A stretch of 64,000 nt of DNA from Natranaerofaba carboxydovora (GTDB lineage: Bacteria; Bacillota; Natranaerobiia; Natranaerobiales; Natranaerofabaceae), in contig NZ_CP054394.1 in NCBI RefSeq assembly GCF_022539405.1, positions 746,501 to 810,500 on the forward strand. The letters run 5' to 3'. The translations under genes and the position numbers were made by a program. Below the pieces are notes generated by a model. The model saw nothing but the letters and a program-made list of their open reading frames with translations. It did no database searches and was not told the origin of the DNA. Each line of letters opens with the position of its first letter. The stretch's first letter is position 1. Shown one piece after another: positions 1-64,000 of this stretch.

Positions 1-667
1 TGAAAGACATCGTTGGGGTAATTTTGATACAGAATCAGGTAAGTATGAGTTCTATCCTGAAAGAATGAAGAAATACTTTGAAGAATTTGCTGAAGAAAAA
101 GGTATTTCCGTAGAAGAGTTACTAGAAGCATGTGATTATCAAGTTCCTGATGATTTAGATAAATTCTATGTACCGCATTATCAAGAACCTCTTATCCCAG
201 GGCAGGATCAAGAAGATGAGTATCCATTAACCTTTATAGACTCTAAGAGTAGGTTAAATAGAGAAGGTCGTGCGCCTAACTGCTACTGGTATTATGAATT
301 AAATGATGTAAATCCTGGTATGAAACCTGATGAAGATTCAGCACTAATCAACCCAGATGATGCAGCAGAATATGGAATAGAAGATGGGGATGAAATTAGA
401 ATCATTTCACCTACTGGGGAGCCTGGAGAAGCAGTTTGTACAGCTAGAGTATTCCCAGGTGTACGCCCTGGAGAGATAGTAAAGGCGTTTGGTCAGGGTC
501 ACTGGTCCCACGGTAGAGTAGCTGCAGGCGTCAACTCTAGGGATGATTATGATAGAAATAACCCAAGAGGTGGAAATAACAACGATATAATCCCAGCAGT
601 GTACGAAAAATTAAGTGGAAGCACAGTTTTCTATGCTGGAACTAAAGTAAGAATAGAAAAAATATAA
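1..667 (+). CDS. Molybdopterin oxidoreductase catalytic subunit, C-terminal part (arsenate/polysulfide-reductase-like)
   Basis: The frame is open from base 2, so the gene starts upstream of the window and only about 221 C-terminal residues are visible. They form the molybdopterin-dinucleotide-binding domain that ends DMSO-reductase-family enzymes: a LINPDDAAEYGIEDGDEI stretch, a GEAVCTARVFPGVRPGEI strand pair and an FGQGHWSHGR motif. It is followed 63 bases later by a four-cluster ferredoxin subunit and then TorD and TatA genes, the usual set for an exported molybdoenzyme. No NrfD-type membrane anchor lies downstream, which fits the soluble ArrAB layout better than Psr/Phs. The substrate cannot be read from this fragment; arsenate is inferred from the neighbours. 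Confidence 0.85.
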   Translation, partial: ERHRWGNFDTESGKYEFYPERMKKYFEEFAEEKGISVEELLEACDYQVPDDLDKFYVPHYQEPLIPGQDQEDEYPLTFIDSKSRLNREGRAPNCYWYYELNDVNPGMKPDEDSALINPDDAAEYGIEDGDEIRIISPTGEPGEAVCTARVFPGVRPGEIVKAFGQGHWSHGRVAAGVNSRDDYDRNNPRGGNNNDIIPAVYEKLSGSTVFYAGTKVRIEKI

Positions 668-730
668 TTAAATAAACATTGACTTAAGCTTTAACTTATA
701 TGAATTATAAGAAATCAGGAGGTGTAATAA

Positions 731-1414
731 GTGGCTAAGTATGGAATGGTCATTGACCTGGCAAGATGTGCTGGCTGTGGTGCCTGTGTAATGGCATGCA
801 AGGCTGAGAATAATGTGCCAAAAGGTGTAAAATGGGCTAATTATAAAGTAGAGTACAGCGGAGAATTCCCAAATGTAGAATTTAGTTATATACCGACGCA
901 ATGTAATCATTGTGATGATGCTCCTTGTGTTGAAGGGTGCCCTGCAAAGGGTGAAGCACTATATTATTCAGATAATGGAATGACTTTATTAAATCCTGAA
1001 GAATGTGTTCAGTGTAAAGCATGTGTGGACAATTGCCCTTATGATCAAATGAGTTTTAATGATGAAGAAGCTCATGAGTTTTGGAGAGATGAAAAAGGAG
1101 AGGAAGTAGCTGAAGCAGCAGGAAGTCCGGAAGTTGTTCCTTACTACAACCCAAATAGAGCACTAACTTATCAAGGGGTTAGAGGTGTAGATTATCCAGA
1201 AAAATGTACTTTCTGTGACCACAGGGTTTTAGTAGGAGGAAAAGAACCTGCTTGTGTAGAAGCTTGTCCTTGCAAAGCAAGAATCTTTGGAGATCAAGAA
1301 GACCCTGATAGTGAATTAAATCAACACTTAGAACAAAACGAAGAACATGATGCAGGTGTACTTGGAGATACCGAGCCGAATGTATTTTATGTAAATGAAT
1401 ATCAAAATAAGTAA
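731..1414 (+). CDS. arrB: Four-cluster [4Fe-4S] electron-transfer subunit (ArrB/PsrB-like)
   Basis: Electron-transfer partner of the upstream molybdoenzyme. The 227-residue protein has four cysteine groups: CAGCGACVMAC near residue 13, CNHCDDAPCVEGCP near 57, CVQCKACVDNCP near 96 and CTFCDHR with CVEACP near 157-180. The order and spacing match the DmsB/PsrB/ArrB family. The stretch EFPNVEFSYIPTQCNHCDDA and the VFYV end are, from memory, closest to ArrB. The start is GTG with a strong AGGAGGTG site about 7 bases upstream. There is no signal peptide, so export would be as a complex with the catalytic subunit. A strong terminator follows. The ArrB symbol is inference; another Psr/Ttr-type B subunit is possible. 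Confidence 0.8.
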   Translation: MAKYGMVIDLARCAGCGACVMACKAENNVPKGVKWANYKVEYSGEFPNVEFSYIPTQCNHCDDAPCVEGCPAKGEALYYSDNGMTLLNPEECVQCKACVDNCPYDQMSFNDEEAHEFWRDEKGEEVAEAAGSPEVVPYYNPNRALTYQGVRGVDYPEKCTFCDHRVLVGGKEPACVEACPCKARIFGDQEDPDSELNQHLEQNEEHDAGVLGDTEPNVFYVNEYQNK

Positions 1415-1454
1415 TAGAAACAACCTTGTATAAGTACAGATTATATGATAATCT

Positions 1455-1486
1455 AAAAGCGCTGCGGTAGTATCCGCAGCGCTTTT
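1455..1486 (+). terminator. Intrinsic terminator after the reductase genes
   Basis: A 13-bp perfect stem AAAAGCGCTGCGG / CCGCAGCGCTTTT with a 6-base loop (TAGTAT) lies 41 bases after the ferredoxin stop. The A and T flanks make it usable in both directions. It separates the structural reductase genes from the chaperone gene. Confidence 0.9.
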
Positions 1487-1558
1487 ACTAAGTATAAGAG
1501 ATCATAGTGATATAATGAGTAAGAGAAACTAAAATTTATTTAAAGGAGAGAGTTGTTT

Positions 1559-2221
1559 ATGAATACCGATCAAAATATTCTTGATAAAGATAAAATGACA
1601 CCTGTAAGATTTGGATTTTATAACCTGCTTAGTGCATCGTTGTATCAACCTGAAGAAGATCTGTTGGAAGAAAATTTTGTCGATGTATTAGTTGAGCTGG
1701 CAAAAAATTTTAACTTAGAACTCAATGATGAAGCTGAAAAATTAAGAGAGCTAATAACTGGGAAAAGCTGTGATCTAAAGGACTTGAAAGTTGACTATGC
1801 TAAACTTTTTGTTGGTCCTTCAAAACTTCTTGCACCTCCTTATGAATCAGTATATAAAGACGAAGGATATACAGTGATGGGTGATTCTACAATGAAAGTT
1901 AAAAAGTTTTATGAAAAGGCAGGCATGAAATTGGATGATGATTGCAAAGAGCCTCAGGATCATATAGCATTTGAAATGAATTTTATGTCATTTTTATGCG
2001 AAGGTGAAGATAAATTAAGAAAAGAAGGAAAAACACAAAGGGCTGATGAATTACTAGCTATACAGAAAAATTTCTTTGTTAATCATCCTTATACTTGGGT
2101 AAATGAATTAACTAAAAATATTAAAGAATATGCTGAAACAGATTTTTATAAAATAATCGCCTGTATATTAGAAAAATTTGTAGAAAAAGAAAACGAATAT
2201 CTAAACACTGTATTAGACTAG
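1559..2221 (+). CDS. TorD/DmsD-family molybdoenzyme chaperone
   Basis: Cytoplasmic chaperone that holds the apo-molybdoenzyme until cofactor insertion and Tat export. The protein (220 residues) carries the family signature: YAKLFVGPSKLLAPPYESVY, then VMGDSTMKVKKFYEKAG, then EPQDHIAFEMNFMSFL, in a mostly helical protein of normal family length. The ATG at 1559 was chosen, about 10 bases after AAAGGAGAG; a TTG at 1553 in the same frame would add two residues. Its place between the reductase subunits and a TatA gene supports a role as dedicated chaperone for the enzyme at the left edge. Confidence 0.88.
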   Translation: MNTDQNILDKDKMTPVRFGFYNLLSASLYQPEEDLLEENFVDVLVELAKNFNLELNDEAEKLRELITGKSCDLKDLKVDYAKLFVGPSKLLAPPYESVYKDEGYTVMGDSTMKVKKFYEKAGMKLDDDCKEPQDHIAFEMNFMSFLCEGEDKLRKEGKTQRADELLAIQKNFFVNHPYTWVNELTKNIKEYAETDFYKIIACILEKFVEKENEYLNTVLD

Positions 2222-2274
2222 ATATGTTATAATAAATATACAAATAAGTAGCTCCTGGAAGAGGTGGATGGGGG

Positions 2275-3363
2275 ATGTTTTTTAGAGGATACCTGGTGAA
2301 AAAGTTAACAGAAGGAAACGTTCCTAGTTTAATCACAAAATTCTGTGTTAATAGAAAAATGAGACGAGAACGCTGTCGGGAATGCAGCAGAATTTGCGGT
2401 GAAAATGCTTTGAGCTTTTCTAAAAATGAACTGCCTATACTAGATAAAGACAGGTGCAACGGGTGTCATCTTTGTGTTGACGTATGTCCTAGTAGAGCCT
2501 TTATGTCAGGGACGATGAAGTATATTAGATTATATCAAAAAGCTTTAACCAAGTCGCCTCTTGTAATTGGCTGTATAGACAATGGAGACAATGTTAATCT
2601 TAAATTTCCTTGTGTTTATAGTATTAGTAGTGAATTTTTAATCTCTTTACTTTTAGGTTACAGAGGTAAGGAAATAAGCTTTTATCTAGGGGACTGTGAA
2701 GATTGCAGTAATAACAAAAGTTATGAGCTTTATCAGAAAAGGCTCCAAAAAGCTAAAGACTTTGTAAGCGAAATAAAAGAACTACCAGAAATAAAAGAAA
2801 TACATGAATACGAAGAAAACCCTTTAGAAGAAGAGCCAATATCAAGAAGAGATTTGTTTAAGATGTTTAGCAATGAAACAACCAAAAGTACTAAGGATAT
2901 AGCAGATGAATTATTAAATAGAAATAAACCTTCTCCTCTTCCTGATGATAGAAAGCTTTTAATTGAGATATTAAAGCACAATGAAGTAAGATTTAATGAA
3001 AATATGCCCCTGCCATTTAAATTCTGGGAGCTAAACGAGAATTGTAACGGGTGTGCAATGTGTTCAAATGTATGTCCTCATAAAGCATGGGATAAGAAAA
3101 TTGACAAAGAAAATGATAAGATAGAAATCAGACATTTTCCGTGGCTTTGCTTTGGATGCGGTATTTGTGAAAGATACTGTCCAAGAAATGCAATAAAGGA
3201 AAGCACTTATGACGGTAAAACTTTTTCTGAAAATATATACTTTGTCAAGAAGCTTTTAACAAAATCAAGATGCCCCAGGTGTAAAAGAAAATTTGTTCAA
3301 ACAGAAGAAATGGGTGAAATGTGTCCTACATGTGAAAAAAAAGAAAAAAATAAGAAAGTTTGA
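2275..3363 (+). CDS. Multi-cluster 4Fe-4S protein with C-terminal zinc-ribbon-like motif
   Basis: A 362-residue ferredoxin-like protein of unknown exact role. Cysteine groups: an N-terminal CRECSRICGENA at about 34, a ferredoxin motif CNGCHLCVDVCP at about 62, and a second pair CNGCAMCSNVCP (about 259) and CFGCGICERYCP (about 298). It ends with CPRC...CPTC, which looks like a zinc ribbon. Between the two ferredoxin halves lies SRRDLFKMF, a twin-arginine-like stretch but internal, as in NapF-type proteins. No membrane segment is evident. The gene follows torD by 53 bases and precedes tatA by 13, so it probably helps electron delivery to, or cluster loading of, the reductase. The function is inferred only from context. 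Confidence 0.75.
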   Translation: MFFRGYLVKKLTEGNVPSLITKFCVNRKMRRERCRECSRICGENALSFSKNELPILDKDRCNGCHLCVDVCPSRAFMSGTMKYIRLYQKALTKSPLVIGCIDNGDNVNLKFPCVYSISSEFLISLLLGYRGKEISFYLGDCEDCSNNKSYELYQKRLQKAKDFVSEIKELPEIKEIHEYEENPLEEEPISRRDLFKMFSNETTKSTKDIADELLNRNKPSPLPDDRKLLIEILKHNEVRFNENMPLPFKFWELNENCNGCAMCSNVCPHKAWDKKIDKENDKIEIRHFPWLCFGCGICERYCPRNAIKESTYDGKTFSENIYFVKKLLTKSRCPRCKRKFVQTEEMGEMCPTCEKKEKNKKV

Positions 3364-3376
3364 GGGGTGGTACTGA

Positions 3377-3598
3377 ATGTTTGGTAAATTAGGGCCTCAA
3401 GAATTAATGATTATAATTGGTGTAGCTTTATTAATATTTGGTCCTACAAAGATACCTCAGGTTGGCAAAGGACTTGGTAAAGCTTATAAAGAATACCGAG
3501 GAATAAAGAAAGGCTTAACAGATGAGATTGAAGGCACAGTGAAAGATACAAGAGAAGCTGTAGAAGGTAAACCGAATAAAAAAGAAGACTCTGCATAA
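3377..3598 (+). CDS. tatA: Sec-independent protein translocase TatA
   Basis: Pore-forming subunit of the twin-arginine translocase, which exports folded cofactor-containing proteins. The 73-residue protein has the classical shape: a short N-terminal membrane helix (ELMIIIGVALLIFGPTKIP), a hinge, an amphipathic helix (VGKGLGKAYKEYRGIKKG) and a charged tail. ATG start with GAGGGGTGG just upstream. It is cotranscribed with the reductase accessory genes, so it is likely a dedicated or supplementary TatA. No tatC is present in this window. Confidence 0.93.
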   Translation: MFGKLGPQELMIIIGVALLIFGPTKIPQVGKGLGKAYKEYRGIKKGLTDEIEGTVKDTREAVEGKPNKKEDSA

Positions 3599-3698
3599 AA
3601 GTTATAGTAGAGTCTAATTAATTGCTGGTTTATATGCAGAATAGTTACAAATATAACTTGATCCCTACTGTTGTATTAATTTGAGGGGTGAGAAGAAC

Positions 3699-4682
3699 TT
3701 GAAAATTAAAAATAGTGTTATTGGTGTTTTGTTTTTAGTCATTTTAATTACGATACTAGTTGTAGCATTGACATTTAGTGGTTGTCTACAAAGAGGTACT
3801 GATAAGCCTAAAATATATTTATCTGCCGAGAAAGAGTTAGAGTACCAGGAAGAAGTTTATGGTGATGATAGTGATGATGGTTTTGAAGAGGATGAAGATG
3901 TGCTTAGGATAGCCCTTGCGTCTATCACATCTCCTCGTGAATCGTTATATTTCTATGGAGATTTACTTGATTTGCTAGAAGATGAGGTTGATCGTGATGT
4001 TAGGATCACTCAAAGACAGACCTACGGTGAGACAAATGATATGATAAGACAGGGTGAGGCTGATATTGCATTTATCTGCACTTATTCATATGTTGTAGTA
4101 GCCGATAATTATAATACCCCAATAATAGCTGTCCCCCAGGTAGATGGAAAAAAACATTACCATTCCTATATTATCGCAAGGAAAGATTTGGAAGTGGAAG
4201 ATTTTTCTGATTTAGAAGGCAAATCTTTTGCTTTTACAGATCCCTTATCTAACTCAGGCCGACTTTATCCTTTGTACAGGCTATATCAACTAGGGACTAC
4301 ACCTGAAGAATTTTTTAGCAGTAATATTTTTACCTATAGCCATGATAATTCTATTCGTTCGGTCAGCAAAGAAGTTGTTGACGGGGCTGCTGTTGACAGC
4401 CTTATTTATGACTATCTAAAAAATAGAGAGCCAGGGTATTTTGAAAACTTAGAAATCATCCATAAATCAGAGCCCTTTGGAATTCAACCTATTGTTGCAC
4501 GTCCTGGGATAGATGAAGAACTGAAGATTAAATTAAGAGAGTTTTTTACTACTCTTCATGAGACCAGTCATGGAAGAGAAATATTAGGTCATATTGGATT
4601 TGATAAGTTTGTTGAAGGGGAAGATTCTGATTATGACTCGATAAGAGACCTAGCGGATGTGATGGGATATGAATATCATTAA
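3699..4682 (+). CDS. PhnD-like substrate-binding lipoprotein, probable sensor partner of the adjacent kinase
   Basis: Exported solute-binding protein of the phosphate/phosphonate (PhnD) type. The TTG at 3699 was chosen because GAGGGGTG lies 8 bases upstream; a TTG at 3681 would overlap that site. An N-terminal hydrophobic helix ends in a lipobox-like FSGC, giving a lipid anchor. The mature part follows an acidic linker and has PhnD features (ITSPRESLYFYGDL, QGEADIAFICTYSYVV, DLEGKSFAFTDPLSNSGRLYP). No ABC permease or ATPase lies nearby. Instead the gene overlaps a histidine kinase gene by 14 bases, as in ArrX/ArrS or TtrS systems, where a PhnD-like domain senses the respiratory oxyanion. The ligand is unknown. 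Confidence 0.8.
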   Translation: MKIKNSVIGVLFLVILITILVVALTFSGCLQRGTDKPKIYLSAEKELEYQEEVYGDDSDDGFEEDEDVLRIALASITSPRESLYFYGDLLDLLEDEVDRDVRITQRQTYGETNDMIRQGEADIAFICTYSYVVVADNYNTPIIAVPQVDGKKHYHSYIIARKDLEVEDFSDLEGKSFAFTDPLSNSGRLYPLYRLYQLGTTPEEFFSSNIFTYSHDNSIRSVSKEVVDGAAVDSLIYDYLKNREPGYFENLEIIHKSEPFGIQPIVARPGIDEELKIKLREFFTTLHETSHGREILGHIGFDKFVEGEDSDYDSIRDLADVMGYEYH

Positions 4683-6135
4683 TATAATAAAAGATTTTAT
4701 AAGTAAGTGCAAAATTAGATGGAAGATAATGGGTATAGTTTTTTTGGTGACTGTAATCCTTGGAAGTTGGGCTTCATGGCAGGTTTATAATGCCTCAATG
4801 GAGTCAGTTCGCACTTATTTAGAGAGAACTGGAGTCTCAATTTCAAAAAATGTTGCAACTAGAAGTGAAGATTATGTGTTTACGAATGATATGTACAGGC
4901 TCCACAATCTGATGGAAGAAACTTTAGAGAACAATCCTGATGTTAGGTATATATTTATTGAGGGAGCGGACGGTGAAATATTAGTAAGTTCATTTGGCGA
5001 AGGGATACCCCGGGGACTAAGGGAAGTTAATTCGGCAAGTCCTGACGATGATTATAATACAAAAGAGATAATGACAGAAGAAGGTGTAATATATGATATA
5101 GCTACTCCGATTTTTGATGGGAGAAGTGGTGCTGTTAGACTTGGAGTCACTGAATCAGGGGTTAGGGCTATGACAGGTGAGTTGATAATAGGTATATTGA
5201 TTTTGACTGCTATTATCTCATTTATTGGACTTATTTTTTCATATTATCTTTCGAGTTTTATTGTAAAACCTGTCACAGAGCTTGCAGAGACCTCTAAGAA
5301 AATAGGGAAAGGTGATTTTGAAAAGAAACCTATTCAGGTTAAAACTAAGGATGAAATAGGAGAGCTATCAAAATCTTTTAATCTCATGATAGAGGGGCTT
5401 CAAGAGCTAGATGAAAAAAACGAAAGTTATAGGAAAGAGCTTGAGGCCAAAGAAGAGATGAGGTTGAAATTATTAAAGAAGATTATAACCTCTCAAGAAA
5501 ATGAAAGAGAGAGAATTGCTAGGGAGCTTCATGATGAAGCAGGCCAGTCTCTTACTTCATTAAAGATTGCGCTAAAACGAATAGAAGATAGCCGTGACCT
5601 AGACGAGGCTAAAATGATAATTGGTGATTTACGAAATGTATTAGATAATACAATTGATGAATTAAAAATGATTTCTAAAAACTTAAGACCCAGGGTATTG
5701 GATGATTTGGGACTGTTTACAGCTTTAGATAAATATTTAAGAGAATATGAGAAGAATACCGGGATTAATGTAAATTTTGAGATTTATAACTTAAATAATT
5801 GGTCACCTTCGCCGATTTTTGCAACTACTATCTACCGAATTGTTCAGGAAGCATCTACTAATGTTATGAAACATGCAGGAGCTAAAAACCTATGGGTAGA
5901 ATTTAATAAAGTAAGTGAAGCAGAAGCTGAAGTGGTAATTAAAGATGATGGTATAGGCTTTAATATCGATAAGCATTTTGAGGATTCTAGTGATGATAAC
6001 TTAGGGCTTTTTGGTATGGAAGAGAGAGCTTCGATTATAGAAGGAACACTAAATATTTATTCTGAAGAAAATAAAGGAACGACGGTGAGCTTGAGATTTC
6101 CGTTAGAGGAGGTGCAAGATGCAAAAATCGGATGA
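4669..6135 (+). CDS. NarX-type membrane sensor histidine kinase
   Basis: Sensor kinase of 488 residues. Order: membrane helix at about 18-38, extracytoplasmic sensor domain to about 170, second helix at about 172-196, HAMP linker (VKPVTELAETSKKIGKGDFE), a coiled coil, then a HisKA_3 dimerisation domain with the phospho-acceptor in ENERERIARELHDEAGQSL. The ATPase domain has the N-box YRIVQEASTNVMKHAGA and the G-box DDGIGF. It overlaps the binding-protein gene by 14 bases and the regulator gene by 17, so all three are translationally coupled. The arrangement implies that the lipoprotein presents a ligand to the kinase. Likely target: the reductase genes upstream. Confidence 0.9.
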   Translation: MNIINIIKDFISKCKIRWKIMGIVFLVTVILGSWASWQVYNASMESVRTYLERTGVSISKNVATRSEDYVFTNDMYRLHNLMEETLENNPDVRYIFIEGADGEILVSSFGEGIPRGLREVNSASPDDDYNTKEIMTEEGVIYDIATPIFDGRSGAVRLGVTESGVRAMTGELIIGILILTAIISFIGLIFSYYLSSFIVKPVTELAETSKKIGKGDFEKKPIQVKTKDEIGELSKSFNLMIEGLQELDEKNESYRKELEAKEEMRLKLLKKIITSQENERERIARELHDEAGQSLTSLKIALKRIEDSRDLDEAKMIIGDLRNVLDNTIDELKMISKNLRPRVLDDLGLFTALDKYLREYEKNTGINVNFEIYNLNNWSPSPIFATTIYRIVQEASTNVMKHAGAKNLWVEFNKVSEAEAEVVIKDDGIGFNIDKHFEDSSDDNLGLFGMEERASIIEGTLNIYSEENKGTTVSLRFPLEEVQDAKIG

Positions 6136-6805
6136 AATAAAAATTTTGCTTGTTGATGATCATGCGATTTTACGAGATGGTTTAAAAATGCTCCTCAATA
6201 ATGAGACGGGTTTTGAAGTAGTAGGTGAGGCGGGTAATGCTGTGGAAGCTATAGATGAATTTGACAATGTAGGGCCGGATTTGGTTGTATTAGACCTATC
6301 TTTGCCTGATAAAAATGGACTAAAAGTTTTAAAAGAAATTAAAAACAAGTCTTCTAAAGTCAAAGTCATTGTGTTAACGATGCATGAGGATGAAGAATAT
6401 CTACAAAAAGTTTTGGAACTTGGAGGAGATGGCTATATACTAAAAAAAGCTGCTGATTCCGAGCTTATATCAGCGGTACGTTCGGTATATAGTAATGAAG
6501 GTGTTTTTATAGATTCTTATCTTGCAAAATCTTTATTTGTTTCTGACCCTGAAGATTACGGAGAAAATATTAAAATTGGAGATGAGTTATTAAAAGATAA
6601 ACTTAGCCCAAGAGAACTTGACATTCTAAAATTAGTGGCCCTTGGATATACTAACAAAGATATTGCTGAAAATCTTGTTATAAGTGTTAAGACAGTAGAA
6701 ACCCACAAAGGAAAAATAAAAGACAAACTTAACATTGGAAAGACATCTGAAATGGTGAAATTTGCTTTTAAAAATGGAATTGTAGAAATAGAAGAAGCAT
6801 ATTAG
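6119..6805 (+). CDS. NarL/FixJ-family response regulator
   Basis: A 228-residue two-domain regulator. The receiver domain shows the acidic pair (LLVDDHAILRDGL), the phospho-acceptor aspartate in VVLDLSLPDKNG, the Thr in VIVLTMHED and the Lys in ILKKAAD. The C-terminal LuxR-type helix-turn-helix is LSPRELDILKLVALGYTNKD followed by IAENLVISVKTVETHKGKIK. The gene starts inside the end of the kinase gene. It would bind DNA after phosphorylation by the preceding kinase; probable targets are the reductase promoters. A terminator follows. Confidence 0.93.
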   Translation: MQKSDEIKILLVDDHAILRDGLKMLLNNETGFEVVGEAGNAVEAIDEFDNVGPDLVVLDLSLPDKNGLKVLKEIKNKSSKVKVIVLTMHEDEEYLQKVLELGGDGYILKKAADSELISAVRSVYSNEGVFIDSYLAKSLFVSDPEDYGENIKIGDELLKDKLSPRELDILKLVALGYTNKDIAENLVISVKTVETHKGKIKDKLNIGKTSEMVKFAFKNGIVEIEEAY

Positions 6806-6828
6806 TTTAAAATTTTTATGAAGTGTAT

Positions 6829-6856
6829 GACCGGGGGGAGAATGCCCGGTCTTTTT
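6829..6856 (+). terminator. Intrinsic terminator after the response regulator
   Basis: Stem GACCGGG / CCCGGTC (7 bp) with a 9-base loop and a following T run, 24 bases after the stop codon. Confidence 0.85.
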
Positions 6857-6903
6857 AGTTATAGACGGATTTAGTTTATTGAACTTAAAATTATTTTTTA
6901 ACA

Positions 6904-6933
6904 TTGACGATCTGATATCTAAGATGCTAAAAT
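6904..6933 (+). promoter_or_regulatory. Probable sigma-A promoter for the thioredoxin-like/permease genes
   Basis: TTGACG (6904-6909), 18 bases, TAAAAT (6928-6933). The predicted transcript start falls next to the dyad at 6947-6968. Called from consensus match only. Confidence 0.5.
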
Positions 6934-6946
6934 GAAATTATAAATA

Positions 6947-6968
6947 TGAGTATATATGCATATAATCA
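6947..6968 (+). promoter_or_regulatory. Candidate ArsR/SmtB-type operator
   Basis: An imperfect dyad TGAGTATAT-ATGC-ATATAATCA lies just downstream of the predicted -10. Its form resembles ArsR/SmtB-family half-sites. It sits between the promoter and a thioredoxin-like/ArsP-type permease pair, the kind of genes such repressors control. No arsR gene is in the window. AT-rich sequence makes chance matches possible. Confidence 0.35.
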
Positions 6969-6996
6969 TTTTATTGAAACAAGGGGGCTATTTAAA

Positions 6997-7230
6997 ATGG
7001 ATGTTAAGATTATGGGACCTGGATGTGCTAATTGCGAGAAACTTTTTGAGCTAGTTAAAGAAGTAGCTAGTGAAAAAGGTTTAGAAGCAAATATTGAAAA
7101 AGTAACTGACATGAATCAAATCACCACTGCAGGAGTAATGATGACACCGGGGTTAGTTATTGATGGAGAGGTTAAATCCCAAGGTAAAATTCCATCCAAA
7201 GAAGAAATATCTAACATAATTGATAGTTAA
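6997..7230 (+). CDS. Thioredoxin-like small redox protein (redox-active disulfide protein 2 type)
   Basis: A 77-residue thioredoxin-fold protein with the active site CANC in MGPGCANCEKLFELVKEVA, the cis-proline MTPGLVIDG, and no extra domains, which is normal for this family. The ATG at 6997 has AAGGGGGC 8 bases upstream and gives the family length; earlier in-frame starts have no such site. This family commonly sits next to DUF318 permeases, as here (130 bases before the permease). It probably donates thiols for metalloid or disulfide handling. The exact partner is unknown. Confidence 0.85.
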   Translation: MDVKIMGPGCANCEKLFELVKEVASEKGLEANIEKVTDMNQITTAGVMMTPGLVIDGEVKSQGKIPSKEEISNIIDS

Positions 7231-7240
7231 AGAACAATAT

Positions 7241-7270
7241 TGGTGCAAAAAGGCTTTTCTTTTTGCACCA
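7241..7270 (+). terminator. Terminator made of two facing copies of the window-wide repeat core
   Basis: Perfect stem TGGTGCAAAAAG / CTTTTTGCACCA with a GCTTTT loop, followed by TATTTTTT. It begins 10 bases after the stop codon. Both arms equal the 12-base core of the terminal inverted repeat found at 37744, 56686 and elsewhere, so this looks like a minimal form of that element acting as an intrinsic terminator. Confidence 0.85.
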
Positions 7271-7359
7271 TATTTTTTAATAATACTCTTAAATTATGGT
7301 ACAAACTTTTTAAGCAGTTGTTTTTTGTCTTATTGGAGGAGATATTGGAGGTGATTTAA

Positions 7360-8529
7360 TTGACAGAAAATATAAGAAAACTTTTAATTTTGACTTTAGT
7401 TTTTCTTGGAGCTTATTTTATCCCTTTTGAAAGTAATTATGTAAAAGCCGCCATTATGGAGGCTTTTTATATGCTGCAGTACTATGCTAGAGAACATGTA
7501 TTAACATGTTTAATACCGGCATTTTTTATAGCTGGGGCTATTGCCAATTTTGTCTCTCAAGGAGCAGTACTGAAGTATTTTGGTGCCCAGGCAAACAAGT
7601 TGTTATCTTATTCTGTGGCTTCAGTTTCTGGGATACTTTTGGCAGTATGTTCTTGTACTATACTACCTCTTTTTGCTGGAATTTATCAAAGAGGTGCTGG
7701 AATTGGGCCTGCCATTGCGTTTTTGTACTCTGGTCCCGCTATTAATATATTGGCAATTACTTTGACAGCTAGAGTACTGGGTTTTGAACTAGGGTTAGCA
7801 AGAGCTATCGGAGCTATTATTTTTGCTATAATTATTGGTTTGATTATGGCGACAATATACAAAAAAGAAGACCAAGAAAAAACAGCAGGCTCCTTTGATA
7901 TGGGAGACCAAGAAGAAAACAGAAGTCCATATCAAAACATATTATACTTTGTTACAATGGTGATAATTTTACTTATCATGACAATGAATGAACCAGCAGA
8001 TGCTGATAGTATTTGGGCTTTGCTATTCGATGTAAGATGGTATGTTGCTATTGGATTATTGATTATTTTAGGTATAATGATCGTATCATGGTTTAACAAA
8101 CAAGAAAGAATATCATGGGTTGAATCAACTTGGAGCTTTGCGTGGCAGATATTTCCCTTATTATTTGCAGGGGTTTTTGTCGCTGGATTATTAATGGGTA
8201 GGCCTGAAAGTGATGCTGGACTGATCCCTGCGCATTATATAGAAGCCCTTGTTGGAGGCAATTCTGTTCAGGCAAATTTTATTGCTTCGATAATAGGTGC
8301 CTTTATGTATTTCGCTACTTTGACTGAAGTGCCAATTCTAGAAGGATTAATTGGTTCAGGTATGGGTAGCGGCCCTGCTCTTAGTCTGTTGCTTGCAGGA
8401 CCAGCTCTTAGTCTTCCTAATATGTTAGTTATTAGAGGAGTACTTGGAACAAGGAAGACAGCAGTCTTTGTGGTTTTGGTAGTGGTGATGGCAACTATCT
8501 CAGGACTGATATATGGTAATTTCTTTTAA
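7360..8529 (+). CDS. DUF318/ArsP-type permease
   Basis: An integral membrane permease of 389 residues. Two clusters of membrane helices are split by a charged loop near residue 168-190. The first half has the diagnostic VCSCTILPLFAGIYQRGAGI (Cys-Ser-Cys-Thr) and SGPAINILAI; the second half has FATLTEVPILEG and AGPALSLPNML. Family members include ArsP exporters of organic or trivalent arsenicals. TTG start with GGAGGTGAT upstream. It follows the thioredoxin-like gene. Substrate specificity is not shown by sequence; the arsenic link is inferred from the family and from the reductase cluster nearby. Confidence 0.87.
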   Translation: MTENIRKLLILTLVFLGAYFIPFESNYVKAAIMEAFYMLQYYAREHVLTCLIPAFFIAGAIANFVSQGAVLKYFGAQANKLLSYSVASVSGILLAVCSCTILPLFAGIYQRGAGIGPAIAFLYSGPAINILAITLTARVLGFELGLARAIGAIIFAIIIGLIMATIYKKEDQEKTAGSFDMGDQEENRSPYQNILYFVTMVIILLIMTMNEPADADSIWALLFDVRWYVAIGLLIILGIMIVSWFNKQERISWVESTWSFAWQIFPLLFAGVFVAGLLMGRPESDAGLIPAHYIEALVGGNSVQANFIASIIGAFMYFATLTEVPILEGLIGSGMGSGPALSLLLAGPALSLPNMLVIRGVLGTRKTAVFVVLVVVMATISGLIYGNFF

Positions 8530-8530
8530 A

Positions 8531-8559
8531 AGGGCCACATCAACTTTTATTGTGGCCCT
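8531..8559 (+). terminator. Hairpin after the first permease gene
   Basis: Stem AGGGCCACA / TGTGGCCCT (9 bp) with an 11-base loop begins just after the permease stop. The T run on the plus strand is poor, so it may end transcripts weakly or serve the minus strand. Confidence 0.6.
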
Positions 8560-8570
8560 CCATCTAAACG

Positions 8571-8741
8571 TTATTGACTAATATTATTTTTTAAACTTTC
8601 CAGTTTTTTTTCTAGTTCTAAAATTTGCTCTTCGATATTTTCTTTGTTTTCATCGTTAACTTTATTTTTTAGGTTTTCAATTTCTGATTTTAACTCGTTG
8701 ATTTCTGACTCGTAATATTCACTATCTTTTTGGATAAACTT
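8571..8741 (-). pseudogene. 3' remnant of a coiled-coil protein gene
   Basis: On the minus strand 56 codons are open up to a TAA and encode a glutamate/lysine-rich heptad pattern (ESEINELKSEIENLKNKV, ENIEEQILELEKKLESLKNN). No start codon or ribosome site precedes it. Upstream the frame runs straight into a GC-rich block at about 8742-8796 that looks foreign. I read it as the truncated C-terminus of a coiled-coil protein whose identity cannot be told. Confidence 0.5.
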
Positions 8742-8800
8742 CCCCCGCAGCGGAGGGCAGCAAGCAAAGCCCGGAGAATTCGAGCTATGAGCCCGCCTAA
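8742..8800. other. GC-rich anomalous block between two gene remnants
   Basis: This roughly 55-base block is clearly richer in G+C than the AT-rich surroundings (for example CCCCGCAGCGGAGGGCAGC and AGCCCGGAGAATTCGAGC). It contains a small CCGCAGCGG dyad and codes for nothing recognisable. It sits at the junction of a truncated minus-strand gene and a truncated plus-strand gene, as expected of a scar or end of a lost mobile element. I cannot identify the element. Confidence 0.4.
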
Positions 8801-8809
8801 AGAATATGA

Positions 8810-8956
8810 AAAAACAAACAAGGAAAAGAACTAAACAGGCAGAGGAAGGTTTATTATTTAACTTCTAGAGGACAAAATGCTTATTATCAGGCGGTTGATG
8901 CCTGGGAAGATATATTGCCATATCTTAATAAGATAAGTGATGAAAATTACACTTGA
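8810..8956 (+). pseudogene. 3' remnant of a PadR-like transcriptional regulator gene
   Basis: 48 open codons end at TGA (8954-8956). The product reads NRQRKVYYLTSRGQNAYYQA then VDAWEDILPYLNKI. The R-K-x-Y-Y-x-L-T-x-x-G pattern is the end of the winged helix in PadR-family repressors and is followed by a short helix. There is no start codon; stops lie upstream in this frame at 8807 and 8798. The intact gene probably once regulated the downstream permease cluster. Confidence 0.55.
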
Positions 8957-8969
8957 AGGAGGAAAAAAG

Positions 8970-9125
8970 ATGAGCGAACAAAAAAAGGAGAAAAAAGGTC
9001 TTTTAAGTAAAATATTTGGGAAATCAAATGACCAAAAGACTAATAAAGGTGGATGTTGTAGTGTAAGGATTGAGGCCGAAGATGAAAATACTTCTAATAG
9101 TGATAATGATAAAAAACAAAATTAA
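8970..9125 (+). CDS. Small CC-motif protein preceding a permease
   Basis: A 51-residue protein with AAGGAGG 7 bases before its ATG. A lysine-rich N-terminus is followed by KGGCCSVRIEAEDE and a polar tail. Small proteins with a vicinal or near-vicinal cysteine pair followed by a V/I-x-I-E-x-E stretch often lie next to DUF318 permease genes, as here with 14 bases between the two. A metal or metalloid chaperone role is plausible but only inferred. Confidence 0.7.
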   Translation: MSEQKKEKKGLLSKIFGKSNDQKTNKGGCCSVRIEAEDENTSNSDNDKKQN

Positions 9126-9139
9126 AGGCAGGGGTAATA

Positions 9140-10078
9140 ATGTTTTCGACGGATAACTTAATTGAAGTAGCAGGATTTTTTTTCTATCTTTTAGGGGAAT
9201 TACTTTTACTATTTGTAGGAATCAGTTTTCTCGTTGGACTTTTACAGGAATATGTGAACCCTGAAGCTATTAAAAACTATTTGGATAAAAAACGCATTGG
9301 TGCAGGAGGGAATGTGATAGGGGCTTTCTTTGGCTCGCTAACTCCTTTTTGTACCTGTTCAACTATTCCTATAACTCTTGGACTATTAAAATCAGGTATT
9401 CCTTTTGGAATAACAATGAGTTTTTTCTTTGCTTCACCTTTGTTAAACCCTATTGTGGTAATTTTAATGCTTGCCTTATTTGGCATTCAAATGACGGCTA
9501 TTTATGTAGCGATATTATTCCCTACTTCAGTGATAATAGGATTATTGCTTGATAAGTTTGGTTACGAAAAAGAAATTAAGTCAGTAAAAGTAGTAAAAGA
9601 TGAGGAAGAAGAGGCAGAAGAACTGCCTGAAAACCCTACGTTTTTACAAAAATTGCGTCCAAGACTTAAAAATGCCGGGCGATTTGCTATTTCACTTTTT
9701 CGTCAGGTAATAGTTTTTTTGTTCCTTGGAGCAGCTATAGGTGCTTTCATCTACGGTTTTGTGCCAGAGGAATTTATAGTCAGGGTAGCAGGTCCAGAAA
9801 GTAAATTTTCTATACCAATAGCTTCTGTCATAGGTATTCCTATGTATGTTAGGGAAGCTACAATATTGCCTATTAGTTCAGTGCTTATTGATCAAGGCAT
9901 GAATATTGGAGCTGTTATGGCACTTGTTATCGGGGGAACAGGAGCAAGTCTTCCTGAATTGACAATGCTAAACACAATTTTTAAGAAAAAACTACTTATA
10001 ACATATATTATAATAGTAATTGCTGTGGCAATATTTGCTGGATATTTATTTAATATATTGATGGCTGCAGGGATTTAA
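9140..10078 (+). CDS. DUF318/ArsP-type permease, second copy
   Basis: A 312-residue polytopic membrane protein, shorter than and divergent from the copy at 7360. First half: FFGSLTPFCTCSTIPITLGL (Cys-Thr-Cys-Ser-Thr) and SPLLNPIVVILML. Second half: VIGIPMYVREATILPISSVL and VIGGTGASLPELTML. The two helical bundles are split by a very acidic loop near residues 155-170. Translation is probably coupled to the small CC protein gene just upstream. It likely exports a soft-metal or metalloid species; the substrate is not determinable here. Confidence 0.87.
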   Translation: MFSTDNLIEVAGFFFYLLGELLLLFVGISFLVGLLQEYVNPEAIKNYLDKKRIGAGGNVIGAFFGSLTPFCTCSTIPITLGLLKSGIPFGITMSFFFASPLLNPIVVILMLALFGIQMTAIYVAILFPTSVIIGLLLDKFGYEKEIKSVKVVKDEEEEAEELPENPTFLQKLRPRLKNAGRFAISLFRQVIVFLFLGAAIGAFIYGFVPEEFIVRVAGPESKFSIPIASVIGIPMYVREATILPISSVLIDQGMNIGAVMALVIGGTGASLPELTMLNTIFKKKLLITYIIIVIAVAIFAGYLFNILMAAGI

Positions 10079-10121
10079 TTTGCAGCTACCTATGTGCAAT
10101 AAATTTATAATTAACCATTTT

Positions 10122-10158
10122 ACTCCGGTTTTTGGAAAAACTCTGCCGGAGTTTTTTG
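10122..10158 (+). terminator. Intrinsic terminator after the second permease
   Basis: ACTCCGG (10122-10128) pairs with CCGGAGT (10146-10152) and is followed by a T run, about 45 bases after the permease stop. Confidence 0.8.
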
Positions 10159-10159
10159 T

Positions 10160-10190
10160 TTGACCTTCCGCCAACTGGAAGGTTTATAAT
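10160..10190 (+). promoter_or_regulatory. CueR/MerR-type metal-responsive promoter-operator
   Basis: TTGACC (10160-10165) and TATAAT (10185-10190) are 19 bases apart, the over-long spacer typical of MerR-family promoters. The spacer is filled by a perfect dyad ACCTTCC-GCCAACT-GGAAGGT (10163-10183), the arm sequence and spacing of CueR sites at copA promoters. It directs transcription toward a wrecked aminotransferase-like gene and a 65-codon gene. No MerR-family regulator gene lies in the window, so the regulator must act in trans if the site is live. Confidence 0.8.
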
Positions 10191-10278
10191 TAAAATAAAG
10201 GGTGTTAGAAAATTTGTTATATTCCTATAGTAAAAGGTAAGATTGTATTGATTAAGTTTTTTCCAGGGGTGATAAACT

Positions 10279-10637
10279 TTGAGTGCAATATATCTTGATA
10301 ATGCAGCTACATCATATCCAAAGCCAGATGGAGTTGTTATGGCCATGGAACACTATATTAAACATATTGGTGCTAGTGCTGGAAGAGGCTCGTATGAACG
10401 AGCCCAAAAAGCTTGTGAAATAGTAACTGAGACAAGAGAAAACCTGGAGTAGGTTACGTCCTAGATGAAGCTTTTGATATTATGGTAAGAACTGGCTTTC
10501 ACTGTGCTCCTATAGCCCATGAGTCTATAGGAACCCTTGAAAAGCGAGGAACTATAAGAGTAGGGCTTGGCCCGTTTAATACCAAAAGAGATATCGAGCT
10601 TTTACTTAATGCCTTGGAGGAAGTGATTAAAACTTAA
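10279..10637 (+). pseudogene. Internally deleted cysteine-desulfurase-like (class V aminotransferase) gene
   Basis: From a TTG with AGGGGTGAT upstream, 57 codons encode a class V aminotransferase N-terminus (SAIYLDNAATSYPKPDGVVM, then HIGASAGRGSYERAQ) up to a TAG at 10450. A second frame from 10452 then encodes only the C-terminus (VRTGFHCAPIAHESIGTLEK, then RVGLGPFNTKRDIELLLNAL) to a TAA at 10635-10637. Against a normal length of about 380 residues some 250 central residues, including the PLP lysine, are missing and the frame is shifted. The C-terminal motifs fit the TIGR01977-type subgroup. The gene must be dead as an enzyme. Confidence 0.85.
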
Positions 10638-10700
10638 AGGAAAAGAAAAGTTTGGAAATTAAACTTTAATCTTTATCTTGATTTTAAGGGGTGAAAATAT

Positions 10701-10898
10701 ATGAGCGAAAAAAATAAAAAAGAGGAAGTCAAAAAGGTATTTATTGCTCTTGACCAGGAAGACATGGTAACTCTAGAAAGTATAAGACTTGATAAAGATC
10801 CTGAGGAAGCCCTCGAATTTGTATTGAAAACTATTTATCCAAGAGTTGAAAAGAAAGCCCCATGTCTTGGGCAGCAAGGGATGGGTATAAGAAGGTAA
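10701..10898 (+). CDS. Small hypothetical protein of 65 residues
   Basis: ATG start with AAGGGGTG about 8 bases upstream, and a clean terminator behind it, so it looks like a real gene. The product (EEVKKVFIALDQEDMVTLES, then DPEEALEFVLKTIYPRVEKK) is soluble, begins with a lysine-rich tail, has one cysteine in a KAPCLGQQ stretch and ends in arginines. I do not recognise a family. It lies 63 bases after the wrecked aminotransferase-like gene and may share its CueR-type promoter. Confidence 0.6.
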   Translation: MSEKNKKEEVKKVFIALDQEDMVTLESIRLDKDPEEALEFVLKTIYPRVEKKAPCLGQQGMGIRR

Positions 10899-10937
10899 CT
10901 TATTTAGTTTAATTTTATAAAATAAAGTTATAAAATT

Positions 10938-10976
10938 AAAACCCCTCAACTTCTAACCAAAACTGAGGGGTTTTTT
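10938..10976. terminator. Bidirectional terminator between convergent genes
   Basis: Stem AAACCCCTCA / TGAGGGGTTT (10938/9-10948 and 10964-10973) with A and T runs on both sides. It serves both the 65-codon gene and the convergent lipoprotein gene. Confidence 0.9.
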
Positions 10977-10986
10977 TATTTACTTT

Positions 10987-11784
10987 TTATAGCCCAGTTG
11001 CTTCGTTAACTGCATTCATAATAGCTTCGCTCGTGTCAGTAGCGCCTGAAACTGCATCAACATCTGTACTTTGAGCATCAATTATACTTTGTGGTACAGT
11101 TTCTAGAGCATCAACAACTTCATCCATGTCATCTTCTGACTCGCTGTGCTCTACAACCTCAATGTCTACTATTTCATCTCCGTCCATAGTTACATCAACT
11201 GTAAGATCTCCACCAAACCCTTCTGCTGTGCCTGAGACTACTTCTTCATCAGCTTCTTCGTCTTCTTCCTTTGCTTCTTCTTCCTCGTCAGCTTCTTCCT
11301 CTTCCTCTTCTTCTACGCCTTCTTCAGCTTTTTGAAGAGCATCTTCAACTGCTAAAGCGATAGCTTCACTTGATACTGTAACTTCAGTCACTCCATCAAC
11401 ATCAGTTCCTCCGGCATCAATAATTCTGTCTGGCATTTTTTCGAATGCAGGATCTGATAGATCTTCAGTTTCTTGATGGTCGAAGTTACCAATCTCTACG
11501 ATTTCACCGTCCTCGATAGTAACCTCTAGTGTTACGTCCCCCTCGTGACCTTCAGCAGTACCTTCATAAGTTCCATCTTCAAGATCCATGTCAGCTGCCA
11601 CTAGCCCGGATACATCAATTGCAACATCTTCATCTTCTTCGTCCTTTTCTTCTTCCTCTGGTTCTTTTTCTTCTACCTCTTCTTCTTTTTCGTCCTCTTC
11701 CGGTGCTTCAGCTGGTTCCTCGCATCCAAGGGCCATAAAGGTCCCTACCATCAATGCAAGGAAAAGAATTAAAACTTTCTTCAT
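10987..11784 (-). CDS. Acidic lipoprotein with two FMN-binding domains
   Basis: Exported protein of about 265 residues: signal peptide with lipobox-like MALGC, a strongly acidic E/D-rich linker, FMN-binding domain 1 (DGTYEGTAEGHEGDVTLEV), a second acidic linker of nearly uninterrupted E/D, then FMN-binding domain 2. Domain 2 ends with the canonical VDAVSGATDTSEA, whose Thr carries covalent FMN in this family. Domain 1 has VDGVTEVTVSSEA, keeping the Thr but losing S-G-A. Likely role: extracytoplasmic flavin electron carrier. The ATG at 11784 was preferred; a GTG at 11793 is also possible and sits closer to the AAAGGAG site. Confidence 0.82.
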   Translation of the reverse strand: MKKVLILFLALMVGTFMALGCEEPAEAPEEDEKEEEVEEKEPEEEEKDEEDEDVAIDVSGLVAADMDLEDGTYEGTAEGHEGDVTLEVTIEDGEIVEIGNFDHQETEDLSDPAFEKMPDRIIDAGGTDVDGVTEVTVSSEAIALAVEDALQKAEEGVEEEEEEEADEEEEAKEEDEEADEEVVSGTAEGFGGDLTVDVTMDGDEIVDIEVVEHSESEDDMDEVVDALETVPQSIIDAQSTDVDAVSGATDTSEAIMNAVNEATGL

Positions 11785-11905
11785 AATGTACACTTCACTC
11801 CTTTCAAATTTTGTTCACCCTATCTTTATACGATAAAGAATCAAATATTCCTCTCAAATTACAATATTTTTTTTATAAACATTTTGTAAAATGAAAGAAA
11901 AAACT

Positions 11906-11935
11906 TTGTTAAATTCTAATTTTACAAGGAATAAT
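11906..11935 (+). promoter_or_regulatory. Possible promoter of the YyaL-like gene
   Basis: TTGTTA (11906-11911), 18 bases, AATAAT (11930-11935), about 100 bases before the gene. The match is weak in very AT-rich sequence. Confidence 0.3.
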
Positions 11936-12033
11936 AAATAACACAGAAGAAACAAGTAAATAAAAAATAAAAAAGATCAAATTATTTTGTTGTAGATGTT
12001 AATAAATTATCTTAATTATAGGAGGCCCCCTAA

Positions 12034-14121
12034 ATGAATAAGCCAAATGAGCTTATTAATGAAAAATCCCCGTATCTATTACAACACGCCCATAATCCTG
12101 TAGACTGGTTTCCCTGGGGAGAAGAAGCTTTTGATAAGGCCAAAAAGGAAAACAAGCCAGTTTTTCTAAGCATAGGATACAGCACCTGCAGATGGTGTCA
12201 TAATATGAAAAGAGAATCTTTCGAAGATGAAGAGATAGCTTCAATATTAAATGAAAATTTTGTCTCTGTGAAAGTGGACCGTGAAGAACTACCTCACGTG
12301 GATACTGTATATATGAGTGTATGTGAGGCACTTACTGGCCAGGGAGGTTGGCCGTTGACGGTGTTTTTGACTCCAGACAAAATTCCATTTTTTGCAGGGA
12401 CATATTTTCCAAAAGAAAGCGTTAGAGGTCATATAGGGTTAAAAGACTTACTTCAAAAAGTTACCGAAAAATGGCAAACGGATAAAGAGGATTTGATTGA
12501 TAAAGGAAAAGAAATTACAGAAGCACTATCACCTCATTTAAATGAAGTAAAAGAAGGACTAATTGACGAAAAAGCAATAGAAAAAGGGTATCAAGAATTA
12601 GAAAAAAGGTTTGATGAAAAATATGGCGGGTTTTCTAAAAGCCCAAAGTTTCCAATGCCTGCTACTTTAATGTTTTTGTTGAGGTATAATGTTAAGTTTG
12701 ACAATGAAGATATTAATTGTGATGTAATGATTCATAGGACCTTGGGAGGGATGTATCGGGGAGGTCTGTTTGATCATTTGGGTGGCGGTTTTTATCGATA
12801 TAGTGTAGATAATAAATGGCTTGTTCCTCATTTTGAAAAAATGCTCTATGATAATGTGATGCTTACCCTTGGTTACTTAGAAGCTTATCAGTGGAGTAAG
12901 AAGGAGCTGTACAAAGAAGTTGCAGATACTACCCTTCAGTTCATCGAGAGAGAAATGTTAAGTGATGAAGGTACTTTTTATACTGCAATTGATGCTGAAT
13001 CTGAAGGAGAGGAAGGTAAATTTTATTTATGGAGTTATGATGAAATAATTGATATTTTGGGTGATAAAGAAGGAAAAGAATTTAATGAAGTCTATGGTGT
13101 TACTAAGAAAGGTAATTTTGAAGGCAAAAATATATTAAACAGATTAGAAGAAAACAAAACAGAAAACACAGATAACATAAAAAGTAATTTAAAGAATGAT
13201 TTAGATAATGAAGCCCAAATAAGAAGAAAATATCAAAGGGCAATTAATAAGTTGTTTGAAAAAAGAAAAGAAAGAATTCCTCCTGAAACTGATGATAAGA
13301 TTCTTACTTCCTTAAATAGCCTGGCAGTAGTATGTTTTTCGAGAGCTGCAAGGGTGTTTGATGACAGCAGGTATTTGTCTATTTCCAGAACTGCTCTGCA
13401 TTTTATCTTAAAAAATTTACGAAGACAGAAAGACGGAAGAGTTCTGGCAAGGTATAGAGACGGTGAGGCTGCTTTTTTGGGAAACTTGGAAGATTACGCA
13501 TATCTTTCGTGGGGTTTACTGGAATTTTATCAAGCAAGCTTTGAGAAAAAGTATTTAAACATAGCTTTAGATATTGTTATGCAGGCTGAAAATTTATTTA
13601 GGGATGATGAAAAACAGGCATTTTATAAATATGGTAATGATGCAGGTGAGCTTTTTGCACGTCCTATAGAGATATTTGATGGTTCTACACCCAGCGGGAA
13701 TTCTGTTATGTTGTATGTTTACTTAAAGCTGTCAAACTTAATTGAAGCGAGGGAGAAAAAAGAAAACTTAGAGCAAAAGGCTGAAAACTTGATAAAAGCA
13801 TGTGCGGGAAGTGTTAATGAATCTCCTGCTTTTTCGGCGTTCTTTTTGACGGGTGCCATGATGTTTTTGAAGCCGCCGCTAAAAGTAAATATCCATGATG
13901 GAAGTGGCAAAAGTGAAGTGGTATGGAGCTTTGTAAATGAAGTTGACAGCTACTTTATCCCTGATGTTTTGATAAACCTTTCTGATTTTGATGAAGATGA
14001 AAAAAACAAAGACAAAGATAAAGAGAAAGAGAAGGTAACTGCCGAAGTATGTGATCATATTAGCTGCAAAGGAAAGGTTGATAAACCAGAAGAGCTAGAA
14101 AAAATTTTATTTACACGCTAA
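12034..14121 (+). CDS. YyaL/SSP411-family thioredoxin-domain protein
   Basis: A 695-residue cytosolic protein of the conserved YyaL (spermatogenesis-associated protein 20) family. An N-terminal DUF255 thioredoxin-like domain ([19 protein letters not shown] at about 7-25, [10 protein letters not shown] at about 49-58, [12 protein letters not shown] at about 107) is followed by an alpha/alpha-barrel with [20 protein letters not shown] (about 249) and MLYDN. The usual cysteine motif is CHWCHVM; here it is CRWCHNM, so both cysteines are kept but a flanking His is Arg. A glycan-epimerase-like fold is known, but the biochemical role is not. AGGAGG precedes the ATG. Confidence 0.88.
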
Positions 14122-14181
14122 ATAGTAAATAGTATAATACTATTAAAACAATTAAGATCTTTAGTAATAAAGTGATTACCC

Positions 14182-14279
14182 ATAAAAGCAGGGGTGCCTA
14201 TTTTTAGGCTGAGAAAGGCTCTTAAATAGCCTTACCCTTTGAACCTGACTTGGTTAAGACCAACGTAGGGAGCTTTTAT
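14182..14279 (+). promoter_or_regulatory. TPP riboswitch (THI box)
   Basis: An 8-bp P1 (ATAAAAGC at 14182-14189 with GCTTTTAT at 14272-14279) encloses the conserved blocks: GGGGTGCC, GGCTGAGAAAGGCT, CCCTTTGAACCTGA and AAGACCAACGTAGGGA. It sits directly upstream of thiS and is followed by a terminator, so thiamine diphosphate should switch off transcription of the thi genes. Confidence 0.97.
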
Positions 14280-14313
14280 GTCAGGCCGGAAGATGTGTGC
14301 CTGATATAATATG

Positions 14314-14338
14314 CTCACCTGGCGAGGTGAGTTTTTTT
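14314..14338 (+). terminator. TPP-riboswitch expression-platform terminator
   Basis: Stem CTCACCT / AGGTGAG with a GGCG loop and seven T, 34 bases after the aptamer. A TCAGGC...GCCTGA hairpin (14281-14305) lies between aptamer and terminator. Confidence 0.9.
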
Positions 14339-14365
14339 AATTTTAACACCAAAAGGAGGCAAAAT

Positions 14366-14566
14366 ATGGAGCTTAAAATAAATGGTGAGAAAAGAAATGT
14401 AAATGATGGTTTGACTATAAAAGGATTACTAGATGAGCTTGGGGTGAAATCAGAAGGCAAAATTATAGTATTAAACCAGGAAGTAGTTCCTGAAGAACAA
14501 TGGGAAGATAAGGAATTAAAAGAAAATGAGGAAATTGAAATTTTAAATATGGTAGGAGGAGGCTAA
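14366..14566 (+). CDS. thiS: Sulfur carrier protein ThiS
   Basis: A 66-residue ubiquitin-fold carrier that brings thiocarboxylate sulfur to the thiazole synthase. The C-terminus is the required di-glycine (LNMVGGG), preceded by VLNQEVVPEEQW. The ATG at 14366 with AAAGGAGGC 6 bases upstream is chosen over earlier in-frame starts that lie inside the riboswitch terminator. First gene of thiS-thiG-thiH-thiE. No thiF adenylyltransferase is present here. Confidence 0.93.
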   Translation: MELKINGEKRNVNDGLTIKGLLDELGVKSEGKIIVLNQEVVPEEQWEDKELKENEEIEILNMVGGG

Positions 14567-14572
14567 AAACTT

Positions 14573-15343
14573 ATGGATACTTTTAAAATTGGAGGAAAAG
14601 AGTTAAAAAGTAGGTTGATTGTAGGGACCGGTAAGTATCCTAGAAAAAGTATGATTAGTGAAGTGATTAAGAGTTCTGGTACAGAAGTTATCACTTTAGC
14701 TTTGAGAAGGGTTGACATCAATTCAGAAGATGAGAATATATTAAATTACATTGATGATAGCTGTGTTTTGATGCCAAACACATCCGGTGCAACGACAGCA
14801 GATGAAGCGGTCAAAATAGCCAGGATAGCAAAGGCTGCTGGCTGTGGTGATTGGGTTAAGATAGAAGTTATAAAAGATAATAAGTTTTTGTTACCTGATA
14901 ACTACGAAACCCTTAAAGCTTCTGAGACTTTGGTAAAAGAAGGATTTAAGGTTTTCCCATATGTTACCCCGGAGCTAGCTGTGGCCAAAGAACTAGAAAA
15001 CGTTGGAGTGGAAGCTGTTATGCCTCTTGGTGCTCCGATAGGAACAAATAAAGGACTTGAGACAAGAGAACTTATAAAGATCTTGATATCGGAGATTAAC
15101 CTTCCAATCATAGTTGATGCCGGTATAGGCAGGCCATCACAGGCAGCAGAAGCAATGGAGCTTGGTTGTGAAGCTGTGATGGTCAATACCGCAATTGCTA
15201 CTTCACAAGATCCGCCACTAATGGCTGATGCCTTTGGACGAGGGGTAGAAGCTGGGAGGAAAGCTTTTCTTGCAAAGAACCCACAGGTAAAAGACAAAGC
15301 TGAAGCAAGTTCACCTTTGACAGGATTTTTATCAGAGGATTAA
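14573..15343 (+). CDS. thiG: Thiazole synthase ThiG
   Basis: A 256-residue TIM-barrel enzyme that builds the thiazole phosphate ring from deoxyxylulose phosphate, dehydroglycine and ThiS thiocarboxylate. Recognised by [39 protein letters not shown], the catalytic-lysine region [21 protein letters not shown] and [19 protein letters not shown]. Length is normal. It starts 6 bases after thiS. Confidence 0.96.
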
Positions 15344-15360
15344 TTAGAGACTGGAGGGAA

Positions 15361-16476
15361 ATGTTTTTGAGCTTTAAAGATATATATAGCAAATACAAGG
15401 ACATGGAACTTGATAAAATACTTCGAGAGATATCCAAAACCAGGGTGGAGATGGCTTTGGATAAAGAATATCCAGATGAAAATGACTATCTTGCTTTGTT
15501 ATCTCCTGCGGCAGAAAGCTATCTTGAGCCTATGGCTAGAAAAGCTCATGAATTAACAGTTAGAAATTTTGGAAGAGCTATAGTACTTTATACACCTTTG
15601 TATTTGAGTGATTATTGTTCTAACAAATGCATTTATTGTGGTTTTAGAGCTGACAATAGTTTTGACAGAAAAAAACTAACCTATGAAGAAGTAGAAAAAG
15701 AAGGTAAAGCAATAAGTAAGACAGATATAAGACATATATTAATACTGACTGGTGAATCCGAAAAACATACTGACCTGGAATACCTAAAAAACTGTGTAAA
15801 AATCCTAAAAAAATACTTCTCTTCGATTACCGTTGAAATATACCCTATGACCACTGAAGGTTATAAAGAACTAGTGACAGAAGGAGTTGATGGACTTACT
15901 ATCTATCAAGAAACTTATGATGAAGATATTTATCACAAAGTCCATCTAAAAGGACCTAAAAGAGATTATGATTTCCGTCTAGATGCCCCGGAGCGAGGCC
16001 TTGAAGCTGGGATAAGAAGGATTAACATTGGCGCTCTCTTTGGGCTTAGTCCCTGGAGAAAAGAAGCTTTCTTTACTGGTCTACATGCCTGGTATCTACA
16101 GAACAAATACACAGAAGCAGAAGTTTATATTTCATTTCCCAGGCTTAGACCTTTTAAGGGGGAAGATTTGGATTATATCCATAGGGTGACTGATAAAAAT
16201 ATGGTGCAGATGATGCTTGCATCCAGGCTGTTTTTGCCAAGGGTTGGTCTAAACCTATCTACAAGAGAAGCGCCAGAGCTTAGAGAGAACCTTCTGCCTT
16301 TGGGAGTTACCAGGATGTCAGCAGGCTCTGTCACTGCAGTAGGTGGATATTCCGGGGAAGACAGCGGGGTAGAACAATTTGAAGTTGCAGATCATAGGTC
16401 TGTAGATGAAATAAAATCTCTTTTATTAAAGCATAGGTATCAACCTGTTCTAAAAGACTGGGAGATGTTATCATAG
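15361..16476 (+). CDS. thiH: Radical-SAM dehydroglycine synthase ThiH
   Basis: A 371-residue radical SAM enzyme that cleaves tyrosine to dehydroglycine and p-cresol for thiazole synthesis, the anaerobic alternative to the oxygen-using ThiO. The cluster motif is CSNKCIYCGF (Cx3Cx2C, residues about 87-94), in the family context PLYLSDYCSNKC. Other ThiH blocks include ERGLEAGIRRINIGALFGLS and FPRLRPFKG. ATG with GGAGGGAA just upstream, 17 bases after thiG. Its use agrees with an anaerobic lifestyle. Confidence 0.96.
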   Translation: MFLSFKDIYSKYKDMELDKILREISKTRVEMALDKEYPDENDYLALLSPAAESYLEPMARKAHELTVRNFGRAIVLYTPLYLSDYCSNKCIYCGFRADNSFDRKKLTYEEVEKEGKAISKTDIRHILILTGESEKHTDLEYLKNCVKILKKYFSSITVEIYPMTTEGYKELVTEGVDGLTIYQETYDEDIYHKVHLKGPKRDYDFRLDAPERGLEAGIRRINIGALFGLSPWRKEAFFTGLHAWYLQNKYTEAEVYISFPRLRPFKGEDLDYIHRVTDKNMVQMMLASRLFLPRVGLNLSTREAPELRENLLPLGVTRMSAGSVTAVGGYSGEDSGVEQFEVADHRSVDEIKSLLLKHRYQPVLKDWEMLS

Positions 16477-16572
16477 AATATTTGTTAAACATTTGTTATA
16501 GGAAATTTTATTATTGTATGTTTTGGTAAGTTGTTGTCTGTATTAATTTATTTCTGACAGGGGGTTATGATT

Positions 16573-17217
16573 ATGGCAAAAATTAAGACTGACGAAATTC
16601 TGGGGACAGATATATACGCCATCACAGCAGAAGAATACTCAAGAGGAAGAGATAATATTGAAGTAGTTAAAGAAATGCTAGATGGCGGGATAAAATTAAT
16701 CCAATATAGAGAAAAGAAAAAGCCAGCAGGGGAAAAGCTAGAACAGTGTAAAAAAATAAGAAAGTTAACAAAAGAAGCTGGTTGTAAGTTTATCGTAAAT
16801 GATGATGTGGATATTGCTATGCTTGTGGGGGCAGATGGAATTCATGTTGGTCAAGATGACCTGCCAGTTAACGAGATAAGAAAGCTTGTTGGCGAAGAGA
16901 TGTTAATAGGCCTTTCTACACACTCGCCCAAGCAGGCTAAAGAAGCTGCTAGTTCAGGCGCTGATTATATAGGGGTGGGCCCTGTGTTTAAGACAAACAC
17001 AAAAGAAGATGTTGTAGAGCCAGTTGGCCTTTCGTACGTTGATTATGTTTACAAGAACATGGACATACCTTTTGTAGCTATTGGTGGCATCAAAAAACAT
17101 AATATACAAGAAGTTATGGAAAAAGGTGCTTATTGTTTTGCCATGGTTACAGAAATTGTTGAAGCAGATGACATACCAGATAGAATTGAAAAAATAAGAG
17201 AGTTACTCCATCAGTAA
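16573..17217 (+). CDS. thiE: Thiamine-phosphate synthase ThiE
   Basis: Joins the pyrimidine and thiazole halves into thiamine phosphate. TIM-barrel of about 214 residues with IKLIQYREKK, FIVNDDVDIAMLVGADGIHV, GQDDLP, IGLSTHSPKQAKEA and DYIGVGPVFKTNTKED, all standard ThiE blocks. The ATG at 16573 sits 8 bases after AGGGGG; the ATG at 16567 would be too close. It lies 96 bases after thiH without a visible terminator, so it is probably part of the same TPP-controlled operon. Confidence 0.95.
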   Translation: MAKIKTDEILGTDIYAITAEEYSRGRDNIEVVKEMLDGGIKLIQYREKKKPAGEKLEQCKKIRKLTKEAGCKFIVNDDVDIAMLVGADGIHVGQDDLPVNEIRKLVGEEMLIGLSTHSPKQAKEAASSGADYIGVGPVFKTNTKEDVVEPVGLSYVDYVYKNMDIPFVAIGGIKKHNIQEVMEKGAYCFAMVTEIVEADDIPDRIEKIRELLHQ

Positions 17218-17227
17218 CAGTATTTTA

Positions 17228-17265
17228 ACTTTACTTATGTGAATAGACTTTTTGCACCAGAATCA
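17228..17265 (-). repeat. Solo left end of the inverted-repeat element, supplying the AGCS stop codon
   Basis: On the minus strand it reads TGATTCTGGTGCAAAAAGTC, then TATTCACATAAGTAAAGT, matching the left end of the full element at 37744 over about 38 bases. Its first three bases, TGA, are the stop codon of the symporter gene. No partner end lies on this side. Confidence 0.85.
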
Positions 17266-18639
17266 AAGTTTTTTAAGGTAATCACTTTTCTCTTTGACCA
17301 AAACTCCTCCTAATATAAATAATGCAAGTAGATTTGGTGCAGCCATGAGGCCATTTAGTGTATCTGCTATGCCCCATACTAATTCTAGGCCGCCAATAGA
17401 ACCGACAAATAAAAAAACTAAAAATATCAATCTATAAGGAACGACTATTTTTCGTCCCAGTATATATTCCCAGCTTTTTTCACCATAAAAATTCCAGGTT
17501 AACATTGTGGTATACGAAAAAAGCACCAGGCTCGCGAGTACTATGACGTTTCCAGGACCCGGAAGTCCAAGTTCAAATCCAGTAGCAGCAAGAGCAGCCT
17601 CACTTTCGCCCTTCTCAAGGGCACCTGTCGATAGAATAACCAGGGACGTCATTGTGGCAACAACAATTGTATCTATAAAGACCTCCCAAATACCCCACAT
17701 TCCTTGATTGGTAGGACTATTTTTGGCTTGGGCGTGAACTATAGATGCTGCGCCAAGGCCTGCTTCGTTTGAAAAAATACCTCTAGCAAAGCCGTATCTT
17801 ATAGCTGTACTTACAGTGGCGCCGGCAAACCCCCCTGCAGCAGCACTTCCGGTAAAAGCATCGGTGAAAATTCTAGCGAAGGTGGCAGGCATGGCTTGAA
17901 AGTTTAGTATAATGATTAAAAGGGATCCCGCTATATATAAAAGGGTCATAATTGGTACTATTTTGGCAGCAATGCTTGCTATTCTTTTCACCCCACCCAA
18001 AGTTACTAGTCCTACCAAAATTATTGCAAGAATCCCGGTGACATGTGAGGGGATACCAAAATCTGATAAGGCACCTGCCATAGTATTTGCCTGGACCATG
18101 TTACCTATACCAAATGCAGCTAGCCCTGCAAGTAATGCATATATAACAGCCAAGAATTTCCACGGACTGCCGAGTCCATTTTCAATGTACTGCATTACAC
18201 CCCCGGAATAAGATCCGTCTATATTTTTGTTTCTAAACTTAACCCCTAAAGCTGCTTCTCCAAATTTTGTAGCCATACCAACAAGTGCTGATATCCACAT
18301 CCAAAATATTGCCCCGGGACCTCCACTAGCTAGAGCAGTGCTTACACCTGCTATATTACCTACACCTATAGTAGCTGCCATAGCTGATGATACTGCTTGA
18401 AAAGAAGTGATCTCTCCTTTTTCTTTACTTTTGTCTCTGGTAAAAATAGTGCCAAAGCTTTTTCTCCAGGCATGGCCAAGATGGGTAAACTGAAAGAATT
18501 CAAGCCTTATGCTTAAATATAAACCTGTGCCTATGAGAAGAACCATAAAAGGTGGTCCCCATACTATTGCATTTACTGTTTCATTAATTTCTTCTATGTA
18601 ATCTAATAAGTTAAATATATATGCTAAAATGTTTTCCAT
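17263..18639 (-). CDS. AGCS-family sodium:alanine/glycine symporter
   Basis: A 458-residue secondary transporter with about 10-11 membrane helices. Family blocks: GEITSFQAVSSAMAATIGVG then NIAGVSTALASGGPGAIFWM, and RGIFSNEAGLGAASIVHAQA. It imports alanine or glycine with Na+ (or H+). Start ATG with GAGGAGGAAA upstream on the minus strand. The stop codon TGA is the first codon of a repeat end (17228-17265), and another repeat end lies just upstream of the gene (18667-18710). The C-terminus may therefore have been trimmed by the insertion, but the length is still normal. Confidence 0.94.
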   Translation of the reverse strand: MENILAYIFNLLDYIEEINETVNAIVWGPPFMVLLIGTGLYLSIRLEFFQFTHLGHAWRKSFGTIFTRDKSKEKGEITSFQAVSSAMAATIGVGNIAGVSTALASGGPGAIFWMWISALVGMATKFGEAALGVKFRNKNIDGSYSGGVMQYIENGLGSPWKFLAVIYALLAGLAAFGIGNMVQANTMAGALSDFGIPSHVTGILAIILVGLVTLGGVKRIASIAAKIVPIMTLLYIAGSLLIIILNFQAMPATFARIFTDAFTGSAAAGGFAGATVSTAIRYGFARGIFSNEAGLGAASIVHAQAKNSPTNQGMWGIWEVFIDTIVVATMTSLVILSTGALEKGESEAALAATGFELGLPGPGNVIVLASLVLFSYTTMLTWNFYGEKSWEYILGRKIVVPYRLIFLVFLFVGSIGGLELVWGIADTLNGLMAAPNLLALFILGGVLVKEKSDYLKKL

Positions 18640-18666
18640 AAGTATTTCCTCCTCTAAATAGTTATT

Positions 18667-18710
18667 TTATTCTGGTGCAAAAAGTCATATGAACAAAGTT
18701 TTATTTTTAA
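18667..18710 (-). repeat. Solo right end of the inverted-repeat element
   Basis: ATTCTGGTGCAAAAAGTCAT followed by ATGAACAAAGTTTTATTTTTAA (plus strand) matches the reverse complement of the right end of the element at 37744. It lies between the symporter start and the argS promoter. Confidence 0.8.
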
Positions 18711-18803
18711 TATATTCAAAATGTTATCTGTTATATTTTAGAATTGAAAAATAAAAAATATGTATAAGATATTGAATGCCCCGAAAGGATAAACCTGATT
18801 AAC

Positions 18804-18832
18804 TTGTTCTTTTTTCTCATTTGCGTTATAAT
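18804..18832 (+). promoter_or_regulatory. argS promoter
   Basis: TTGTTC (18804-18809), 17 bases, TATAAT (18827-18832), 39 bases before the argS start: a good sigma-A match. Confidence 0.7.
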
Positions 18833-18871
18833 TGACCAGGTGAAATTTAATTAAAGTGAGGTATTTTTGCT

Positions 18872-20569
18872 ATGAGAATATTTAAGGAAGAACTTATAAA
18901 TAGACTTGTGGAACTTGTGGAACTATCTTCTGAAGAGATATCAGAGCTGTTAGAGATACCACCAGATCCAGAGATGGGAGATCTAGCTTTTCCATGTTTT
19001 AAACTCGCCAAGGTTAGGAAGAAAAACCCAGCCGAAATTGCAAGTGACCTTGAGAATAGTTTCGAAAAAGATGATTATTTTGCTGAAATAAAAGCAGCGG
19101 GACCTTATCTAAATTTTCTTTTCAACAAAGAAAAACTTGCTGAACTAACTATCAATCAGGTGATGAACCAGGGTGAAGATTATGGTAATAGTGATGAGGG
19201 AAGAGGAAGGACCGTGGTGATAGATTTTTCTTCGCCTAATATTGCCAAGCCTTTTGGTATTGGACATTTAAGGTCTACGGTAATAGGAAATGCGCTGTAT
19301 AATATTTATGAGAAGTTAGGCTACAATGTGATCGGGATTAACCATTTAGGTGATTGGGGGACTCAATTTGGCAAGTTGATATCTGCCTACCTAAAGTGGG
19401 GAGACGAAGAAGAGCTGAACAAAGACCCTATTGATTATCTATACAAACTTTATACCAGATATCATCAGGAAGAAGAAAACTCAGAAGAACTTGAAGAAGA
19501 GGGTCGTGAATGGTTTAGAAAATTAGAAGCTGGTGATGATGAAGCAAGCAGATTATGGGAAAAATTTCGAAGCCTCAGCTTAGATGAATTTAAACGAATA
19601 TATGATAGGCTTGGGGTTTCTTTTGATAGCTATCGGGGAGAAGCTTATTATAATAAATATCTTGATGAGACAATCGAAAAGATTGTTAAAAGTGGCATAG
19701 CAAGGGAAAGCGAAGGAGCTCTTGTAGTAGATATTGATGATGAAGAAGATATGCCTCCATGTTTACTTAGAAAAAGAGACGGAGCTACTTTGTATGCAAC
19801 CAGGGATATATGTGCTGCTATAAAAAGATATGAAGAATATAAATTTGAAAAATGCCTGTACGTTGTTGGTGATGATCAAAAGCTTCACTTTAAGCAGGTT
19901 TTTGGTGTGCTAGATAAGATGGGTTATGATTTTGCCAGTTCTTGTGAACATATCGCTTTTGGCTTGATTAGGTTTAAAGAGGGAAAAATGTCTACCAGGA
20001 TGGGTAATATTATATTTTTGGAAGATGTTTTGGATAAGGCGAAAACACTAGCTCTAGATGTTATCAAGGAAAAAAACCCTGATCTAGAGAATAAAGAGGA
20101 AGTAAGTGAAATGGTTGGCGTAGGAGCAGTGATTTTTGGAGATTTGAGTAATGACAGAATAAAAGAAGTTACATTTGATTGGAACAAAATCCTTGACTTT
20201 AATGGTGAAACAGCACCTTATCTACAATACACTCATGCCAGGATCTGCAGTATACTTAGAAAAGCCAAAGAAGATTATAACCTAGAATCTATAAAACTAT
20301 TAACAGGGGACTATGAACAGGAAGTTATCAAAAAAATAGCAGGCTTTGAAGATATTTTGAAAAGAACTAGGGAACTAAATAAACCGCATATACTTGCAAG
20401 GTATTTGTTAGATCTTGCGAAGGTATATAATCGTTTTTACAATAAATGTCCTATTTTGAACGAAACAGCAGATGTAAAAATGGCAAGGCTTGCTCTTTGT
20501 GATTGTGTTAGACAGGTTCTAAAGAATGGTCTTTCCCTAATGGGTATTAAGACACCTGATGCTATGTAA
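18872..20569 (+). CDS. argS: Arginyl-tRNA synthetase
   Basis: Charges tRNA-Arg. A 565-residue class I synthetase with FSSPNIAKPFGIGHLRST (HIGH-like GIGHL at about 131), INHLGDWGTQFGKLI, RDGATLYATRDICAAIKRYE, a KMSTRMG KMSKS-type loop (about 373) and the C-terminal anticodon-binding helices. Length is normal. ATG start preceded by AGTGAGG. Repeat ends lie on both sides (18667-18710 and 20571-20611). Confidence 0.97.
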   Translation: MRIFKEELINRLVELVELSSEEISELLEIPPDPEMGDLAFPCFKLAKVRKKNPAEIASDLENSFEKDDYFAEIKAAGPYLNFLFNKEKLAELTINQVMNQGEDYGNSDEGRGRTVVIDFSSPNIAKPFGIGHLRSTVIGNALYNIYEKLGYNVIGINHLGDWGTQFGKLISAYLKWGDEEELNKDPIDYLYKLYTRYHQEEENSEELEEEGREWFRKLEAGDDEASRLWEKFRSLSLDEFKRIYDRLGVSFDSYRGEAYYNKYLDETIEKIVKSGIARESEGALVVDIDDEEDMPPCLLRKRDGATLYATRDICAAIKRYEEYKFEKCLYVVGDDQKLHFKQVFGVLDKMGYDFASSCEHIAFGLIRFKEGKMSTRMGNIIFLEDVLDKAKTLALDVIKEKNPDLENKEEVSEMVGVGAVIFGDLSNDRIKEVTFDWNKILDFNGETAPYLQYTHARICSILRKAKEDYNLESIKLLTGDYEQEVIKKIAGFEDILKRTRELNKPHILARYLLDLAKVYNRFYNKCPILNETADVKMARLALCDCVRQVLKNGLSLMGIKTPDAM

Positions 20570-20570
20570 A

Positions 20571-20611
20571 CAAACAAACCTTTGTACATATGACTTTTTG
20601 TACCAGAATCA
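20571..20611 (+). repeat. Solo right end of the inverted-repeat element after argS
   Basis: TTTGTACATATGACTTTTTG then TACCAGAATCA matches the right end of the element at 37744 with a few changes. It starts one base after the argS stop codon. Confidence 0.8.
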
Positions 20612-20649
20612 AGATTAAATTTGTAAAACCAGGGAAGGGGTGGTGCTAA

Positions 20650-21219
20650 ATGGTATATTTTGAAAAAGCAGGTCAAGAAAATACTCAAATGGCCCTTGAA
20701 TATTCTGTAGACAGAGCTAAAGAACTTGGCATTAAACATATAGTGGTAGCATCACATACAGGAAGAACAATTAATGAATTATTAGATTTGTTAGAACAAA
20801 AAGGCTTGAAAGATGAACTAAATGTATCTTGTGTAACTCATCATGTTGGGTATAGAGAGCCTGGAAAGTTCGAAATGGATGATGAAGTTGTAAAGCGTCT
20901 TGAAAAAGAAAATATAAAGATGCTAACAACAACTCATTTATTTGCCAACATTGAAAGAGACATAACAAACAAGATCGGAGGACTTTATCCAGGAGGAATT
21001 ATTTCAGCTACTCTAAGGTGTTTTGGCCAGGGAGTAAAAGTATGTTTTGAGATTTCTGTCATGGCACTAGATGCAGGACTAATTCCATATGGGGAGGATG
21101 TTATTACAATAGGAGGGAAGGGAAGAGGTGCTGATACTTCTGTAATAATTGCACCGGCTCATGCAAAGAATTTTTTTGATACAAAACTAAAAGAAATTAT
21201 TTGTATGCCAAGAGATTAA
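20650..21219 (+). CDS. Stand-alone pyruvate-kinase C-terminal-domain-like protein
   Basis: A 189-residue soluble protein resembling the alpha/beta C-terminal domain of pyruvate kinase. It has NTQMALEYSVDRAKELGIKH, VVASHTGRTINELLDLLEQK and a late VITIGGKGRGADTSVIIAPA. There is no kinase barrel. Such lone PK_C proteins occur in anaerobic Bacillota; their function is not established. RBS GGGGTGG 8 bases upstream. Neighbours give no clear hint. Confidence 0.75.
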   Translation: MVYFEKAGQENTQMALEYSVDRAKELGIKHIVVASHTGRTINELLDLLEQKGLKDELNVSCVTHHVGYREPGKFEMDDEVVKRLEKENIKMLTTTHLFANIERDITNKIGGLYPGGIISATLRCFGQGVKVCFEISVMALDAGLIPYGEDVITIGGKGRGADTSVIIAPAHAKNFFDTKLKEIICMPRD

Positions 21220-21286
21220 AATTTTACCTGCTGGTAGAAAATATTTAATATAGATAGTACATTAGTTACCAGGGGGCAATAAACAA

Positions 21287-22345
21287 TTGATTACTAAATC
21301 TAAAACTACGGGTATTATATATGACTTTGTAAGTAAAATTTTTCCTTTAGTTGAACAAGAACTAAATCACTGGCGGGATATAATAAGAGCAGCCCCTGAT
21401 AAAGAACTAGCTAAACAGGGGCTTTTTAGTATTGAAGATAAAAAATTTCATGCTCTTGGAGGCAGTGTTTTTGCATTATATAATGAAGATTACAAAAAAA
21501 CTATTACAAGCTTGATAACTTCCTATCAAACTATAAGTGATTATTTAGATAATCTTTGTGATAGAACTGGCATATACTCCAAAAAAGCATTTAGTAAACT
21601 TCATGATTCGATGTTTGACGCACTTAGCCTAGATGAAGTAGAAGGCGGTTATTATAAATATTTTCCTTATAAAGATGATGGTGACTATTTAACTTATCTT
21701 GTACAAAATTGCAGGGATAAAATTAACAAGTTTTCAAGATATTCTTTTGTGGAAGAGGATATAAAATATTTTATAGGCCTTTACAGAGACCTTCAGGTTT
21801 TAAAACATATTGAACCTGCAAAAAGGGAAAGCGAACTAATTAATTGGTTTCAAAAATACAAGATTATTTATCCTGATATTAGGTGGTGGGAGTTTTCATG
21901 TGCTTCTGGTTCAACACTTCTTGTGTTTGCGCTTACTGTTCTTTCTACTAGAGATGATTTTGGCCAGGAGGAAAAAGAGAAAATTATCAATGCTTATTTT
22001 CCCTGGATCTGTGGTTTTCATATTATGTTGGATTATTATATTGACCAAAAAGAAGATGAGATAGAAGGAGATTTGAATCTGGTAAGTTTTTATCATGATG
22101 AAAAAGAGCAGGAAGATAGATTGTTATTTTTTTGTGAAAAATCTTTGGAAGAGGCAGCCAAGTTACCTGAAAGTGAATTTCACCTGGCTGTGGTTAAGGG
22201 TATGATTTCACTATATCTTTCTGACCCAAAAGTTAAACTGCAGGGACTTCAGAATACGGCAAAAAGAATCCTTAAAGCAGGTGGGAATGATACTCGATTG
22301 ATGTATTATCTTTGCATGGTACTTCGGACTGCAAAAAAAATATAA
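21287..22345 (+). CDS. ytpB: DUF2600 / YtpB-like tetraprenyl-beta-curcumene synthase homologue
   Basis: A 352-residue, all-helical protein of the YtpB family. In Bacillus this enzyme turns heptaprenyl diphosphate (C35) into tetraprenyl-beta-curcumene. Seen: ELNHWRDIIRAAPDKELAKQ, KKFHALGGSVFALYN, YQTISDYLDNLCDRTG and an aspartate-rich HIMLDYYIDQKEDEIEGDLN that matches the metal-binding region. TTG start with AGGGGGC upstream. The convergent neighbour is a long-chain prenyl diphosphate synthase, which could supply the substrate. No terpene cyclase of the squalene-hopene type is in the window. Confidence 0.85.
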   Translation: MITKSKTTGIIYDFVSKIFPLVEQELNHWRDIIRAAPDKELAKQGLFSIEDKKFHALGGSVFALYNEDYKKTITSLITSYQTISDYLDNLCDRTGIYSKKAFSKLHDSMFDALSLDEVEGGYYKYFPYKDDGDYLTYLVQNCRDKINKFSRYSFVEEDIKYFIGLYRDLQVLKHIEPAKRESELINWFQKYKIIYPDIRWWEFSCASGSTLLVFALTVLSTRDDFGQEEKEKIINAYFPWICGFHIMLDYYIDQKEDEIEGDLNLVSFYHDEKEQEDRLLFFCEKSLEEAAKLPESEFHLAVVKGMISLYLSDPKVKLQGLQNTAKRILKAGGNDTRLMYYLCMVLRTAKKI

Positions 22346-22381
22346 TTTATGTTTATTTAAATGTGCTAATTTTTTTCTTCT

Positions 22382-23359
22382 TTATTCTTTTCTTTCTGAG
22401 ATAAAGTATGTTAATCGAGAAAGGGTCTTCTTAACCTCTACATCTGGCATTTCTTCTAAACATATTATTGCTTTTTTTATTTCTTCTTTAGCTAATGAGT
22501 AGGTATATGAGATAGCACCATTACTATATAATAAACTTGTAATATATTCAAGATTTTCTCTTGTGAGTTCTCTATTATTGATGATCTCTTTAACTTTTTC
22601 CCCATCTTTACTTGTTTCAAACAGATAAATGATAGGAATTGTTATGTTTCCCTGCCCTAAATCTTTTTTGGTAGGCTTACCTACATTTAGAGGCTTAGCC
22701 GTAAAGTCTAGCAAATCATCTATAATCTGAAAAGCTAATCCTAGATGTATGCCGAAATTTCGTATTATCTTGATTTTATCTATTGGAGCTTCCCCTATTA
22801 TCGCCCCTGCTTCGCAGCAGGCAGAGATAAGACTTGCAGTTTTCTTATAAATATAGTCAAAATAATCTTCCCTTGTTACCTCAGTGTTATAGAGATTTTG
22901 CAGCTGGCAGATTTCTCCCTGGCTCATCTCCCTAACAGCGGTGGTCATTGTTTTAAGTATTTTTGAAGAGTTATATGGTGCTAAAAGTTCAAATGCTTTA
23001 GCAAATAAATAATCTCCGCTTAACACGGCCATTTGATTCCCTCGTTTGTGATTGATTGTAGGGACCCCGCGCCTAGCTTTTGCTTCATCTACTATATCAT
23101 CATGAATAAGGGATGCAGTGTGAATCAACTCTCCCGCAATTGCTATATCAATGTTGTTGTCGTCAAAAGGTTTGTAAAAAGTGGAACATAAGATAGTTAA
23201 TAAAGGCCTTAATTTTTTCCCTCGACCTATTAAAAAGGGTGTAGTAAGTTCAGCTGTTTCTTTATACTGGCTATTAGCAAATCGCTCTAGTCTTTCTTCA
23301 ACTTTTTTTAGTTCTGGAGAGTCAAATAATCTGCTTTTTAATGAAGTTTCTAAAGTCAT
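22382..23359 (-). CDS. Trans-polyprenyl diphosphate synthase (heptaprenyl-type, HepT-like)
   Basis: A 325-residue head-to-tail prenyltransferase that elongates prenyl diphosphates for quinones or C35 terpenes. The first Asp-rich motif is ASLIHDDIVDEAKARRG (about 86), the second is AFQIIDDLLDF (about 218), with GRGKKLRPLLTILCS at the front. The residues before the first motif are small, which fits a long-chain product, but the length cannot be set exactly from sequence. Minus-strand RBS AAGGGTGG. It converges on the ytpB homologue with only 36 bases between the stops. Confidence 0.88.
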   Translation of the reverse strand: MTLETSLKSRLFDSPELKKVEERLERFANSQYKETAELTTPFLIGRGKKLRPLLTILCSTFYKPFDDNNIDIAIAGELIHTASLIHDDIVDEAKARRGVPTINHKRGNQMAVLSGDYLFAKAFELLAPYNSSKILKTMTTAVREMSQGEICQLQNLYNTEVTREDYFDYIYKKTASLISACCEAGAIIGEAPIDKIKIIRNFGIHLGLAFQIIDDLLDFTAKPLNVGKPTKKDLGQGNITIPIIYLFETSKDGEKVKEIINNRELTRENLEYITSLLYSNGAISYTYSLAKEEIKKAIICLEEMPDVEVKKTLSRLTYFISERKE

Positions 23360-23476
23360 TTTTCCACCCTTTCAGGACGTTTTAAAATACCTACTTTTAT
23401 ATTATATCACAATTACCTGTCAGTTATTTCATTACGAAGGCCAAAATAAGGCTAAACAATGTTATGTTGTTTTAGC

Positions 23477-23932
23477 TTAAAAGAAACTTAAAGTTGTATG
23501 GGATATAATTAATATTATTATACCTGAGGTTAAAACTCCAAGGGATATGATCCAAAAAGAATCTCTAAATGGTATTTTGAATATATATGCTGCAAGACTA
23601 GCAGTCCAGGCTCCAGTAGTAGGAAGAGGAATCGCAACAAATAAGTATAAGACATATTTGCCGTATTTTACATATTGATCTTTTCTTTTAAGGACTCTTT
23701 CAGTAGAATTGTTGAATATAGTGTTTAATACAGGAACTTTTTTAAAAAATTCTCCCAGCCAATTTAATATTATAAATATAGGAAAGATTACTAATATGTT
23801 GCCCAAAGCACTTAAGCTGTAAGCCTGCCAGCTATTGAAGCCTAAGCTGAGGCCAAGTGGGATTCCACCTCTTATTTCGATAACTGGTAGTGCCGAGAAG
23901 ATTATTACTTTTAACATATCCAAAATTTCCAT
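23477..23932 (-). CDS. Small multidrug-export-family membrane protein (COG2426)
   Basis: A 151-residue membrane protein with four or so helices and the family hallmark ALPVIEIRGGIPLGLSLGFN near the N-terminus and VAIPLPTTGAWTASLAAYIF in the second half. It belongs to the Sm_multidrug_ex family. The transported substrate is unknown and the drug-export label is historical. It lies upstream of the prenyl synthase gene on the same strand. Confidence 0.85.
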   Translation of the reverse strand: MEILDMLKVIIFSALPVIEIRGGIPLGLSLGFNSWQAYSLSALGNILVIFPIFIILNWLGEFFKKVPVLNTIFNNSTERVLKRKDQYVKYGKYVLYLFVAIPLPTTGAWTASLAAYIFKIPFRDSFWIISLGVLTSGIIILIISHTTLSFF

Positions 23933-24074
23933 GACATAGTCCCCTTTAAAATTTATAATTATTTATAAGTACCACTTTATTATTACCACTATATTATTTT
24001 AACACTTTAGAGTACAGAGTAGAAATTATTTTTTGAAAATATAACTAAAAACTGGCCAAATTGTGGTGAATTAA

Positions 24075-24728
24075 ATGATCCCATTAAAAGATAATATAAA
24101 ATCAAAAAGCTTTCCACTAGTTACAATATTTTTGATTTTGATGAATGTATCAATATTTGCATTCCAGTTTTTATTGGATTTTGAATTGGAGATTTTACTT
24201 ATAAATGTGCTAGGGTTTGTGCCCCATAGAATTTCTTTAGATTTGTCATTATATCCTTTAGTAACTTTTGTTACTTCAACCTTTTTGCATGGAAGCTTAC
24301 TGCATTTGCTTGGTAATATGCTTTATTTATGGATATTTGGTGATAATGTTGAAGATCGATTAGGCAAATTCGGATTTTTGTTCTTTTATATAGTAGTTGG
24401 AGTAATTGGCAACATTGCTCATTATCTTTATAATCCTCTGTCAACACAGCCGGCTATAGGAGCAAGTGGCGCAGTGGCAGGTATATTAGGAGCCTATTTT
24501 GTTTTTTACCCTTATGCTAAAATATTAACTTTAATCCCCCTTGGTTTTTTTATTACAGCATTTCATGTACCCGCAGTTTTATTTCTTGGAATTTGGATAT
24601 TGCTTCAAACGATTAATGCTTTGTTAACACTTCCTGGTGCTGCAATCTCTATAGCCTGGTGGGCACATATCGGTGGTTTTATGGGAGGTTTTTTCCTGGG
24701 GATTTTAAATTCAATTTCTAAATCTTGA
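24075..24728 (+). CDS. Rhomboid-family intramembrane serine protease
   Basis: A 217-residue protease with six or more membrane helices. The catalytic Ser lies in IGASGAVAGILGAYF (GxSG) and the catalytic His in AWWAHIGGFMGGFFLG; HGSLLHLLGNMLYLWIFGDN is the typical helix 2 block. It cleaves membrane proteins within the bilayer; the substrates are unknown. The stop codon TGA coincides with the first bases of a diverged repeat end at 24726. Confidence 0.93.
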   Translation: MIPLKDNIKSKSFPLVTIFLILMNVSIFAFQFLLDFELEILLINVLGFVPHRISLDLSLYPLVTFVTSTFLHGSLLHLLGNMLYLWIFGDNVEDRLGKFGFLFFYIVVGVIGNIAHYLYNPLSTQPAIGASGAVAGILGAYFVFYPYAKILTLIPLGFFITAFHVPAVLFLGIWILLQTINALLTLPGAAISIAWWAHIGGFMGGFFLGILNSISKS

Positions 24729-24753
24729 TACTAACTGTAAAAAGTCTATTCAA
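24726..24753 (+). repeat. Diverged solo left end of the inverted-repeat element
   Basis: TGATACTAACTGTAAAAAGT then CTATTCAA resembles the left end of the element at 37744 and shares ACTGTAAAAAGTCTATT with the copy at 40295. Its TGA is the stop codon of the rhomboid gene. Confidence 0.65.
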
Positions 24754-24795
24754 AGGAATAAGAATCAACTTTTAGGAAATAAAATTTTAGGTATC

Positions 24796-24842
24796 TTGAC
24801 ATAATTTTTCTTCAATGATAACATCTTTTATGACAATATAAT
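24796..24842 (+). promoter_or_regulatory. Promoter region of the lysine-riboswitch leader
   Basis: TTGACA (24796-24801) with TAACAT 17 bases further on (24819-24824); a separate perfect TATAAT lies at 24837-24842. Either may be the -10. Confidence 0.5.
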
Positions 24843-24864
24843 AACACCTCATCTCGAGCTTGAG

Positions 24865-25051
24865 GTGAGGTAGAGGAGCGGCCTGTCAATAGTAATTTTC
24901 TTAAACCTTAGAGCAGGTAATGATAGGGAATGAAAGGGGCGGTCGCCGAAGCACTGTAAGTGGGCTCGGCTTATGGTGCTGGTTTGGTAGAGAAGATCTA
25001 TCAAACTGTCATTGGTGCTAACCCTGTAACACCAATGAAGAGCTATCTCAC
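24865..25051 (+). promoter_or_regulatory. Lysine riboswitch (L box)
   Basis: A 9-bp P1 (GTGAGGTAG at 24865-24873 with CTATCTCAC at 25043-25051) encloses the hallmark blocks: TAGAGGAGCG, AGTAA, TGAAAGGGGCGGTCGCCGAA and GAAGAGCTATC. It lies before lysC-dapA, so lysine should reduce synthesis of its own pathway by transcription termination at 25097-25141. The rest of the 505-base intergenic region holds the promoter and a diverged repeat end. Confidence 0.96.
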
Positions 25052-25096
25052 ACGGACGCAGGGTAGAGAGGAGGGTCTTTACTGTTTTTGGAAATG

Positions 25097-25141
25097 AACA
25101 GTTAACAGGACCTGACGCTTAAGACCTGTTAGCTGTTTTTT
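25097..25141 (+). terminator. Lysine-riboswitch expression-platform terminator
   Basis: A 13-bp stem AACAGTTAACAGG / CCTGTTAGCTGTT (one G-U pair) with a 14-15-base loop and a T run. Confidence 0.92.
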
Positions 25142-25233
25142 TATTATAAAATTTTATTATAAAAGTTATTAAAGTAAGAGTTTTTGGATAAAGAGATTAC
25201 TAGCTAAGTATTTAGGATTGGAAGGTGATATAA

Positions 25234-26442
25234 GTGGAAATTGTAGTGCAAAAATTCGGTGGTACTTCCGTTGCTACTGAACAGGAAAGAGAATATGCTA
25301 TCAAAAAAGTTTCTGAAGTATATGAAAAAGGTGATTTGCCGGTTGTTGTTGTATCTGCAATGGGTCAAAAAGGATCCCCCTATGCCACAGATACTCTTTT
25401 GTCGTTAACCAAAAGAGAAATTAGTTCTTCTAGGGATAAAGATTTACTTCTATCTTGTGGAGAAATAATTTCTAGTGTAATATTTAGTCAGGAACTAAGA
25501 GATCTTGGATACCCGGCCCAAGCTATGACAGGACCTCAGGCAGGAATTAAGACTGATGATGCTTTTGGTAATGCGAGAATAGAAGCAGTAAAATCTTCTG
25601 CACTTAATTCATTAATTGAGGAGAATGTTATTCCTGTAGTTGCCGGTTTTCAAGGAGCAACTTCTGAAGGAGACATAACGACTCTAGGGCGCGGGGGAAG
25701 CGATACTACTGCTGTAGCTTTAGGTGTTTTTCTTAATGTTGATAGGGTTGAAATTTATACAGATGTAGATTCTTTGATGACAGCTGACCCCAGGCTGGTT
25801 TCTGAAGCAAAGCCTATCCACGAAATTAATTTTACTGAGCTTTTGAACTTAGCTCAGGAAGGGTCTAAAATTATACATCCAAGAGCGGTGCAGATAGCTA
25901 TGGAAAATCATGTTCCACTTTATATAACATGTGCAAAAGGGAGTTCTAGAGGGACAAAGGTTTCCTGGCAAACCGATGATGAATCACCTACCTGGGATCA
26001 GGGTAGAGTAATATCAGGGCTTGCTCATATGGATGAAATTTCGCAAATTATAATTAAACCCCGAGAAGGGGAACTGACTATGGACTTGCAGTGTCAAATA
26101 TTTGCTAAACTAGCCAGGAAAGATGTAAGCGTTGATTTGATAAATGTTTTGACAACTGGTGTTTACTTGACTGTTGCAGATGACAAAGTAGAACAGGCGA
26201 TAAATGCTTTAGAAGATCTTCCTGTAGAAACAGATATACTAAAGAACTGTACAAAAATTTCTTTGGTTGGACACGGTATGAAAGGTGTTTCAGGAGTAAT
26301 GGAGCGGATTTTTGAAACCTTAAAAAATGAAGAAGTGCCAGTGCTTCAAACAGCTGACTCTAATACTACTGTATCTTGTCTAATACCTAAAGATAAGAAA
26401 AAAGCAGCTCTAAATGGTCTTCACAAAACTTTTTCATTATGA
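25234..26442 (+). CDS. lysC: Aspartate kinase
   Basis: First step of the aspartate pathway. A 402-residue protein with VQKFGGTSVATEQER at the N-terminus, VVVSAMGQKG, GRGGSDTTAVALGVFLNVDR, VEIYTDVDSLMTADPRLVSE and two C-terminal ACT domains for lysine/threonine feedback. GTG start with GGAAGGTGAT upstream. It is controlled by the lysine riboswitch just upstream and followed by dapA. Confidence 0.95.
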   Translation: MEIVVQKFGGTSVATEQEREYAIKKVSEVYEKGDLPVVVVSAMGQKGSPYATDTLLSLTKREISSSRDKDLLLSCGEIISSVIFSQELRDLGYPAQAMTGPQAGIKTDDAFGNARIEAVKSSALNSLIEENVIPVVAGFQGATSEGDITTLGRGGSDTTAVALGVFLNVDRVEIYTDVDSLMTADPRLVSEAKPIHEINFTELLNLAQEGSKIIHPRAVQIAMENHVPLYITCAKGSSRGTKVSWQTDDESPTWDQGRVISGLAHMDEISQIIIKPREGELTMDLQCQIFAKLARKDVSVDLINVLTTGVYLTVADDKVEQAINALEDLPVETDILKNCTKISLVGHGMKGVSGVMERIFETLKNEEVPVLQTADSNTTVSCLIPKDKKKAALNGLHKTFSL

Positions 26443-26497
26443 ATCAAATATAGTACTAATAAATTTTAAAGAAGAGGAGAGGATACCCATTATACGC

Positions 26498-27364
26498 TTG
26501 GGACGTGTACAAACGGCGATGGTAACTCCTTTTAAAAAAGATCTTGAATTAGATCTTGGAGGTGTAGCCCCCCTTGTTGAGTACTTGTGTAACAGTGGAA
26601 CAGAGGGATTGGTAGTTACTGGAACAACTGGTGAGTCACCTACACTTACCTTGGAGGAAAAGGAAAAACTATGGCTAGAAGTGATTAGGACAAAACCTCA
26701 AAATGTGCCTATGATAGCAGGAACTGGATCAAACGATACAAGAGAAACTGTTGAAGCATCCATAAAAGCTGAAAAAGCTGGTGCAGATGCAATAATGCTT
26801 GTCACACCATATTATAATAAGCCACCTCAATCAAACATGAAAGCACACTTTGAAGAGGTTGCCAAAAAGGTTAACCTACCAATAATGTTATATAATGTGC
26901 CAAAACGTACCGGTGCTAATCTATTACCTGATACAGTTAAAGAGTTAATGAATTGTGATAACATAATAGCAATAAAAGAAGCTAGTGGGGACTTGGAACA
27001 GGTTGCAAAACTTAGAAGGCTAATAGGGAATAGGATTAAGATATTTTCTGGGGAAGATAGCATTACACTTCCTATGATGGCTTTGGGAGCTTCTGGAGTT
27101 GTGAGTGTTGCTTCTCATATTGCAGGGGAGTTATTTAAAGAGATGCTTGAAAGCTTTGTCTCTGGAGATGTAGACAAGGCGATGAGGACCCATTATGACT
27201 TAATGCCTTTATTTGAAGGGTTATCTATCTCAACTAACCCTATCCCAGTAAAATCAGCTTTAAATCTGGCAGGTGTCTCTGTAGGCCCTTTGAGGCCACC
27301 ACTGCAAGAATTAGACAAAGATGATAAAGCAAAGTTAAAAAAAGTTCTTCAGGATTATGCCTGA
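26498..27364 (+). CDS. dapA: 4-hydroxy-tetrahydrodipicolinate synthase
   Basis: Condenses pyruvate with aspartate semialdehyde. TIM-barrel with GRVQTAMVTPFKKD, GTTGESPTLTLEEKEKL, the YNVP motif (LPIMLYNVPKRTGANL) and the Schiff-base lysine in IIAIKEASGDLEQ. The start is uncertain. The frame is open back to an ATG at 26414 inside lysC, but family length (about 290) favours the TTG at 26498, with AGGAGAGG some 16 bases upstream; an ATT at 26489 is another option. A terminator follows. Confidence 0.93.
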   Translation: MGRVQTAMVTPFKKDLELDLGGVAPLVEYLCNSGTEGLVVTGTTGESPTLTLEEKEKLWLEVIRTKPQNVPMIAGTGSNDTRETVEASIKAEKAGADAIMLVTPYYNKPPQSNMKAHFEEVAKKVNLPIMLYNVPKRTGANLLPDTVKELMNCDNIIAIKEASGDLEQVAKLRRLIGNRIKIFSGEDSITLPMMALGASGVVSVASHIAGELFKEMLESFVSGDVDKAMRTHYDLMPLFEGLSISTNPIPVKSALNLAGVSVGPLRPPLQELDKDDKAKLKKVLQDYA

Positions 27365-27388
27365 ATAGTTAAATAAAAGAACAAAAAT

Positions 27389-27416
27389 AAGCGGGGTTTT
27401 ACCCCGCTTTTTTTAT
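27389..27416 (+). terminator. Intrinsic terminator after dapA
   Basis: Stem AAGCGGGG / CCCCGCTT (27389-27396, 27402-27409) and a T run. Confidence 0.9.
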
Positions 27417-27436
27417 AAAGTTATGTTCGGGTATAA

Positions 27437-27748
27437 TTACTTAATACTAATGGTGATCTCTGTACCTGCACCTTCCCTGGTGGCTAAGTGAAAATCTTCA
27501 ATGTAATTAACCAGTCGTTCTAAAGAAGAACTAGACTCTTTTTTTTCTTCTTTTTTTTCCAAAAGATTTTTTACTTTTTCTTTTGTTTCTTCGTTCATCC
27601 CGTGGCCGTCGTCTTTAACAAAAACTGTGTACTTTCCATTTTCGTCTTCTACCTTGGAAGTTATCTTTTTTGCTCCGGCATTTAAAGAATTCTCTACTAA
27701 AGTTCCTACTGCTTCTTTAATTATTGCGTGTTTTTCATTCAAAACCAA
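27437..27748 (-). CDS. Small GHKL-type ATPase-domain protein
   Basis: A 103-residue protein that consists only of a GHKL (HATPase_c-like) fold. It has an N-box IIKEAVGTLVENSLNAGAKK and a G1-box VKDDGHGMNEETKEKV, then a lysine/glutamate/serine-rich stretch where the lid would be and a GAGTEITISIK end. It lacks any dimerisation or kinase domain, so it is not a normal sensor kinase. It could be an anti-sigma-like or orphan ATP-binding protein. TTG start with GGGAGG on the minus strand. Confidence 0.65.
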   Translation of the reverse strand: MVLNEKHAIIKEAVGTLVENSLNAGAKKITSKVEDENGKYTVFVKDDGHGMNEETKEKVKNLLEKKEEKKESSSSLERLVNYIEDFHLATREGAGTEITISIK

Positions 27749-28099
27749 TTATGCCTCCCTTCGTGTCAAAAATATTTCTTAAACTTTTTTTCTACAAAAA
27801 AATATAGTTTCCTTTAAACCAGGGTAGTCCAATGAATGTAAGGATAGGTTAAATTAACCATTTAGGATATTAGTTGCAAATAGGACAGCGAATGAGAAGG
27901 ATGGTGTATTTTTAAGGAGTTGTATTAATAAAAGATTTCTATATTATTCAGGAGAGTTGGGTAAAACAGTAAGAATTTCCATAGCCTTTTAACATGAAAT
28001 TCGAAAATTGTTAATACAATTGTAAAATTAAATTATAGAACTTAGGTTTTTTTATTGATAGTTTTATGATATTATTGATAGTAGTAGAGGTGAAAACAA
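27749..28099. other. Intergenic region without recognised genes
   Basis: This 351-base AT-rich stretch between a minus-strand and a plus-strand gene has no supported ORF. The only structure seen is a short dyad GGTTAAATTAACC at about 27848-27860. Promoters for both divergent genes must lie here, but I cannot place them with confidence. Confidence 0.5.
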
Positions 28100-28381
28100 T
28101 TGGAAGTAGGCATCCTTATAGTAAAAATATCAATCGGAGAGGCATCTTCACTTAAAGAAAAGCGTAGAATTTTAAAGAGTTTAATTGATGTACTGAAAAA
28201 CAAGTTCAACCTTTCCATTGCTGAAGTTGGGGAACAGAACAAGTGGCAGGTTGCAGAACTGGGAATTGCTGTGGTAGGTAATGACAAATCTTATCTTAAT
28301 AGGGTTATTGAAAAAGTTGTAGATAAGATAGAGACCAAAAAAGACATAGTAATGATGGATTATGAAGTTCACTTCTGGTAA
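28100..28381 (+). CDS. DUF503 (YlxP-like) protein
   Basis: A 93-residue protein of the conserved YlxP/DUF503 family: MEVGILIVKISIGEASSLKE then KRRILKSLIDVLKNKFNLSI, and AEVGEQNKWQVAELGIAVVG. In Bacillus ylxP lies in the nusA-infB operon, but its function is not firmly known; here it is separated from that operon. TTG start with AGAGGTGAAA upstream. Confidence 0.88.
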   Translation: MEVGILIVKISIGEASSLKEKRRILKSLIDVLKNKFNLSIAEVGEQNKWQVAELGIAVVGNDKSYLNRVIEKVVDKIETKKDIVMMDYEVHFW

Positions 28382-28388
28382 AAGTATT

Positions 28389-28447
28389 AACCTCCTGTAT
28401 TTTGAGAAAATATTAATAGATGATTCAGATAGAATACTGAGGAGGTT
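28389..28447 (+). promoter_or_regulatory. Anti-Shine-Dalgarno hairpin before the spore protein gene
   Basis: AACCTCCT (28389-28396) is exactly complementary to AGGAGGTT (28440-28447), the ribosome site of the following spore protein gene, with a 43-base loop between. A transcript reading through from the DUF503 gene would hide that site; one starting inside the loop would not. Confidence 0.45.
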
Positions 28448-28452
28448 TTACT

Positions 28453-28638
28453 ATGTCAGAAAACAAAAAGGAAAACAAGTCTGATGCAATAGAACGTCTT
28501 AAATGGGAAACTGCAATGGACCTTGGGCTATTACCAAAAGTTTTGGAGAAAGGCTGGGAATACTTGACTGCCGAAGAAACTGGTAGGCTTGGTGGTATTG
28601 TTGCAAGAAAACTTAAAAAAACAAAAAGCAACAAGTGA
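28453..28638 (+). CDS. Alpha/beta-type small acid-soluble spore protein
   Basis: A 61-residue DNA-coating spore protein. It shows the two family blocks in diverged form: ERLKWETAMDLGL (around the germination-protease site K-W-E) and YLTAEETGRLGGIVARKLKK (the G-x-x-G-G-x-x-x-R/K-K/R-L block). It shows that the organism belongs to a spore-forming lineage. AGGAGGTT site 6-7 bases before the ATG, itself potentially masked (see 28389-28447). Confidence 0.88.
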   Translation: MSENKKENKSDAIERLKWETAMDLGLLPKVLEKGWEYLTAEETGRLGGIVARKLKKTKSNK

Positions 28639-28666
28639 TATTTTAAAAGCAAGGTGGGTGTAGGTA

Positions 28667-29386
28667 ATGGTATCTTCGTCTATATCAATAGGCATGGCCC
28701 TGGGGGGTGGTTTGTTATTCTTTTTCAACCCTTGTGTGTGGCCATTATACCCTGCGTATGTATCGTATATAGCGGGATCGTCGTTATCAGAAATCAAAAC
28801 TGGTGAGAATAGATATAAACTTTTAAAAAATACCCTAGGGTTTATCCTCGGTTTTTCTGTGATTTTTGTAGCCCTTGGAGCGCTTGCAACTTCTGTAGGT
28901 AGTTATTATCAAAATCAAGTGCTATTTGAGAGGTTAGCAGGAGTAGTTATAATTTTCTTTGGGCTTCAGTTAAGTGGTTTGTTAAAATTTAATTTTCTGT
29001 CTATGGACAAAAGGTTTTCCTTTATGCCAAGTAAACCTGGATTTTTTAGTTCTATTATCTTTGGGGCTACTTTTGCTTTAGGTTGGACACCTTGTGCGAC
29101 CCCAATACTTGGAGCTATATTAGCATATGCTTTTACTCATGAAACCCTTTTACAAGGAATGTTTTTATTAGGCCTTTTTTCAGTAGGTTTTGCTGTTCCA
29201 TTTTTGATATTTTCTTTACTCTTTACTGTGTTAAGTGGTGTAGTTGAAAATTGGATAGCGAGAGTCGCAAAACATCTGCCAACAATTAATAAAATAAGCG
29301 GTTTTGTGTTATTGTTTATCGGAGCCTTACTACTATTTAATAAAATGAGTGATATAAGTGTTTGGCTTTATGGTTTATTTAATTAA
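28667..29386 (+). CDS. ccdA: CcdA-type thiol-disulfide transport protein (cytochrome c biogenesis)
   Basis: A 239-residue membrane protein that passes reducing equivalents from cytosolic thioredoxin to the outside for heme attachment to apocytochrome c. It has six helices and the two redox cysteines in FFFNPCVWPLYPAYVSYIAG (helix 1) and LGWTPCATPILGAILAYAF (helix 4), each followed by proline. It is followed by a ResA-like thioredoxin lipoprotein gene and belongs functionally with ResB/ResC at 36.4-38.9 kb. Confidence 0.94.
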   Translation: MVSSSISIGMALGGGLLFFFNPCVWPLYPAYVSYIAGSSLSEIKTGENRYKLLKNTLGFILGFSVIFVALGALATSVGSYYQNQVLFERLAGVVIIFFGLQLSGLLKFNFLSMDKRFSFMPSKPGFFSSIIFGATFALGWTPCATPILGAILAYAFTHETLLQGMFLLGLFSVGFAVPFLIFSLLFTVLSGVVENWIARVAKHLPTINKISGFVLLFIGALLLFNKMSDISVWLYGLFN

Positions 29387-29442
29387 ATATTGATTTAGGC
29401 TGCAAAAAATCACCATTATATATTAAGGAGGAAATAGTGTTT

Positions 29443-29997
29443 ATGATTAAAAAAAAGACTGTCATTATAGCTATTTTTGTGGTTTCTGTTTTAATCCTTT
29501 TTACATTTGGAGGGTGTATGTTTGGGGATGATTCCCAGGGAGACAAAGCACCTGAAGGGGCTGCAAATGGAGAAAGTGAAGTAGAGGGAGAAAAGGCTTA
29601 TTCTTTTTCTTTAGAAAATTTAGCAGGTGAAGAAGTTTCTATGGACGAATTAGAAGGTAAAGTGGTTTTTGTTAAGTTCTGGGGTATGTTTTGTCCAAAT
29701 TGTCTGATTGACCTTCCTTACATTGATGATCTTCATAATGATTATGTAGATGATGAGGAAGTCGAAATATTAACAGTCAATTTTTCTGATTCGCCTTCTG
29801 ATGTGGAAAGTTTGATGGAAGATGAGGGATATAGTTTTGAAGTATTATTTGACATTGATGAAGAAGCTGCAAGAGGATTTGGAGTTACAGGTGCACCGAC
29901 GTATTACGTTGTTGATGCAGATGGTAAAATAGTATTTGAAAATCCTGGACAACTTGGTTATGATAATGCTAAGAACGCAATTGAAGATGCTAGATAA
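29443..29997 (+). CDS. ResA/TlpA-like thioredoxin lipoprotein
   Basis: Extracytoplasmic thiol-disulfide oxidoreductase of about 184 residues. The N-terminal membrane segment ends in a lipobox (TFGGC). After an acidic linker comes a thioredoxin fold with active site FWGMFCPNCLIDLPYIDDLH (CPNC) and cis-Pro GVTGAPTYYVVDADGKI. Placed directly after ccdA, it should reduce the cysteines of apocytochrome c CXXCH sites. The ATG at 29443 was chosen; a GTG at 29437 is 5 bases after AAGGAGG and is equally possible. Confidence 0.9.
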   Translation: MIKKKTVIIAIFVVSVLILFTFGGCMFGDDSQGDKAPEGAANGESEVEGEKAYSFSLENLAGEEVSMDELEGKVVFVKFWGMFCPNCLIDLPYIDDLHNDYVDDEEVEILTVNFSDSPSDVESLMEDEGYSFEVLFDIDEEAARGFGVTGAPTYYVVDADGKIVFENPGQLGYDNAKNAIEDAR

Positions 29998-30023
29998 ATA
30001 TTATAAAAAGGAGCGGATATCTT

Positions 30024-30782
30024 ATGCCACCAAAGAAAATTGCAGTAGCAGGTAAAGGAGGAACAGGTAAAACGACCTTTGCTTCGCTGCTTATACGTTA
30101 CCTTGCAGAAAAGAAGAAGGGAACAATCTTAGGTGTTGATGCTGATCCTAATGCTAACCTTAATGAAGCTTTAGGTGAAGAGGCTGAAAATACTATTGGT
30201 GATATTTTAAATAGTACAAAAGAACGTGACGCGGTTCCTCAAGGTATGACGAAAGAAAGATTTATTGAATTTAGGCTAATGGAAGCTTTGATTGAAACAG
30301 ATAATGTCGATTTGATTGTTATGGGCAATCCAGAGGGGCCGGGATGCTACTGCTATCCTAATGATCTTTTGAGAAAGCATTTAGAAGATATGGAAAAGAA
30401 CTATGATTATGTAGTTATCGATAATGAAGCTGGGTTAGAGCATTTGAGTAGAAAAACCATAAGTGACGTAGATGTTTTGTTTGTCATCAGTGATTCTTCA
30501 GCTAGAGGCATACGTTCTGCAGCTAGGGTTAAGGAAATAGTTGAAGGTGTTGATATGAATGTAGATCAGATGTATCTTTTAGTTACCAGGACTGATTTTG
30601 AGGACATGGATGAAATTTTGAAAGAAGAAATAGATAAAACCGGAATAGAGCTAATAGGTAATATACCATATGATAAAAAAGTTGTGGAATTTGATTTGAG
30701 AGGAAAGCCGTTGTTTGATTTGCCTTCAGATTCAGTTTCAGTGACTTCTACATGGAAGATTTTAGACAGACTAAATCTCTAG
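30024..30782 (+). CDS. cooC: CooC-type carbon monoxide dehydrogenase maturation ATPase
   Basis: A 252-residue MinD/ParA-like P-loop ATPase. It has a deviant Walker A (AVAGKGGTGKTTFASLLIRY), GVDADPNANLNEALG, the CooC-specific Cys pair in MGNPEGPGCYCYPNDLLR and YDYVVIDNEAGLEHLSR. Family members load nickel into CO dehydrogenase/acetyl-CoA synthase. No CODH gene is in the window, so its client lies elsewhere. AAGGAG site before the ATG, 26 bases after the ResA-like gene. Confidence 0.9.
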   Translation: MPPKKIAVAGKGGTGKTTFASLLIRYLAEKKKGTILGVDADPNANLNEALGEEAENTIGDILNSTKERDAVPQGMTKERFIEFRLMEALIETDNVDLIVMGNPEGPGCYCYPNDLLRKHLEDMEKNYDYVVIDNEAGLEHLSRKTISDVDVLFVISDSSARGIRSAARVKEIVEGVDMNVDQMYLLVTRTDFEDMDEILKEEIDKTGIELIGNIPYDKKVVEFDLRGKPLFDLPSDSVSVTSTWKILDRLNL

Positions 30783-30802
30783 TCTTATAAGCCTTATATA
30801 TA

Positions 30803-30822
30803 AATCCCCCTGATGGGGGATT
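30803..30822 (+). terminator. Possible weak terminator after cooC
   Basis: Stem AATCCCCC / GGGGGATT with a TGAT loop, but almost no T run. It separates cooC from mobA. Confidence 0.5.
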
Positions 30823-30879
30823 TGATGTGTGAATGTGTGGTAGTAAATATAACTTTATGGTACAATATAGGAGAGAAAG

Positions 30880-31494
30880 ATGATGGACAAAGAAGTTTCT
30901 GCTGTTATTTTGGCTGGCGGTGTCAGCAAAAGGATGGGACATAAAAATAAAGCCTTTTTGAAATTAGGTAATAAGCCTGTGATTGAGTGGCTGTTAGAAG
31001 CTCTCCAGAAAGTATTTAATGATATATATATAGTAACTGATACACCTGAACAATATAAAGAATACACCATGGTCAAAACAACTGGTGATAAGATTATTCG
31101 ACCAGAAAGAAGTACATTAGCAGGAATTCATGCTGGCATTCACGAAGTTGACAGTAAGTACGGATTTGTAGTAGCATGTGATATGCCTTTTATTAACACA
31201 GATTTGATAAATGAAATGATTAAATTATGCAATGGATACGATGTAATAATACCTTGTTATAGAGGACATGTTGAGCCTACATTTGCTTTGTATCACAAAA
31301 ACTGTCTGCCTTATATTGAAAGGAATTTATTAAATGACAATTTTAGAATAGTTAATTTTTTCCCTGATGTCAAAGTGAAACATTTGAGTGAAGAATTTAC
31401 CAAAAAATTTGATCCGGAGTTTAATTCTTTTTTGAACCTAAATACTCCCGAAGAATTAAACAAGGCAACAAAGTTAATTAAAAAAAGGCATTGA
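30880..31494 (+). CDS. mobA: Molybdenum cofactor guanylyltransferase MobA
   Basis: Adds GMP to molybdopterin to make the MGD cofactor of DMSO-reductase-family enzymes, such as the one at the left edge. A 204-residue protein with AVILAGGVSKRMGHKNKAFL (nucleotide-binding loop), GIHAGIHEVDSKYGFVVACD then MPFINTDLI, and VEPTFALYHK. RBS GGAGAG before the ATG. First gene of the Moco region; moaA follows after a riboswitch. Confidence 0.95.
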   Translation: MMDKEVSAVILAGGVSKRMGHKNKAFLKLGNKPVIEWLLEALQKVFNDIYIVTDTPEQYKEYTMVKTTGDKIIRPERSTLAGIHAGIHEVDSKYGFVVACDMPFINTDLINEMIKLCNGYDVIIPCYRGHVEPTFALYHKNCLPYIERNLLNDNFRIVNFFPDVKVKHLSEEFTKKFDPEFNSFLNLNTPEELNKATKLIKKRH

Positions 31495-31521
31495 AAAACA
31501 TTTAAAAATGAATATGGCTAA

Positions 31522-31625
31522 CTTTCTCCGAGCTATTTAACCTAAGGATTTTATTAATCTATGGTTAATAGCCGGTAGGGTGATGAGGGAAACCTTATTA
31601 CCTCCCGTGCTTGGAAAGGAGAAAG
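31522..31625 (+). promoter_or_regulatory. Moco riboswitch (Moco RNA motif)
   Basis: An 8-bp P1 (CTTTCTCC at 31522-31529 with GGAGAAAG at 31618-31625) encloses conserved blocks: TCCGAGC, GCCGGTAGGG, GAGGGAAACC, CCTCCCGTG and GGAAAGGAG. It lies directly upstream of moaA and is followed by a strong terminator, so molybdenum (or tungsten) cofactor should repress moaA transcription. Confidence 0.87.
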
Positions 31626-31634
31626 CTTTTATAG

Positions 31635-31673
31635 ATCAACTGCTTTTTCTTTTCCATTGCAGTTGATTTTTTA
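31635..31673 (+). terminator. Moco-riboswitch expression-platform terminator
   Basis: Stem ATCAACTGC / GCAGTTGAT (31635-31643, 31659-31667) followed by TTTTTT, 19 bases before the moaA start. Confidence 0.9.
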
Positions 31674-31691
31674 GTTTGAGGAGGGGATGAA

Positions 31692-32684
31692 ATGAAGCAA
31701 TTTGAAGATGAGTATGGACGTAATATTGACTATTTGAGGGTTTCTATAACGGATAGGTGCAATCTTCGCTGTGTGTACTGTATGCCAGCAGATGGTATCG
31801 AAAAATTGGAATGCGATGAGCTTTTAAATTACGAAGAACTATATGATATTATCGGGGCTGGTGCTGATCTGGGCCTTAAAAAAATACGCTTTACAGGTGG
31901 AGAACCCTTAGTGCGAAAAGGATTTGTAAATCTTGTGAAAAAAGTAAATGAAATAGAATCAATAAATGATATTGCAATTACAACAAATGGTATATTACTC
32001 GACAAATATGCTAGAGAACTAAAAGATGCTGGACTAAATAGGGTAAATATTAGTTTAGATACTTTGAATAGAGAAAAATTTGAAAAGGTAACCCGTGGTG
32101 GAAATTTGGACAAAGTATTCGATGGAATAAAAGCTGCTAAAGAGGTGGGTTTGTGGCCTGTAAAGATAAATGTCGTAGTTATGAAAGATTTTAATTATGA
32201 AGAAATATTGGACTTTGTTAAATACAGCCATGAAGAAGAGTTAGAGATAAGATTTATCGAGTACATGCCTATTGGTGAGGGTAAAGATTGGAAAAAAAGT
32301 TATGTTTCTATATCTGAATTAAAAAAACACTGTAGTTCTTTTGGAGAACTTTTAGAAACTAGTTCTACAAATGGTAATGGACCTGCAAAATACTATCGTT
32401 TTGAGAACAGTAATGGAAAAATAGGGTTTATTTCCCCTGTGAGCAAGCATTTTTGTGACTCATGTAACAGACTGAGGCTTACATCTGATGGCAAAATTAA
32501 AAATTGCCTTTTTTCTGAAGGGGAATTAGACTTAAGAAAAGCTGTTAAATCTAAAGAAGAGATAAAGAATGTTTTTATGAAAGCTGTTCAGGATAAGCCA
32601 TTAAAACATCAAATAAATGTAAGTTCAGATTCAAATGATAAAATAAGGAAACAAAAAAGAAATATGATGCAGATAGGTGGATAA
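31692..32684 (+). CDS. moaA: GTP 3',8-cyclase MoaA
   Basis: Radical SAM enzyme for the first step of molybdopterin synthesis. A 330-residue protein with YLRVSITDRCNLRCVYCMPA (Cx3Cx2C cluster), FTGGEPLVRKGF, the GTP-binding C-terminal cluster FCDSCNRLRLTSDGKIKNCL and the conserved Gly-Gly tail (MMQIGG) needed for activity. It is controlled by the Moco riboswitch. moaC, moaD and moaE are not in the window. Confidence 0.97.
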   Translation: MKQFEDEYGRNIDYLRVSITDRCNLRCVYCMPADGIEKLECDELLNYEELYDIIGAGADLGLKKIRFTGGEPLVRKGFVNLVKKVNEIESINDIAITTNGILLDKYARELKDAGLNRVNISLDTLNREKFEKVTRGGNLDKVFDGIKAAKEVGLWPVKINVVVMKDFNYEEILDFVKYSHEEELEIRFIEYMPIGEGKDWKKSYVSISELKKHCSSFGELLETSSTNGNGPAKYYRFENSNGKIGFISPVSKHFCDSCNRLRLTSDGKIKNCLFSEGELDLRKAVKSKEEIKNVFMKAVQDKPLKHQINVSSDSNDKIRKQKRNMMQIGG

Positions 32685-32696
32685 GGAGGGTTTAAT

Positions 32697-33158
32697 TTGA
32701 CTAAAGAAGGAATTGTGGAAGCAGTATGTATTAGTGATAAAAAAGGAGTTAGAAAAGACAAAACTGAAAAAGGTGAGCTGCTTGAGAACTTTGGGTTAAA
32801 AGACGATGCTCACGGTGGAGATTGGCACAGGCAGGTTAGTTTATTAGCCATTGAAAGTATTAAAAAAATGCAGGACTTAGGTCTTGAAGTTGACTGTGGT
32901 GATTTTGGAGAAAATATAGTTACTAAAGGTGTTTCTTTGACTGAAATCCCTTTGGAAAGTAAAATTTTTGTTGGTGATGAAATTGTTTTGAAAGTGACTC
33001 AAATAGGGAAAGAGTGTCATGATAGGTGTGCTATTTACTATCAGGCAGGAGATTGTATAATGCCAAGAGAGGGGATCTTTGCGGAAGTCATAGAGGGCGG
33101 TACAGTTAAAAAAGGAGACCCTCTAAAAGTGGAAAGAAATGAACAATCGGGGGAGTGA
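32697..33158 (+). CDS. MOSC-domain protein
   Basis: A 153-residue single MOSC domain, related to the C-terminal domain of Moco sulfurase and to YiiM. Seen: LLENFGLKDDAHGGDWHRQV, GDFGENIVTKGVSLTEIPLE and VTQIGKECHDRCAIYYQAGD, where the Cys is the candidate sulfur carrier. It probably moves sulfur or binds the cofactor during Moco maturation. TTG start, AAGGAGGG upstream, 12 bases after moaA. Confidence 0.9.
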   Translation: MTKEGIVEAVCISDKKGVRKDKTEKGELLENFGLKDDAHGGDWHRQVSLLAIESIKKMQDLGLEVDCGDFGENIVTKGVSLTEIPLESKIFVGDEIVLKVTQIGKECHDRCAIYYQAGDCIMPREGIFAEVIEGGTVKKGDPLKVERNEQSGE

Positions 33159-33166
33159 AATAAATT

Positions 33167-34198
33167 ATGAAAAAGGTACCTGTAAAAGAAGCTATAGGTA
33201 ATGTATTAGCCCATGACTTAACAAAAATTGAGCCTGGGAAATTTAAAGGTGCCAGATTTAAAAAGGGTCATAAGATCACGTCTGAAGACGTAGATGAGTT
33301 ACTGAAAATGGGTAAAGAAAATATATTTATATATCATCTAGAAGATGGCAAACTTCATGAAGATGATGGTGCTCTAAATCTTTCAAATATTCTTAAAGGA
33401 GAAAATGATAATATAGATGCTTCTTCTCCATCAGAGGGTAAAATTACACTCACATCAAAAAAGAAAGGTTTGTTAAAGGTTGATAAAGAAAGGTTAAAGG
33501 AACTTAATAGCAAGCCTGGAATAATTGCTGTTACCTGTTATAACAATCAGCCTGTAGAAAAAGATGATATAATCGCACAGACCAAAATCGTTCCTCTTGT
33601 TATAGATGAGACAGAAATTATGTCTATCAAAAAAGAAGTGTTTAGAGAGAAGAAGGCGCCTTTGTTAGATGTATTATCCTATGATGAATTATCAGTTTCG
33701 TTGATTGTTACAGGCAGTGAAGTATATCACGGAAGAATTAAAGACAGTTTTTCCCCGGTGGTAAAAGACAAAATTGAAAAATACGATTCAAGGGTATCGG
33801 AGAAGATATACCTTCCTGATGACAAGGACCAAATCAAAGAAACAGTAACAACACAAGCCAATAAGCATGATATGGTAGTGGTTACGGGGGGGATGTCTGT
33901 TGACCCGGATGATGTGACTCCTACGGCTATAAAAGAAACTGGAGCAGAAGTAATCACTTATGGAGCCCCATTATTTCCAGGAAGCATGTTAATGCTGGCT
34001 TATCTTGGGGATGTTCCTATAGTTGGTTTGCCTGGTTGTGTGATGTATGCAGCGACAACGACTTTTGATGTGTTTTTGCCCCGGATTTTGGCGAGGGAAA
34101 AAATTAAACCGGAGGAAATATCCACAATGGGATATGGAGGACTATGTTTTAAATGTGAGGTTTGTGCTTTTCCTAGATGTGGTTTTGGACAGGGATAG
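33167..34198 (+). CDS. MoeA/MogA-like molybdopterin-binding protein with Cys-rich tail
   Basis: A 343-residue protein with a MoCF_biosynth domain at about 180-300: LIVTGSEVYHGRIKDSFSPV, VVVTGGMSVDPDDVTPTAIK and GAPLFPGSMLMLAYLGDVPI. It ends in a cysteine-rich tail (CFKCEVCAFPRCGFG) typical of this subgroup in anaerobic Bacillota and archaea. Related to MoeA/MogA, so it handles molybdopterin-AMP or metal insertion, but it is not the main MoeA, which follows. 8 bases after the MOSC gene. Confidence 0.88.
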   Translation: MKKVPVKEAIGNVLAHDLTKIEPGKFKGARFKKGHKITSEDVDELLKMGKENIFIYHLEDGKLHEDDGALNLSNILKGENDNIDASSPSEGKITLTSKKKGLLKVDKERLKELNSKPGIIAVTCYNNQPVEKDDIIAQTKIVPLVIDETEIMSIKKEVFREKKAPLLDVLSYDELSVSLIVTGSEVYHGRIKDSFSPVVKDKIEKYDSRVSEKIYLPDDKDQIKETVTTQANKHDMVVVTGGMSVDPDDVTPTAIKETGAEVITYGAPLFPGSMLMLAYLGDVPIVGLPGCVMYAATTTFDVFLPRILAREKIKPEEISTMGYGGLCFKCEVCAFPRCGFGQG

Positions 34199-34281
34199 AT
34201 TTAGTTGGACAAAGATGAAGATAAATTAAATAGAAGTTTTTTAGTATAAGTTAAAGTTAAAAAGAAAGAGGGGTAAAAATA

Positions 34282-35538
34282 ATGATAGACCCAATAGAGG
34301 CATATTTTAAAACAATGGAACTTGTAAGTAATTATATTAGCACCCAAAAAGTTCCAATAGAAGAAGCAGTTGATTATACTCTGGCTAATGATTTGATAGC
34401 TAAAGAAAACATCCCTTCTTTTGAGCGCTCGCCTTATGATGGTTATGCCTTCAGGGCAGAAGAAACAAAAAATGCAAGTAAGGACTCTCCTGTGATCTTT
34501 GATATAATTATGACTTTACCTGCGGGTTGTAAACCTGAAAAGATAACAGGGGGAAAAAAAGCTGTGAAAATTATGACTGGCGCTGCATTGCCTGAAGGAT
34601 ATGATTGTGTAATACCTTTTGAGAAGGTAAAAGTAGAAGAAGACAAAGTTTACCTTTATAATGTTCTAGAGTCAGGGGAAAACGTTGTTCCCTGTGGAGA
34701 GGACATTGAGGCAGGGGAGTTTTTATTTCCTGCTGGAAAGCTTCTTTCTTCTAGGGATATAGGAGTTATATCTTCACTTGGTTATAGTAATATAGAAGTA
34801 ATAAAACCTCCGAAAATAGGAATAATTGTAACTGGTAATGAATTAGTTGAGTTAGACGAGTCTTTGCAAAAAGGCGAAATAAGAAATAGTAATAGATACT
34901 TGCTTACTACTTCATTGAAGGAGTTAAATATTGAGAATATTAAATATTATGGGATAGTTGAAGATACAAAAGAAAACCTCAAAGAAGTATTTACTAAAGC
35001 TATTGAAGAAGTAGATATGTTACTTACCACTGGAGGAGTGTCCGTTGGTGAATACGATTTAATTCCGGAGGTTTTAGAGGAACTAGGTGCTAATAGAATT
35101 TTTTGGAAAATAAATGCAAGACCGGGTACTCCGCTACATGTGGCTGAATTTAATAAGACTCCTGTTTTTTCTCTTTCTGGAAATCCTGCGGCTTTATATG
35201 CTTCATACAAAATATACGTAGAAAGAGCTATTTTAAAAATGCTTGGATTAATTGAAGGTAAAGATTTTTATGAGAATGCTGTTAAAGGCTTTTTGGGGGG
35301 GAAAATTGCTAAAAAGAGTGTGAATCAGTGGAGATTTTTACGAGCAAGGGGTTATATTGAAGAAGGCAAATTTTGGTGTTATGAAACTAAAAAAGAAAAG
35401 CCAGGCATTATTTCTTCTCTTGCTATTTCTAATGGATTTATATTATTAAAACCGGGTTATCAGGATTTAAGTCATGGTGATTTAGTATATTTTATACCAT
35501 TTGATAATGATTCTGGTGCAAAAAGCTTATTCACATAA
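34282..35538 (+). CDS. moeA: Molybdopterin molybdotransferase MoeA
   Basis: Inserts molybdate into adenylated molybdopterin. A 418-residue protein with PSFERSPYDGYAFRAEET, KIMTGAALPEGYDCVIPFEK, TGNELVELD, LTTGGVSVGEYDLIPEVLEE and the late VFSLSGNPAALYAS block. The last residues (DSGAKSLFT, stop) are encoded by a repeat end at 35510-35535, so the natural C-terminus may have been replaced. RBS GAGGGG. Confidence 0.94.
   Translation: MIDPIEAYFKTMELVSNYISTQKVPIEEAVDYTLANDLIAKENIPSFERSPYDGYAFRAEETKNASKDSPVIFDIIMTLPAGCKPEKITGGKKAVKIMTGAALPEGYDCVIPFEKVKVEEDKVYLYNVLESGENVVPCGEDIEAGEFLFPAGKLLSSRDIGVISSLGYSNIEVIKPPKIGIIVTGNELVELDESLQKGEIRNSNRYLLTTSLKELNIENIKYYGIVEDTKENLKEVFTKAIEEVDMLLTTGGVSVGEYDLIPEVLEELGANRIFWKINARPGTPLHVAEFNKTPVFSLSGNPAALYASYKIYVERAILKMLGLIEGKDFYENAVKGFLGGKIAKKSVNQWRFLRARGYIEEGKFWCYETKKEKPGIISSLAISNGFILLKPGYQDLSHGDLVYFIPFDNDSGAKSLFT
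35510..35536 (+). repeat. Left end of the inverted-repeat element inside the moeA 3' end
   Basis: TGATTCTGGTGCAAAAAGCT then TATTCACA matches the left end of the element at 37744. It is translated as the last residues of MoeA. A long hairpin follows at 35537. Confidence 0.85.
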
Positions 35539-35622
35539 TCACCTGCCTGCTACCAACATATCGTCGCAAGAATTTGCTAAAAAACCCGCAAATTAAAAGC
35601 TTATAGCAGGCAGGTGATTTTT
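35537..35622 (+). terminator. Long hairpin after moeA
   Basis: A 15-bp stem AATCACCTGCCTGCT (35537-35551) / AGCAGGCAGGTGATT (35605-35619) with a 53-base loop and a short T run. The MoeA stop codon overlaps its 5' foot. It may be a terminator or a relic of the repeat element. Confidence 0.65.
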
Positions 35623-35660
35623 GCAAAATTTTAAAACTTTTAAATTAGGGGGAATTGTTA

Positions 35661-36149
35661 ATGGTACCAGTAGTTTCTATAGTAGGAAAATCTAAGTCTG
35701 GTAAGACTACCTTGGTGTGTAAGATTATATCAGAACTAAAAGATAGAGGTTATAAAGTAGCAACGATAAAACATGATACGCACGGTTTTGATATTGACAA
35801 ACCTGGGAAAGATACATGGAAGCATGGAGAAGCAGGCTCCTCAACTGTAGTTATTTCATCACCGTCAAAGATAGCAATGATTCAGCAGTTAGAAGAAGAA
35901 AAAAAGCTTGATGAAATTATTGAAAAGATTGAGAATGCAGATATTATATTAACTGAAGGTTATAAAAGGGAGAATAAACCCAAAATTGAAGTTGTTAGGT
36001 CAGAAAGAAGTAATGAAACACTGTGCGATGAGAGTGAAGCGATAGCAATAGCAACTGATATTGAAGATTTTTCTTTTGGAGATGTTCCTGTTTTTGACTG
36101 GAATGATAGTAAGGGGATTGCCAATTTGCTAGTTGATAAATATTTGTAA
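35661..36149 (+). CDS. mobB: Molybdopterin-guanine dinucleotide biosynthesis adapter MobB
   Basis: A 162-residue P-loop GTPase-like partner of MobA. It has VVSIVGKSKSGKTTLVCKII (Walker A), VATIKHDTHGFDIDKPGKDT and ADIILTEGYKRENKPKIEVV. The ATG at 35661 lies 7 bases after AGGGGGAA; a TTG at 35655 would add two residues. Last gene of the Moco set. Confidence 0.94.
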   Translation: MVPVVSIVGKSKSGKTTLVCKIISELKDRGYKVATIKHDTHGFDIDKPGKDTWKHGEAGSSTVVISSPSKIAMIQQLEEEKKLDEIIEKIENADIILTEGYKRENKPKIEVVRSERSNETLCDESEAIAIATDIEDFSFGDVPVFDWNDSKGIANLLVDKYL

Positions 36150-36393
36150 TTTAGTTAATCAATTTACTTGTGAAAACAAAAACAATATTTGTATTTTTTG
36201 TATAAAACCAAAACATTTGTTAAAGAAGTGTGAAATAATTAATTTGTTGAAGGAAAAGAAACTAATAATAAAGAAACACTTCCGGCAGAGTCATAATAAA
36301 ACACTTAATAAACACTTAGTAAAATTATTGTAAATTCATAGTGTCTATAATAAGGTAGTTGTAGCCTAAAATTAAAAAGCGAGGGATATACTG

Positions 36394-37743
36394 TTGACAG
36401 AAGAGCTTAAACAAAAATCGTTAAAAGATAAGCTTTGGAGACTTATCTGTTCAATGAAAGTTGGCATTATATTATTAATAATAGTTGCAGGCTTATCAAT
36501 CATAGGCTCATTAATTCCTCAAAATGCTGAAGAAAGCCTATATTTCAGGGAATATGGTGATGCCTTTGCTAGGCTAATCCTTGCAACAGGTATGGACAAT
36601 GTTTTTGAAACTTGGTGGTATTTGCTATTTGGAGGATTATTAAGTCTTAACTTATTGGCCTGTAGTATTAATAGGTTCCCCGGGATTTATAGAAGTGTTT
36701 TCAACCCCAAGAAAAAAATGACCGAAAAAGGAATAAAAAATCTCAAAAACAGTAAAGAGATTACTATATCTTCTGGTCATGAAGATGCCTTTGACAAAGT
36801 TAAAGACGTGCTGCAAAAAGAGGGTTACAAAACAGAAACTCCTGGAAATGGTATATTTGCAAGTAAGGGTAGGTTTGGTTATTTTGGGTCTTTTATTACC
36901 CATATAAGTTTTTTGGTTATTGTATTAGGGTTTATGTATGGGAATATGACAGGTTTTGATAGCCATATTGGTGGGGTTCCGGGTGATACTGTAAGTATGG
37001 ACTATGCTGACTTTGATCTAAGAATTGATGATTTTCGGATTGATTATCGGGATGATTACTCTGTTAATCAATATTACAGTGACCTAACTGTCGTAGAAAA
37101 TGATGAAGAAACCAGTAGCGAAACCATTTATGTCAATAGACCTTTAAGGCAGGATGGTTTAAGCTTTTATCAGTCAAGTTATGGCTGGCAGGGTAGTCTT
37201 AAGATTGAAGACGAAGAGAGCTTTTTCCTAGATACAATAGACATTATTGAAGGCAGACATTATCATTATCGCTTTGAGAATTTGACTGTCCACTTCGAAG
37301 CTTTTTACCCGGACTTTGCATATGATCAAGATGGTCATCCAGTAAATAGGTCTCCTCATCCAAATAACCCCAGGTTTATATGGTATTTATTAGATGAGCA
37401 TGGTGAGGTTGTGGATATGATTATCTCAGAAAAAGGTGAAACATATGAATATGATGGCATAGAGTTTGCATTTACAGACTATGATCAATATACAGTGTTG
37501 AGAGTTGTAAGAGATCCGAGTGTCCCTATATTCTTTTTTGGCTCGGTTCTGATGATGCTTGGCTTAGCTCTATCATTTTTGTTCTTCCCAAGAAGAATTT
37601 GGGCATTAGTAGAGCCTGTGGAAACTGGTAAAAGTAAATTAATTATAGGCGGACAGAGCTTTAAGAGTAAAGCCAAGTTTGAGGAAGATTTTAACGAGTT
37701 AATAACTGAAATTGATGAAAATACGAGTAGTAAACCGAAATAA
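36394..37743 (+). CDS. resB: ResB/Ccs1-type cytochrome c biogenesis protein
   Basis: Part of the System II heme-attachment complex with ResC/CcsA. A 449-residue protein with an N-terminal helix (MKVGIILLIIVAGLSIIGSL), helices near 68-88 and 165-190, a large outside domain (about 190-370) and a final helix (PIFFFGSVLMMLGLALSFLF). Seen: PQNAEESLYFREYG, NLLACSINRFPG, FYQSSYGWQG. TTG start with GAGGGATA upstream. Its stop codon touches the full repeat element at 37744; ResC lies just beyond it. Confidence 0.92.
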   Translation: MTEELKQKSLKDKLWRLICSMKVGIILLIIVAGLSIIGSLIPQNAEESLYFREYGDAFARLILATGMDNVFETWWYLLFGGLLSLNLLACSINRFPGIYRSVFNPKKKMTEKGIKNLKNSKEITISSGHEDAFDKVKDVLQKEGYKTETPGNGIFASKGRFGYFGSFITHISFLVIVLGFMYGNMTGFDSHIGGVPGDTVSMDYADFDLRIDDFRIDYRDDYSVNQYYSDLTVVENDEETSSETIYVNRPLRQDGLSFYQSSYGWQGSLKIEDEESFFLDTIDIIEGRHYHYRFENLTVHFEAFYPDFAYDQDGHPVNRSPHPNNPRFIWYLLDEHGEVVDMIISEKGETYEYDGIEFAFTDYDQYTVLRVVRDPSVPIFFFGSVLMMLGLALSFLFFPRRIWALVEPVETGKSKLIIGGQSFKSKAKFEEDFNELITEIDENTSSKPK

Positions 37744-37966
37744 TGATTCTGGTGCAAAAAGTCTATTCACAAAAGTAAAGTGTTTTTAATTGATACATCT
37801 AAGATTCGTCAGCAGTCGAAATAAGGCTTCCTAATTAAAGAACTCATCCTGAGTTCAATTAGCTAATGACCTCCTGTCATTAGGCCTTATTTCTCCTGTT
37901 TTCTTATCAAGATGTATCACAATTAAAAACAAAAATTTGTTCATATGACTTTTTGCACCAGAATCA
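37744..37966 (+). mobile_element. Full-length MITE-like element with structured core
   Basis: A 223-bp element bounded by perfect 20-bp terminal inverted repeats TGATTCTGGTGCAAAAAGTC; weaker inverted similarity continues for about 55 bp (to ATACATCT). It is flanked by AATAA on both sides (37739-37743, 37967-37971), a possible target duplication in AT-rich DNA. The core holds nested inverted repeats: GAAATAAGGC/GCCTTATTTC, CTAATT/AATTAG around GAACTCA-TCC-TGAGTTC, and CTAATGAC/GTCATTAG. It encodes no protein. Solo ends and a deletion derivative occur elsewhere in the window. Confidence 0.85.
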
Positions 37967-38032
37967 AATAATAGGTTTTTTAAAAGTTGTAAATTTAAAT
38001 AAAATTAATCAAAATTTACGAGGGGTGATTGA

Positions 38033-38878
38033 ATGGATTTGTTTGCTTTAGAAGAACTGAGTTTTTATTTAGCTTTTGGTAGTTATGTTTTAGCTACTAT
38101 AATGTATATAAGTTATCTATTTACGTCAAAGGGTCAGATTGGCAGAATTGCCACAGTTTTAGCGGTAGTTGGCCTGGGTGTTCATACCTTATCCCTCGTC
38201 GCAAGAACTATTAATGGAGGTAGGCTGCCCTTAAACGGACTGTATGACTATGCCACTGCCTTTGTATGGGGAACTATCTTATGCTATTTAATTTTTGAGA
38301 AATGGCTGAACTTTAAATATAGAGGGATGGGAGCCTTTGTTTTGCCAATTGCGATTGTAATAATGGGTTTTGCTACTACTTTTTCAAATGATATTGGTAA
38401 TCTTATGCCGGCATTACAAAGTAACTGGATGACACTTCACGTTGCCACCTATATTTTTGCTTACGGTGCATTAGCAGTGTCATGTGGATTATCAATATTG
38501 TATATATTGAAGAATCGGCATATAAAAAAGAATCCAGATAATCCTCACAGTATTTTTCATAAGCATTTTCCGGAACTAAAAAAAATAGATGAAATTAATT
38601 ATAGAGCTGTTGCAATTGGTTTCTTATTTTTGACGCTGGGTCTTCTTTCAGGGGCTATTTGGGCTGAGCAGGCCTGGGGTAGATACTGGGGCTGGGACCC
38701 TAAAGAGACATGGTCTCTGATTACCTGGATAGTATACGCACTATTTTTACACACCAGGTTTACTCGCGGCTGGAGAGGGAATAAAACCGCCTTTCTTGCT
38801 ATAATTGGGTTTGGATGTATCCTTTTTACGTGGTTAGGCGTGAATATGTTTATTTCAAGTATTCATAGTTATGCTTAA
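38033..38878 (+). CDS. resC: CcsA/ResC-type cytochrome c biogenesis protein
   Basis: Heme-handling membrane subunit of System II. A 281-residue protein with about eight helices and the heme-binding WWD block AWGRYWGWDPKETWSLITWI. Conserved histidines lie in WMTLHVATYIFAYG and ALFLHTRFTRGWRG. With ResB, CcdA and the ResA-like protein the window contains a complete System II set, so the organism makes c-type cytochromes. Confidence 0.95.
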   Translation: MDLFALEELSFYLAFGSYVLATIMYISYLFTSKGQIGRIATVLAVVGLGVHTLSLVARTINGGRLPLNGLYDYATAFVWGTILCYLIFEKWLNFKYRGMGAFVLPIAIVIMGFATTFSNDIGNLMPALQSNWMTLHVATYIFAYGALAVSCGLSILYILKNRHIKKNPDNPHSIFHKHFPELKKIDEINYRAVAIGFLFLTLGLLSGAIWAEQAWGRYWGWDPKETWSLITWIVYALFLHTRFTRGWRGNKTAFLAIIGFGCILFTWLGVNMFISSIHSYA

Positions 38879-38918
38879 TGTTAAAACAGCAATGTTAAAA
38901 CAGCAATGTTAAAACAGC
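38877..38918 (+). repeat. Three tandem copies of a 14-base unit
   Basis: AATGTTAAAACAGC repeated three times without change between resC and hemA. It overlaps the last base or two of the resC stop codon and ends 14 bases before hemA. Confidence 0.95.
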
Positions 38919-38932
38919 AAGGGAGTGATTAG

Positions 38933-40291
38933 GTGGAAGACATTATACTTTTGGGCCTAAACCATAAGACAGCAGACGTTGAAGTAAGGGAAAAACTTGC
39001 ATTGACCCCTGATAAAGCTAAAGAATTTATAAATTTAATGATAAAACAGGGTATAGTAACAGAAGGGTCAATAATGTCTACATGTAATAGGACAGAAATA
39101 TATGCCATGGTAGAAGAATTTTATGCCGGAAAAGAGTTGCTGGTTAAGTTATTAAGTGAGTTTTGTGATGTAAAATCAGAAGAATTTGAACCTCATTTGT
39201 ATACAATGGAAAATCAAAAAGCGGTTTATCATTTGTTTCAAGTTGCTTCAGGACTTGATTCTATGATACTTGGAGAAACACAAATACTAGGCCAAGTCAG
39301 AGAAGCTTATAAAATGTCGGATGAATGTGGTGGGGTTGGTTCATGTTTTCATGGGCTTTTCCAGCATGCTCTATCCGCAGGCAAAAGAGTTCACTCGGAA
39401 ACTCAAATTAATGATAATGCTGCTTCTGTAAGTTATGCAGCAGTAGAACTTGCAAGAGATATATTTGGGACTCTTGAAAACAAAACAGTGTTGTTGATTG
39501 GTGCAGGCAAAATGAGCGAACTTACTGCAAAGCATTTGAACAGTGACGGGGCTAATGTTGTGGTTGTTAACAGGACCATAGAGAGGGCGAAAGAATGTGC
39601 CAAAAAAATTAGAGGGCAGTATGCTCCTTATGAAGAACTTTCTAGCTGGCTTCATAATAGTGATATATTAATAAGTAGTACTGGTGCACCTCATTATGTT
39701 GTAAATAAAAGTGACGTCAAAAAAGCAATGGAAAAAAGAAATAACAAGCCAATGTTTTTAATCGATATTGCAGTTCCACGGGATATTGAACCTGAAATTA
39801 AAGATTTTGATAACGTTCATCTTCATTGTATTGATGATTTGCAAAATGTAGTAGAGTCCAATATGGAAGAGAGAAGAGAAGAAGCAGATAATGCCAGAAT
39901 GATTCTGCACGAAGAAGTAGCAGAGTTTATGGTATGGTATAAGACTAGAGATGTTGTGCCTTTAATATCTGCCCTTAGAAAGAAAGCTGAAGGCATAAGA
40001 ACTAATGAATTAGAGCGCTATGATAAGAAGTTAAAGAATTTGAGTAAAAAAGAAAGAAATGCAGTCGAAGGACTTACAAAGAGTTTGGTTAATAGAATTT
40101 TAAAAGAACCTGTTCTAAGAATTAAAAATTTCGCAGTTGAAGATAAGAGTGATATTTACGGCGCTACACTTGCTCATTTATTTGATTTGGATGAGAGTTT
40201 GGTGCCAAAAAGTGATGAAAACGAACCTATTGAACTTGATAATGAATCAAAAAGTTTCTCAAACAAGCTAGATGAAAACTTGAAAACTTAA
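38933..40291 (+). CDS. hemA: Glutamyl-tRNA reductase
   Basis: Reduces glutamyl-tRNA to glutamate semialdehyde, the entry into C5 tetrapyrrole synthesis. A 452-residue protein with LLGLNHKTADVEVREKLA, the catalytic Cys in MSTCNRTEIYAMVEE, GLDSMILGETQILGQVREAY and the NADPH-binding VLLIGAGKMSELTAKHL. GTG start; GGGAGTGATTAGGTG contains the ribosome site. First gene of the heme operon; a diverged repeat end begins 4 bases after its stop. Confidence 0.95.
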   Translation: MEDIILLGLNHKTADVEVREKLALTPDKAKEFINLMIKQGIVTEGSIMSTCNRTEIYAMVEEFYAGKELLVKLLSEFCDVKSEEFEPHLYTMENQKAVYHLFQVASGLDSMILGETQILGQVREAYKMSDECGGVGSCFHGLFQHALSAGKRVHSETQINDNAASVSYAAVELARDIFGTLENKTVLLIGAGKMSELTAKHLNSDGANVVVVNRTIERAKECAKKIRGQYAPYEELSSWLHNSDILISSTGAPHYVVNKSDVKKAMEKRNNKPMFLIDIAVPRDIEPEIKDFDNVHLHCIDDLQNVVESNMEERREEADNARMILHEEVAEFMVWYKTRDVVPLISALRKKAEGIRTNELERYDKKLKNLSKKERNAVEGLTKSLVNRILKEPVLRIKNFAVEDKSDIYGATLAHLFDLDESLVPKSDENEPIELDNESKSFSNKLDENLKT

Positions 40292-40294
40292 ACT

Positions 40295-40322
40295 TGATTC
40301 TACTGTAAAAAGTCTATTAATT
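40295..40322 (+). repeat. Diverged solo left end of the inverted-repeat element after hemA
   Basis: TGATTCTACTGTAAAAAGTC then TATTAATT; closest to the copy at 24726 (shared ACTGTAAAAAGTCTATT). Confidence 0.7.
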
Positions 40323-40330
40323 AGATTGTA

Positions 40331-40351
40331 TAGGTGACCGAAGGTCACCTA
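40331..40351 (+). repeat. Perfect hairpin between hemA and the precorrin-2 dehydrogenase gene
   Basis: A 9-bp stem TAGGTGACC / GGTCACCTA with a GAA loop. No T run follows; a TATAAT lies at 40363-40368. It could be an operator or an RNA processing or stability hairpin. Confidence 0.6.
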
Positions 40352-40405
40352 AATAATTGAATTATAATGTGATATGAAGAACTAAAACTTTCAGGGGGAA
40401 AATAA

Positions 40406-41071
40406 ATGGGGAATGAAAATTTGTATCCCGCAATGCTTGACCTTAAAGAAAAAGAATGTGTGGTTATAGGTGGGGGTAAAGTGGCTATAAGAAAGGTAAA
40501 GACTTTACTAAATTCTTTTGCAAAGGTTAAGGTCATTTCCCCTTCAATTTGTAGTGAAATGGCTGAAATGCTTAATCATAATTCTAAAAAACAGTTTCAT
40601 TGGTTACAAAAAAAGTATGAAAAAAATGATCTAAGTGGAGCCTTTATGGTCTTTGCATGTACAGATGATAGTTCTATTAATAAAACTATTTCAAGAGATG
40701 CTAGATCGAAAGGCTTAATAGTAAACTGTGTAAATCCCCCCGAAGAATCTAATTTTATTGTGCCTGCGTCTATTAATAACGGTGATTTAACTATAAGTGT
40801 TTCCACAGGCGGAGCAAGTCCTGCTTTATCAAAAAAATTAAAAGAAAAAATCCAGCAAGAATTTGTGTCTGGATGGGATAAGTATATTGAACTGCTTAAA
40901 TACTGTCGACAAGAAATAAAGAATCAAGTCAATGATGAAAACAAACGAAAAGATATCTATTATGAGATTTTGGAGAATGACTATATTTTCGAAGAAGTTA
41001 AAAAAATAGATAATTATGAAATCAATGCTTATGCTAAGCAAATAATAGAAAGATTTATCAAAGAGAGGTAG
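40406..41071 (+). CDS. sirC: Precorrin-2 dehydrogenase (siroheme synthase N-terminal type)
   Basis: Oxidises precorrin-2 to sirohydrochlorin with NAD+. A 221-residue protein: MLDLKEKECVVIGGGKVAIR (Rossmann), VFACTDDSSINKTISRDARS, VNCVNPPEESNFIVPASINN, LTISVSTGGASPALSKKLKE. The length fits the dehydrogenase without a methyltransferase domain. Iron insertion would need a separate chelatase, which is not seen here, or a moonlighting activity of this protein as in Met8p. The context (cobA/hemD, ahb genes) places it on the siroheme route to heme. Confidence 0.92.
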   Translation: MGNENLYPAMLDLKEKECVVIGGGKVAIRKVKTLLNSFAKVKVISPSICSEMAEMLNHNSKKQFHWLQKKYEKNDLSGAFMVFACTDDSSINKTISRDARSKGLIVNCVNPPEESNFIVPASINNGDLTISVSTGGASPALSKKLKEKIQQEFVSGWDKYIELLKYCRQEIKNQVNDENKRKDIYYEILENDYIFEEVKKIDNYEINAYAKQIIERFIKER

Positions 41072-41079
41072 GTAATACT

Positions 41080-42012
41080 ATGAAATTAACAGTTGGCTCA
41101 AGGGGAAGTAATCTTGCTTTGGCCCAAACTGATGAAGTGATAAAAAAACTAAAAAAAACTTATCCAGAAGTAAATATAGACCTTAAAAAAATAAAAACTA
41201 CAGGGGATAAAATATTAGATACTACGTTACATGAAATAGGTGGCAAAGCTTTGTTTGTTAAAGAATTAGAAAAAGCCCTCGTAGACGGGGAAATAGATTT
41301 TGCCGTACACAGCATGAAAGATGTGCCCGGGGAACTCTATGATGAATTTGATATATTTACAGTATTAAAACGCTCCGAACCAAGAGATGTTTTGATATCT
41401 AAGAATAACTACACCCTGGATACTTTACCTGAAGGGAGTGTGGTTGCTACAAGCAGCCTTAGAAGAAAAGCGCAGCTTCTTGCATATAGAAATGACTTAG
41501 AGATAGTCCCCATAAGAGGAAATATAAATACTAGAATAAAGAAATTTAGTGAATCTAGTGATATAGATGCAATAATACTGGCTAAAGCCGGTATAGATAG
41601 ACTTGGCCTATCTGTGGAAATAAGCCAGGTGATTACTACGGATATTATTGTCCCGTGTGTTGGACAAGGGGCTCTTGGTATAGAAGTGTTAAAGACAAAT
41701 ACAGAACTTAAAGAAAAATTAAAAAGTATTCAAGATGAAAAAGTAAAAAACTGTGTCTTAGCTGAAAGAGCTTTTCTAAAAAAACTAGGTGGAAGCTGCT
41801 ACGTTCCTGTAGGGGCATATGCTAATTATATTAATGAAGACGAGATCACAATAACAGGAGTCGTTGCAGGACTTAGTGGTGAAAAGGTGCTTAGAAAGAC
41901 TATGACTGATTCATATGAAAAGGCTTATGAACTTGGACAAAACTTGGCAGCTGATTTACTTGATAAGGGAGCCGATGACATACTTGCTGAAATAGAGGGG
42001 GAGGTAGATTAA
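41080..42012 (+). CDS. hemC: Hydroxymethylbilane synthase
   Basis: Polymerises four porphobilinogens. A 310-residue protein with KLTVGSRGSNLALAQTDEVI, AVHSMKDVPGELYDEFDIFT, VATSSLRRKAQLLAYR, IVPIRGNINTRIKKF and the dipyrromethane-cofactor Cys in LKKLGGSCYVPVGAYAN. RBS GAGAGGTAGG before ATG. Its stop TAA directly abuts the ATG of the next gene. Confidence 0.97.
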   Translation: MKLTVGSRGSNLALAQTDEVIKKLKKTYPEVNIDLKKIKTTGDKILDTTLHEIGGKALFVKELEKALVDGEIDFAVHSMKDVPGELYDEFDIFTVLKRSEPRDVLISKNNYTLDTLPEGSVVATSSLRRKAQLLAYRNDLEIVPIRGNINTRIKKFSESSDIDAIILAKAGIDRLGLSVEISQVITTDIIVPCVGQGALGIEVLKTNTELKEKLKSIQDEKVKNCVLAERAFLKKLGGSCYVPVGAYANYINEDEITITGVVAGLSGEKVLRKTMTDSYEKAYELGQNLAADLLDKGADDILAEIEGEVD

Positions 42013-43548
42013 ATGGTAGCAGAAAAAGAAAATAAAACAGGTAAAGTGTATCTTGTAGGTGCTGGACCAGGAGATGAAGGATTGATTACTGTCAAAGGAT
42101 TAGAGTGTATAAAAAAAGCTGATGTGCTTGTATATGATAGATTAGCAACAGATAGGTTGTTAAATTATGCAGGTGAAAGAGCTGAAAAGATCTTTGTTGG
42201 AAAAAAGCCTGATAAACATGAATATACCCAGGATGATATAAATAAAGTGATTAGCCAAAAGGCCAAGGAAGGAAAGACTGTTACCAGGTTAAAAGGTGGA
42301 GATCCCTTTGTTTTTGGAAGAGGAGGAGAGGAAGCTGAAGTTTTGGCAAGTGAAGGAGTAAGTTTTGAGATAGTGCCAGGTGTGACTTCGGCTGTTGCTG
42401 CCCCTGCCTATGCAGGTATACCGGTTACTCATAGAGGTATAAGTTCAAGTTTTTCAGTTATAACGGGGCATGAGGATCCCACTAAAGAAACAAGTCAAAT
42501 TAATTGGGAGAAGCTTGCAACTGCTACTGATACCCTCTGTTTTTTGATGGGGATGAGTAACCTTGATAAGATAACAGATAATCTTATGAAGTATGGCAGG
42601 GCAAAGGAGACACCTGTGGCTCTGATAAGATGGGGTACGCGCTCAGTTCAACAAACACTAACTGGTAACCTAGAAAACATATCTGATAAAGCAAAAGAAA
42701 ATGGATTTAAAGCACCTGCTGTAATAGTAGTGGGAGGTGTAGTAGATTTAAGAGAAAAATTATCCTGGTTTGATAATAAACCTTTAATAAATAAAAGAAT
42801 AGTTGTTACCAGGGCAAGGAGCCAGGCAAGCGATCTGTCTAATAACATCAAAGAACTTGGAGGCGAACCTGTTGAATTTCCGGCAATCAAAATTGTACCT
42901 CCCGAATCATACGAGATGCTAGATTTTTCCATTAGTAAGATAGCATATTATGACTGGTTGATTTTTACCAGTATTAATGGCGTGGAAAAGTTTTTTGAGA
43001 GATTTTTTTATCATGGCCGAGATATTAGAGAGCTGTGTGGAATCAAAATCTGTGCAATAGGCCCGAAGACTAGAGAGGGACTTGAGAAAAGGGGACTTAG
43101 TGTTGAAGTGATGCCAACTGAGTATAAAGCTGAGGCAGTCTTAGAACAGCTTAAGACAAAAGTCAATTCAAATGAAAAGGTATTAATTCCGAGAGCCCAA
43201 GTGGCTAGAGAAATTTTGCCTCAAACTTTAAAAAAGATGGGCTTGGAGGTAGATGTTGCTCCTACGTATATGACTGTCAGAGAAAAAGAAAAGGCCCCAA
43301 TGTTAAAGAAAGCTTTAGAAAATGGAGAGGTTGATGCCATTACTTTTACTAGCTCTTCAACAGTAGAAAATTTTGTAGAAATGATAGATGTAGATAATCT
43401 AGCAAAATTACTTGAAAATGTGTTTATAGCCTGTATTGGGCCTATAACTGCTAAAACCTGTGAAAGACTAGGTGTAAAAGTTGATAGTGTTGCAAAAGAA
43501 TACACCATCCCTGGTCTGGTTGAAACGCTACTAGAAGATTTGGAATAG
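42013..43548 (+). CDS. cobA-hemD: Fused uroporphyrinogen-III C-methyltransferase / uroporphyrinogen-III synthase
   Basis: A 511-residue bifunctional protein. Residues about 10-250 are SUMT: VYLVGAGPGDEGLITVKGLE, LKGGDPFVFGRGGEEAEVLA, VPGVTSAVAAPAYAGIPVTH. Residues about 258-505 are HemD: RIVVTRARSQASDLSNNIKE, WLIFTSINGVEKFFERF, TFTSSSTVENFV, CIGPITAKTCERLG. It closes the bilane to uroporphyrinogen III and methylates it to precorrin-2, committing the pathway to siroheme. The fusion is common in Clostridia. It starts immediately after the hemC stop. Confidence 0.96.
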   Translation: MVAEKENKTGKVYLVGAGPGDEGLITVKGLECIKKADVLVYDRLATDRLLNYAGERAEKIFVGKKPDKHEYTQDDINKVISQKAKEGKTVTRLKGGDPFVFGRGGEEAEVLASEGVSFEIVPGVTSAVAAPAYAGIPVTHRGISSSFSVITGHEDPTKETSQINWEKLATATDTLCFLMGMSNLDKITDNLMKYGRAKETPVALIRWGTRSVQQTLTGNLENISDKAKENGFKAPAVIVVGGVVDLREKLSWFDNKPLINKRIVVTRARSQASDLSNNIKELGGEPVEFPAIKIVPPESYEMLDFSISKIAYYDWLIFTSINGVEKFFERFFYHGRDIRELCGIKICAIGPKTREGLEKRGLSVEVMPTEYKAEAVLEQLKTKVNSNEKVLIPRAQVAREILPQTLKKMGLEVDVAPTYMTVREKEKAPMLKKALENGEVDAITFTSSSTVENFVEMIDVDNLAKLLENVFIACIGPITAKTCERLGVKVDSVAKEYTIPGLVETLLEDLE

Positions 43549-43579
43549 AATTTATTGGGACGGGAGGATTAATACTATT

Positions 43580-44776
43580 ATGATAAGTGTTACTAAGCTT
43601 TTATGTAATGAATCATATAATTTTGGCGATAGCCTTAGATATCAAAAAAGCGTTAAAGATAACCCCCATGGAACATCTAGAGGACAGGGGCCTGTAGTTG
43701 TTTGGAGCTCTACTAGAACTTGTAACCTAAAGTGTATTCATTGTTATTCAGACTCTGAGGCTAAATCATATGAAGGAGAGCTAACTACAAGAGAGGGCAA
43801 ACAATTCATTGACGACCTTGCTGATTTTAACGTGCCTGTACTTTTATTTTCAGGTGGGGAGCCTCTTTTAAGAAAAGACTTTTTTGAATTGGCTGAATAT
43901 GCTTCAAAACAAAATATTAGATCTACAGTATCGACAAACGGGACATTGATTGATAGGGAGATGGCAAGAGATTTCAAAAAGATTGGAATTGGATATGTGG
44001 GAATTAGCCTTGATGGAATAGGTGAAAATAATGATCGGTTTAGAGGTGTTAAAGGTGCTTTTGATAGGGCTTTAGAAGGGATTAGATACTGCCTAGAAGA
44101 AGAACAAAAGGTAGGACTTAGATTTACCATAAATAAAAATAACTATATAGAGATTCCAGAAATTTTTAAATTAATAGAAGAGGAAAATATACCACGCCTT
44201 TGTTTTTATCATCTCGTATATTCTGGCAGAGGTAGTGAAATCATTGAAGAAGATATATCTGCTTCTCAGACAAGAGATATTATGGATACAATAATGGACT
44301 GGACTTTATATTTTGATAAGAAAAACAATCAAAAAGAAATACTGATGGTCGATAATCATGCCGATGGAATTTATATTTACAATAGGGTGAAAGAAAAAGA
44401 TCCAGCAAAAGCAAAAAGGGTCTATGAGCTTTTGAGTATGAGCGGTGGTAATAGAACGGGTATTGCTATTGGAAACGTAGATAGCGTAGGCGATGTACAC
44501 CCTGATCAGTTTACCCCTAATCATACTTTTGGAAATGTAAAAGAGAAACCTTTTGGGAAAATATGGACTGATACATCAAATGAAATTTTGAAAGGCTTAA
44601 AAGACAGAAAACCTTTGTTAAAGGGTAGATGCAGCATAGATAGCTGTAAGTGGCTTGATATTTGTAATGGCAACTTTAGGGCAAGAGCTGAAGCTTATTA
44701 TGGGGATTTTTGGGCTGAGGATCCAGCTTGTTACCTTACAGATGAAGAAATAAAGATGGAGGGAGAAAAAGTATGA
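43580..44776 (+). CDS. ahbC: AhbC, radical-SAM didecarboxysiroheme deacetylase (NirJ1-like)
   Basis: Removes the C2/C7 acetate groups of 12,18-didecarboxysiroheme to give Fe-coproporphyrin III. A 398-residue radical SAM protein with [20 protein letters not shown] (Cx3Cx2C), [36 protein letters not shown] and a C-terminal SPASM-type cysteine set ([26 protein letters not shown]). The N-terminal extension and the W-S-S-T-R-T-C context match NirJ1/AhbC rather than AhbD. It overlaps hemB by 4 bases. Confidence 0.9.
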
Positions 44777-45747
44777 GATTCCCACACCTTAGGCTAAGAA
44801 GGTTAAGAAAAAATAATGGTATAAGAAGAATGGTAAAAGAAAATGATCTTAAAACCGAAGACTTAATATATCCATTATTTGTGACTGTAGGAGAGAATAT
44901 AAAAAATCCAGTACCTTCAATGCCCGGGGTTTATCAGTATTCGGTGGATGAACTGCTAAAGGCTATTGAAGAGGTTTATAAATATGAAATACCAGCAGTT
45001 ATTTTGTTTGGTGTTCCTGGATACAAAGATAGTGTAGGTACTTCAGGACTTGATCCAAATGAAGCTGTCCAACGTGCCTGCAAAGTAATAAAAGAAAAAT
45101 ATCCAGATCTGCTTGTTATCACTGATGTTTGTCTGTGTGAATATACAGACCATGGCCACTGCGGTGTAGTAAAAGACGGCGAAGTTTTAAATGACGAGAC
45201 TTTAAGTAGGCTTCAATCTGTAGCTATCTCTCATGTTAGGGCTGGTGCAGATATAGTTGCACCTTCTAATATGATGGATGGTTATGTACAATCTATCAGA
45301 AAGGCTTTGGACGAAAGAGGGTATAACGAGACTCCGATTATGGCCTATTCTGCCAAATATGCATCTTCTTTTTATGGGCCTTTTAGGGATGCTGCCGAGT
45401 CAAGTCCTTCTTTTGGTGATAGAAGAACTTATCAGATGGATCCTGCCAATGGTGATGAGGCTATTAGAGAGGTTTATCTCGACATCGAAGAGGGCGCAGA
45501 TATTGTTATGGTAAAACCAGCACTGAATTATATGGATGTTATAAGAAGGGTGAAGGATGAATTTAACTATCCTGTTGCAGCTTACAATGTAAGTGGTGAA
45601 TATTCAATGATAAAAGCTGCTTCGCAAAATGGTTGGATTGATGAAAAAAGCGTAGTTTTGGAGATGCTTCAAGGTTTTAAAAGAGCAGGGGCTGATATGA
45701 TACTGACTTATCATGCTTTAGATGCGGCCAAATGGCTATCTAGGTGA
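44773..45747 (+). CDS. hemB: Porphobilinogen synthase
   Basis: Condenses two aminolevulinates. A 324-residue TIM-barrel with [20 protein letters not shown], zinc-site cysteines in [20 protein letters not shown], the Schiff-base lysines in [18 protein letters not shown] and [20 protein letters not shown]. The three-Cys site indicates a zinc enzyme. ATGA overlap with ahbC shows translational coupling. Confidence 0.97.
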
Positions 45748-45765
45748 GAGGAGGACAATAAATCG

Positions 45766-46755
45766 ATGAAGTTAATTTCGTGGAATACCACACGAAAGTG
45801 TCACCTAAAATGTAAACACTGTTATAGAGATGCAGGTGAAAAGGATAATAGAGAGCTTAATTTCGAAGAGGGGAAAAAGCTCCTTGATGAGATTAAAGAG
45901 TCCGGGTTTAATATTATAATTTTTAGCGGTGGGGAGCCGTTATTACGAGATGACATTTTTGATTTGGTGAGACATTCTAAGAATATAGGGTTAAGGCCTG
46001 TTTTTGGTACAACTGGTACAACCATAACCAGGGAAATAGCAAGGGAGCTTAAAGAAGCCGGTGCTCTTAGAATGGGCATAAGCATAGATAGCAAAGGGCC
46101 CAAACTTCATGATGAATTTAGACAGGTAGAAGGAAGCTTTGATGATGCAATTAAAGGGATGGAAAACTGCAAAGCAGAAGGTTTGGAGTTTCAACTTAAT
46201 ACTACCGTTGTAGAACAAAATTATGACGAATTTGAGGAGATAACTGACCTTGCCGTTCGACTAGGTGCTGCGGCGCATCACGTTTTCTTTTTGGTTCCTA
46301 CTGGAAGGGCGAAGGATATGGAAGAAGAGGCCCTTAGACAGAAGCAATACGAAAAACTTCTTCATAGAATCTTAAATAAGCAAAAAGAGGTTGATATAGA
46401 GCTAAAACCTACTTGTGCACCTCAGTTTATGAGGATAGCTGATGCTAAGAATATGAAGATGAGATTTAGCAGGGGTTGTCTTGCAGGTCTTACTTACTGC
46501 TGTATAACCCCAAATGGAGATGTTAACCCCTGTCCCTATTTGCCAGTTAAGGTTGGAAATGTACTTGAGACTTCTTTTACAGAAATATGGAATAATAGCG
46601 AGATGTTTAATGAACTAAGAAGTGAACAGTTAAAAGGAAAATGTGGGATATGTGATTATTTAGAAGTTTGCAGCGGTTGTAGAGCCAGGGCTTACTACTA
46701 TAGTGATGGGGACTATATGGCAGAAGATCCCTGGTGTTCTTACAAGCCAAGATAA
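45766..46755 (+). CDS. ahbD: AhbD, radical-SAM heme synthase (NirJ2-like)
   Basis: Last step of siroheme-dependent heme synthesis: oxidative decarboxylation of two propionates of Fe-coproporphyrin III to vinyls. A 329-residue radical SAM protein with MKLISWNTTRKCHLKCKHCY (Cx3Cx2C), [40 protein letters not shown] and the SPASM cluster YCCITPNGDVNPCPYLP, CGICDYLEVCSGCRARAYYY, DPWC. The R-D-A-G after the first cluster is typical of AhbD. Three 8-base tandem repeats begin at its stop codon. Confidence 0.92.
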   Translation: MKLISWNTTRKCHLKCKHCYRDAGEKDNRELNFEEGKKLLDEIKESGFNIIIFSGGEPLLRDDIFDLVRHSKNIGLRPVFGTTGTTITREIARELKEAGALRMGISIDSKGPKLHDEFRQVEGSFDDAIKGMENCKAEGLEFQLNTTVVEQNYDEFEEITDLAVRLGAAAHHVFFLVPTGRAKDMEEEALRQKQYEKLLHRILNKQKEVDIELKPTCAPQFMRIADAKNMKMRFSRGCLAGLTYCCITPNGDVNPCPYLPVKVGNVLETSFTEIWNNSEMFNELRSEQLKGKCGICDYLEVCSGCRARAYYYSDGDYMAEDPWCSYKPR

Positions 46756-46778
46756 AGAGATAAAGAGATAAAGAGATA
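46751..46778 (+). repeat. Tandem GATAAAGA repeats at the ahbD stop
   Basis: GATAAAGA occurs three times in a row and continues with GATA. The first copy contains the ahbD stop codon TAA. Confidence 0.95.
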
Positions 46779-46799
46779 TAACCACACGAGGTGAGATGG

Positions 46800-47249
46800 A
46801 TGGATGAGGTTGATAAAGATATATTAAATACTATTCAGGCAGAGTTTCCTATTGATAGTCGCCCCTTTTTGAAAGTTGCTGATAAAATAGGAATATCTGA
46901 GGGTGAAGTAATAGAAAGGATAAAGAGCTTAAAAGATAGAGGATATATAAGAAGAATAGGTGGGGTGTTTGACAGTAATAAATTGGGTTTTAAATCGACA
47001 CTTGTAGCTTTGAGAGTTACTCCTGGGAAGCTTGAAGAAGTAGCCCGGAAGGTAAGCTCATACAAAGGAGTAACTCATAATTATCAGCGGGAGGATTATT
47101 TTAACCTTTGGTTTACTTTGGTGGCAGAAGACGAAAATAAGTTAAACAGTATTCTTGATGAAATTGAGAGTTTTGATGGTGTTGAAAAACTTCTTGATTT
47201 ACCTGCCCTTAGGGTTTTTAAGATAGGGTTAAACCTGTCAGTGAAGTAG
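46800..47249 (+). CDS. ahbA: Siroheme decarboxylase subunit AhbA (Lrp/AsnC-like)
   Basis: A 149-residue Lrp/AsnC-type protein: N-terminal winged-helix remnant (DKDILNTIQAEFPIDSRPFL, GGVFDSNKLGFKS) and C-terminal RAM-like domain with the catalytic-type GVTHNYQREDYFNLWFTLVA. With AhbB it removes two carboxyls from siroheme to give 12,18-didecarboxysiroheme. It is an enzyme, not a regulator. The ATG at 46800 follows GAGGTGAG by about 4 bases; a GTG at 46791 lies inside that site. The A/B naming rests on remembered family motifs. Confidence 0.85.
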   Translation: MDEVDKDILNTIQAEFPIDSRPFLKVADKIGISEGEVIERIKSLKDRGYIRRIGGVFDSNKLGFKSTLVALRVTPGKLEEVARKVSSYKGVTHNYQREDYFNLWFTLVAEDENKLNSILDEIESFDGVEKLLDLPALRVFKIGLNLSVK

Positions 47250-47291
47250 ACTACTAGAATTAATTATTAACTTTGTAAAGGTGTGTTAAAC

Positions 47292-47759
47292 TTGGAAGAG
47301 ATCAAAAAGAAAATTGTCTCAAGTCTTCAGGGAGATATCCCTATAGAAAAAGAACCTTTTAAAAATATTGCCAGTGAACTTGGGTTAGATGAAGATGAGC
47401 TTCTAGTGAAACTAAAAGAGATGAAGAAAGAAGGGACTTTAAGGCGTGTGGGAGCCATTTTGAGACATAGAGAAGTTGGCTTTGAAGCAAATGCTATGGT
47501 CGCCTGGCAGGTGCCAGACTCAAAAGTAGATGAAGTGGGAAAGATAATGGCAGGATTTGAAGAAGCAAGTCATGTTTATTTGAGACCAACTTACCCAGAT
47601 TGGCCCTATAATTTATTTACTATGATACATTCTACTTCAAAGGATGAATGTGAGAAAATAATCAATAACATGTCTGAAGCTTCAGGTATAGAAGAATATA
47701 AATATTTATATAGCACCAAAGAATATAAGAAAACAAGCATGGAATACTTTAATAGGTAA
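47292..47759 (+). CDS. ahbB: Siroheme decarboxylase subunit AhbB (Lrp/AsnC-like)
   Basis: A 155-residue paralogue of AhbA: GDIPIEKEPFKNIASELGLD, RRVGAILRHREVGFEANAMV, then SHVYLRPTYPDWPYNLFTMI, the AhbB/NirH-like active-site stretch. It partners AhbA in siroheme decarboxylation. The TTG at 47292 lies 8 bases after AAAGGTG; a GTG at 47283 overlaps the ribosome site. Confidence 0.85.
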   Translation: MEEIKKKIVSSLQGDIPIEKEPFKNIASELGLDEDELLVKLKEMKKEGTLRRVGAILRHREVGFEANAMVAWQVPDSKVDEVGKIMAGFEEASHVYLRPTYPDWPYNLFTMIHSTSKDECEKIINNMSEASGIEEYKYLYSTKEYKKTSMEYFNR

Positions 47760-47777
47760 TAAAGGAGGTATGGTTTG

Positions 47778-49064
47778 ATGAAAGACGAAAGATCAAGGAA
47801 TATGTTTGAAGAAGCTAAAAAAATGATACCAGGAGGAGTTAACAGCCCTGCCAGGGCATTTAGCTCTGTTGGAAGACCACCCCTTTTTTTGAAAAAGGGA
47901 GAAGGGTCTAAGGTAGTCTGTGAAGATGGGAATGAATTTATTGATTATGTAGCTTCTTATGGTCCGCTAATCCTTGGACACTCACATCCAAGAATTGTGG
48001 AAGCCTTAAAAAAGCAGGTAGAAGAAGGCACAGGATTTGGCTCACCTACAGAGCTAGAAAATGAAATGGCAGAGTTAGTTATAGGTGCAGTACCTTCAAT
48101 AGAAGTCGTTAGAATGGTAAACTCGGGAACAGAAGCTACCATGAGTGCATTGAGGTTGGCAAGAGGTTATACAGGTAGAAATAAAATAGTGAAGCTAACT
48201 GGTTGCTATCATGGTCATTCGGATAGTCTTCTAATAAAAGCAGGTTCTGGTGTTACTACATTAGGTCTGCCCGATAGTCCGGGTGTACCTGTTAGTGTTG
48301 CAGAAAATACTATAACAGCACCATATAATGACTTAGAAACTATGAAGAAAATCTTTGAAGAACATGGAGATGATATTGCAGGCGTTATTCTAGAGCCTGT
48401 AGCGGGTAATATTGGTGTTATACCTCCTAAAGAAGGATATTTGGAGGGCATGAGAGATTTGACCACTGATTATGGCTCTTTACTTATATTTGATGAGGTT
48501 ATGACAGGATTTAGGGTAGCGTATGGTGGAGCCCAGGAAAGATATGGCGTAACCCCTGACCTTACATGTCTCGGTAAAGTTATAGGTGGAGGACTTCCTG
48601 TTGGAGCTTATGGAGGCAAAAAAGAGATCATGGAAATGATAGCACCAGCCGGTTCCATATATCAGGCAGGTACATTGTCTGGTAATCCAATAGCTATGAC
48701 TGCAGGAGTAGAAACACTTAAAATATTAAAAGAAGAAGGTACTTATGATAAGTTAGAAGAAAAGAGTCAAAAACTTGAGAAAGGCCTTAGGGAAGTGGCA
48801 GAAGAGACGGATGCTCCAGTATTTATGACAAGAGTGGGTACAATGCTTGGTATGTATTTTACTCGTGATGAGGTCTATGATTTTGAATCCGCTTCAAAAG
48901 CTGATGACAGCTTGTTCTCAAAATATTTTAATAAGATGCTAGAAGAGGGGATCTACCTTGCTCCAAGTCAGTATGAGGCAATGTTTATGTCTTTAGTACA
49001 TTCTGATCAAGATATCGACAAGACTATTGAAGCAGCGAAGAAAGCTTTTCAGAGCTTGACATAA
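47778..49064 (+). CDS. hemL: Glutamate-1-semialdehyde 2,1-aminomutase
   Basis: PLP enzyme that makes 5-aminolevulinate from glutamate semialdehyde. About 428 residues with [60 protein letters not shown] and the PLP lysine in [20 protein letters not shown]. The ATG at 47778 has AAAGGAGG 9 bases upstream. Last gene of the heme operon; a terminator follows. Confidence 0.97.
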
Positions 49065-49076
49065 CAAAGATACATA

Positions 49077-49100
49077 AGGGGCCGTTATGGCTCCTTTTTT
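49077..49100 (+). terminator. Intrinsic terminator after hemL
   Basis: Stem AGGGGCC / GGCTCCT (one G-U pair) with a short loop and a T run, 13 bases after the stop; it ends the heme operon. Confidence 0.85.
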
Positions 49101-49104
49101 ATTT

Positions 49105-49120
49105 AATTGTTTAAACAATT
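49105..49120. promoter_or_regulatory. 16-bp perfect palindrome upstream of hbd
   Basis: AATTGTTTAAACAATT, about 120 bases before the hbd start and just after the hemL terminator. It may be an operator; it is AT-rich and might be chance. Confidence 0.35.
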
Positions 49121-49241
49121 CCAAATAAAAAGAATTTTTTTATAATAATAGAAGGAAGAATGATAGTGAAATAGAATAACTATAAGGGGTTGTTTATTCG
49201 GCTGCATTCTAGAATTAACTAACAAAAGGAGGAGTTTATTT

Positions 49242-50093
49242 ATGGAGATCAAAAAAGTTGGTGTAATGGGTGCTGGGCAGATGGGCGCTGGAATAGCCCA
49301 GGTTGCTGCACAAACAGGATGTGAAGTTGTACTTAGAGATGTAAAGGAAGAATTTGTTGAAAAAGGTCTTGCGGGGATTAAGAAAAACCTGGAAAGATCA
49401 GTTCAAAAAGAAAGAATTACAGAAGATGAAAAAAACGAGACATTATCTAGAATAAGTACTACTCTAGAAGTAAAAGATGCCTCGGACTGTGACCTTATTG
49501 TTGAAGCTATTATTGAAGATTTAGGGATAAAACAGGACTTGTTCAAAGAATTAGATGAGTACGTTAAGCCAGAAGGAATTTTGGCATCTAATACTTCATC
49601 CTGTCCGATTACTGACATAGCTGCAGCTACTAACCGTCCAGAAAAAGTTATAGGGATGCATTTCATGAATCCAGTACCTGTAATGAAATTAGTAGAGATA
49701 ATTAATGGACTTGCTACAGACGAAAATACTTATAAAATAGTTGAAGAAACTGCTAAAAAAATGAACAAAACGCCTGTATGTGTAAATGATTATCCGGGTT
49801 TTGTTTCAAATAGAGTTTTGCTGCCTATGATCAACGAAGCTGTTTACTGCTTGATGGAAGGTGTTGCATCTGAAGAGGATATTGATACAGTAATGAAGCT
49901 TGGTATGAATCATCCAATGGGTCCTCTAACTTTAGCTGATTTGATCGGACTTGATACCTGCTTATCAATACTAAACGTATTGTACGAAGGCCTTGGAGAT
50001 CCTAAATATCGCCCATGTCCACTGCTTAAAAAGTATGTAAGCGCAGGATGGGTTGGTAAAAAAGTAGGCCGTGGATTTTACAAATATGAATAG
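49242..50093 (+). CDS. hbd: 3-hydroxybutyryl-CoA dehydrogenase
   Basis: Interconverts acetoacetyl-CoA and 3-hydroxybutyryl-CoA with NAD(P)H. A 283-residue protein with [77 protein letters not shown] and the [19 protein letters not shown] dimer domain. AGGAGG site before ATG. Paired with a crotonase 57 bases downstream; thiolase and acyl-CoA dehydrogenase genes are not in the window. Confidence 0.95.
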
Positions 50094-50150
50094 ACTTTTG
50101 GCAGCCTAAATCTGATTATATATATAACAATTTGCGAGGAGGGTATTAAC

Positions 50151-50930
50151 ATGTCAGAACTTATAAATGCCAAAGTTCAAAATGGTATTGCTTGGATAGA
50201 GATTAACAGGCCCAAAGCCCTTAATGCTCTGAATTTTCAGGTACTTAGTGAATTTGCAAACTGTCTTGACAATCTTAAAAAAGATAAAAGCGTAAGGGCA
50301 GTGATAATAAAAGGTGCTGGAGATAAGGCTTTTGTCGCAGGTGCTGATATAGGTGAGATGAAAGATATGTCACCTAAAGAGGCTAAAGAGTTTTCTAAGA
50401 AAGGCCAGGAAGTATTTATGGAGATAGAAAATTTTCCTGTGCCTACCATAGCACTGATTAATGGTTATGCACTTGGAGGAGGTTGTGAGCTTGCAATTTC
50501 GTGTGACATGAGAATTGCATCTGACAATGCCAGGCTTGGAACACCTGAAATAACCCTTGGTGTAATCCCTGGGTTTGGAGGTACTAAGAGGTTAACTAGA
50601 GTTGTTGGAGATGCATTTGCTAAAGAATTAATGTTTACAGGCAGAATGATGAAAGCTGACGAAGCCCTTGAAAGAGGGCTTGTAAATAGAGTTGTATCTG
50701 GTGAAGAATTAGAAAGTGAAGGAGAAAAATTAGCCAGCGAAATAGCCGATAAAAGTGGGGTAGTAATGAGTATACTGAAAGAAGTTTCAACTAAGCAGTC
50801 AGAACTTACTGCTGAACAGGGAATGTTAATAGAATCTAGTGCATTTTCTGTTTGTTTTTCTACTGAAGATCAAACAGAAGGTATGAATGCTTTTCTTTCA
50901 AAAAGAAAACCTGAGTTTAAACACCAATAG
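50151..50930 (+). CDS. Enoyl-CoA hydratase/isomerase (crotonase-type)
   Basis: A 259-residue crotonase-fold protein: INRPKALNALNFQVLSEF, the oxyanion-hole stretches FVAGADIGEMKDM and YALGGGCELAISCDMRIASD, catalytic Glu region LGTPEITLGVIPGFGGTKRL. With the adjacent Hbd it probably hydrates crotonyl-CoA. GAGGAGGG before ATG. Confidence 0.92.
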   Translation: MSELINAKVQNGIAWIEINRPKALNALNFQVLSEFANCLDNLKKDKSVRAVIIKGAGDKAFVAGADIGEMKDMSPKEAKEFSKKGQEVFMEIENFPVPTIALINGYALGGGCELAISCDMRIASDNARLGTPEITLGVIPGFGGTKRLTRVVGDAFAKELMFTGRMMKADEALERGLVNRVVSGEELESEGEKLASEIADKSGVVMSILKEVSTKQSELTAEQGMLIESSAFSVCFSTEDQTEGMNAFLSKRKPEFKHQ

Positions 50931-50966
50931 TATCCTTGTAATGATATAATAGTAGGAGGTAGCTAT

Positions 50967-51500
50967 ATGCAGGGAGATAAGAAGTTAGGTACTGTTCAAA
51001 TATATACAGGAAACGGAAAAGGTAAAACTACTGCTGCCCTTGGTTTGTGCCTTAGGAATCTAGGGCATAACCATAAGGTTTTTGTGCTTCAGTTTATGAA
51101 AGGTAGTGAAAGATACGGGGAATTTAAAATGTCTAAAAAACTTGAAGGCCTTGAAGTAAAGCAAATTGGAAGAGATGAATTTGTTAAAAGAGAAGATCCA
51201 GATCCCCGTGATGTTGAACTTGCAAGAGAAGGATACGAAATCGCAAAGGAAAAAGTACAAAGTGGTGAGTATGATTTAATTGTATTGGATGAGATAATAA
51301 TTGCAGTAGATTTTGGGCTAATAGAGCTAGGTGAGCTAAAAGAGCTAATAAAAAATAAACCAAAAGAGCTAGAGTTAGTTCTTACTGGCAGATATGCTCA
51401 TAAAGATATTATAGATATGGCTGATTTGGTAACAGAGGTTAAAGATGTCAAACACCATTTTGATAATGGTGTAGAGGCCAGGCAGGGGGTTGAATATTGA
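50967..51500 (+). CDS. cobO: Corrinoid adenosyltransferase (CobO/BtuR type)
   Basis: Makes adenosylcobalamin from cob(I)alamin and ATP. A 177-residue P-loop protein: VQIYTGNGKGKTTAALGLCL (Walker A), VFVLQFMKGSERYGEFK, DLIVLDEIIIAVDFGLIELG and LVLTGRYAHKDIIDMADLVT. Directly followed by meaB, so it probably supplies cofactor to an adenosylcobalamin mutase elsewhere. Confidence 0.93.
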   Translation: MQGDKKLGTVQIYTGNGKGKTTAALGLCLRNLGHNHKVFVLQFMKGSERYGEFKMSKKLEGLEVKQIGRDEFVKREDPDPRDVELAREGYEIAKEKVQSGEYDLIVLDEIIIAVDFGLIELGELKELIKNKPKELELVLTGRYAHKDIIDMADLVTEVKDVKHHFDNGVEARQGVEY

Positions 51501-51521
51501 ATGGCGTCAGGAGGAAGAACA

Positions 51522-52472
51522 ATGAGATCAGAGATTATTAATACTAATATACATTGGGAAGACCCAAGGAGTGTGGCAAGAGCTATAAGCCTTGTTGAAA
51601 GAAGAGATGAATCATTAGAAGAATTAATGGAAAAAGTTTATCCAAAAACAGGTAGTGCTCATATTATAGGAATCACTGGTGCCCCCGGAGCTGGCAAAAG
51701 TTCACTTGTAAATCAATTGGTTAAAAACTGGCGTAGTAAAGATTTAAAGATAGGCATTATTGCAGTAGATCCTTCTAGCCCTTTTAGTGGTGGAGCTATA
51801 CTGGGCGATAGGATAAGAATGCAAGAGCATTCGATGGATCCTGGTGTTTATATTAGAAGTATGGCCAGCAGGGGCAGTTTGGGTGGTGTTAGTGCTGCAA
51901 CAAGAGAAACTATCTCTATATTAGACTCAGCAGGATATGATATTTTGATTATAGAGACTGTTGGTGTAGGGCAAAGTGAAGTAGATATAGTAAAGATGGC
52001 TGATACTAATATTGTCGTCTTAACTCCCGCCGGGGGAGACAGTATACAAACAATGAAAGCGGGAATCATGGAAATCGGAGATATATTTGTGATTAATAAA
52101 TCTGACTTACCTGGTTCAAGAAAAATGCAAAGAGAGGTTGAAGTTATGCTTGAGTCTTTTTCTGAAGAGGGTGTGGAGTATATCCCGCCTGTGGTCCAGA
52201 CTGCTGCAACAGGGGATACTGGAATTGAAGAATTAACCGGGAAAATATCTGAACACCAGGAATACCTGAAATCATCTAAAAGATGGGAAGAACTTAGGAA
52301 AAAGAGGTCAAGAGATCATGTAGTAGAGCTTGTTAAAGACAATCTAATGAATAAGATTGAAAAAGAAATGTTTAAAAGGCAAGAAGGAACTTTAATGAAC
52401 CAGGTTGAAAAGAGAGAGATTCCTCCCCATAAAGCTGCCAGGGAAATAGTTGAAGATATGACAGCGGATTAA
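51522..52472 (+). CDS. meaB: MeaB/ArgK-type G-protein chaperone of methylmalonyl-CoA mutase
   Basis: A 316-residue GTPase that gates cofactor loading of adenosylcobalamin-dependent acyl-CoA mutases. Seen: IIGITGAPGAGKSSLVNQLV (P-loop), IIAVDPSSPFSGGAILGDRI, GVYIRSMASRGSLGGVSAAT, DILIIETVGVGQSEVDIVKM and FVINKSDLPG. The ATG at 51522 has AGGAGG 7 bases upstream; the ATG at 51501, just after cobO, lacks a site. The mutase itself is not in the window. Confidence 0.94.
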   Translation: MRSEIINTNIHWEDPRSVARAISLVERRDESLEELMEKVYPKTGSAHIIGITGAPGAGKSSLVNQLVKNWRSKDLKIGIIAVDPSSPFSGGAILGDRIRMQEHSMDPGVYIRSMASRGSLGGVSAATRETISILDSAGYDILIIETVGVGQSEVDIVKMADTNIVVLTPAGGDSIQTMKAGIMEIGDIFVINKSDLPGSRKMQREVEVMLESFSEEGVEYIPPVVQTAATGDTGIEELTGKISEHQEYLKSSKRWEELRKKRSRDHVVELVKDNLMNKIEKEMFKRQEGTLMNQVEKREIPPHKAAREIVEDMTAD

Positions 52473-52571
52473 CATTGCATAATAAGAAAAACAATGTTAG
52501 AGTATATATGTAATATATATAACTAGATGACGTAGTAATTGTGATGACTGCCGGCTTGGAGGGAAGTTAAG

Positions 52572-53099
52572 ATGGTGAATGCTGCAGGTACAAATCAAAG
52601 TGAAAACAAGGGCCAGGTTGCAAAAGTTATCTCTCTTTCGGGTACTAAAGCTACTGTAAAAGTACAAAGACATACTTCTTGTAGAAAATGTGGAGCTTGC
52701 AACTTGGGGATTGTTAGTAATACAGAGAAATCAATTGAAGTAGAAAACACCCTAAATGTTCATGAGGGCGACTATGTGATGTTAGGTATTAAAAGTGGAG
52801 CTGTACTATCTGCTTCTTTCATATTATATTTAATTCCACTTTTAACTTTTCTTGCCGGACTTGTTATAGGCAACATATGGGGAGAAGAACTCGGGATGAA
52901 CCCTGACGTGCTTAGTATAATATTAGGAGTAACATTTTTGGTTCTTACTTTTTTTGTCATTTATATTTATGATAAAAGAATACGTGAAGAAGACAATAAA
53001 TTTAAACCATATATAACAAGGATAGTAAATGAAGATGAAGTAGAAGAGTTAGTTGGAGAAGATGCTGGAGAAAATGAGGGAGAAGATGATTGTCACTAA
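52572..53099 (+). CDS. RseC/RsxC-type (SoxR-reducing system) membrane protein
   Basis: A 175-residue protein of the RseC family: N-terminal beta domain with a four-cysteine motif (SCRKCGACNLG around residues 37-44), two membrane helices (about 78-98 and 112-132) and an acidic cytoplasmic tail. Family members associate with Rnf-type electron transfer or SoxR reduction; the role here is unknown and no rnf genes are seen. GGAGGGAAG before ATG; a terminator follows. Confidence 0.82.
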   Translation: MVNAAGTNQSENKGQVAKVISLSGTKATVKVQRHTSCRKCGACNLGIVSNTEKSIEVENTLNVHEGDYVMLGIKSGAVLSASFILYLIPLLTFLAGLVIGNIWGEELGMNPDVLSIILGVTFLVLTFFVIYIYDKRIREEDNKFKPYITRIVNEDEVEELVGEDAGENEGEDDCH

Positions 53100-53105
53100 G
53101 ATAAT

Positions 53106-53157
53106 TCCCCGGTATTTAACTGTAAAATTTATTATAGTTAATAACCGGGGGTTTTTT
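53106..53157 (+). terminator. Intrinsic terminator after the RseC-like gene
   Basis: CCCCGGT pairs with ACCGGGG, with further pairing of TTAACT/AGTTAA inside, and a T run follows. Confidence 0.85.
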
Positions 53158-53173
53158 GCTGCTCCTTAATATA

Positions 53174-53203
53174 TTGACAAGTTAAATGCTTAGGTGGTAG
53201 GAT
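53174..53203 (+). promoter_or_regulatory. Probable lysA promoter
   Basis: TTGACA (53174-53179), 18 bases, TAGGAT (53198-53203). Confidence 0.55.
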
Positions 53204-53209
53204 TATATA

Positions 53210-53283
53210 AGTGGTGGTTTAACCAACTATCAAAGCCTGGTCGATACGACGCACGGCTAACGGTGTGACTGTTAGCCGTTTTG
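53210..53283 (+). promoter_or_regulatory. Unassigned structured leader with terminator before lysA
   Basis: After the predicted start the leader folds as a GTCG-ATA-CGAC hairpin bracketed by GCC/GGC, then a 12-bp terminator stem ACGGCTAACGGT / ACTGTTAGCCGT (53253-53264, 53268-53279) with TTTT. GCC-GGC pairing would disturb the terminator, so attenuation is plausible. It does not match a lysine riboswitch or T-box as I know them. Confidence 0.55.
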
Positions 53284-53316
53284 TGTTTATATATAATTAC
53301 TTAAGGAGATGGTGTA

Positions 53317-54633
53317 ATGTTTTTTCCAGGAACTATAGGTCAAAATGAAAAAGGAAAGTTAGAGATTGGAAGCTGTGACGTACTAAAATTAGTTGAAGAA
53401 CACGGGACTCCACTAAATGTATTGGATGAAAAGCAAATAAGAGAAAACTGTAGAAGTTATAGTAATGCTTTTAAGGACAACTATGATGATTACCAGGTAA
53501 TTTATGCGGGCAAGGCTTTTCTTAACAGGTCTATTTGCAAAATAATGGATGAAGAAGGGCTTGGGTTGGATGTTGTTTCAGGAGGAGAGTTATATACAGC
53601 AATAAAAGCACAATTTCCTACAGAAAAAATATATTTTCATGGTAATAACAAATCTAAGGATGAATTAGAGTTAGCAATTGATAACGATGTTGGCAGAATT
53701 GTGGTTGATAATTTTTATGAGCTAGAGCTACTTGAAGAGTTGTGTCGAATAAAGAATAAAGCTGCTGATGTTTATATTAGGATAACTCCTGGAATTGAAG
53801 CTCATACTCATGATTATATAAAAACAGGTATGGAAGATTCAAAGTTTGGTTTCAATATAACAGATGATGGGGTTTGGGAAGTTATAGATAGGATTAATAA
53901 TATAGATGTAATTCAATTGAAGGGGCTGCATTGTCATATTGGTTCTCAAATATTTGACAAGGAACCTTTTAAACTAGCTGCTAAAACCATGATGGATTTA
54001 ATTTTAAAAATAAAACAAAATTATGGATTAGAGCTAAGAGAACTGGATTTGGGCGGAGGTATAGGAATAAGATATACTGGTGAAGAAAAAGTAGAAGTAA
54101 TAAGTGAGTTTGTAGAGATGGTAACAAAAACAGTTAAGGATTTTGCAAAAGAAAATGATATAAAAGCACCTAAGCTGATGCTAGAGCCAGGGCGTTCTAT
54201 AATAGGCGAAGCAGGTATAATGCTGTATACTATAGGTTCAATCAAGGAGATTAAAGGGATAAGGAAGTATGTCTCAGTAGATGGTGGTATGAGTGATAAT
54301 ATTAGACCTGCATTATATAGTGCTGAATATACAGCCCTTTTGGCTAATAAGCTAGACTGGCCAAAGGAAGAAAAAGTTACTATAGCAGGTAAAGCATGTG
54401 AGTCAGGGGATATTCTAATAGAAAATATTGAACTGCCTAAAGTAGAGTCAGGGGATATTCTGGCAATGCTTAGCTGTGGTGCCTATACTTATTCAATGGC
54501 AAATAATTATAACCTTTTGCCAAGGCCAGCAGTGGTTATGGTTAAAGATGGCAAGTCACATGTAATTATAGAAAGAGAGACATATGAAGATCTACTATCT
54601 AAAGATACTTTTCTGCGGGAGGCATGTAAATAA
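53317..54633 (+). CDS. lysA: Diaminopimelate decarboxylase
   Basis: Last step of lysine synthesis. A 438-residue PLP barrel enzyme with VIYAGKAFLNRSICKIMDEE (PLP Lys), GLGLDVVSGGELYTAIKAQF, LKGLHCHIGSQIFDKEPF, LDLGGGIGIRYTGEEK, LEPGRSIIGEAGIMLY and the active-site Cys region GKACESGDIL. It heads lysA-dapF-dapL. AAGGAGATGG before ATG. Confidence 0.96.
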   Translation: MFFPGTIGQNEKGKLEIGSCDVLKLVEEHGTPLNVLDEKQIRENCRSYSNAFKDNYDDYQVIYAGKAFLNRSICKIMDEEGLGLDVVSGGELYTAIKAQFPTEKIYFHGNNKSKDELELAIDNDVGRIVVDNFYELELLEELCRIKNKAADVYIRITPGIEAHTHDYIKTGMEDSKFGFNITDDGVWEVIDRINNIDVIQLKGLHCHIGSQIFDKEPFKLAAKTMMDLILKIKQNYGLELRELDLGGGIGIRYTGEEKVEVISEFVEMVTKTVKDFAKENDIKAPKLMLEPGRSIIGEAGIMLYTIGSIKEIKGIRKYVSVDGGMSDNIRPALYSAEYTALLANKLDWPKEEKVTIAGKACESGDILIENIELPKVESGDILAMLSCGAYTYSMANNYNLLPRPAVVMVKDGKSHVIIERETYEDLLSKDTFLREACK

Positions 54634-55488
54634 ATGAAATTTACTAAGATGCATGGACTTGGTAACGATTTTATAATACTTGACTATTTAGAGCGCTCGC
54701 TTCCAGAAAACTATGATTGGGGCAAGCTGTCAGAGAAAGTATGTAAAAGAGGCTTTGGTGTAGGTGCAGATGGTTTAGTACTGATATCTAGGGATGATAA
54801 TCAAACGTATAGTATGAGGATTTTTAATTCTGATGGAAGCGAAGCAGAGATGTGCGGCAATGCAGTTCGCTGTATTGGAAAGTACTTGTATGAAGCTAAG
54901 GGAATAAAAAAAGATACCCTGGTAATAACAACAAAAGGTGGAAGTAAAAAGCTTAAAATAATAAAAAATGATGATATTGTTAAAGAGGTTGAAGTTAATA
55001 TGGGTAGGCCTATATTAGACAGCAAAGATATACCCATGAGTGGAGCATCTAGAAATGTTATTGGTGAAAAAGTAGAGACTCCATATGGTAGCTTTGAAAT
55101 AACAGCAGTGTCAATGGGTAACCCTCATGCTGTGATCTTCTGTGATGATTTTGATGATGAGCTAATAAATAATTTGGGCCCATATATTGAAAAACATGAT
55201 TTATTTCCTAATGGTACAAATGTAGAGTTTGTAAAAGTTCATAATCAAGAAGAGATTACTGTAAAAGTCTGGGAAAGAGGTGCTGGTAGAACATATGCTT
55301 GCGGAACAGGCGCTTGTGGGGCCCTTGCTGCATCAGCTCTAAATGGCTATACTGGTAATAGTGCTAAGGTAAATCTTCCTGGAGGGTCACTGAATATAAA
55401 GTGGGCTAAGGATGAAAGTGGTGACATATATATGAGTGGGAAAGCTGAATTTGTGTACACAGGTAATTTGAGACCTGAATTCTGGTAA
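54634..55488 (+). CDS. dapF: Diaminopimelate epimerase
   Basis: Converts LL- to meso-diaminopimelate. A 284-residue cofactor-free epimerase with both catalytic cysteines: [16 protein letters not shown] (about 73) and [20 protein letters not shown] (about 223), plus the start block [18 protein letters not shown]. Its ATG directly follows the lysA stop, so translation is coupled. Confidence 0.97.
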
Positions 55489-55514
55489 AAAAACATAAAG
55501 GAGGAATTATTAAA

Positions 55515-56678
55515 ATGAAACCTGCAAAAAGGATTGAAAAACTACCACCGTATTTATTCGCGGAAATTGACAAAAAAGTAGCAGAAGCAGAGAAGAATGG
55601 TGTTGATGTTATAAGGCTAGGTATTGGAGATCCAGATATGTCAACACCTGAATTTATAATTGATAGGATGATATCAGAAGTTAAACGTCCTGAAAACCAT
55701 AAGTATCCATCTTATGTTGGTCTAGACGAATATAGAGAAGCTGTTAGTAAGTATTATGATAAGCGTTTCGGAGTAGACATTGACAAGGATAAGGAAGTTG
55801 TATCGCTTATTGGATCAAAAGAAGGAATAGCACATATATCTCAATGTTTTGTTGATCCAGGAGATATAAACCTTGTACCTGATCCAGGTTACCCTGTTTA
55901 TGGTATAGGGACAATGTTTGCCGGTGGAGAAAGCTACAAGATGCCTTTGAAAAAAGAGAATGACTTTTTGCCTGACTTATCCAAGATACCAGAAGATGTA
56001 GCTAAGAAAGCTAAAATTATGTTTTTGAACTACCCCAACAACCCAACAGCTGCAATTGCAACAGAGGAGTTTTTTAAAGATGTTGTAGAGTTTTGTAAGA
56101 AGTATAATATTCTAGTTTGCCACGATTCTGCTTATACTGAAATCGGATTTGATGGTTATAAAGCTCCAAGTTTCTTGGAGACAGAAGGTGCAAAAGATAT
56201 AGGGATTGAATTTGGATCTTTATCAAAAGCTTTTAACATGACAGGTTGGAGAATAGGTTATGCTGTTGGAAATGAATTTGCCCTTGAAGCCCTTGGACGT
56301 TTCAAAACAAATGTGGACTCGGGAGTTTTTCAAGCAGTTCAACTAGCTGCAGTGGAAGGATTGTTAAATGGTGAGGATAGCGTAAATGAGTTAAATAAAA
56401 TTTATGAGAAAAGAAGAGATAAAATTGTAGAAACCTTGAAAAAAGTAGGTATAAATGTAGAGGCTCCAAAAGCTTCGTTCTATGTCTGGGCGCCTGTGCC
56501 TGAAGGATATACTGCTTCAGAATTTACTACAAGAGTGCTAGAAGAAACAGGTGTTGTAGTAACTCCTGGAGTAGGGTTTGGAGAATATGGAGAAGGGTTC
56601 TTTAGAATTTCGCTGACTGTGGATGAAAATAGATTAGAAGAGGCAATGGAAAGGATAGGTTCGCAGCTAAGCCTGTAA
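55515..56678 (+). CDS. dapL: LL-diaminopimelate aminotransferase
   Basis: Turns tetrahydrodipicolinate directly into LL-diaminopimelate, the short aminotransferase route found in many anaerobes. A 387-residue class I/II aminotransferase: [55 protein letters not shown] and the PLP lysine in [28 protein letters not shown] before ATG. With dapA, dapF, lysA, lysC and asd here, only dapB is missing from the DapL route in this window. Confidence 0.95.
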
Positions 56679-56685
56679 TTTATAA

Positions 56686-56781
56686 TGGTTCTAGTGCAAA
56701 AAGTTTATTCACAAAAGTAAAGTGTTGGATGTATTACAATTAAACAAAACTTTGCTCATATGACTTTTTGCACCAGAATCA
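56686..56781 (+). mobile_element. Short (96-bp) deletion derivative of the inverted-repeat element
   Basis: The left end (TGGTTCTAGTGCAAAAAGTT then TATTCACAAAAGTAAAGTG) is joined to the right end (GATGTATTACAATTAAACAA, later CTTTTTGCACCAGAATCA), so the structured core of the 37744 copy is missing. ATAA flanks both sides. It begins 7 bases after the dapL stop. Confidence 0.85.
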
Positions 56782-56919
56782 ATAATATATTTAGCACGTA
56801 AGCCAAGGTTATCTTATTATTGGCAAGTGTATCAAGGATATATTTGATAGTTGAACAAAACCATAGTTGATGATGTAATATAATATTAGTGAATATGATT
56901 TTAGGGAGGGTGTGTATTT

Positions 56920-57915
56920 ATGGGTTCATTTAGCTTAGGTGTAGTAGGGGCTACGGGTGCAGTTGGTAGAAAAATGATACAGGTATTAGAAGAAAAAAAT
57001 TTGAAACCAAAAGAATTAAAATTACTGGCCTCTAAAAGATCTGTCGGGCAAAAAGTAGAAGCATTTGGTGAAAATCATGAAGTAATTGAAGCTAAGAAAG
57101 AAAATTTCAAAGGGCTTGACTATATATTGTTTGCAACTGGTGGCTCTATCAGTAAAGAGTTGGTTCCTGCAGCCAAAGAACAGGGGGCTGTAGCAATAGA
57201 CAACAGCTCATATTTTAGATTATTTGATGATGTTCCTTTAATAGTTCCTGAAGTTAACCCGGAAGATGCCAAAAAACATAATGGTATTATTGCTAACCCT
57301 AACTGTTCTACAACTCAAATGCTTGTTAGTTTGAAGCCCCTTCATGATTATGCAAATATTAGAAGGGTAATAGTTAGCACTTACCAGGCAGTATCTGGAT
57401 CTGGTAAGGAAGGTGTTGATGAACTTAGAAGAAATGCTGCTCTTTCTCTTGCAGGAATGAAAGGGGAGGAGGAAGTGTATCAGCATGAAATTGCCTTTAA
57501 TGCCATACCTCATATTGATAAGTTTAATGAAAATGGCTATACAGGCGAAGAGATGAAAATGGTAAATGAAACTCAAAAGATGTTAGATCCAAACATTAAG
57601 GTTTCAGTTACCTGTGTGAGAGTTCCTGTATTTAATGGTCACGGTGAGGCAATTAATGTTGAGACTGAAAAAAGAGTAACAAGAGAAAAGGCTATTGAAC
57701 TCTTTGAAAATACTGAAGGGTTAGAGGTTATTGATGACCCTCAAAATGATAGATATCCTCTTCAACTTGAATTAGATGATAAAGATGGTGTTTTTGTTGG
57801 AAGGATTAGAGAAGATGATACTGTAGAATATGGCCTAAACTTTTGGAATGTTGCTGACAACTTAAGAAAAGGTGCGGCTACTAACGCTGTTCAAATTTTA
57901 GAGCTTTTGGTGTAA
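56920..57915 (+). CDS. asd: Aspartate-semialdehyde dehydrogenase
   Basis: Second step of the aspartate pathway. A 331-residue protein with LGVVGATGAVGRKMIQVLEE (NADP fold), FATGGSISKELVPAAKE, the catalytic Cys in IIANPNCSTTQMLVSLKPLH, TYQAVSGSGKEGVDELR and VPVFNGHGEAINVETEKRV. GGGAGGG before ATG. It is separated from lysA-dapF-dapL by the short repeat element. Confidence 0.96.
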   Translation: MGSFSLGVVGATGAVGRKMIQVLEEKNLKPKELKLLASKRSVGQKVEAFGENHEVIEAKKENFKGLDYILFATGGSISKELVPAAKEQGAVAIDNSSYFRLFDDVPLIVPEVNPEDAKKHNGIIANPNCSTTQMLVSLKPLHDYANIRRVIVSTYQAVSGSGKEGVDELRRNAALSLAGMKGEEEVYQHEIAFNAIPHIDKFNENGYTGEEMKMVNETQKMLDPNIKVSVTCVRVPVFNGHGEAINVETEKRVTREKAIELFENTEGLEVIDDPQNDRYPLQLELDDKDGVFVGRIREDDTVEYGLNFWNVADNLRKGAATNAVQILELLV

Positions 57916-57947
57916 AGTTAAGTTTGATACTTGAATGAGGCTGCTAC

Positions 57948-57976
57948 TTGACAAAGTAGATATAGCTTAGTAAAAT
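57948..57976 (+). promoter_or_regulatory. Promoter of the aromatic operon leader
   Basis: TTGACA (57948-57953), 17 bases, TAAAAT (57971-57976). It gives a 5' leader of about 270 bases before the hisC-like gene, explaining this 341-base gap. Confidence 0.7.
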
Positions 57977-58039
57977 TCATTTCAAACAATAAAACAAGAA
58001 AGTTATAAAAAGTTATAATAAGTAAGTTATTTTAATAGG

Positions 58040-58124
58040 CCCTCGCAGGTTGCCGCCCTTTGGTTTTATTTGAGGGTATGACCACGGAAGTTAAAACTTT
58101 CGTCCAGTATGGGCGGAAGTTTTT
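58040..58124 (+). promoter_or_regulatory. T-box-like attenuator before the aromatic operon
   Basis: AGGGTATGACCACGG (58073-58087) resembles a T-box sequence (AGGGTGGTACCGCGG). It is followed by two mutually exclusive stems: ACGGAAGT/ACTTTCGT (58084-58103), and the terminator ACTTTCGTCC / GGGCGGAAGT (58096-58105, 58111-58120) with a T run. CCCTC/GAGGG upstream can also pair. The usual TGGN tRNA-contact bulge is changed and no Stem I is recognisable, so this may be degenerate or another class. Confidence 0.5.
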
Positions 58125-58159
58125 CTGTATTTATGTACTTTATTCATTAGAAGTATTAT

Positions 58160-58228
58160 TTTGGTTCAAAAGTATACTTACAAAAATGAAGTGTTTTTAA
58201 TTGATACATCTGAGATTCGTCAGCAGTA
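58160..58228 (+). repeat. Long solo left half of the inverted-repeat element
   Basis: Degenerate at its outer end (TTGGTTCAAAAGTATACTTA), but GTGTTTTTAATTGATACATC, then TGAGATTCGTCAGCAGT, is almost identical to the inner left part of the 37744 copy. It stops about 14 bases before the ribosome site of the hisC-like gene. Confidence 0.85.
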
Positions 58229-58256
58229 TAAAATTTAAAAATAGGAGGCAAATATC

Positions 58257-59393
58257 ATGGTAGATATTTGTAGAGGTTGTGTTTCAAATTTAAAAAAATA
58301 TGTTCCAGGAAGAACTGAAGAAGAAGTAAAAAAGGAATTTGGACTTGATAAAGTTGTTAAGCTTGCAAGTAATGAAAATCCTTTAGGTCCTTCACCAAAA
58401 GCTGTAGAGGCTATTAAAGATTATGCCTCAAAAGTTTATGTATATCCTGATGGTTCGTACAGAAAATTGAAAGAAAAATTATCCGAGGAATTAGATATTT
58501 CTTTTGAAAATATAACCCTTGGATGTGGTTCTGATGAAGTAATAAAATTGATTGGAGAAACTTTCTTAGATCCTGGTGATGAGATTGTTACTGCTTGGCC
58601 AACTTTTCCTATATATAAGCATATTGCAAAGCTTATGGATGCTAATGTAGTTGAAATACCGCTTAAATCTTTCAAACATGATCTAAACAAAATGGCAGAT
58701 GCTATTACAGACAAGACCAAAATTGTTTTTATATGTAGTCCCAACAATCCTACAGGCACAATTGTTACACAAGATGAAATCGAAGGATTTTTAAACAAAG
58801 TTCCTGACGATGTTTTGGTAGTCTTTGATGAAGCTTATGTTGAATATGTAGAATCCGATGATTTTGCAGATGCACTAAAATTATTCAAAGACAACAAATG
58901 GAATAACAAAAAAATTGTTACCCTGAGGACTTTTTCAAAAATTCATGGTCTTGCAGGCCTAAGAATTGGATATGGTATTACTTCTCCCGAAATTATTGAA
59001 CCTATTGAGAAGGTAAGAGAACCATTTAATGTGAATTCCGTTGCCCATGAGGCTGCTATTGCTTCTTTGGAAGACAAAGAACATATAGAAAAAAGCCGCA
59101 AGGAAAATTTTAAAGAGAAAAAATACTTACAAAAGACACTCAAAACATTAGGTTTTGAAGCTGAAGATACAGAGGCTAACTTTTTGAATGTTAAGTCACC
59201 ATTTTGTGATATGGAATTATTTGACGAACTTATGAAAAAAGGAATTATTATGCGTCCAGGCAGTTTACTCGGGCTGCCGGGTTATTTTCGATTGACCGTT
59301 GGCAAAGAAAAAGACAATCGTTATTTATGTGATAAAATCAAAGAGATTCTAGCCGAAAGAAAAGGTAATGATGCTAATGCTATGAATAATTAA
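58257..59393 (+). CDS. hisC: Histidinol-phosphate/aromatic aminotransferase (HisC-like)
   Basis: A 378-residue class I/II aminotransferase: KLASNENPLGPSPKAVEAIK, YPDGSYRKLKEKLSEEL, FICSPNNPTGTIVTQDEIEG, VFDEAYVEYVESDDFADALK and the PLP lysine in LRTFSKIHGLAGLRIGYGI. HisC-type enzymes also transaminate prephenate, phenylpyruvate or hydroxyphenylpyruvate. As the first gene before aroF-tyrA-aroA, with no his genes nearby, a role in tyrosine/phenylalanine synthesis is likely. GGAGG before ATG. Confidence 0.9.
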   Translation: MVDICRGCVSNLKKYVPGRTEEEVKKEFGLDKVVKLASNENPLGPSPKAVEAIKDYASKVYVYPDGSYRKLKEKLSEELDISFENITLGCGSDEVIKLIGETFLDPGDEIVTAWPTFPIYKHIAKLMDANVVEIPLKSFKHDLNKMADAITDKTKIVFICSPNNPTGTIVTQDEIEGFLNKVPDDVLVVFDEAYVEYVESDDFADALKLFKDNKWNNKKIVTLRTFSKIHGLAGLRIGYGITSPEIIEPIEKVREPFNVNSVAHEAAIASLEDKEHIEKSRKENFKEKKYLQKTLKTLGFEAEDTEANFLNVKSPFCDMELFDELMKKGIIMRPGSLLGLPGYFRLTVGKEKDNRYLCDKIKEILAERKGNDANAMNN

Positions 59394-59419
59394 GGAATAT
59401 GAGATTGGGGGAATAAAAC

Positions 59420-60433
59420 ATGATAGTAGTTATGGGAAGAGAATCAACGGATAACAATGTTGATGAAGTAATTGATAAGCTAAAAGGATGGGGTTTTGGA
59501 GTTAATCTTTCTAAAGGCGATCACAAGACAGTAATAGGAGTTATTGGGGATCGTAAAGAAGAAGTAAAATCGTCTTTGGAAGCACTATCATATGTGGAAA
59601 AAGTGGTTTCTGTTAGTCAACCGTTTAAACTGGTTAGCAGGGACTTTCAACCTGAAGATTCAGTGATAGATATTGGCCATACCAAAATTGGTGGAGAAGA
59701 GTTAATTCTGATGGTCGGTCCTTGTGCTGTTGAAAATGAAAATATCCTTATAGATACGGCAAAGGTGGCTAAAGAGACCGGGTGTCAGTTTTTGAGAGGC
59801 GGGGCTTATAAGCCTAGAAGCTCACCTTATAGTTTCCAGGGACTTGGTGAAGAAGGACTAAAATTACTTAAAAAAGTAAAAGAGGAAAAAGGGCTTTCAG
59901 TGATTTCTGAAGTTATGGATAAGGAACAGGTTGAGCTTGTTAAAGATCATGTTGATGTGCTGCAGATTGGGACTAGAAATATGCAAAACTTTAATCTTCT
60001 AAAAGCTGTAGGCAAACAGGAAAAGCCTGTACTTTTGAAAAGAGGAATGAGCTCAACCATAGAGGAATGGTTGATGGCTGCTGAATATATTATGGCTGAA
60101 GGTAACTTCAAAGTTATACTCTGTGAAAGAGGGATAAGAACTTTTGAAACAGCTACAAGAAACACATTAGACCTTTCTGCTATTCCTGTAGTTAAAAGCA
60201 AAAGTCATCTTCCAGTAGTAGTTGATCCAAGTCATGGGGTTGGTAAGTCAGATTTTGTTCCGCAGATGAGTAAAGCTGCTGTTGCAGCTGGGGCTGATGG
60301 GCTCTTGATCGAGGTTCATCCAAATCCTGAGAGTGCTGTTTCTGATGGGCCGCAGTCGTTAGATTTTGGTGGACTAAGAAAATTAGTAAAAGAATTGAAA
60401 GAGATTGCTCCGGTGGTTGGTAGAAAACTATAG
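59420..60433 (+). CDS. aroF: 3-deoxy-7-phosphoheptulonate synthase
   Basis: First step of the shikimate pathway. A 337-residue protein with an N-terminal ferredoxin-like regulatory domain (about 1-70, MIVVMGRESTDNNVDEVIDK) and a TIM barrel: LMVGPCAVENENILIDTAKV, RGGAYKPRSSPYSFQGLGEE, LQIGTRNMQNFNLLKAVGKQ, VDPSHGVGKSDFVPQMSKAA. This is the type I-beta form, usually feedback-controlled through the N-terminal domain. Confidence 0.96.
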   Translation: MIVVMGRESTDNNVDEVIDKLKGWGFGVNLSKGDHKTVIGVIGDRKEEVKSSLEALSYVEKVVSVSQPFKLVSRDFQPEDSVIDIGHTKIGGEELILMVGPCAVENENILIDTAKVAKETGCQFLRGGAYKPRSSPYSFQGLGEEGLKLLKKVKEEKGLSVISEVMDKEQVELVKDHVDVLQIGTRNMQNFNLLKAVGKQEKPVLLKRGMSSTIEEWLMAAEYIMAEGNFKVILCERGIRTFETATRNTLDLSAIPVVKSKSHLPVVVDPSHGVGKSDFVPQMSKAAVAAGADGLLIEVHPNPESAVSDGPQSLDFGGLRKLVKELKEIAPVVGRKL

Positions 60434-60443
60434 AGGTGAGATG

Positions 60444-61298
60444 ATGAAAAAAATAGCGGTAATAGGAGTAGGTTTGATTGCTGGTAGCTTATCCTGGGCC
60501 ATTAAAAAAAGCGATGTGTCTTTGGATATAATCGGTATAGACAAGTCCGAGAATGCTCTTATTAATGCTGCCAAAAAAGGGATAATTGATGATTACACGA
60601 CGAATGTGGTTGAAGGAATAAAAGACAGAGATATGATAATTCTGGGTGCGCCCGTTCTTCAGATCGAAGATCTGCTAAAGAAAGTGTCCTCTTCGCTAAA
60701 AGATGATGCTGTACTAATTGATGTAGGTAGCACTAAAAGTAATGTTTGTAAAAAAGCTGTTGAAGTATTGCCAGAAAACGTGAATTTTATAGGAGGACAT
60801 CCAATGACAGGCTCCGAGTTAAGCGGTGTTGAATATGCTGACTCGGAGTTGTTTATAAATAGGCCGTTTATTCTAACACCATTAACTGATCATGAATCAG
60901 GTCTTGATAAATTAAATTTTGTAGAGAACTTGCTTAGTAGAATAGGGGCTAAACCTGTAATTATGGATCCGGATGAACATGACTATGTTATGGCTTCTAT
61001 CAGTCATCTCCCTCATTTTTTGGCTTTTTCACTGGTGGCCTGTGTGATGCTTGATGAAGAATTGCAGATTGATAAAGAACTGTTTGCTGGGGGATTTAGA
61101 GATACAACCAGAGTAGCTATGGGAGATAGTGAAATGTGGAGTGAAATATTTATAAGAAATAAAGATAATTTGAAAAAGTGGGTAGAAAAATTTAAAGCTC
61201 AAGGGGACGAGATTATAAATATGGTAGAAAATGATGATAAAAATGAGCTGATTAAGTGTTTAGATGAAATAAAAAATGCTAGAAAAAAACTTTCCTAA
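60444..61298 (+). CDS. tyrA: Prephenate dehydrogenase
   Basis: Oxidatively decarboxylates prephenate to 4-hydroxyphenylpyruvate with NAD+. About 284 residues: KKIAVIGVGLIAGSLSWAIK (Rossmann), LIDVGSTKSNVCKKAVE, FIGGHPMTGSELSGVEYADS and MASISHLPHFLAFSLVAC. No ACT domain at the C-terminus. The ATG at 60444 follows GAGGTG by 5 bases; another ATG at 60441 is adjacent. 10 bases after aroF. Confidence 0.94.
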   Translation: MKKIAVIGVGLIAGSLSWAIKKSDVSLDIIGIDKSENALINAAKKGIIDDYTTNVVEGIKDRDMIILGAPVLQIEDLLKKVSSSLKDDAVLIDVGSTKSNVCKKAVEVLPENVNFIGGHPMTGSELSGVEYADSELFINRPFILTPLTDHESGLDKLNFVENLLSRIGAKPVIMDPDEHDYVMASISHLPHFLAFSLVACVMLDEELQIDKELFAGGFRDTTRVAMGDSEMWSEIFIRNKDNLKKWVEKFKAQGDEIINMVENDDKNELIKCLDEIKNARKKLS

Positions 61299-61330
61299 AT
61301 GAGCTTTTTGAGGAGGATGAAGATTAGAAT

Positions 61331-62641
61331 ATGGTGGAAATAATTGATGCAACTAATCCTTTAAAAGGTAAATATAAAGTGCCGGGAGACAAATCTATCT
61401 CTCACAGGGCTGCTATATTAAGTTCAATATCTGAGGATACAGTAAAGATATTTGGTTATTCAAACGGCAAAGATTGTCTTTCTACTTTAGATTGTATGGA
61501 AAAGTTAGGAGTACATATAGACTGGAATCAAAACCCGGATGATGTACTAACTATTGAAGGCAAATCTTTATATTTGTATGAACCTTATGATGTATTAGAT
61601 GCTAATAACTCAGGAACTACTACCAGGCTTTTGTTAGGAGTGCTTAGTGGACAGGAGTTTTTTAGCTGTATAACAGGAGATGACTCACTTAGAGCTAGAC
61701 CAATGAAAAGAGTTGTAGAGCCTTTGACATCAATGGGTGCTAAATTTCATGGGAGAGAAAACTCTAATAAACTACCTCTTTGTTGCCTTGGAAGAAAAGA
61801 AAAACCTTCTAAAACAAAATATAAACTGCCTGTGGCAAGCGCTCAAGTAAAGTCGGCAATCTTGCTAGCGGGGTTATATTGCGATGAGGAAATAGAGGTA
61901 ATTGAACCCTCTAGGACTCGTGATCATACAGAAAGAATGTTAAAGGCTATGGGGGTAAATATAGACAGTTCTAAAGTGAGCGAAACCGAAGGTGCTCGTA
62001 AGATTACAATGAAACCTGCAGAAAAATTAAATTTTAGCTATGAGATCAAAATTCCAGGAGATTTTTCCTCGGCTGCCTTTTTGATTGCTTGTACTATACT
62101 TAAAGAGGATAGTAATATTATTGTTGAAGAAGTAGGAATAAATCCTACTAGAACAGGATTTTTGCAGGTACTAGAAAAAATGGGGGTAAAGTTTAACATA
62201 AAAAATGAAAGAATCAGCTGTAATGAGCCAATAGCCGATATTGAAGCCGAATATAATCCTACCCTAGAAGCATGTACCGTTGAAGGGGACCTTGTTGCCA
62301 ACGTTATTGATGAATTGCCATTATTCGCAGTTCTAGCAACCCAGGCGCAAGGCACTACTGTACTTAAAGATGCCAAAGAGCTTAGATATAAAGAGACGGA
62401 TAGAATTAAAGCAATTACATCTGAGCTTACCAAAATGGGAGCAAATATATCTGAAAAAGAAGATGGCTTCATAGTAAAAGGCCCAACTCCTTTAAAAGGA
62501 GAAAGAGTAAAAAGCTTTGATGATCATAGAATTGCCATGGCTTTATCTGTGGCAGCCAAAATTTCCACAGGTAAAACATATATTGAAAACCCTGAATGTG
62601 CTGACATATCATTTCCAGGATTTTACCAATACTTTAAGTAG
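61331..62641 (+). CDS. aroA: 5-enolpyruvylshikimate-3-phosphate synthase
   Basis: A 436-residue two-domain enzyme of the shikimate pathway: KVPGDKSISHRAAILSSISE, DANNSGTTTRLLLGVLSG, PVASAQVKSAILLAGLYC, EPSRTRDHTERMLKAMG, LRYKETDRIKAI and SFDDHRIAMALSVAAKI. Residues around the PEP site follow the class II (Bacillota) pattern. The usual GNAGT is NNSGT here. GAGGAGGATG is upstream of the ATG. Confidence 0.96.
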   Translation: MVEIIDATNPLKGKYKVPGDKSISHRAAILSSISEDTVKIFGYSNGKDCLSTLDCMEKLGVHIDWNQNPDDVLTIEGKSLYLYEPYDVLDANNSGTTTRLLLGVLSGQEFFSCITGDDSLRARPMKRVVEPLTSMGAKFHGRENSNKLPLCCLGRKEKPSKTKYKLPVASAQVKSAILLAGLYCDEEIEVIEPSRTRDHTERMLKAMGVNIDSSKVSETEGARKITMKPAEKLNFSYEIKIPGDFSSAAFLIACTILKEDSNIIVEEVGINPTRTGFLQVLEKMGVKFNIKNERISCNEPIADIEAEYNPTLEACTVEGDLVANVIDELPLFAVLATQAQGTTVLKDAKELRYKETDRIKAITSELTKMGANISEKEDGFIVKGPTPLKGERVKSFDDHRIAMALSVAAKISTGKTYIENPECADISFPGFYQYFK

Positions 62642-62662
62642 GTCTGCGGATTTTTTTTGCAG

Positions 62663-62690
62663 GCAAGTTAAATCTTGCTTTTTTTCTTTT
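62663..62690 (+). terminator. Terminator after aroA
   Basis: GCAAG-TTAAAT-CTTGC followed by TTTTTTT. Confidence 0.7.
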
Positions 62691-62756
62691 TTTGTGGGAT
62701 TATAAACGGGACAACTTTAGTTTTTGATCTTTCTATTAAAGATTGGAGTGAATAAG

Positions 62757-64000
62757 TTGCAATATACTAAGTTTCTCTACCCTGAAATTTTCGTAGATTA
62801 TCTAAACTTTAGCGATAAAATAGGAAATTTTTATAGATTAAATCCTTTTGAACAGGATTCATTTAGATCTAGATATCAAGAAATAGTAGCGGACTATCCT
62901 CTTGATCGACGCAGAAAACTTGTTAACTGTCTATCTGCTTACAATAAAGAAATAAGCGATGATCCTCAGGTAATGAAGTCGATCGAAAAATTAAAAGATC
63001 CTGAAAGTGTTGTGGTAATTACAGGACAGCAGCCTGGGATTCTTAGTGGGCCTTTATATACTATTTATAAAGCGATTACAGCAATAAAACTGGCAAAAAA
63101 ACAGGAAAAACTACTAGGCAAAAATGTGGTGCCTATTTTTTGGCTAGCTTCTGAAGATCATGATATAGATGAAGTAAACAGTATAAATCTGAGAAATTTA
63201 AGGGGCAAAATAGAAAGTTTTAATTTGTTTACCCAAAAACCTAATTCTTCAATTGGAGAAGTTTTACTTAATGATGGAGCAACGAAGTTATTAAATAACA
63301 TTGAAAATTTTGTTTGCGGAACTGACTTAGAAGATAAGCCGGAGTATTTTGATAAATGGATGAAAAATTATAGAGATGCTGCTAAAAAGTCTAACTATCT
63401 ACCAGAATGGACTGCTAGAATTTTAATGAGTTTATTTTCCAAGTATGGACTTTTGATAGTAGATCCAATGCTAGAAGAGATGCGTGAGATGTCAAAAGAT
63501 ATTTTTTTGAAAGCTGTAGATTTTAAAAATGGAGTCTATGGAGAAGTGAATAAAAAAGAAAATCTTGTAAAAAAAGCAGGTTATAAGCCAGTTATTAACC
63601 TACAAAAAAACCACACTGGTCTATTTTATAATGAAAATAACAGAAAAGCTCTTATATATGAGGATGAAAAATATAAAACAAGAGATGAAGAATATAGTTT
63701 TTCAGAAAAAGAATTAAAAAACATAATTGAAAATAATCCAGCATGCTTTAGCCCTAATGTAGCTTTGAGACCTGCCTTGCAGGATTATATTTTTCCTACA
63801 CTATCGTATGTTGCAGGGCCAGGGGAAATAGGGTACTTTTCCCAGCTTAAGGGTGTATATGAATCCTTTGATATGAAAATGCCACTAATATATCCAAGGG
63901 AAAGATTTGTATTAATTGAACCTGAAATGAAAGAAATTATGGATAATTACGATATTAAGCTTGAAGATATCTTTTTTGAATGGCAGGCGAAAAAAGATAA
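62757..64000 (+). CDS. bshC: Bacillithiol biosynthesis cysteine-adding enzyme BshC (partial)
   Basis: The last enzyme of bacillithiol synthesis adds cysteine to glucosaminyl-malate. The gene runs off the right edge; about 414 codons are visible of an expected 530-540. Seen: VVVITGQQPGILSGPLYTIY (the nucleotide-binding-like start), VVPIFWLASEDHDIDEVNSI, ALRPALQDYIFPTLSYVAGP and GEIGYFSQLKGVYESFDMK. TTG start with GGAGTG about 7-8 bases upstream. Bacillithiol-type thiol chemistry would help against metalloids and soft metals. Confidence 0.93.
   Translation, partial: MQYTKFLYPEIFVDYLNFSDKIGNFYRLNPFEQDSFRSRYQEIVADYPLDRRRKLVNCLSAYNKEISDDPQVMKSIEKLKDPESVVVITGQQPGILSGPLYTIYKAITAIKLAKKQEKLLGKNVVPIFWLASEDHDIDEVNSINLRNLRGKIESFNLFTQKPNSSIGEVLLNDGATKLLNNIENFVCGTDLEDKPEYFDKWMKNYRDAAKKSNYLPEWTARILMSLFSKYGLLIVDPMLEEMREMSKDIFLKAVDFKNGVYGEVNKKENLVKKAGYKPVINLQKNHTGLFYNENNRKALIYEDEKYKTRDEEYSFSEKELKNIIENNPACFSPNVALRPALQDYIFPTLSYVAGPGEIGYFSQLKGVYESFDMKMPLIYPRERFVLIEPEMKEIMDNYDIKLEDIFFEWQAKKD

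Follow-up and report, generated by a model that had tools for sequence, protein, structure and literature searches.

The window analysed here is a stretch of 64,000 nucleotides from Natranaerofaba carboxydovora (contig NZ_CP054394.1, positions 746,501 to 810,500), in which a MerR-type promoter stands downstream of several candidate arsenic genes and heads a unit consisting of an aminotransferase remnant and a small gene that we call S65 (Table 1). The upstream genes encode an ArsE-like protein, two ArsP-type permeases, and a small CC-motif protein; the ArsE and ArsP genes went unmentioned in the initial annotation. We assigned the permeases to ArsP clusters 1 and 2 by a published motif rule (PMC4435449), and both are candidate arsenic permeases that score below the cut-offs of the SaoE, SO_0444, and arsenic-efflux models. 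Between the two arsP genes, a short G+C-rich stretch (8735-8800, CCCCCGCAGCGGAGGGCAGC...) has the look of a scar left by recombination or insertion.

Table 1. Features at and around the MerR-type promoter, in window coordinates.
Feature	Coordinates	Strand	Basis and remarks
MTH895/ArsE family thioredoxin-like protein	6946..7230	+	TIGR00412, 99 bits (cut-off 62)
ArsP-type permease, cluster 1 motifs LAV-CSC and HVL-C-PAFFIAG	7360..8529	+	PF03773, 260 bits
Small CC-motif protein, 51 codons, beside the arsP genes	8970..9125	+	ORF; no Pfam/NCBIfam match
ArsP-type permease, cluster 2 motif TPF-CTC	9140..10078	+	PF03773, 208 bits
Intrinsic terminator of the upstream arsP-like gene	10122..10157	+	-13.1 kcal/mol, z -3.05, then T6
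MerR-type promoter	10160..10190	+	-35 TTGACC 10160-10165, spacer 10166-10184, -10 TATAAT 10185-10190; read from sequence
Perfect 7-7-7 dyad ACCTTCC-GCCAACT-GGAAGGT, CueR/HmrR-type operator	10163..10183		Sequence, genome search
N-terminal fragment of TIGR01977-type class V aminotransferase/cysteine desulfurase	10279..10452	+	57 codons, ends TAG; PF00266, TIGR01977 positions 1-53
C-terminal fragment of the same aminotransferase	10449..10637	+	Other frame; TIGR01977 positions 318-376; tblastn residues 321-378
S65 gene, 65 codons, intact; probable functional target	10701..10898	+	Ribosome site; homologues, family alignment
Terminator closing the window unit	10938..10974		Fold -15.0 kcal/mol, z -3.99

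The promoter reads, in order, TTGACC, TTCCGCCAACTGGAAGGTT, and TATAAT, with a spacer of 19 bp read directly from the sequence. The dyad is centred 7 bp downstream of the -35 box, as has been described for sites of CueR (PMC5045206). Compared with the CueR signal in the literature, ACCTTCCC-(5)-TGGAAGGT, which likewise belongs to a promoter whose spacer is 19 bp long (PMC1526738), it has a different base at one position out of 16. The initial annotation had described an ACCTTCC/GGAAGGT dyad placed in a 19-base spacer as in copA-type promoters, and that description was accurate. At the genome's G+C content of 35.6% and size of 3.26 Mb, chance alone would be expected to produce the exact dyad 0.004 times per genome and the exact full promoter 5e-8 times. 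The exact dyad occurs once genome-wide, at the window site, and one further copy carries a single mismatch. With up to two mismatches allowed, the promoter occurs four times in 399 genomes of the phylum, two of these occurrences being in the genome studied here, and a reversed control promoter gave zero occurrences in every genome listed from the same search. That the dyad is a chance arrangement is vanishingly improbable, since these statistics already refute it and the sister copy falls exactly at a MerR gene. All 24 specified promoter positions are intact, and the window site is, as far as sequence can tell, a genuine MerR-type switch promoter at which regulator binding is predicted.

The unit behind this promoter is bounded by terminators. 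The terminator of the upstream arsP-like gene stops just short of the -35 box, and the terminator downstream of S65 is a single stem usable on both strands (its minus-strand counterpart is called at 10974-10938). With strong terminators before the -35 box and after S65, the operator thus heads a closed unit of ~780 bases, in which S65 is the sole intact gene.

The first gene of the unit has been destroyed. The initial annotation recognised an internally deleted aminotransferase-like gene, and model comparison bears this out: the N-terminal fragment covers TIGR01977 positions 1-56 at most (with a tblastn match to residue 55 that ends at ~10446), and the C-terminal fragment lies in a different frame. 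Between the two, ~265 codons are missing and the frame is shifted, amounting to a loss of two thirds of the length; nothing remains of the catalytic middle with its PLP-lysine region. The genome retains one intact TIGR01977 protein elsewhere (467 bits; genome 2946644-2947792, L099 6645-7793); its gene lies next to one of peptidase M23 type and to parA/parB-like genes, and the stretch examined contains no arsenic gene.

S65, noted in the initial annotation as an unknown 65-codon gene, proved to be intact and to have homologues. We identified these in 24 of 399 sampled genomes of the phylum, distributed over 17 of 267 genera, and S65 shares 31-56% identity with 15 relatives in the family alignment. 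The family follows the pattern MxKVFIVLDxEE...ICLDKDxEEALEF...KK..CL, of which S65 shows the hallmark K-V-F-I-x-L-D strand and EALEF helix; a C-terminal Cys is usual in the family. Scanning 16 members against Pfam and NCBIfam returned nothing credible, a profile search against solved structures gave no match, and no S65 was found on plasmids. The structure predicted for S65 alone is poor (pLDDT 57.5). Its apparent strand-helix-helix pattern recalls ribbon-helix-helix proteins, which is only a lead, and no ribbon-helix-helix family in Pfam or NCBIfam matched S65. On these comparisons S65 is an undescribed small protein family that lacks a Pfam or NCBIfam entry. Two genomes, G321 and G299 (L076 8346-9126 and L082 3271-4736), carry three diverged S65 copies in or near one another, which suggests local duplication.

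A comparison of 20 S65 loci in relatives showed which genes accompany the family. An arsenic gene (Acr3, ArsP, ArsE, ArsM, or ArsC) occurs in the stretch around S65 at 17 of these loci and ArsR lies near S65 at 18. The aminotransferase beside S65 is full-length or nearly so at 13 loci (one of them frameshifted), a fragment at one, and not adjacent at six, so that S65 lacks an adjacent full-length aminotransferase at 7 of the 20. S65 is thus an arsenic-island gene that has survived partnerless in several lineages. The clearest of these islands is L070, with the gene order ArsR, aminotransferase, S65, Fe-S protein, small protein, ArsE, ArsP, ArsP-like, ArsR, Acr3, and ArsC. An Fe-S protein of ~185 residues with a C-terminal PF04060 match follows the aminotransferase, or is fused to it, in many islands (L070 8352-8915, L080 6437-8164), and no trace of a protein of this type was found in the window. 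Decay is also visible in other islands: an N-terminal aminotransferase fragment sits beside S65 in L077 (8313-8734), S65 itself has an in-frame stop and no aminotransferase in L078 (8431-8598), and the aminotransferase is frameshifted in L087 (6683-7824).

In these relatives, ArsR genes and not the window operator head the corresponding units. All 20 of the S65 loci compared lack the operator, so the rewiring is known from one case only. These same loci lend no support to the initial proposal that a copper exporter had recently been lost from behind the promoter, as what relatives have at this place is a full-length aminotransferase, within arsenic islands and with no copper exporter.

The window site could be seen as a relic that has outlived the aminotransferase and drives nothing useful, given that the first gene is destroyed and that the ArsR-headed units of relatives lack this operator. 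We consider this quite unlikely, because all 24 specified positions of the promoter have stayed intact even though two thirds of the following gene has gone, because S65 is intact and has a ribosome site, and because 7 of the 20 S65 loci in relatives likewise do without an adjacent full-length aminotransferase. The other proposal of the initial annotation, which took the small protein for the real target, gains support from S65 being intact, conserved, and inside the terminator-bounded unit, and is likely.

The single-mismatch copy of the dyad connects the window site to a regulator. This sister site lies at genome positions 486460-486490 (TTGACCTTCCACCAGCTAGAAGGTTTATAAT) and is the only copy besides the window site at up to one mismatch. 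The two sites are the same at 32 of 35 bases from TTGACC through AATTAAA, including five of the seven unconstrained core bases, and the mismatch in the sister dyad falls in one half-site (TAGAAGGT). The sister site is directly 5' of a gene of 149 codons, here called merR486 (genome 486510-486960), and constitutes its promoter, 270 kb from the window site. The search for other dyad copies that the initial annotation had proposed was thus productive, yielding one sister at the promoter of a MerR-family gene. The merR486 product matches PF13411, PF00376, and PF09278 and has the N-terminal MerR HTH, dimerisation helix, and over-spaced, operator-bearing promoter of its own that characterise MerR-family activators. 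From the operator in this promoter we infer that merR486 is autoregulated. Its operon (genome 486511-488470) continues with a Cys-rich carboxymuconolactone-decarboxylase-like gene (CMD) and arsM, the latter scoring 345.7 bits with the arsenite methyltransferase model NF008823 (cut-off 263). Arsenic-related genes accompany both sites, as ArsM in the sister operon and as two ArsP genes and an ArsE-like gene beside the window unit.

The genome encodes five MerR-family proteins, and MerR486 alone has Lys at position 14 of the recognition helix (PSKTIRYYE; the two other close MerR proteins have RTI). A published statistical analysis links Lys14 with C/C and G/G at the operator positions seen here (PMC5045206). 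The lone Lys14 among the five proteins, together with the sister promoter, makes MerR486 the obvious candidate regulator of the window site. We dropped the notion that Lys14 is a strict requirement for this operator, as a MerR protein encoded behind an almost identical operator in L068 has Thr. Another MerR-family gene of the genome (2059508-2059975, L028 8509-8976) encodes a C-terminal CxxC...CxxC and a different recognition helix, STRTIKYYE, and is followed by a flavodoxin/FMN-reductase-like gene. Neither MerR486 nor its CMD neighbour has close homologues among the 399 phylum genomes, so the arsenic link is not one that conservation can check.

MerR486 contains four cysteines, C86, C136, C141, and C144. 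C136 and C144 are spaced C-x7-C as in CueR; with the additional C141, the tail reads C-x4-C-x2-C. C86 lies near the position of CueR Ser77, an equivalence that is ambiguous, with a dimerisation helix ~15 residues longer in MerR486, and in a phmmer alignment to 4ua1 it falls opposite the Cys by which Bacillus MerR binds mercury. In CueR, Ser77 keeps out divalent ions (PMC10028694). The four cysteines of MerR486 could provide three thiolates, and their arrangement is compatible with several soft metals.

The operator type is not specific to one ligand, as it is also found 5' of copA-cueR, of merR-merA, and of a MerR gene that does not look metal-related. The merR-merA pair of G111 (L097 1529-3512; TIGR02053, 501 bits) has a CueR-type dyad and not a classical mer operator. 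In a Clostridia MAG (L068 1653-1683), a promoter one base off the 31 of the window promoter precedes a MerR gene without metal-type cysteines; glycyl-radical-activase-like and aldo-keto-reductase-like genes are its neighbours. A MerR486 that senses soft divalent metals in general (Hg, Pb, Cd), with both operons serving as a broad thiophile defence, would be in keeping with the operator of the G111 merR-merA pair and with the alignment of C86 to the mercury ligand. Yet both units are devoid of mer, cad, and pbr genes, the arsM/arsP context is arsenic-related in family databases, and MerR486 reaches 78.6 bits against a MerR model cut-off of 150.9, which leaves a general soft-metal sensor unlikely.

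Copper, the metal suggested in the initial annotation, was assessed through both the regulator and the copper genes of the genome. Of the family models, that for CueR (TIGR02044) gives MerR486 its best score, 89.6 bits against a cut-off of 147.4, and MerR486 is also below the cut-offs for ZntR (79.1), MerR, and CadR-PbrR (75.3). As a positive control, a Bacteriovoracaceae CueR (L066) that is encoded beside copA with the same operator passes the CueR model at 168. The CueR-like MerR gene that the initial annotation had proposed to look for therefore exists insofar as a matching MerR protein was found, but it lies below the CueR cut-off. Two copper-type P-ATPase genes passed the family cut-off, and the stretches around these copA-like genes (L111, L112) contain no dyad with up to three mismatches. 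One of the two has upstream a GC-rich dyad, CCCACCCCATGGGGGGTGGG, similar to the operators of CsoR, and the genome contains three genes of the CsoR family. These observations suggest that copper is probably handled by CsoR proteins and that the CueR-like operator is otherwise employed.

A true CueR-type copper regulon, with the arsenic genes as coincidental neighbours or themselves copper-responsive, would account for the CueR/HmrR-like operator (PMC1526738), for CueR being the best-scoring model, for the C-x7-C spacing kept at C136 and C144, and for the best plasmid matches of MerR486 being annotated cueR (~42% identity). It would not readily account for a score so far under the CueR cut-off that the Bacteriovoracaceae control clears, for an operon with arsM and without a copper exporter, for the absence of the dyad at both copper ATPase genes above cut-off, for the CsoR-like dyad and the three CsoR-family genes, or for the extra Cys near the Ser77 position. 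A copper regulon is thus very unlikely, and the regulator's score, the presence of arsM, and the missing dyads at the copper ATPase genes led us to set the initial copper assignment aside.

We propose that the two promoters form a trivalent-arsenical regulon under a MerR-type activator, with S65 as the surviving target of the window unit. We give this proposal an even chance of being correct; in it we infer binding, ligand, induction, and the role of S65. MerR-family activators work by distorting the promoter spacer upon ligand binding (see also PMC1526738). A MerR486 dimer would sit on each of the two dyads, between the over-spaced -35 and -10 boxes, and, if it follows this known mechanism, the ligand-bound form would distort the DNA such that RNA polymerase opens the promoter. 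Its predicted targets are its own operon (merR486, CMD, and arsM) and the window unit, in which S65 would be the useful survivor and the aminotransferase remnant a dead passenger. Since one target contains arsM and the other descends from an arsenic island, a trivalent arsenical is our best guess for the ligand, with roughly equal chances for and against overall. Arsenite or methylarsenite, presumably held by cysteine thiolates, would be the most likely forms. Such a system would imply a division of labour in which ArsR governs the arsenite pump and MerR486 governs methylation and S65. We advance more tentatively, at somewhat below an even chance, the full statement that a MerR activator senses arsenite or methylarsenite through a rebuilt Cys site, keeps the CueR-type DNA code, and controls a methylation operon and a partnerless S65.

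Arsenic genes are generally described as being under ArsR/SmtB repressors, and within our partial coverage of the open literature we found no description of a MerR-family regulator of arsenic genes. If the proposed regulon is real, a MerR-family sensor has turned a copper-type operator to arsenic use, and annotating a copper regulon from operator sequence alone would be misleading, a point that the G111 merR-merA pair and the L068 MerR gene make as well. It would also single out a small conserved arsenic-island family that Pfam and NCBIfam do not cover and, if right, offer a clean inducible setting for work on S65.

A comparison with known systems places these features in context. The window site resembles CueR/HmrR systems of the copA type in its 19-bp spacer, its 7-7-7 ACCTTCC/GGAAGGT dyad centred at +7 from the -35 box, and the Lys14 of its candidate regulator. 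It differs in that this regulator falls under the CueR cut-off and has a Cys near the Ser77 position and a C-x4-C-x2-C tail, and in that the putative targets are arsM/CMD and S65, where those systems have copA. With MerR/merA operons the merR486 operon shares a MerR-family activator, an over-spaced promoter, a seemingly autoregulated first gene, and a detoxification enzyme behind it. Classical mer operators are of the TCCGTAC/GTACGGA or ACCGTGTAC types (PMC1526738), however, which the present operator does not resemble, and the enzyme is ArsM here and MerA there.

The remaining comparisons concern the genes of the window unit. The two aminotransferase fragments match the two ends of the TIGR01977 cysteine desulfurase family/selenocysteine lyase SclA, whereas the window holds these fragments only, without the catalytic middle. 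The neighbours ArsE, ArsP, the TIGR01977 aminotransferase, and S65 are shared with ArsR-controlled islands such as L070. In contrast to those islands, the aminotransferase here is destroyed, a MerR-type operator heads the unit in place of arsR, and arsR-acr3 lies apart from the unit, near 106 kb (L125).
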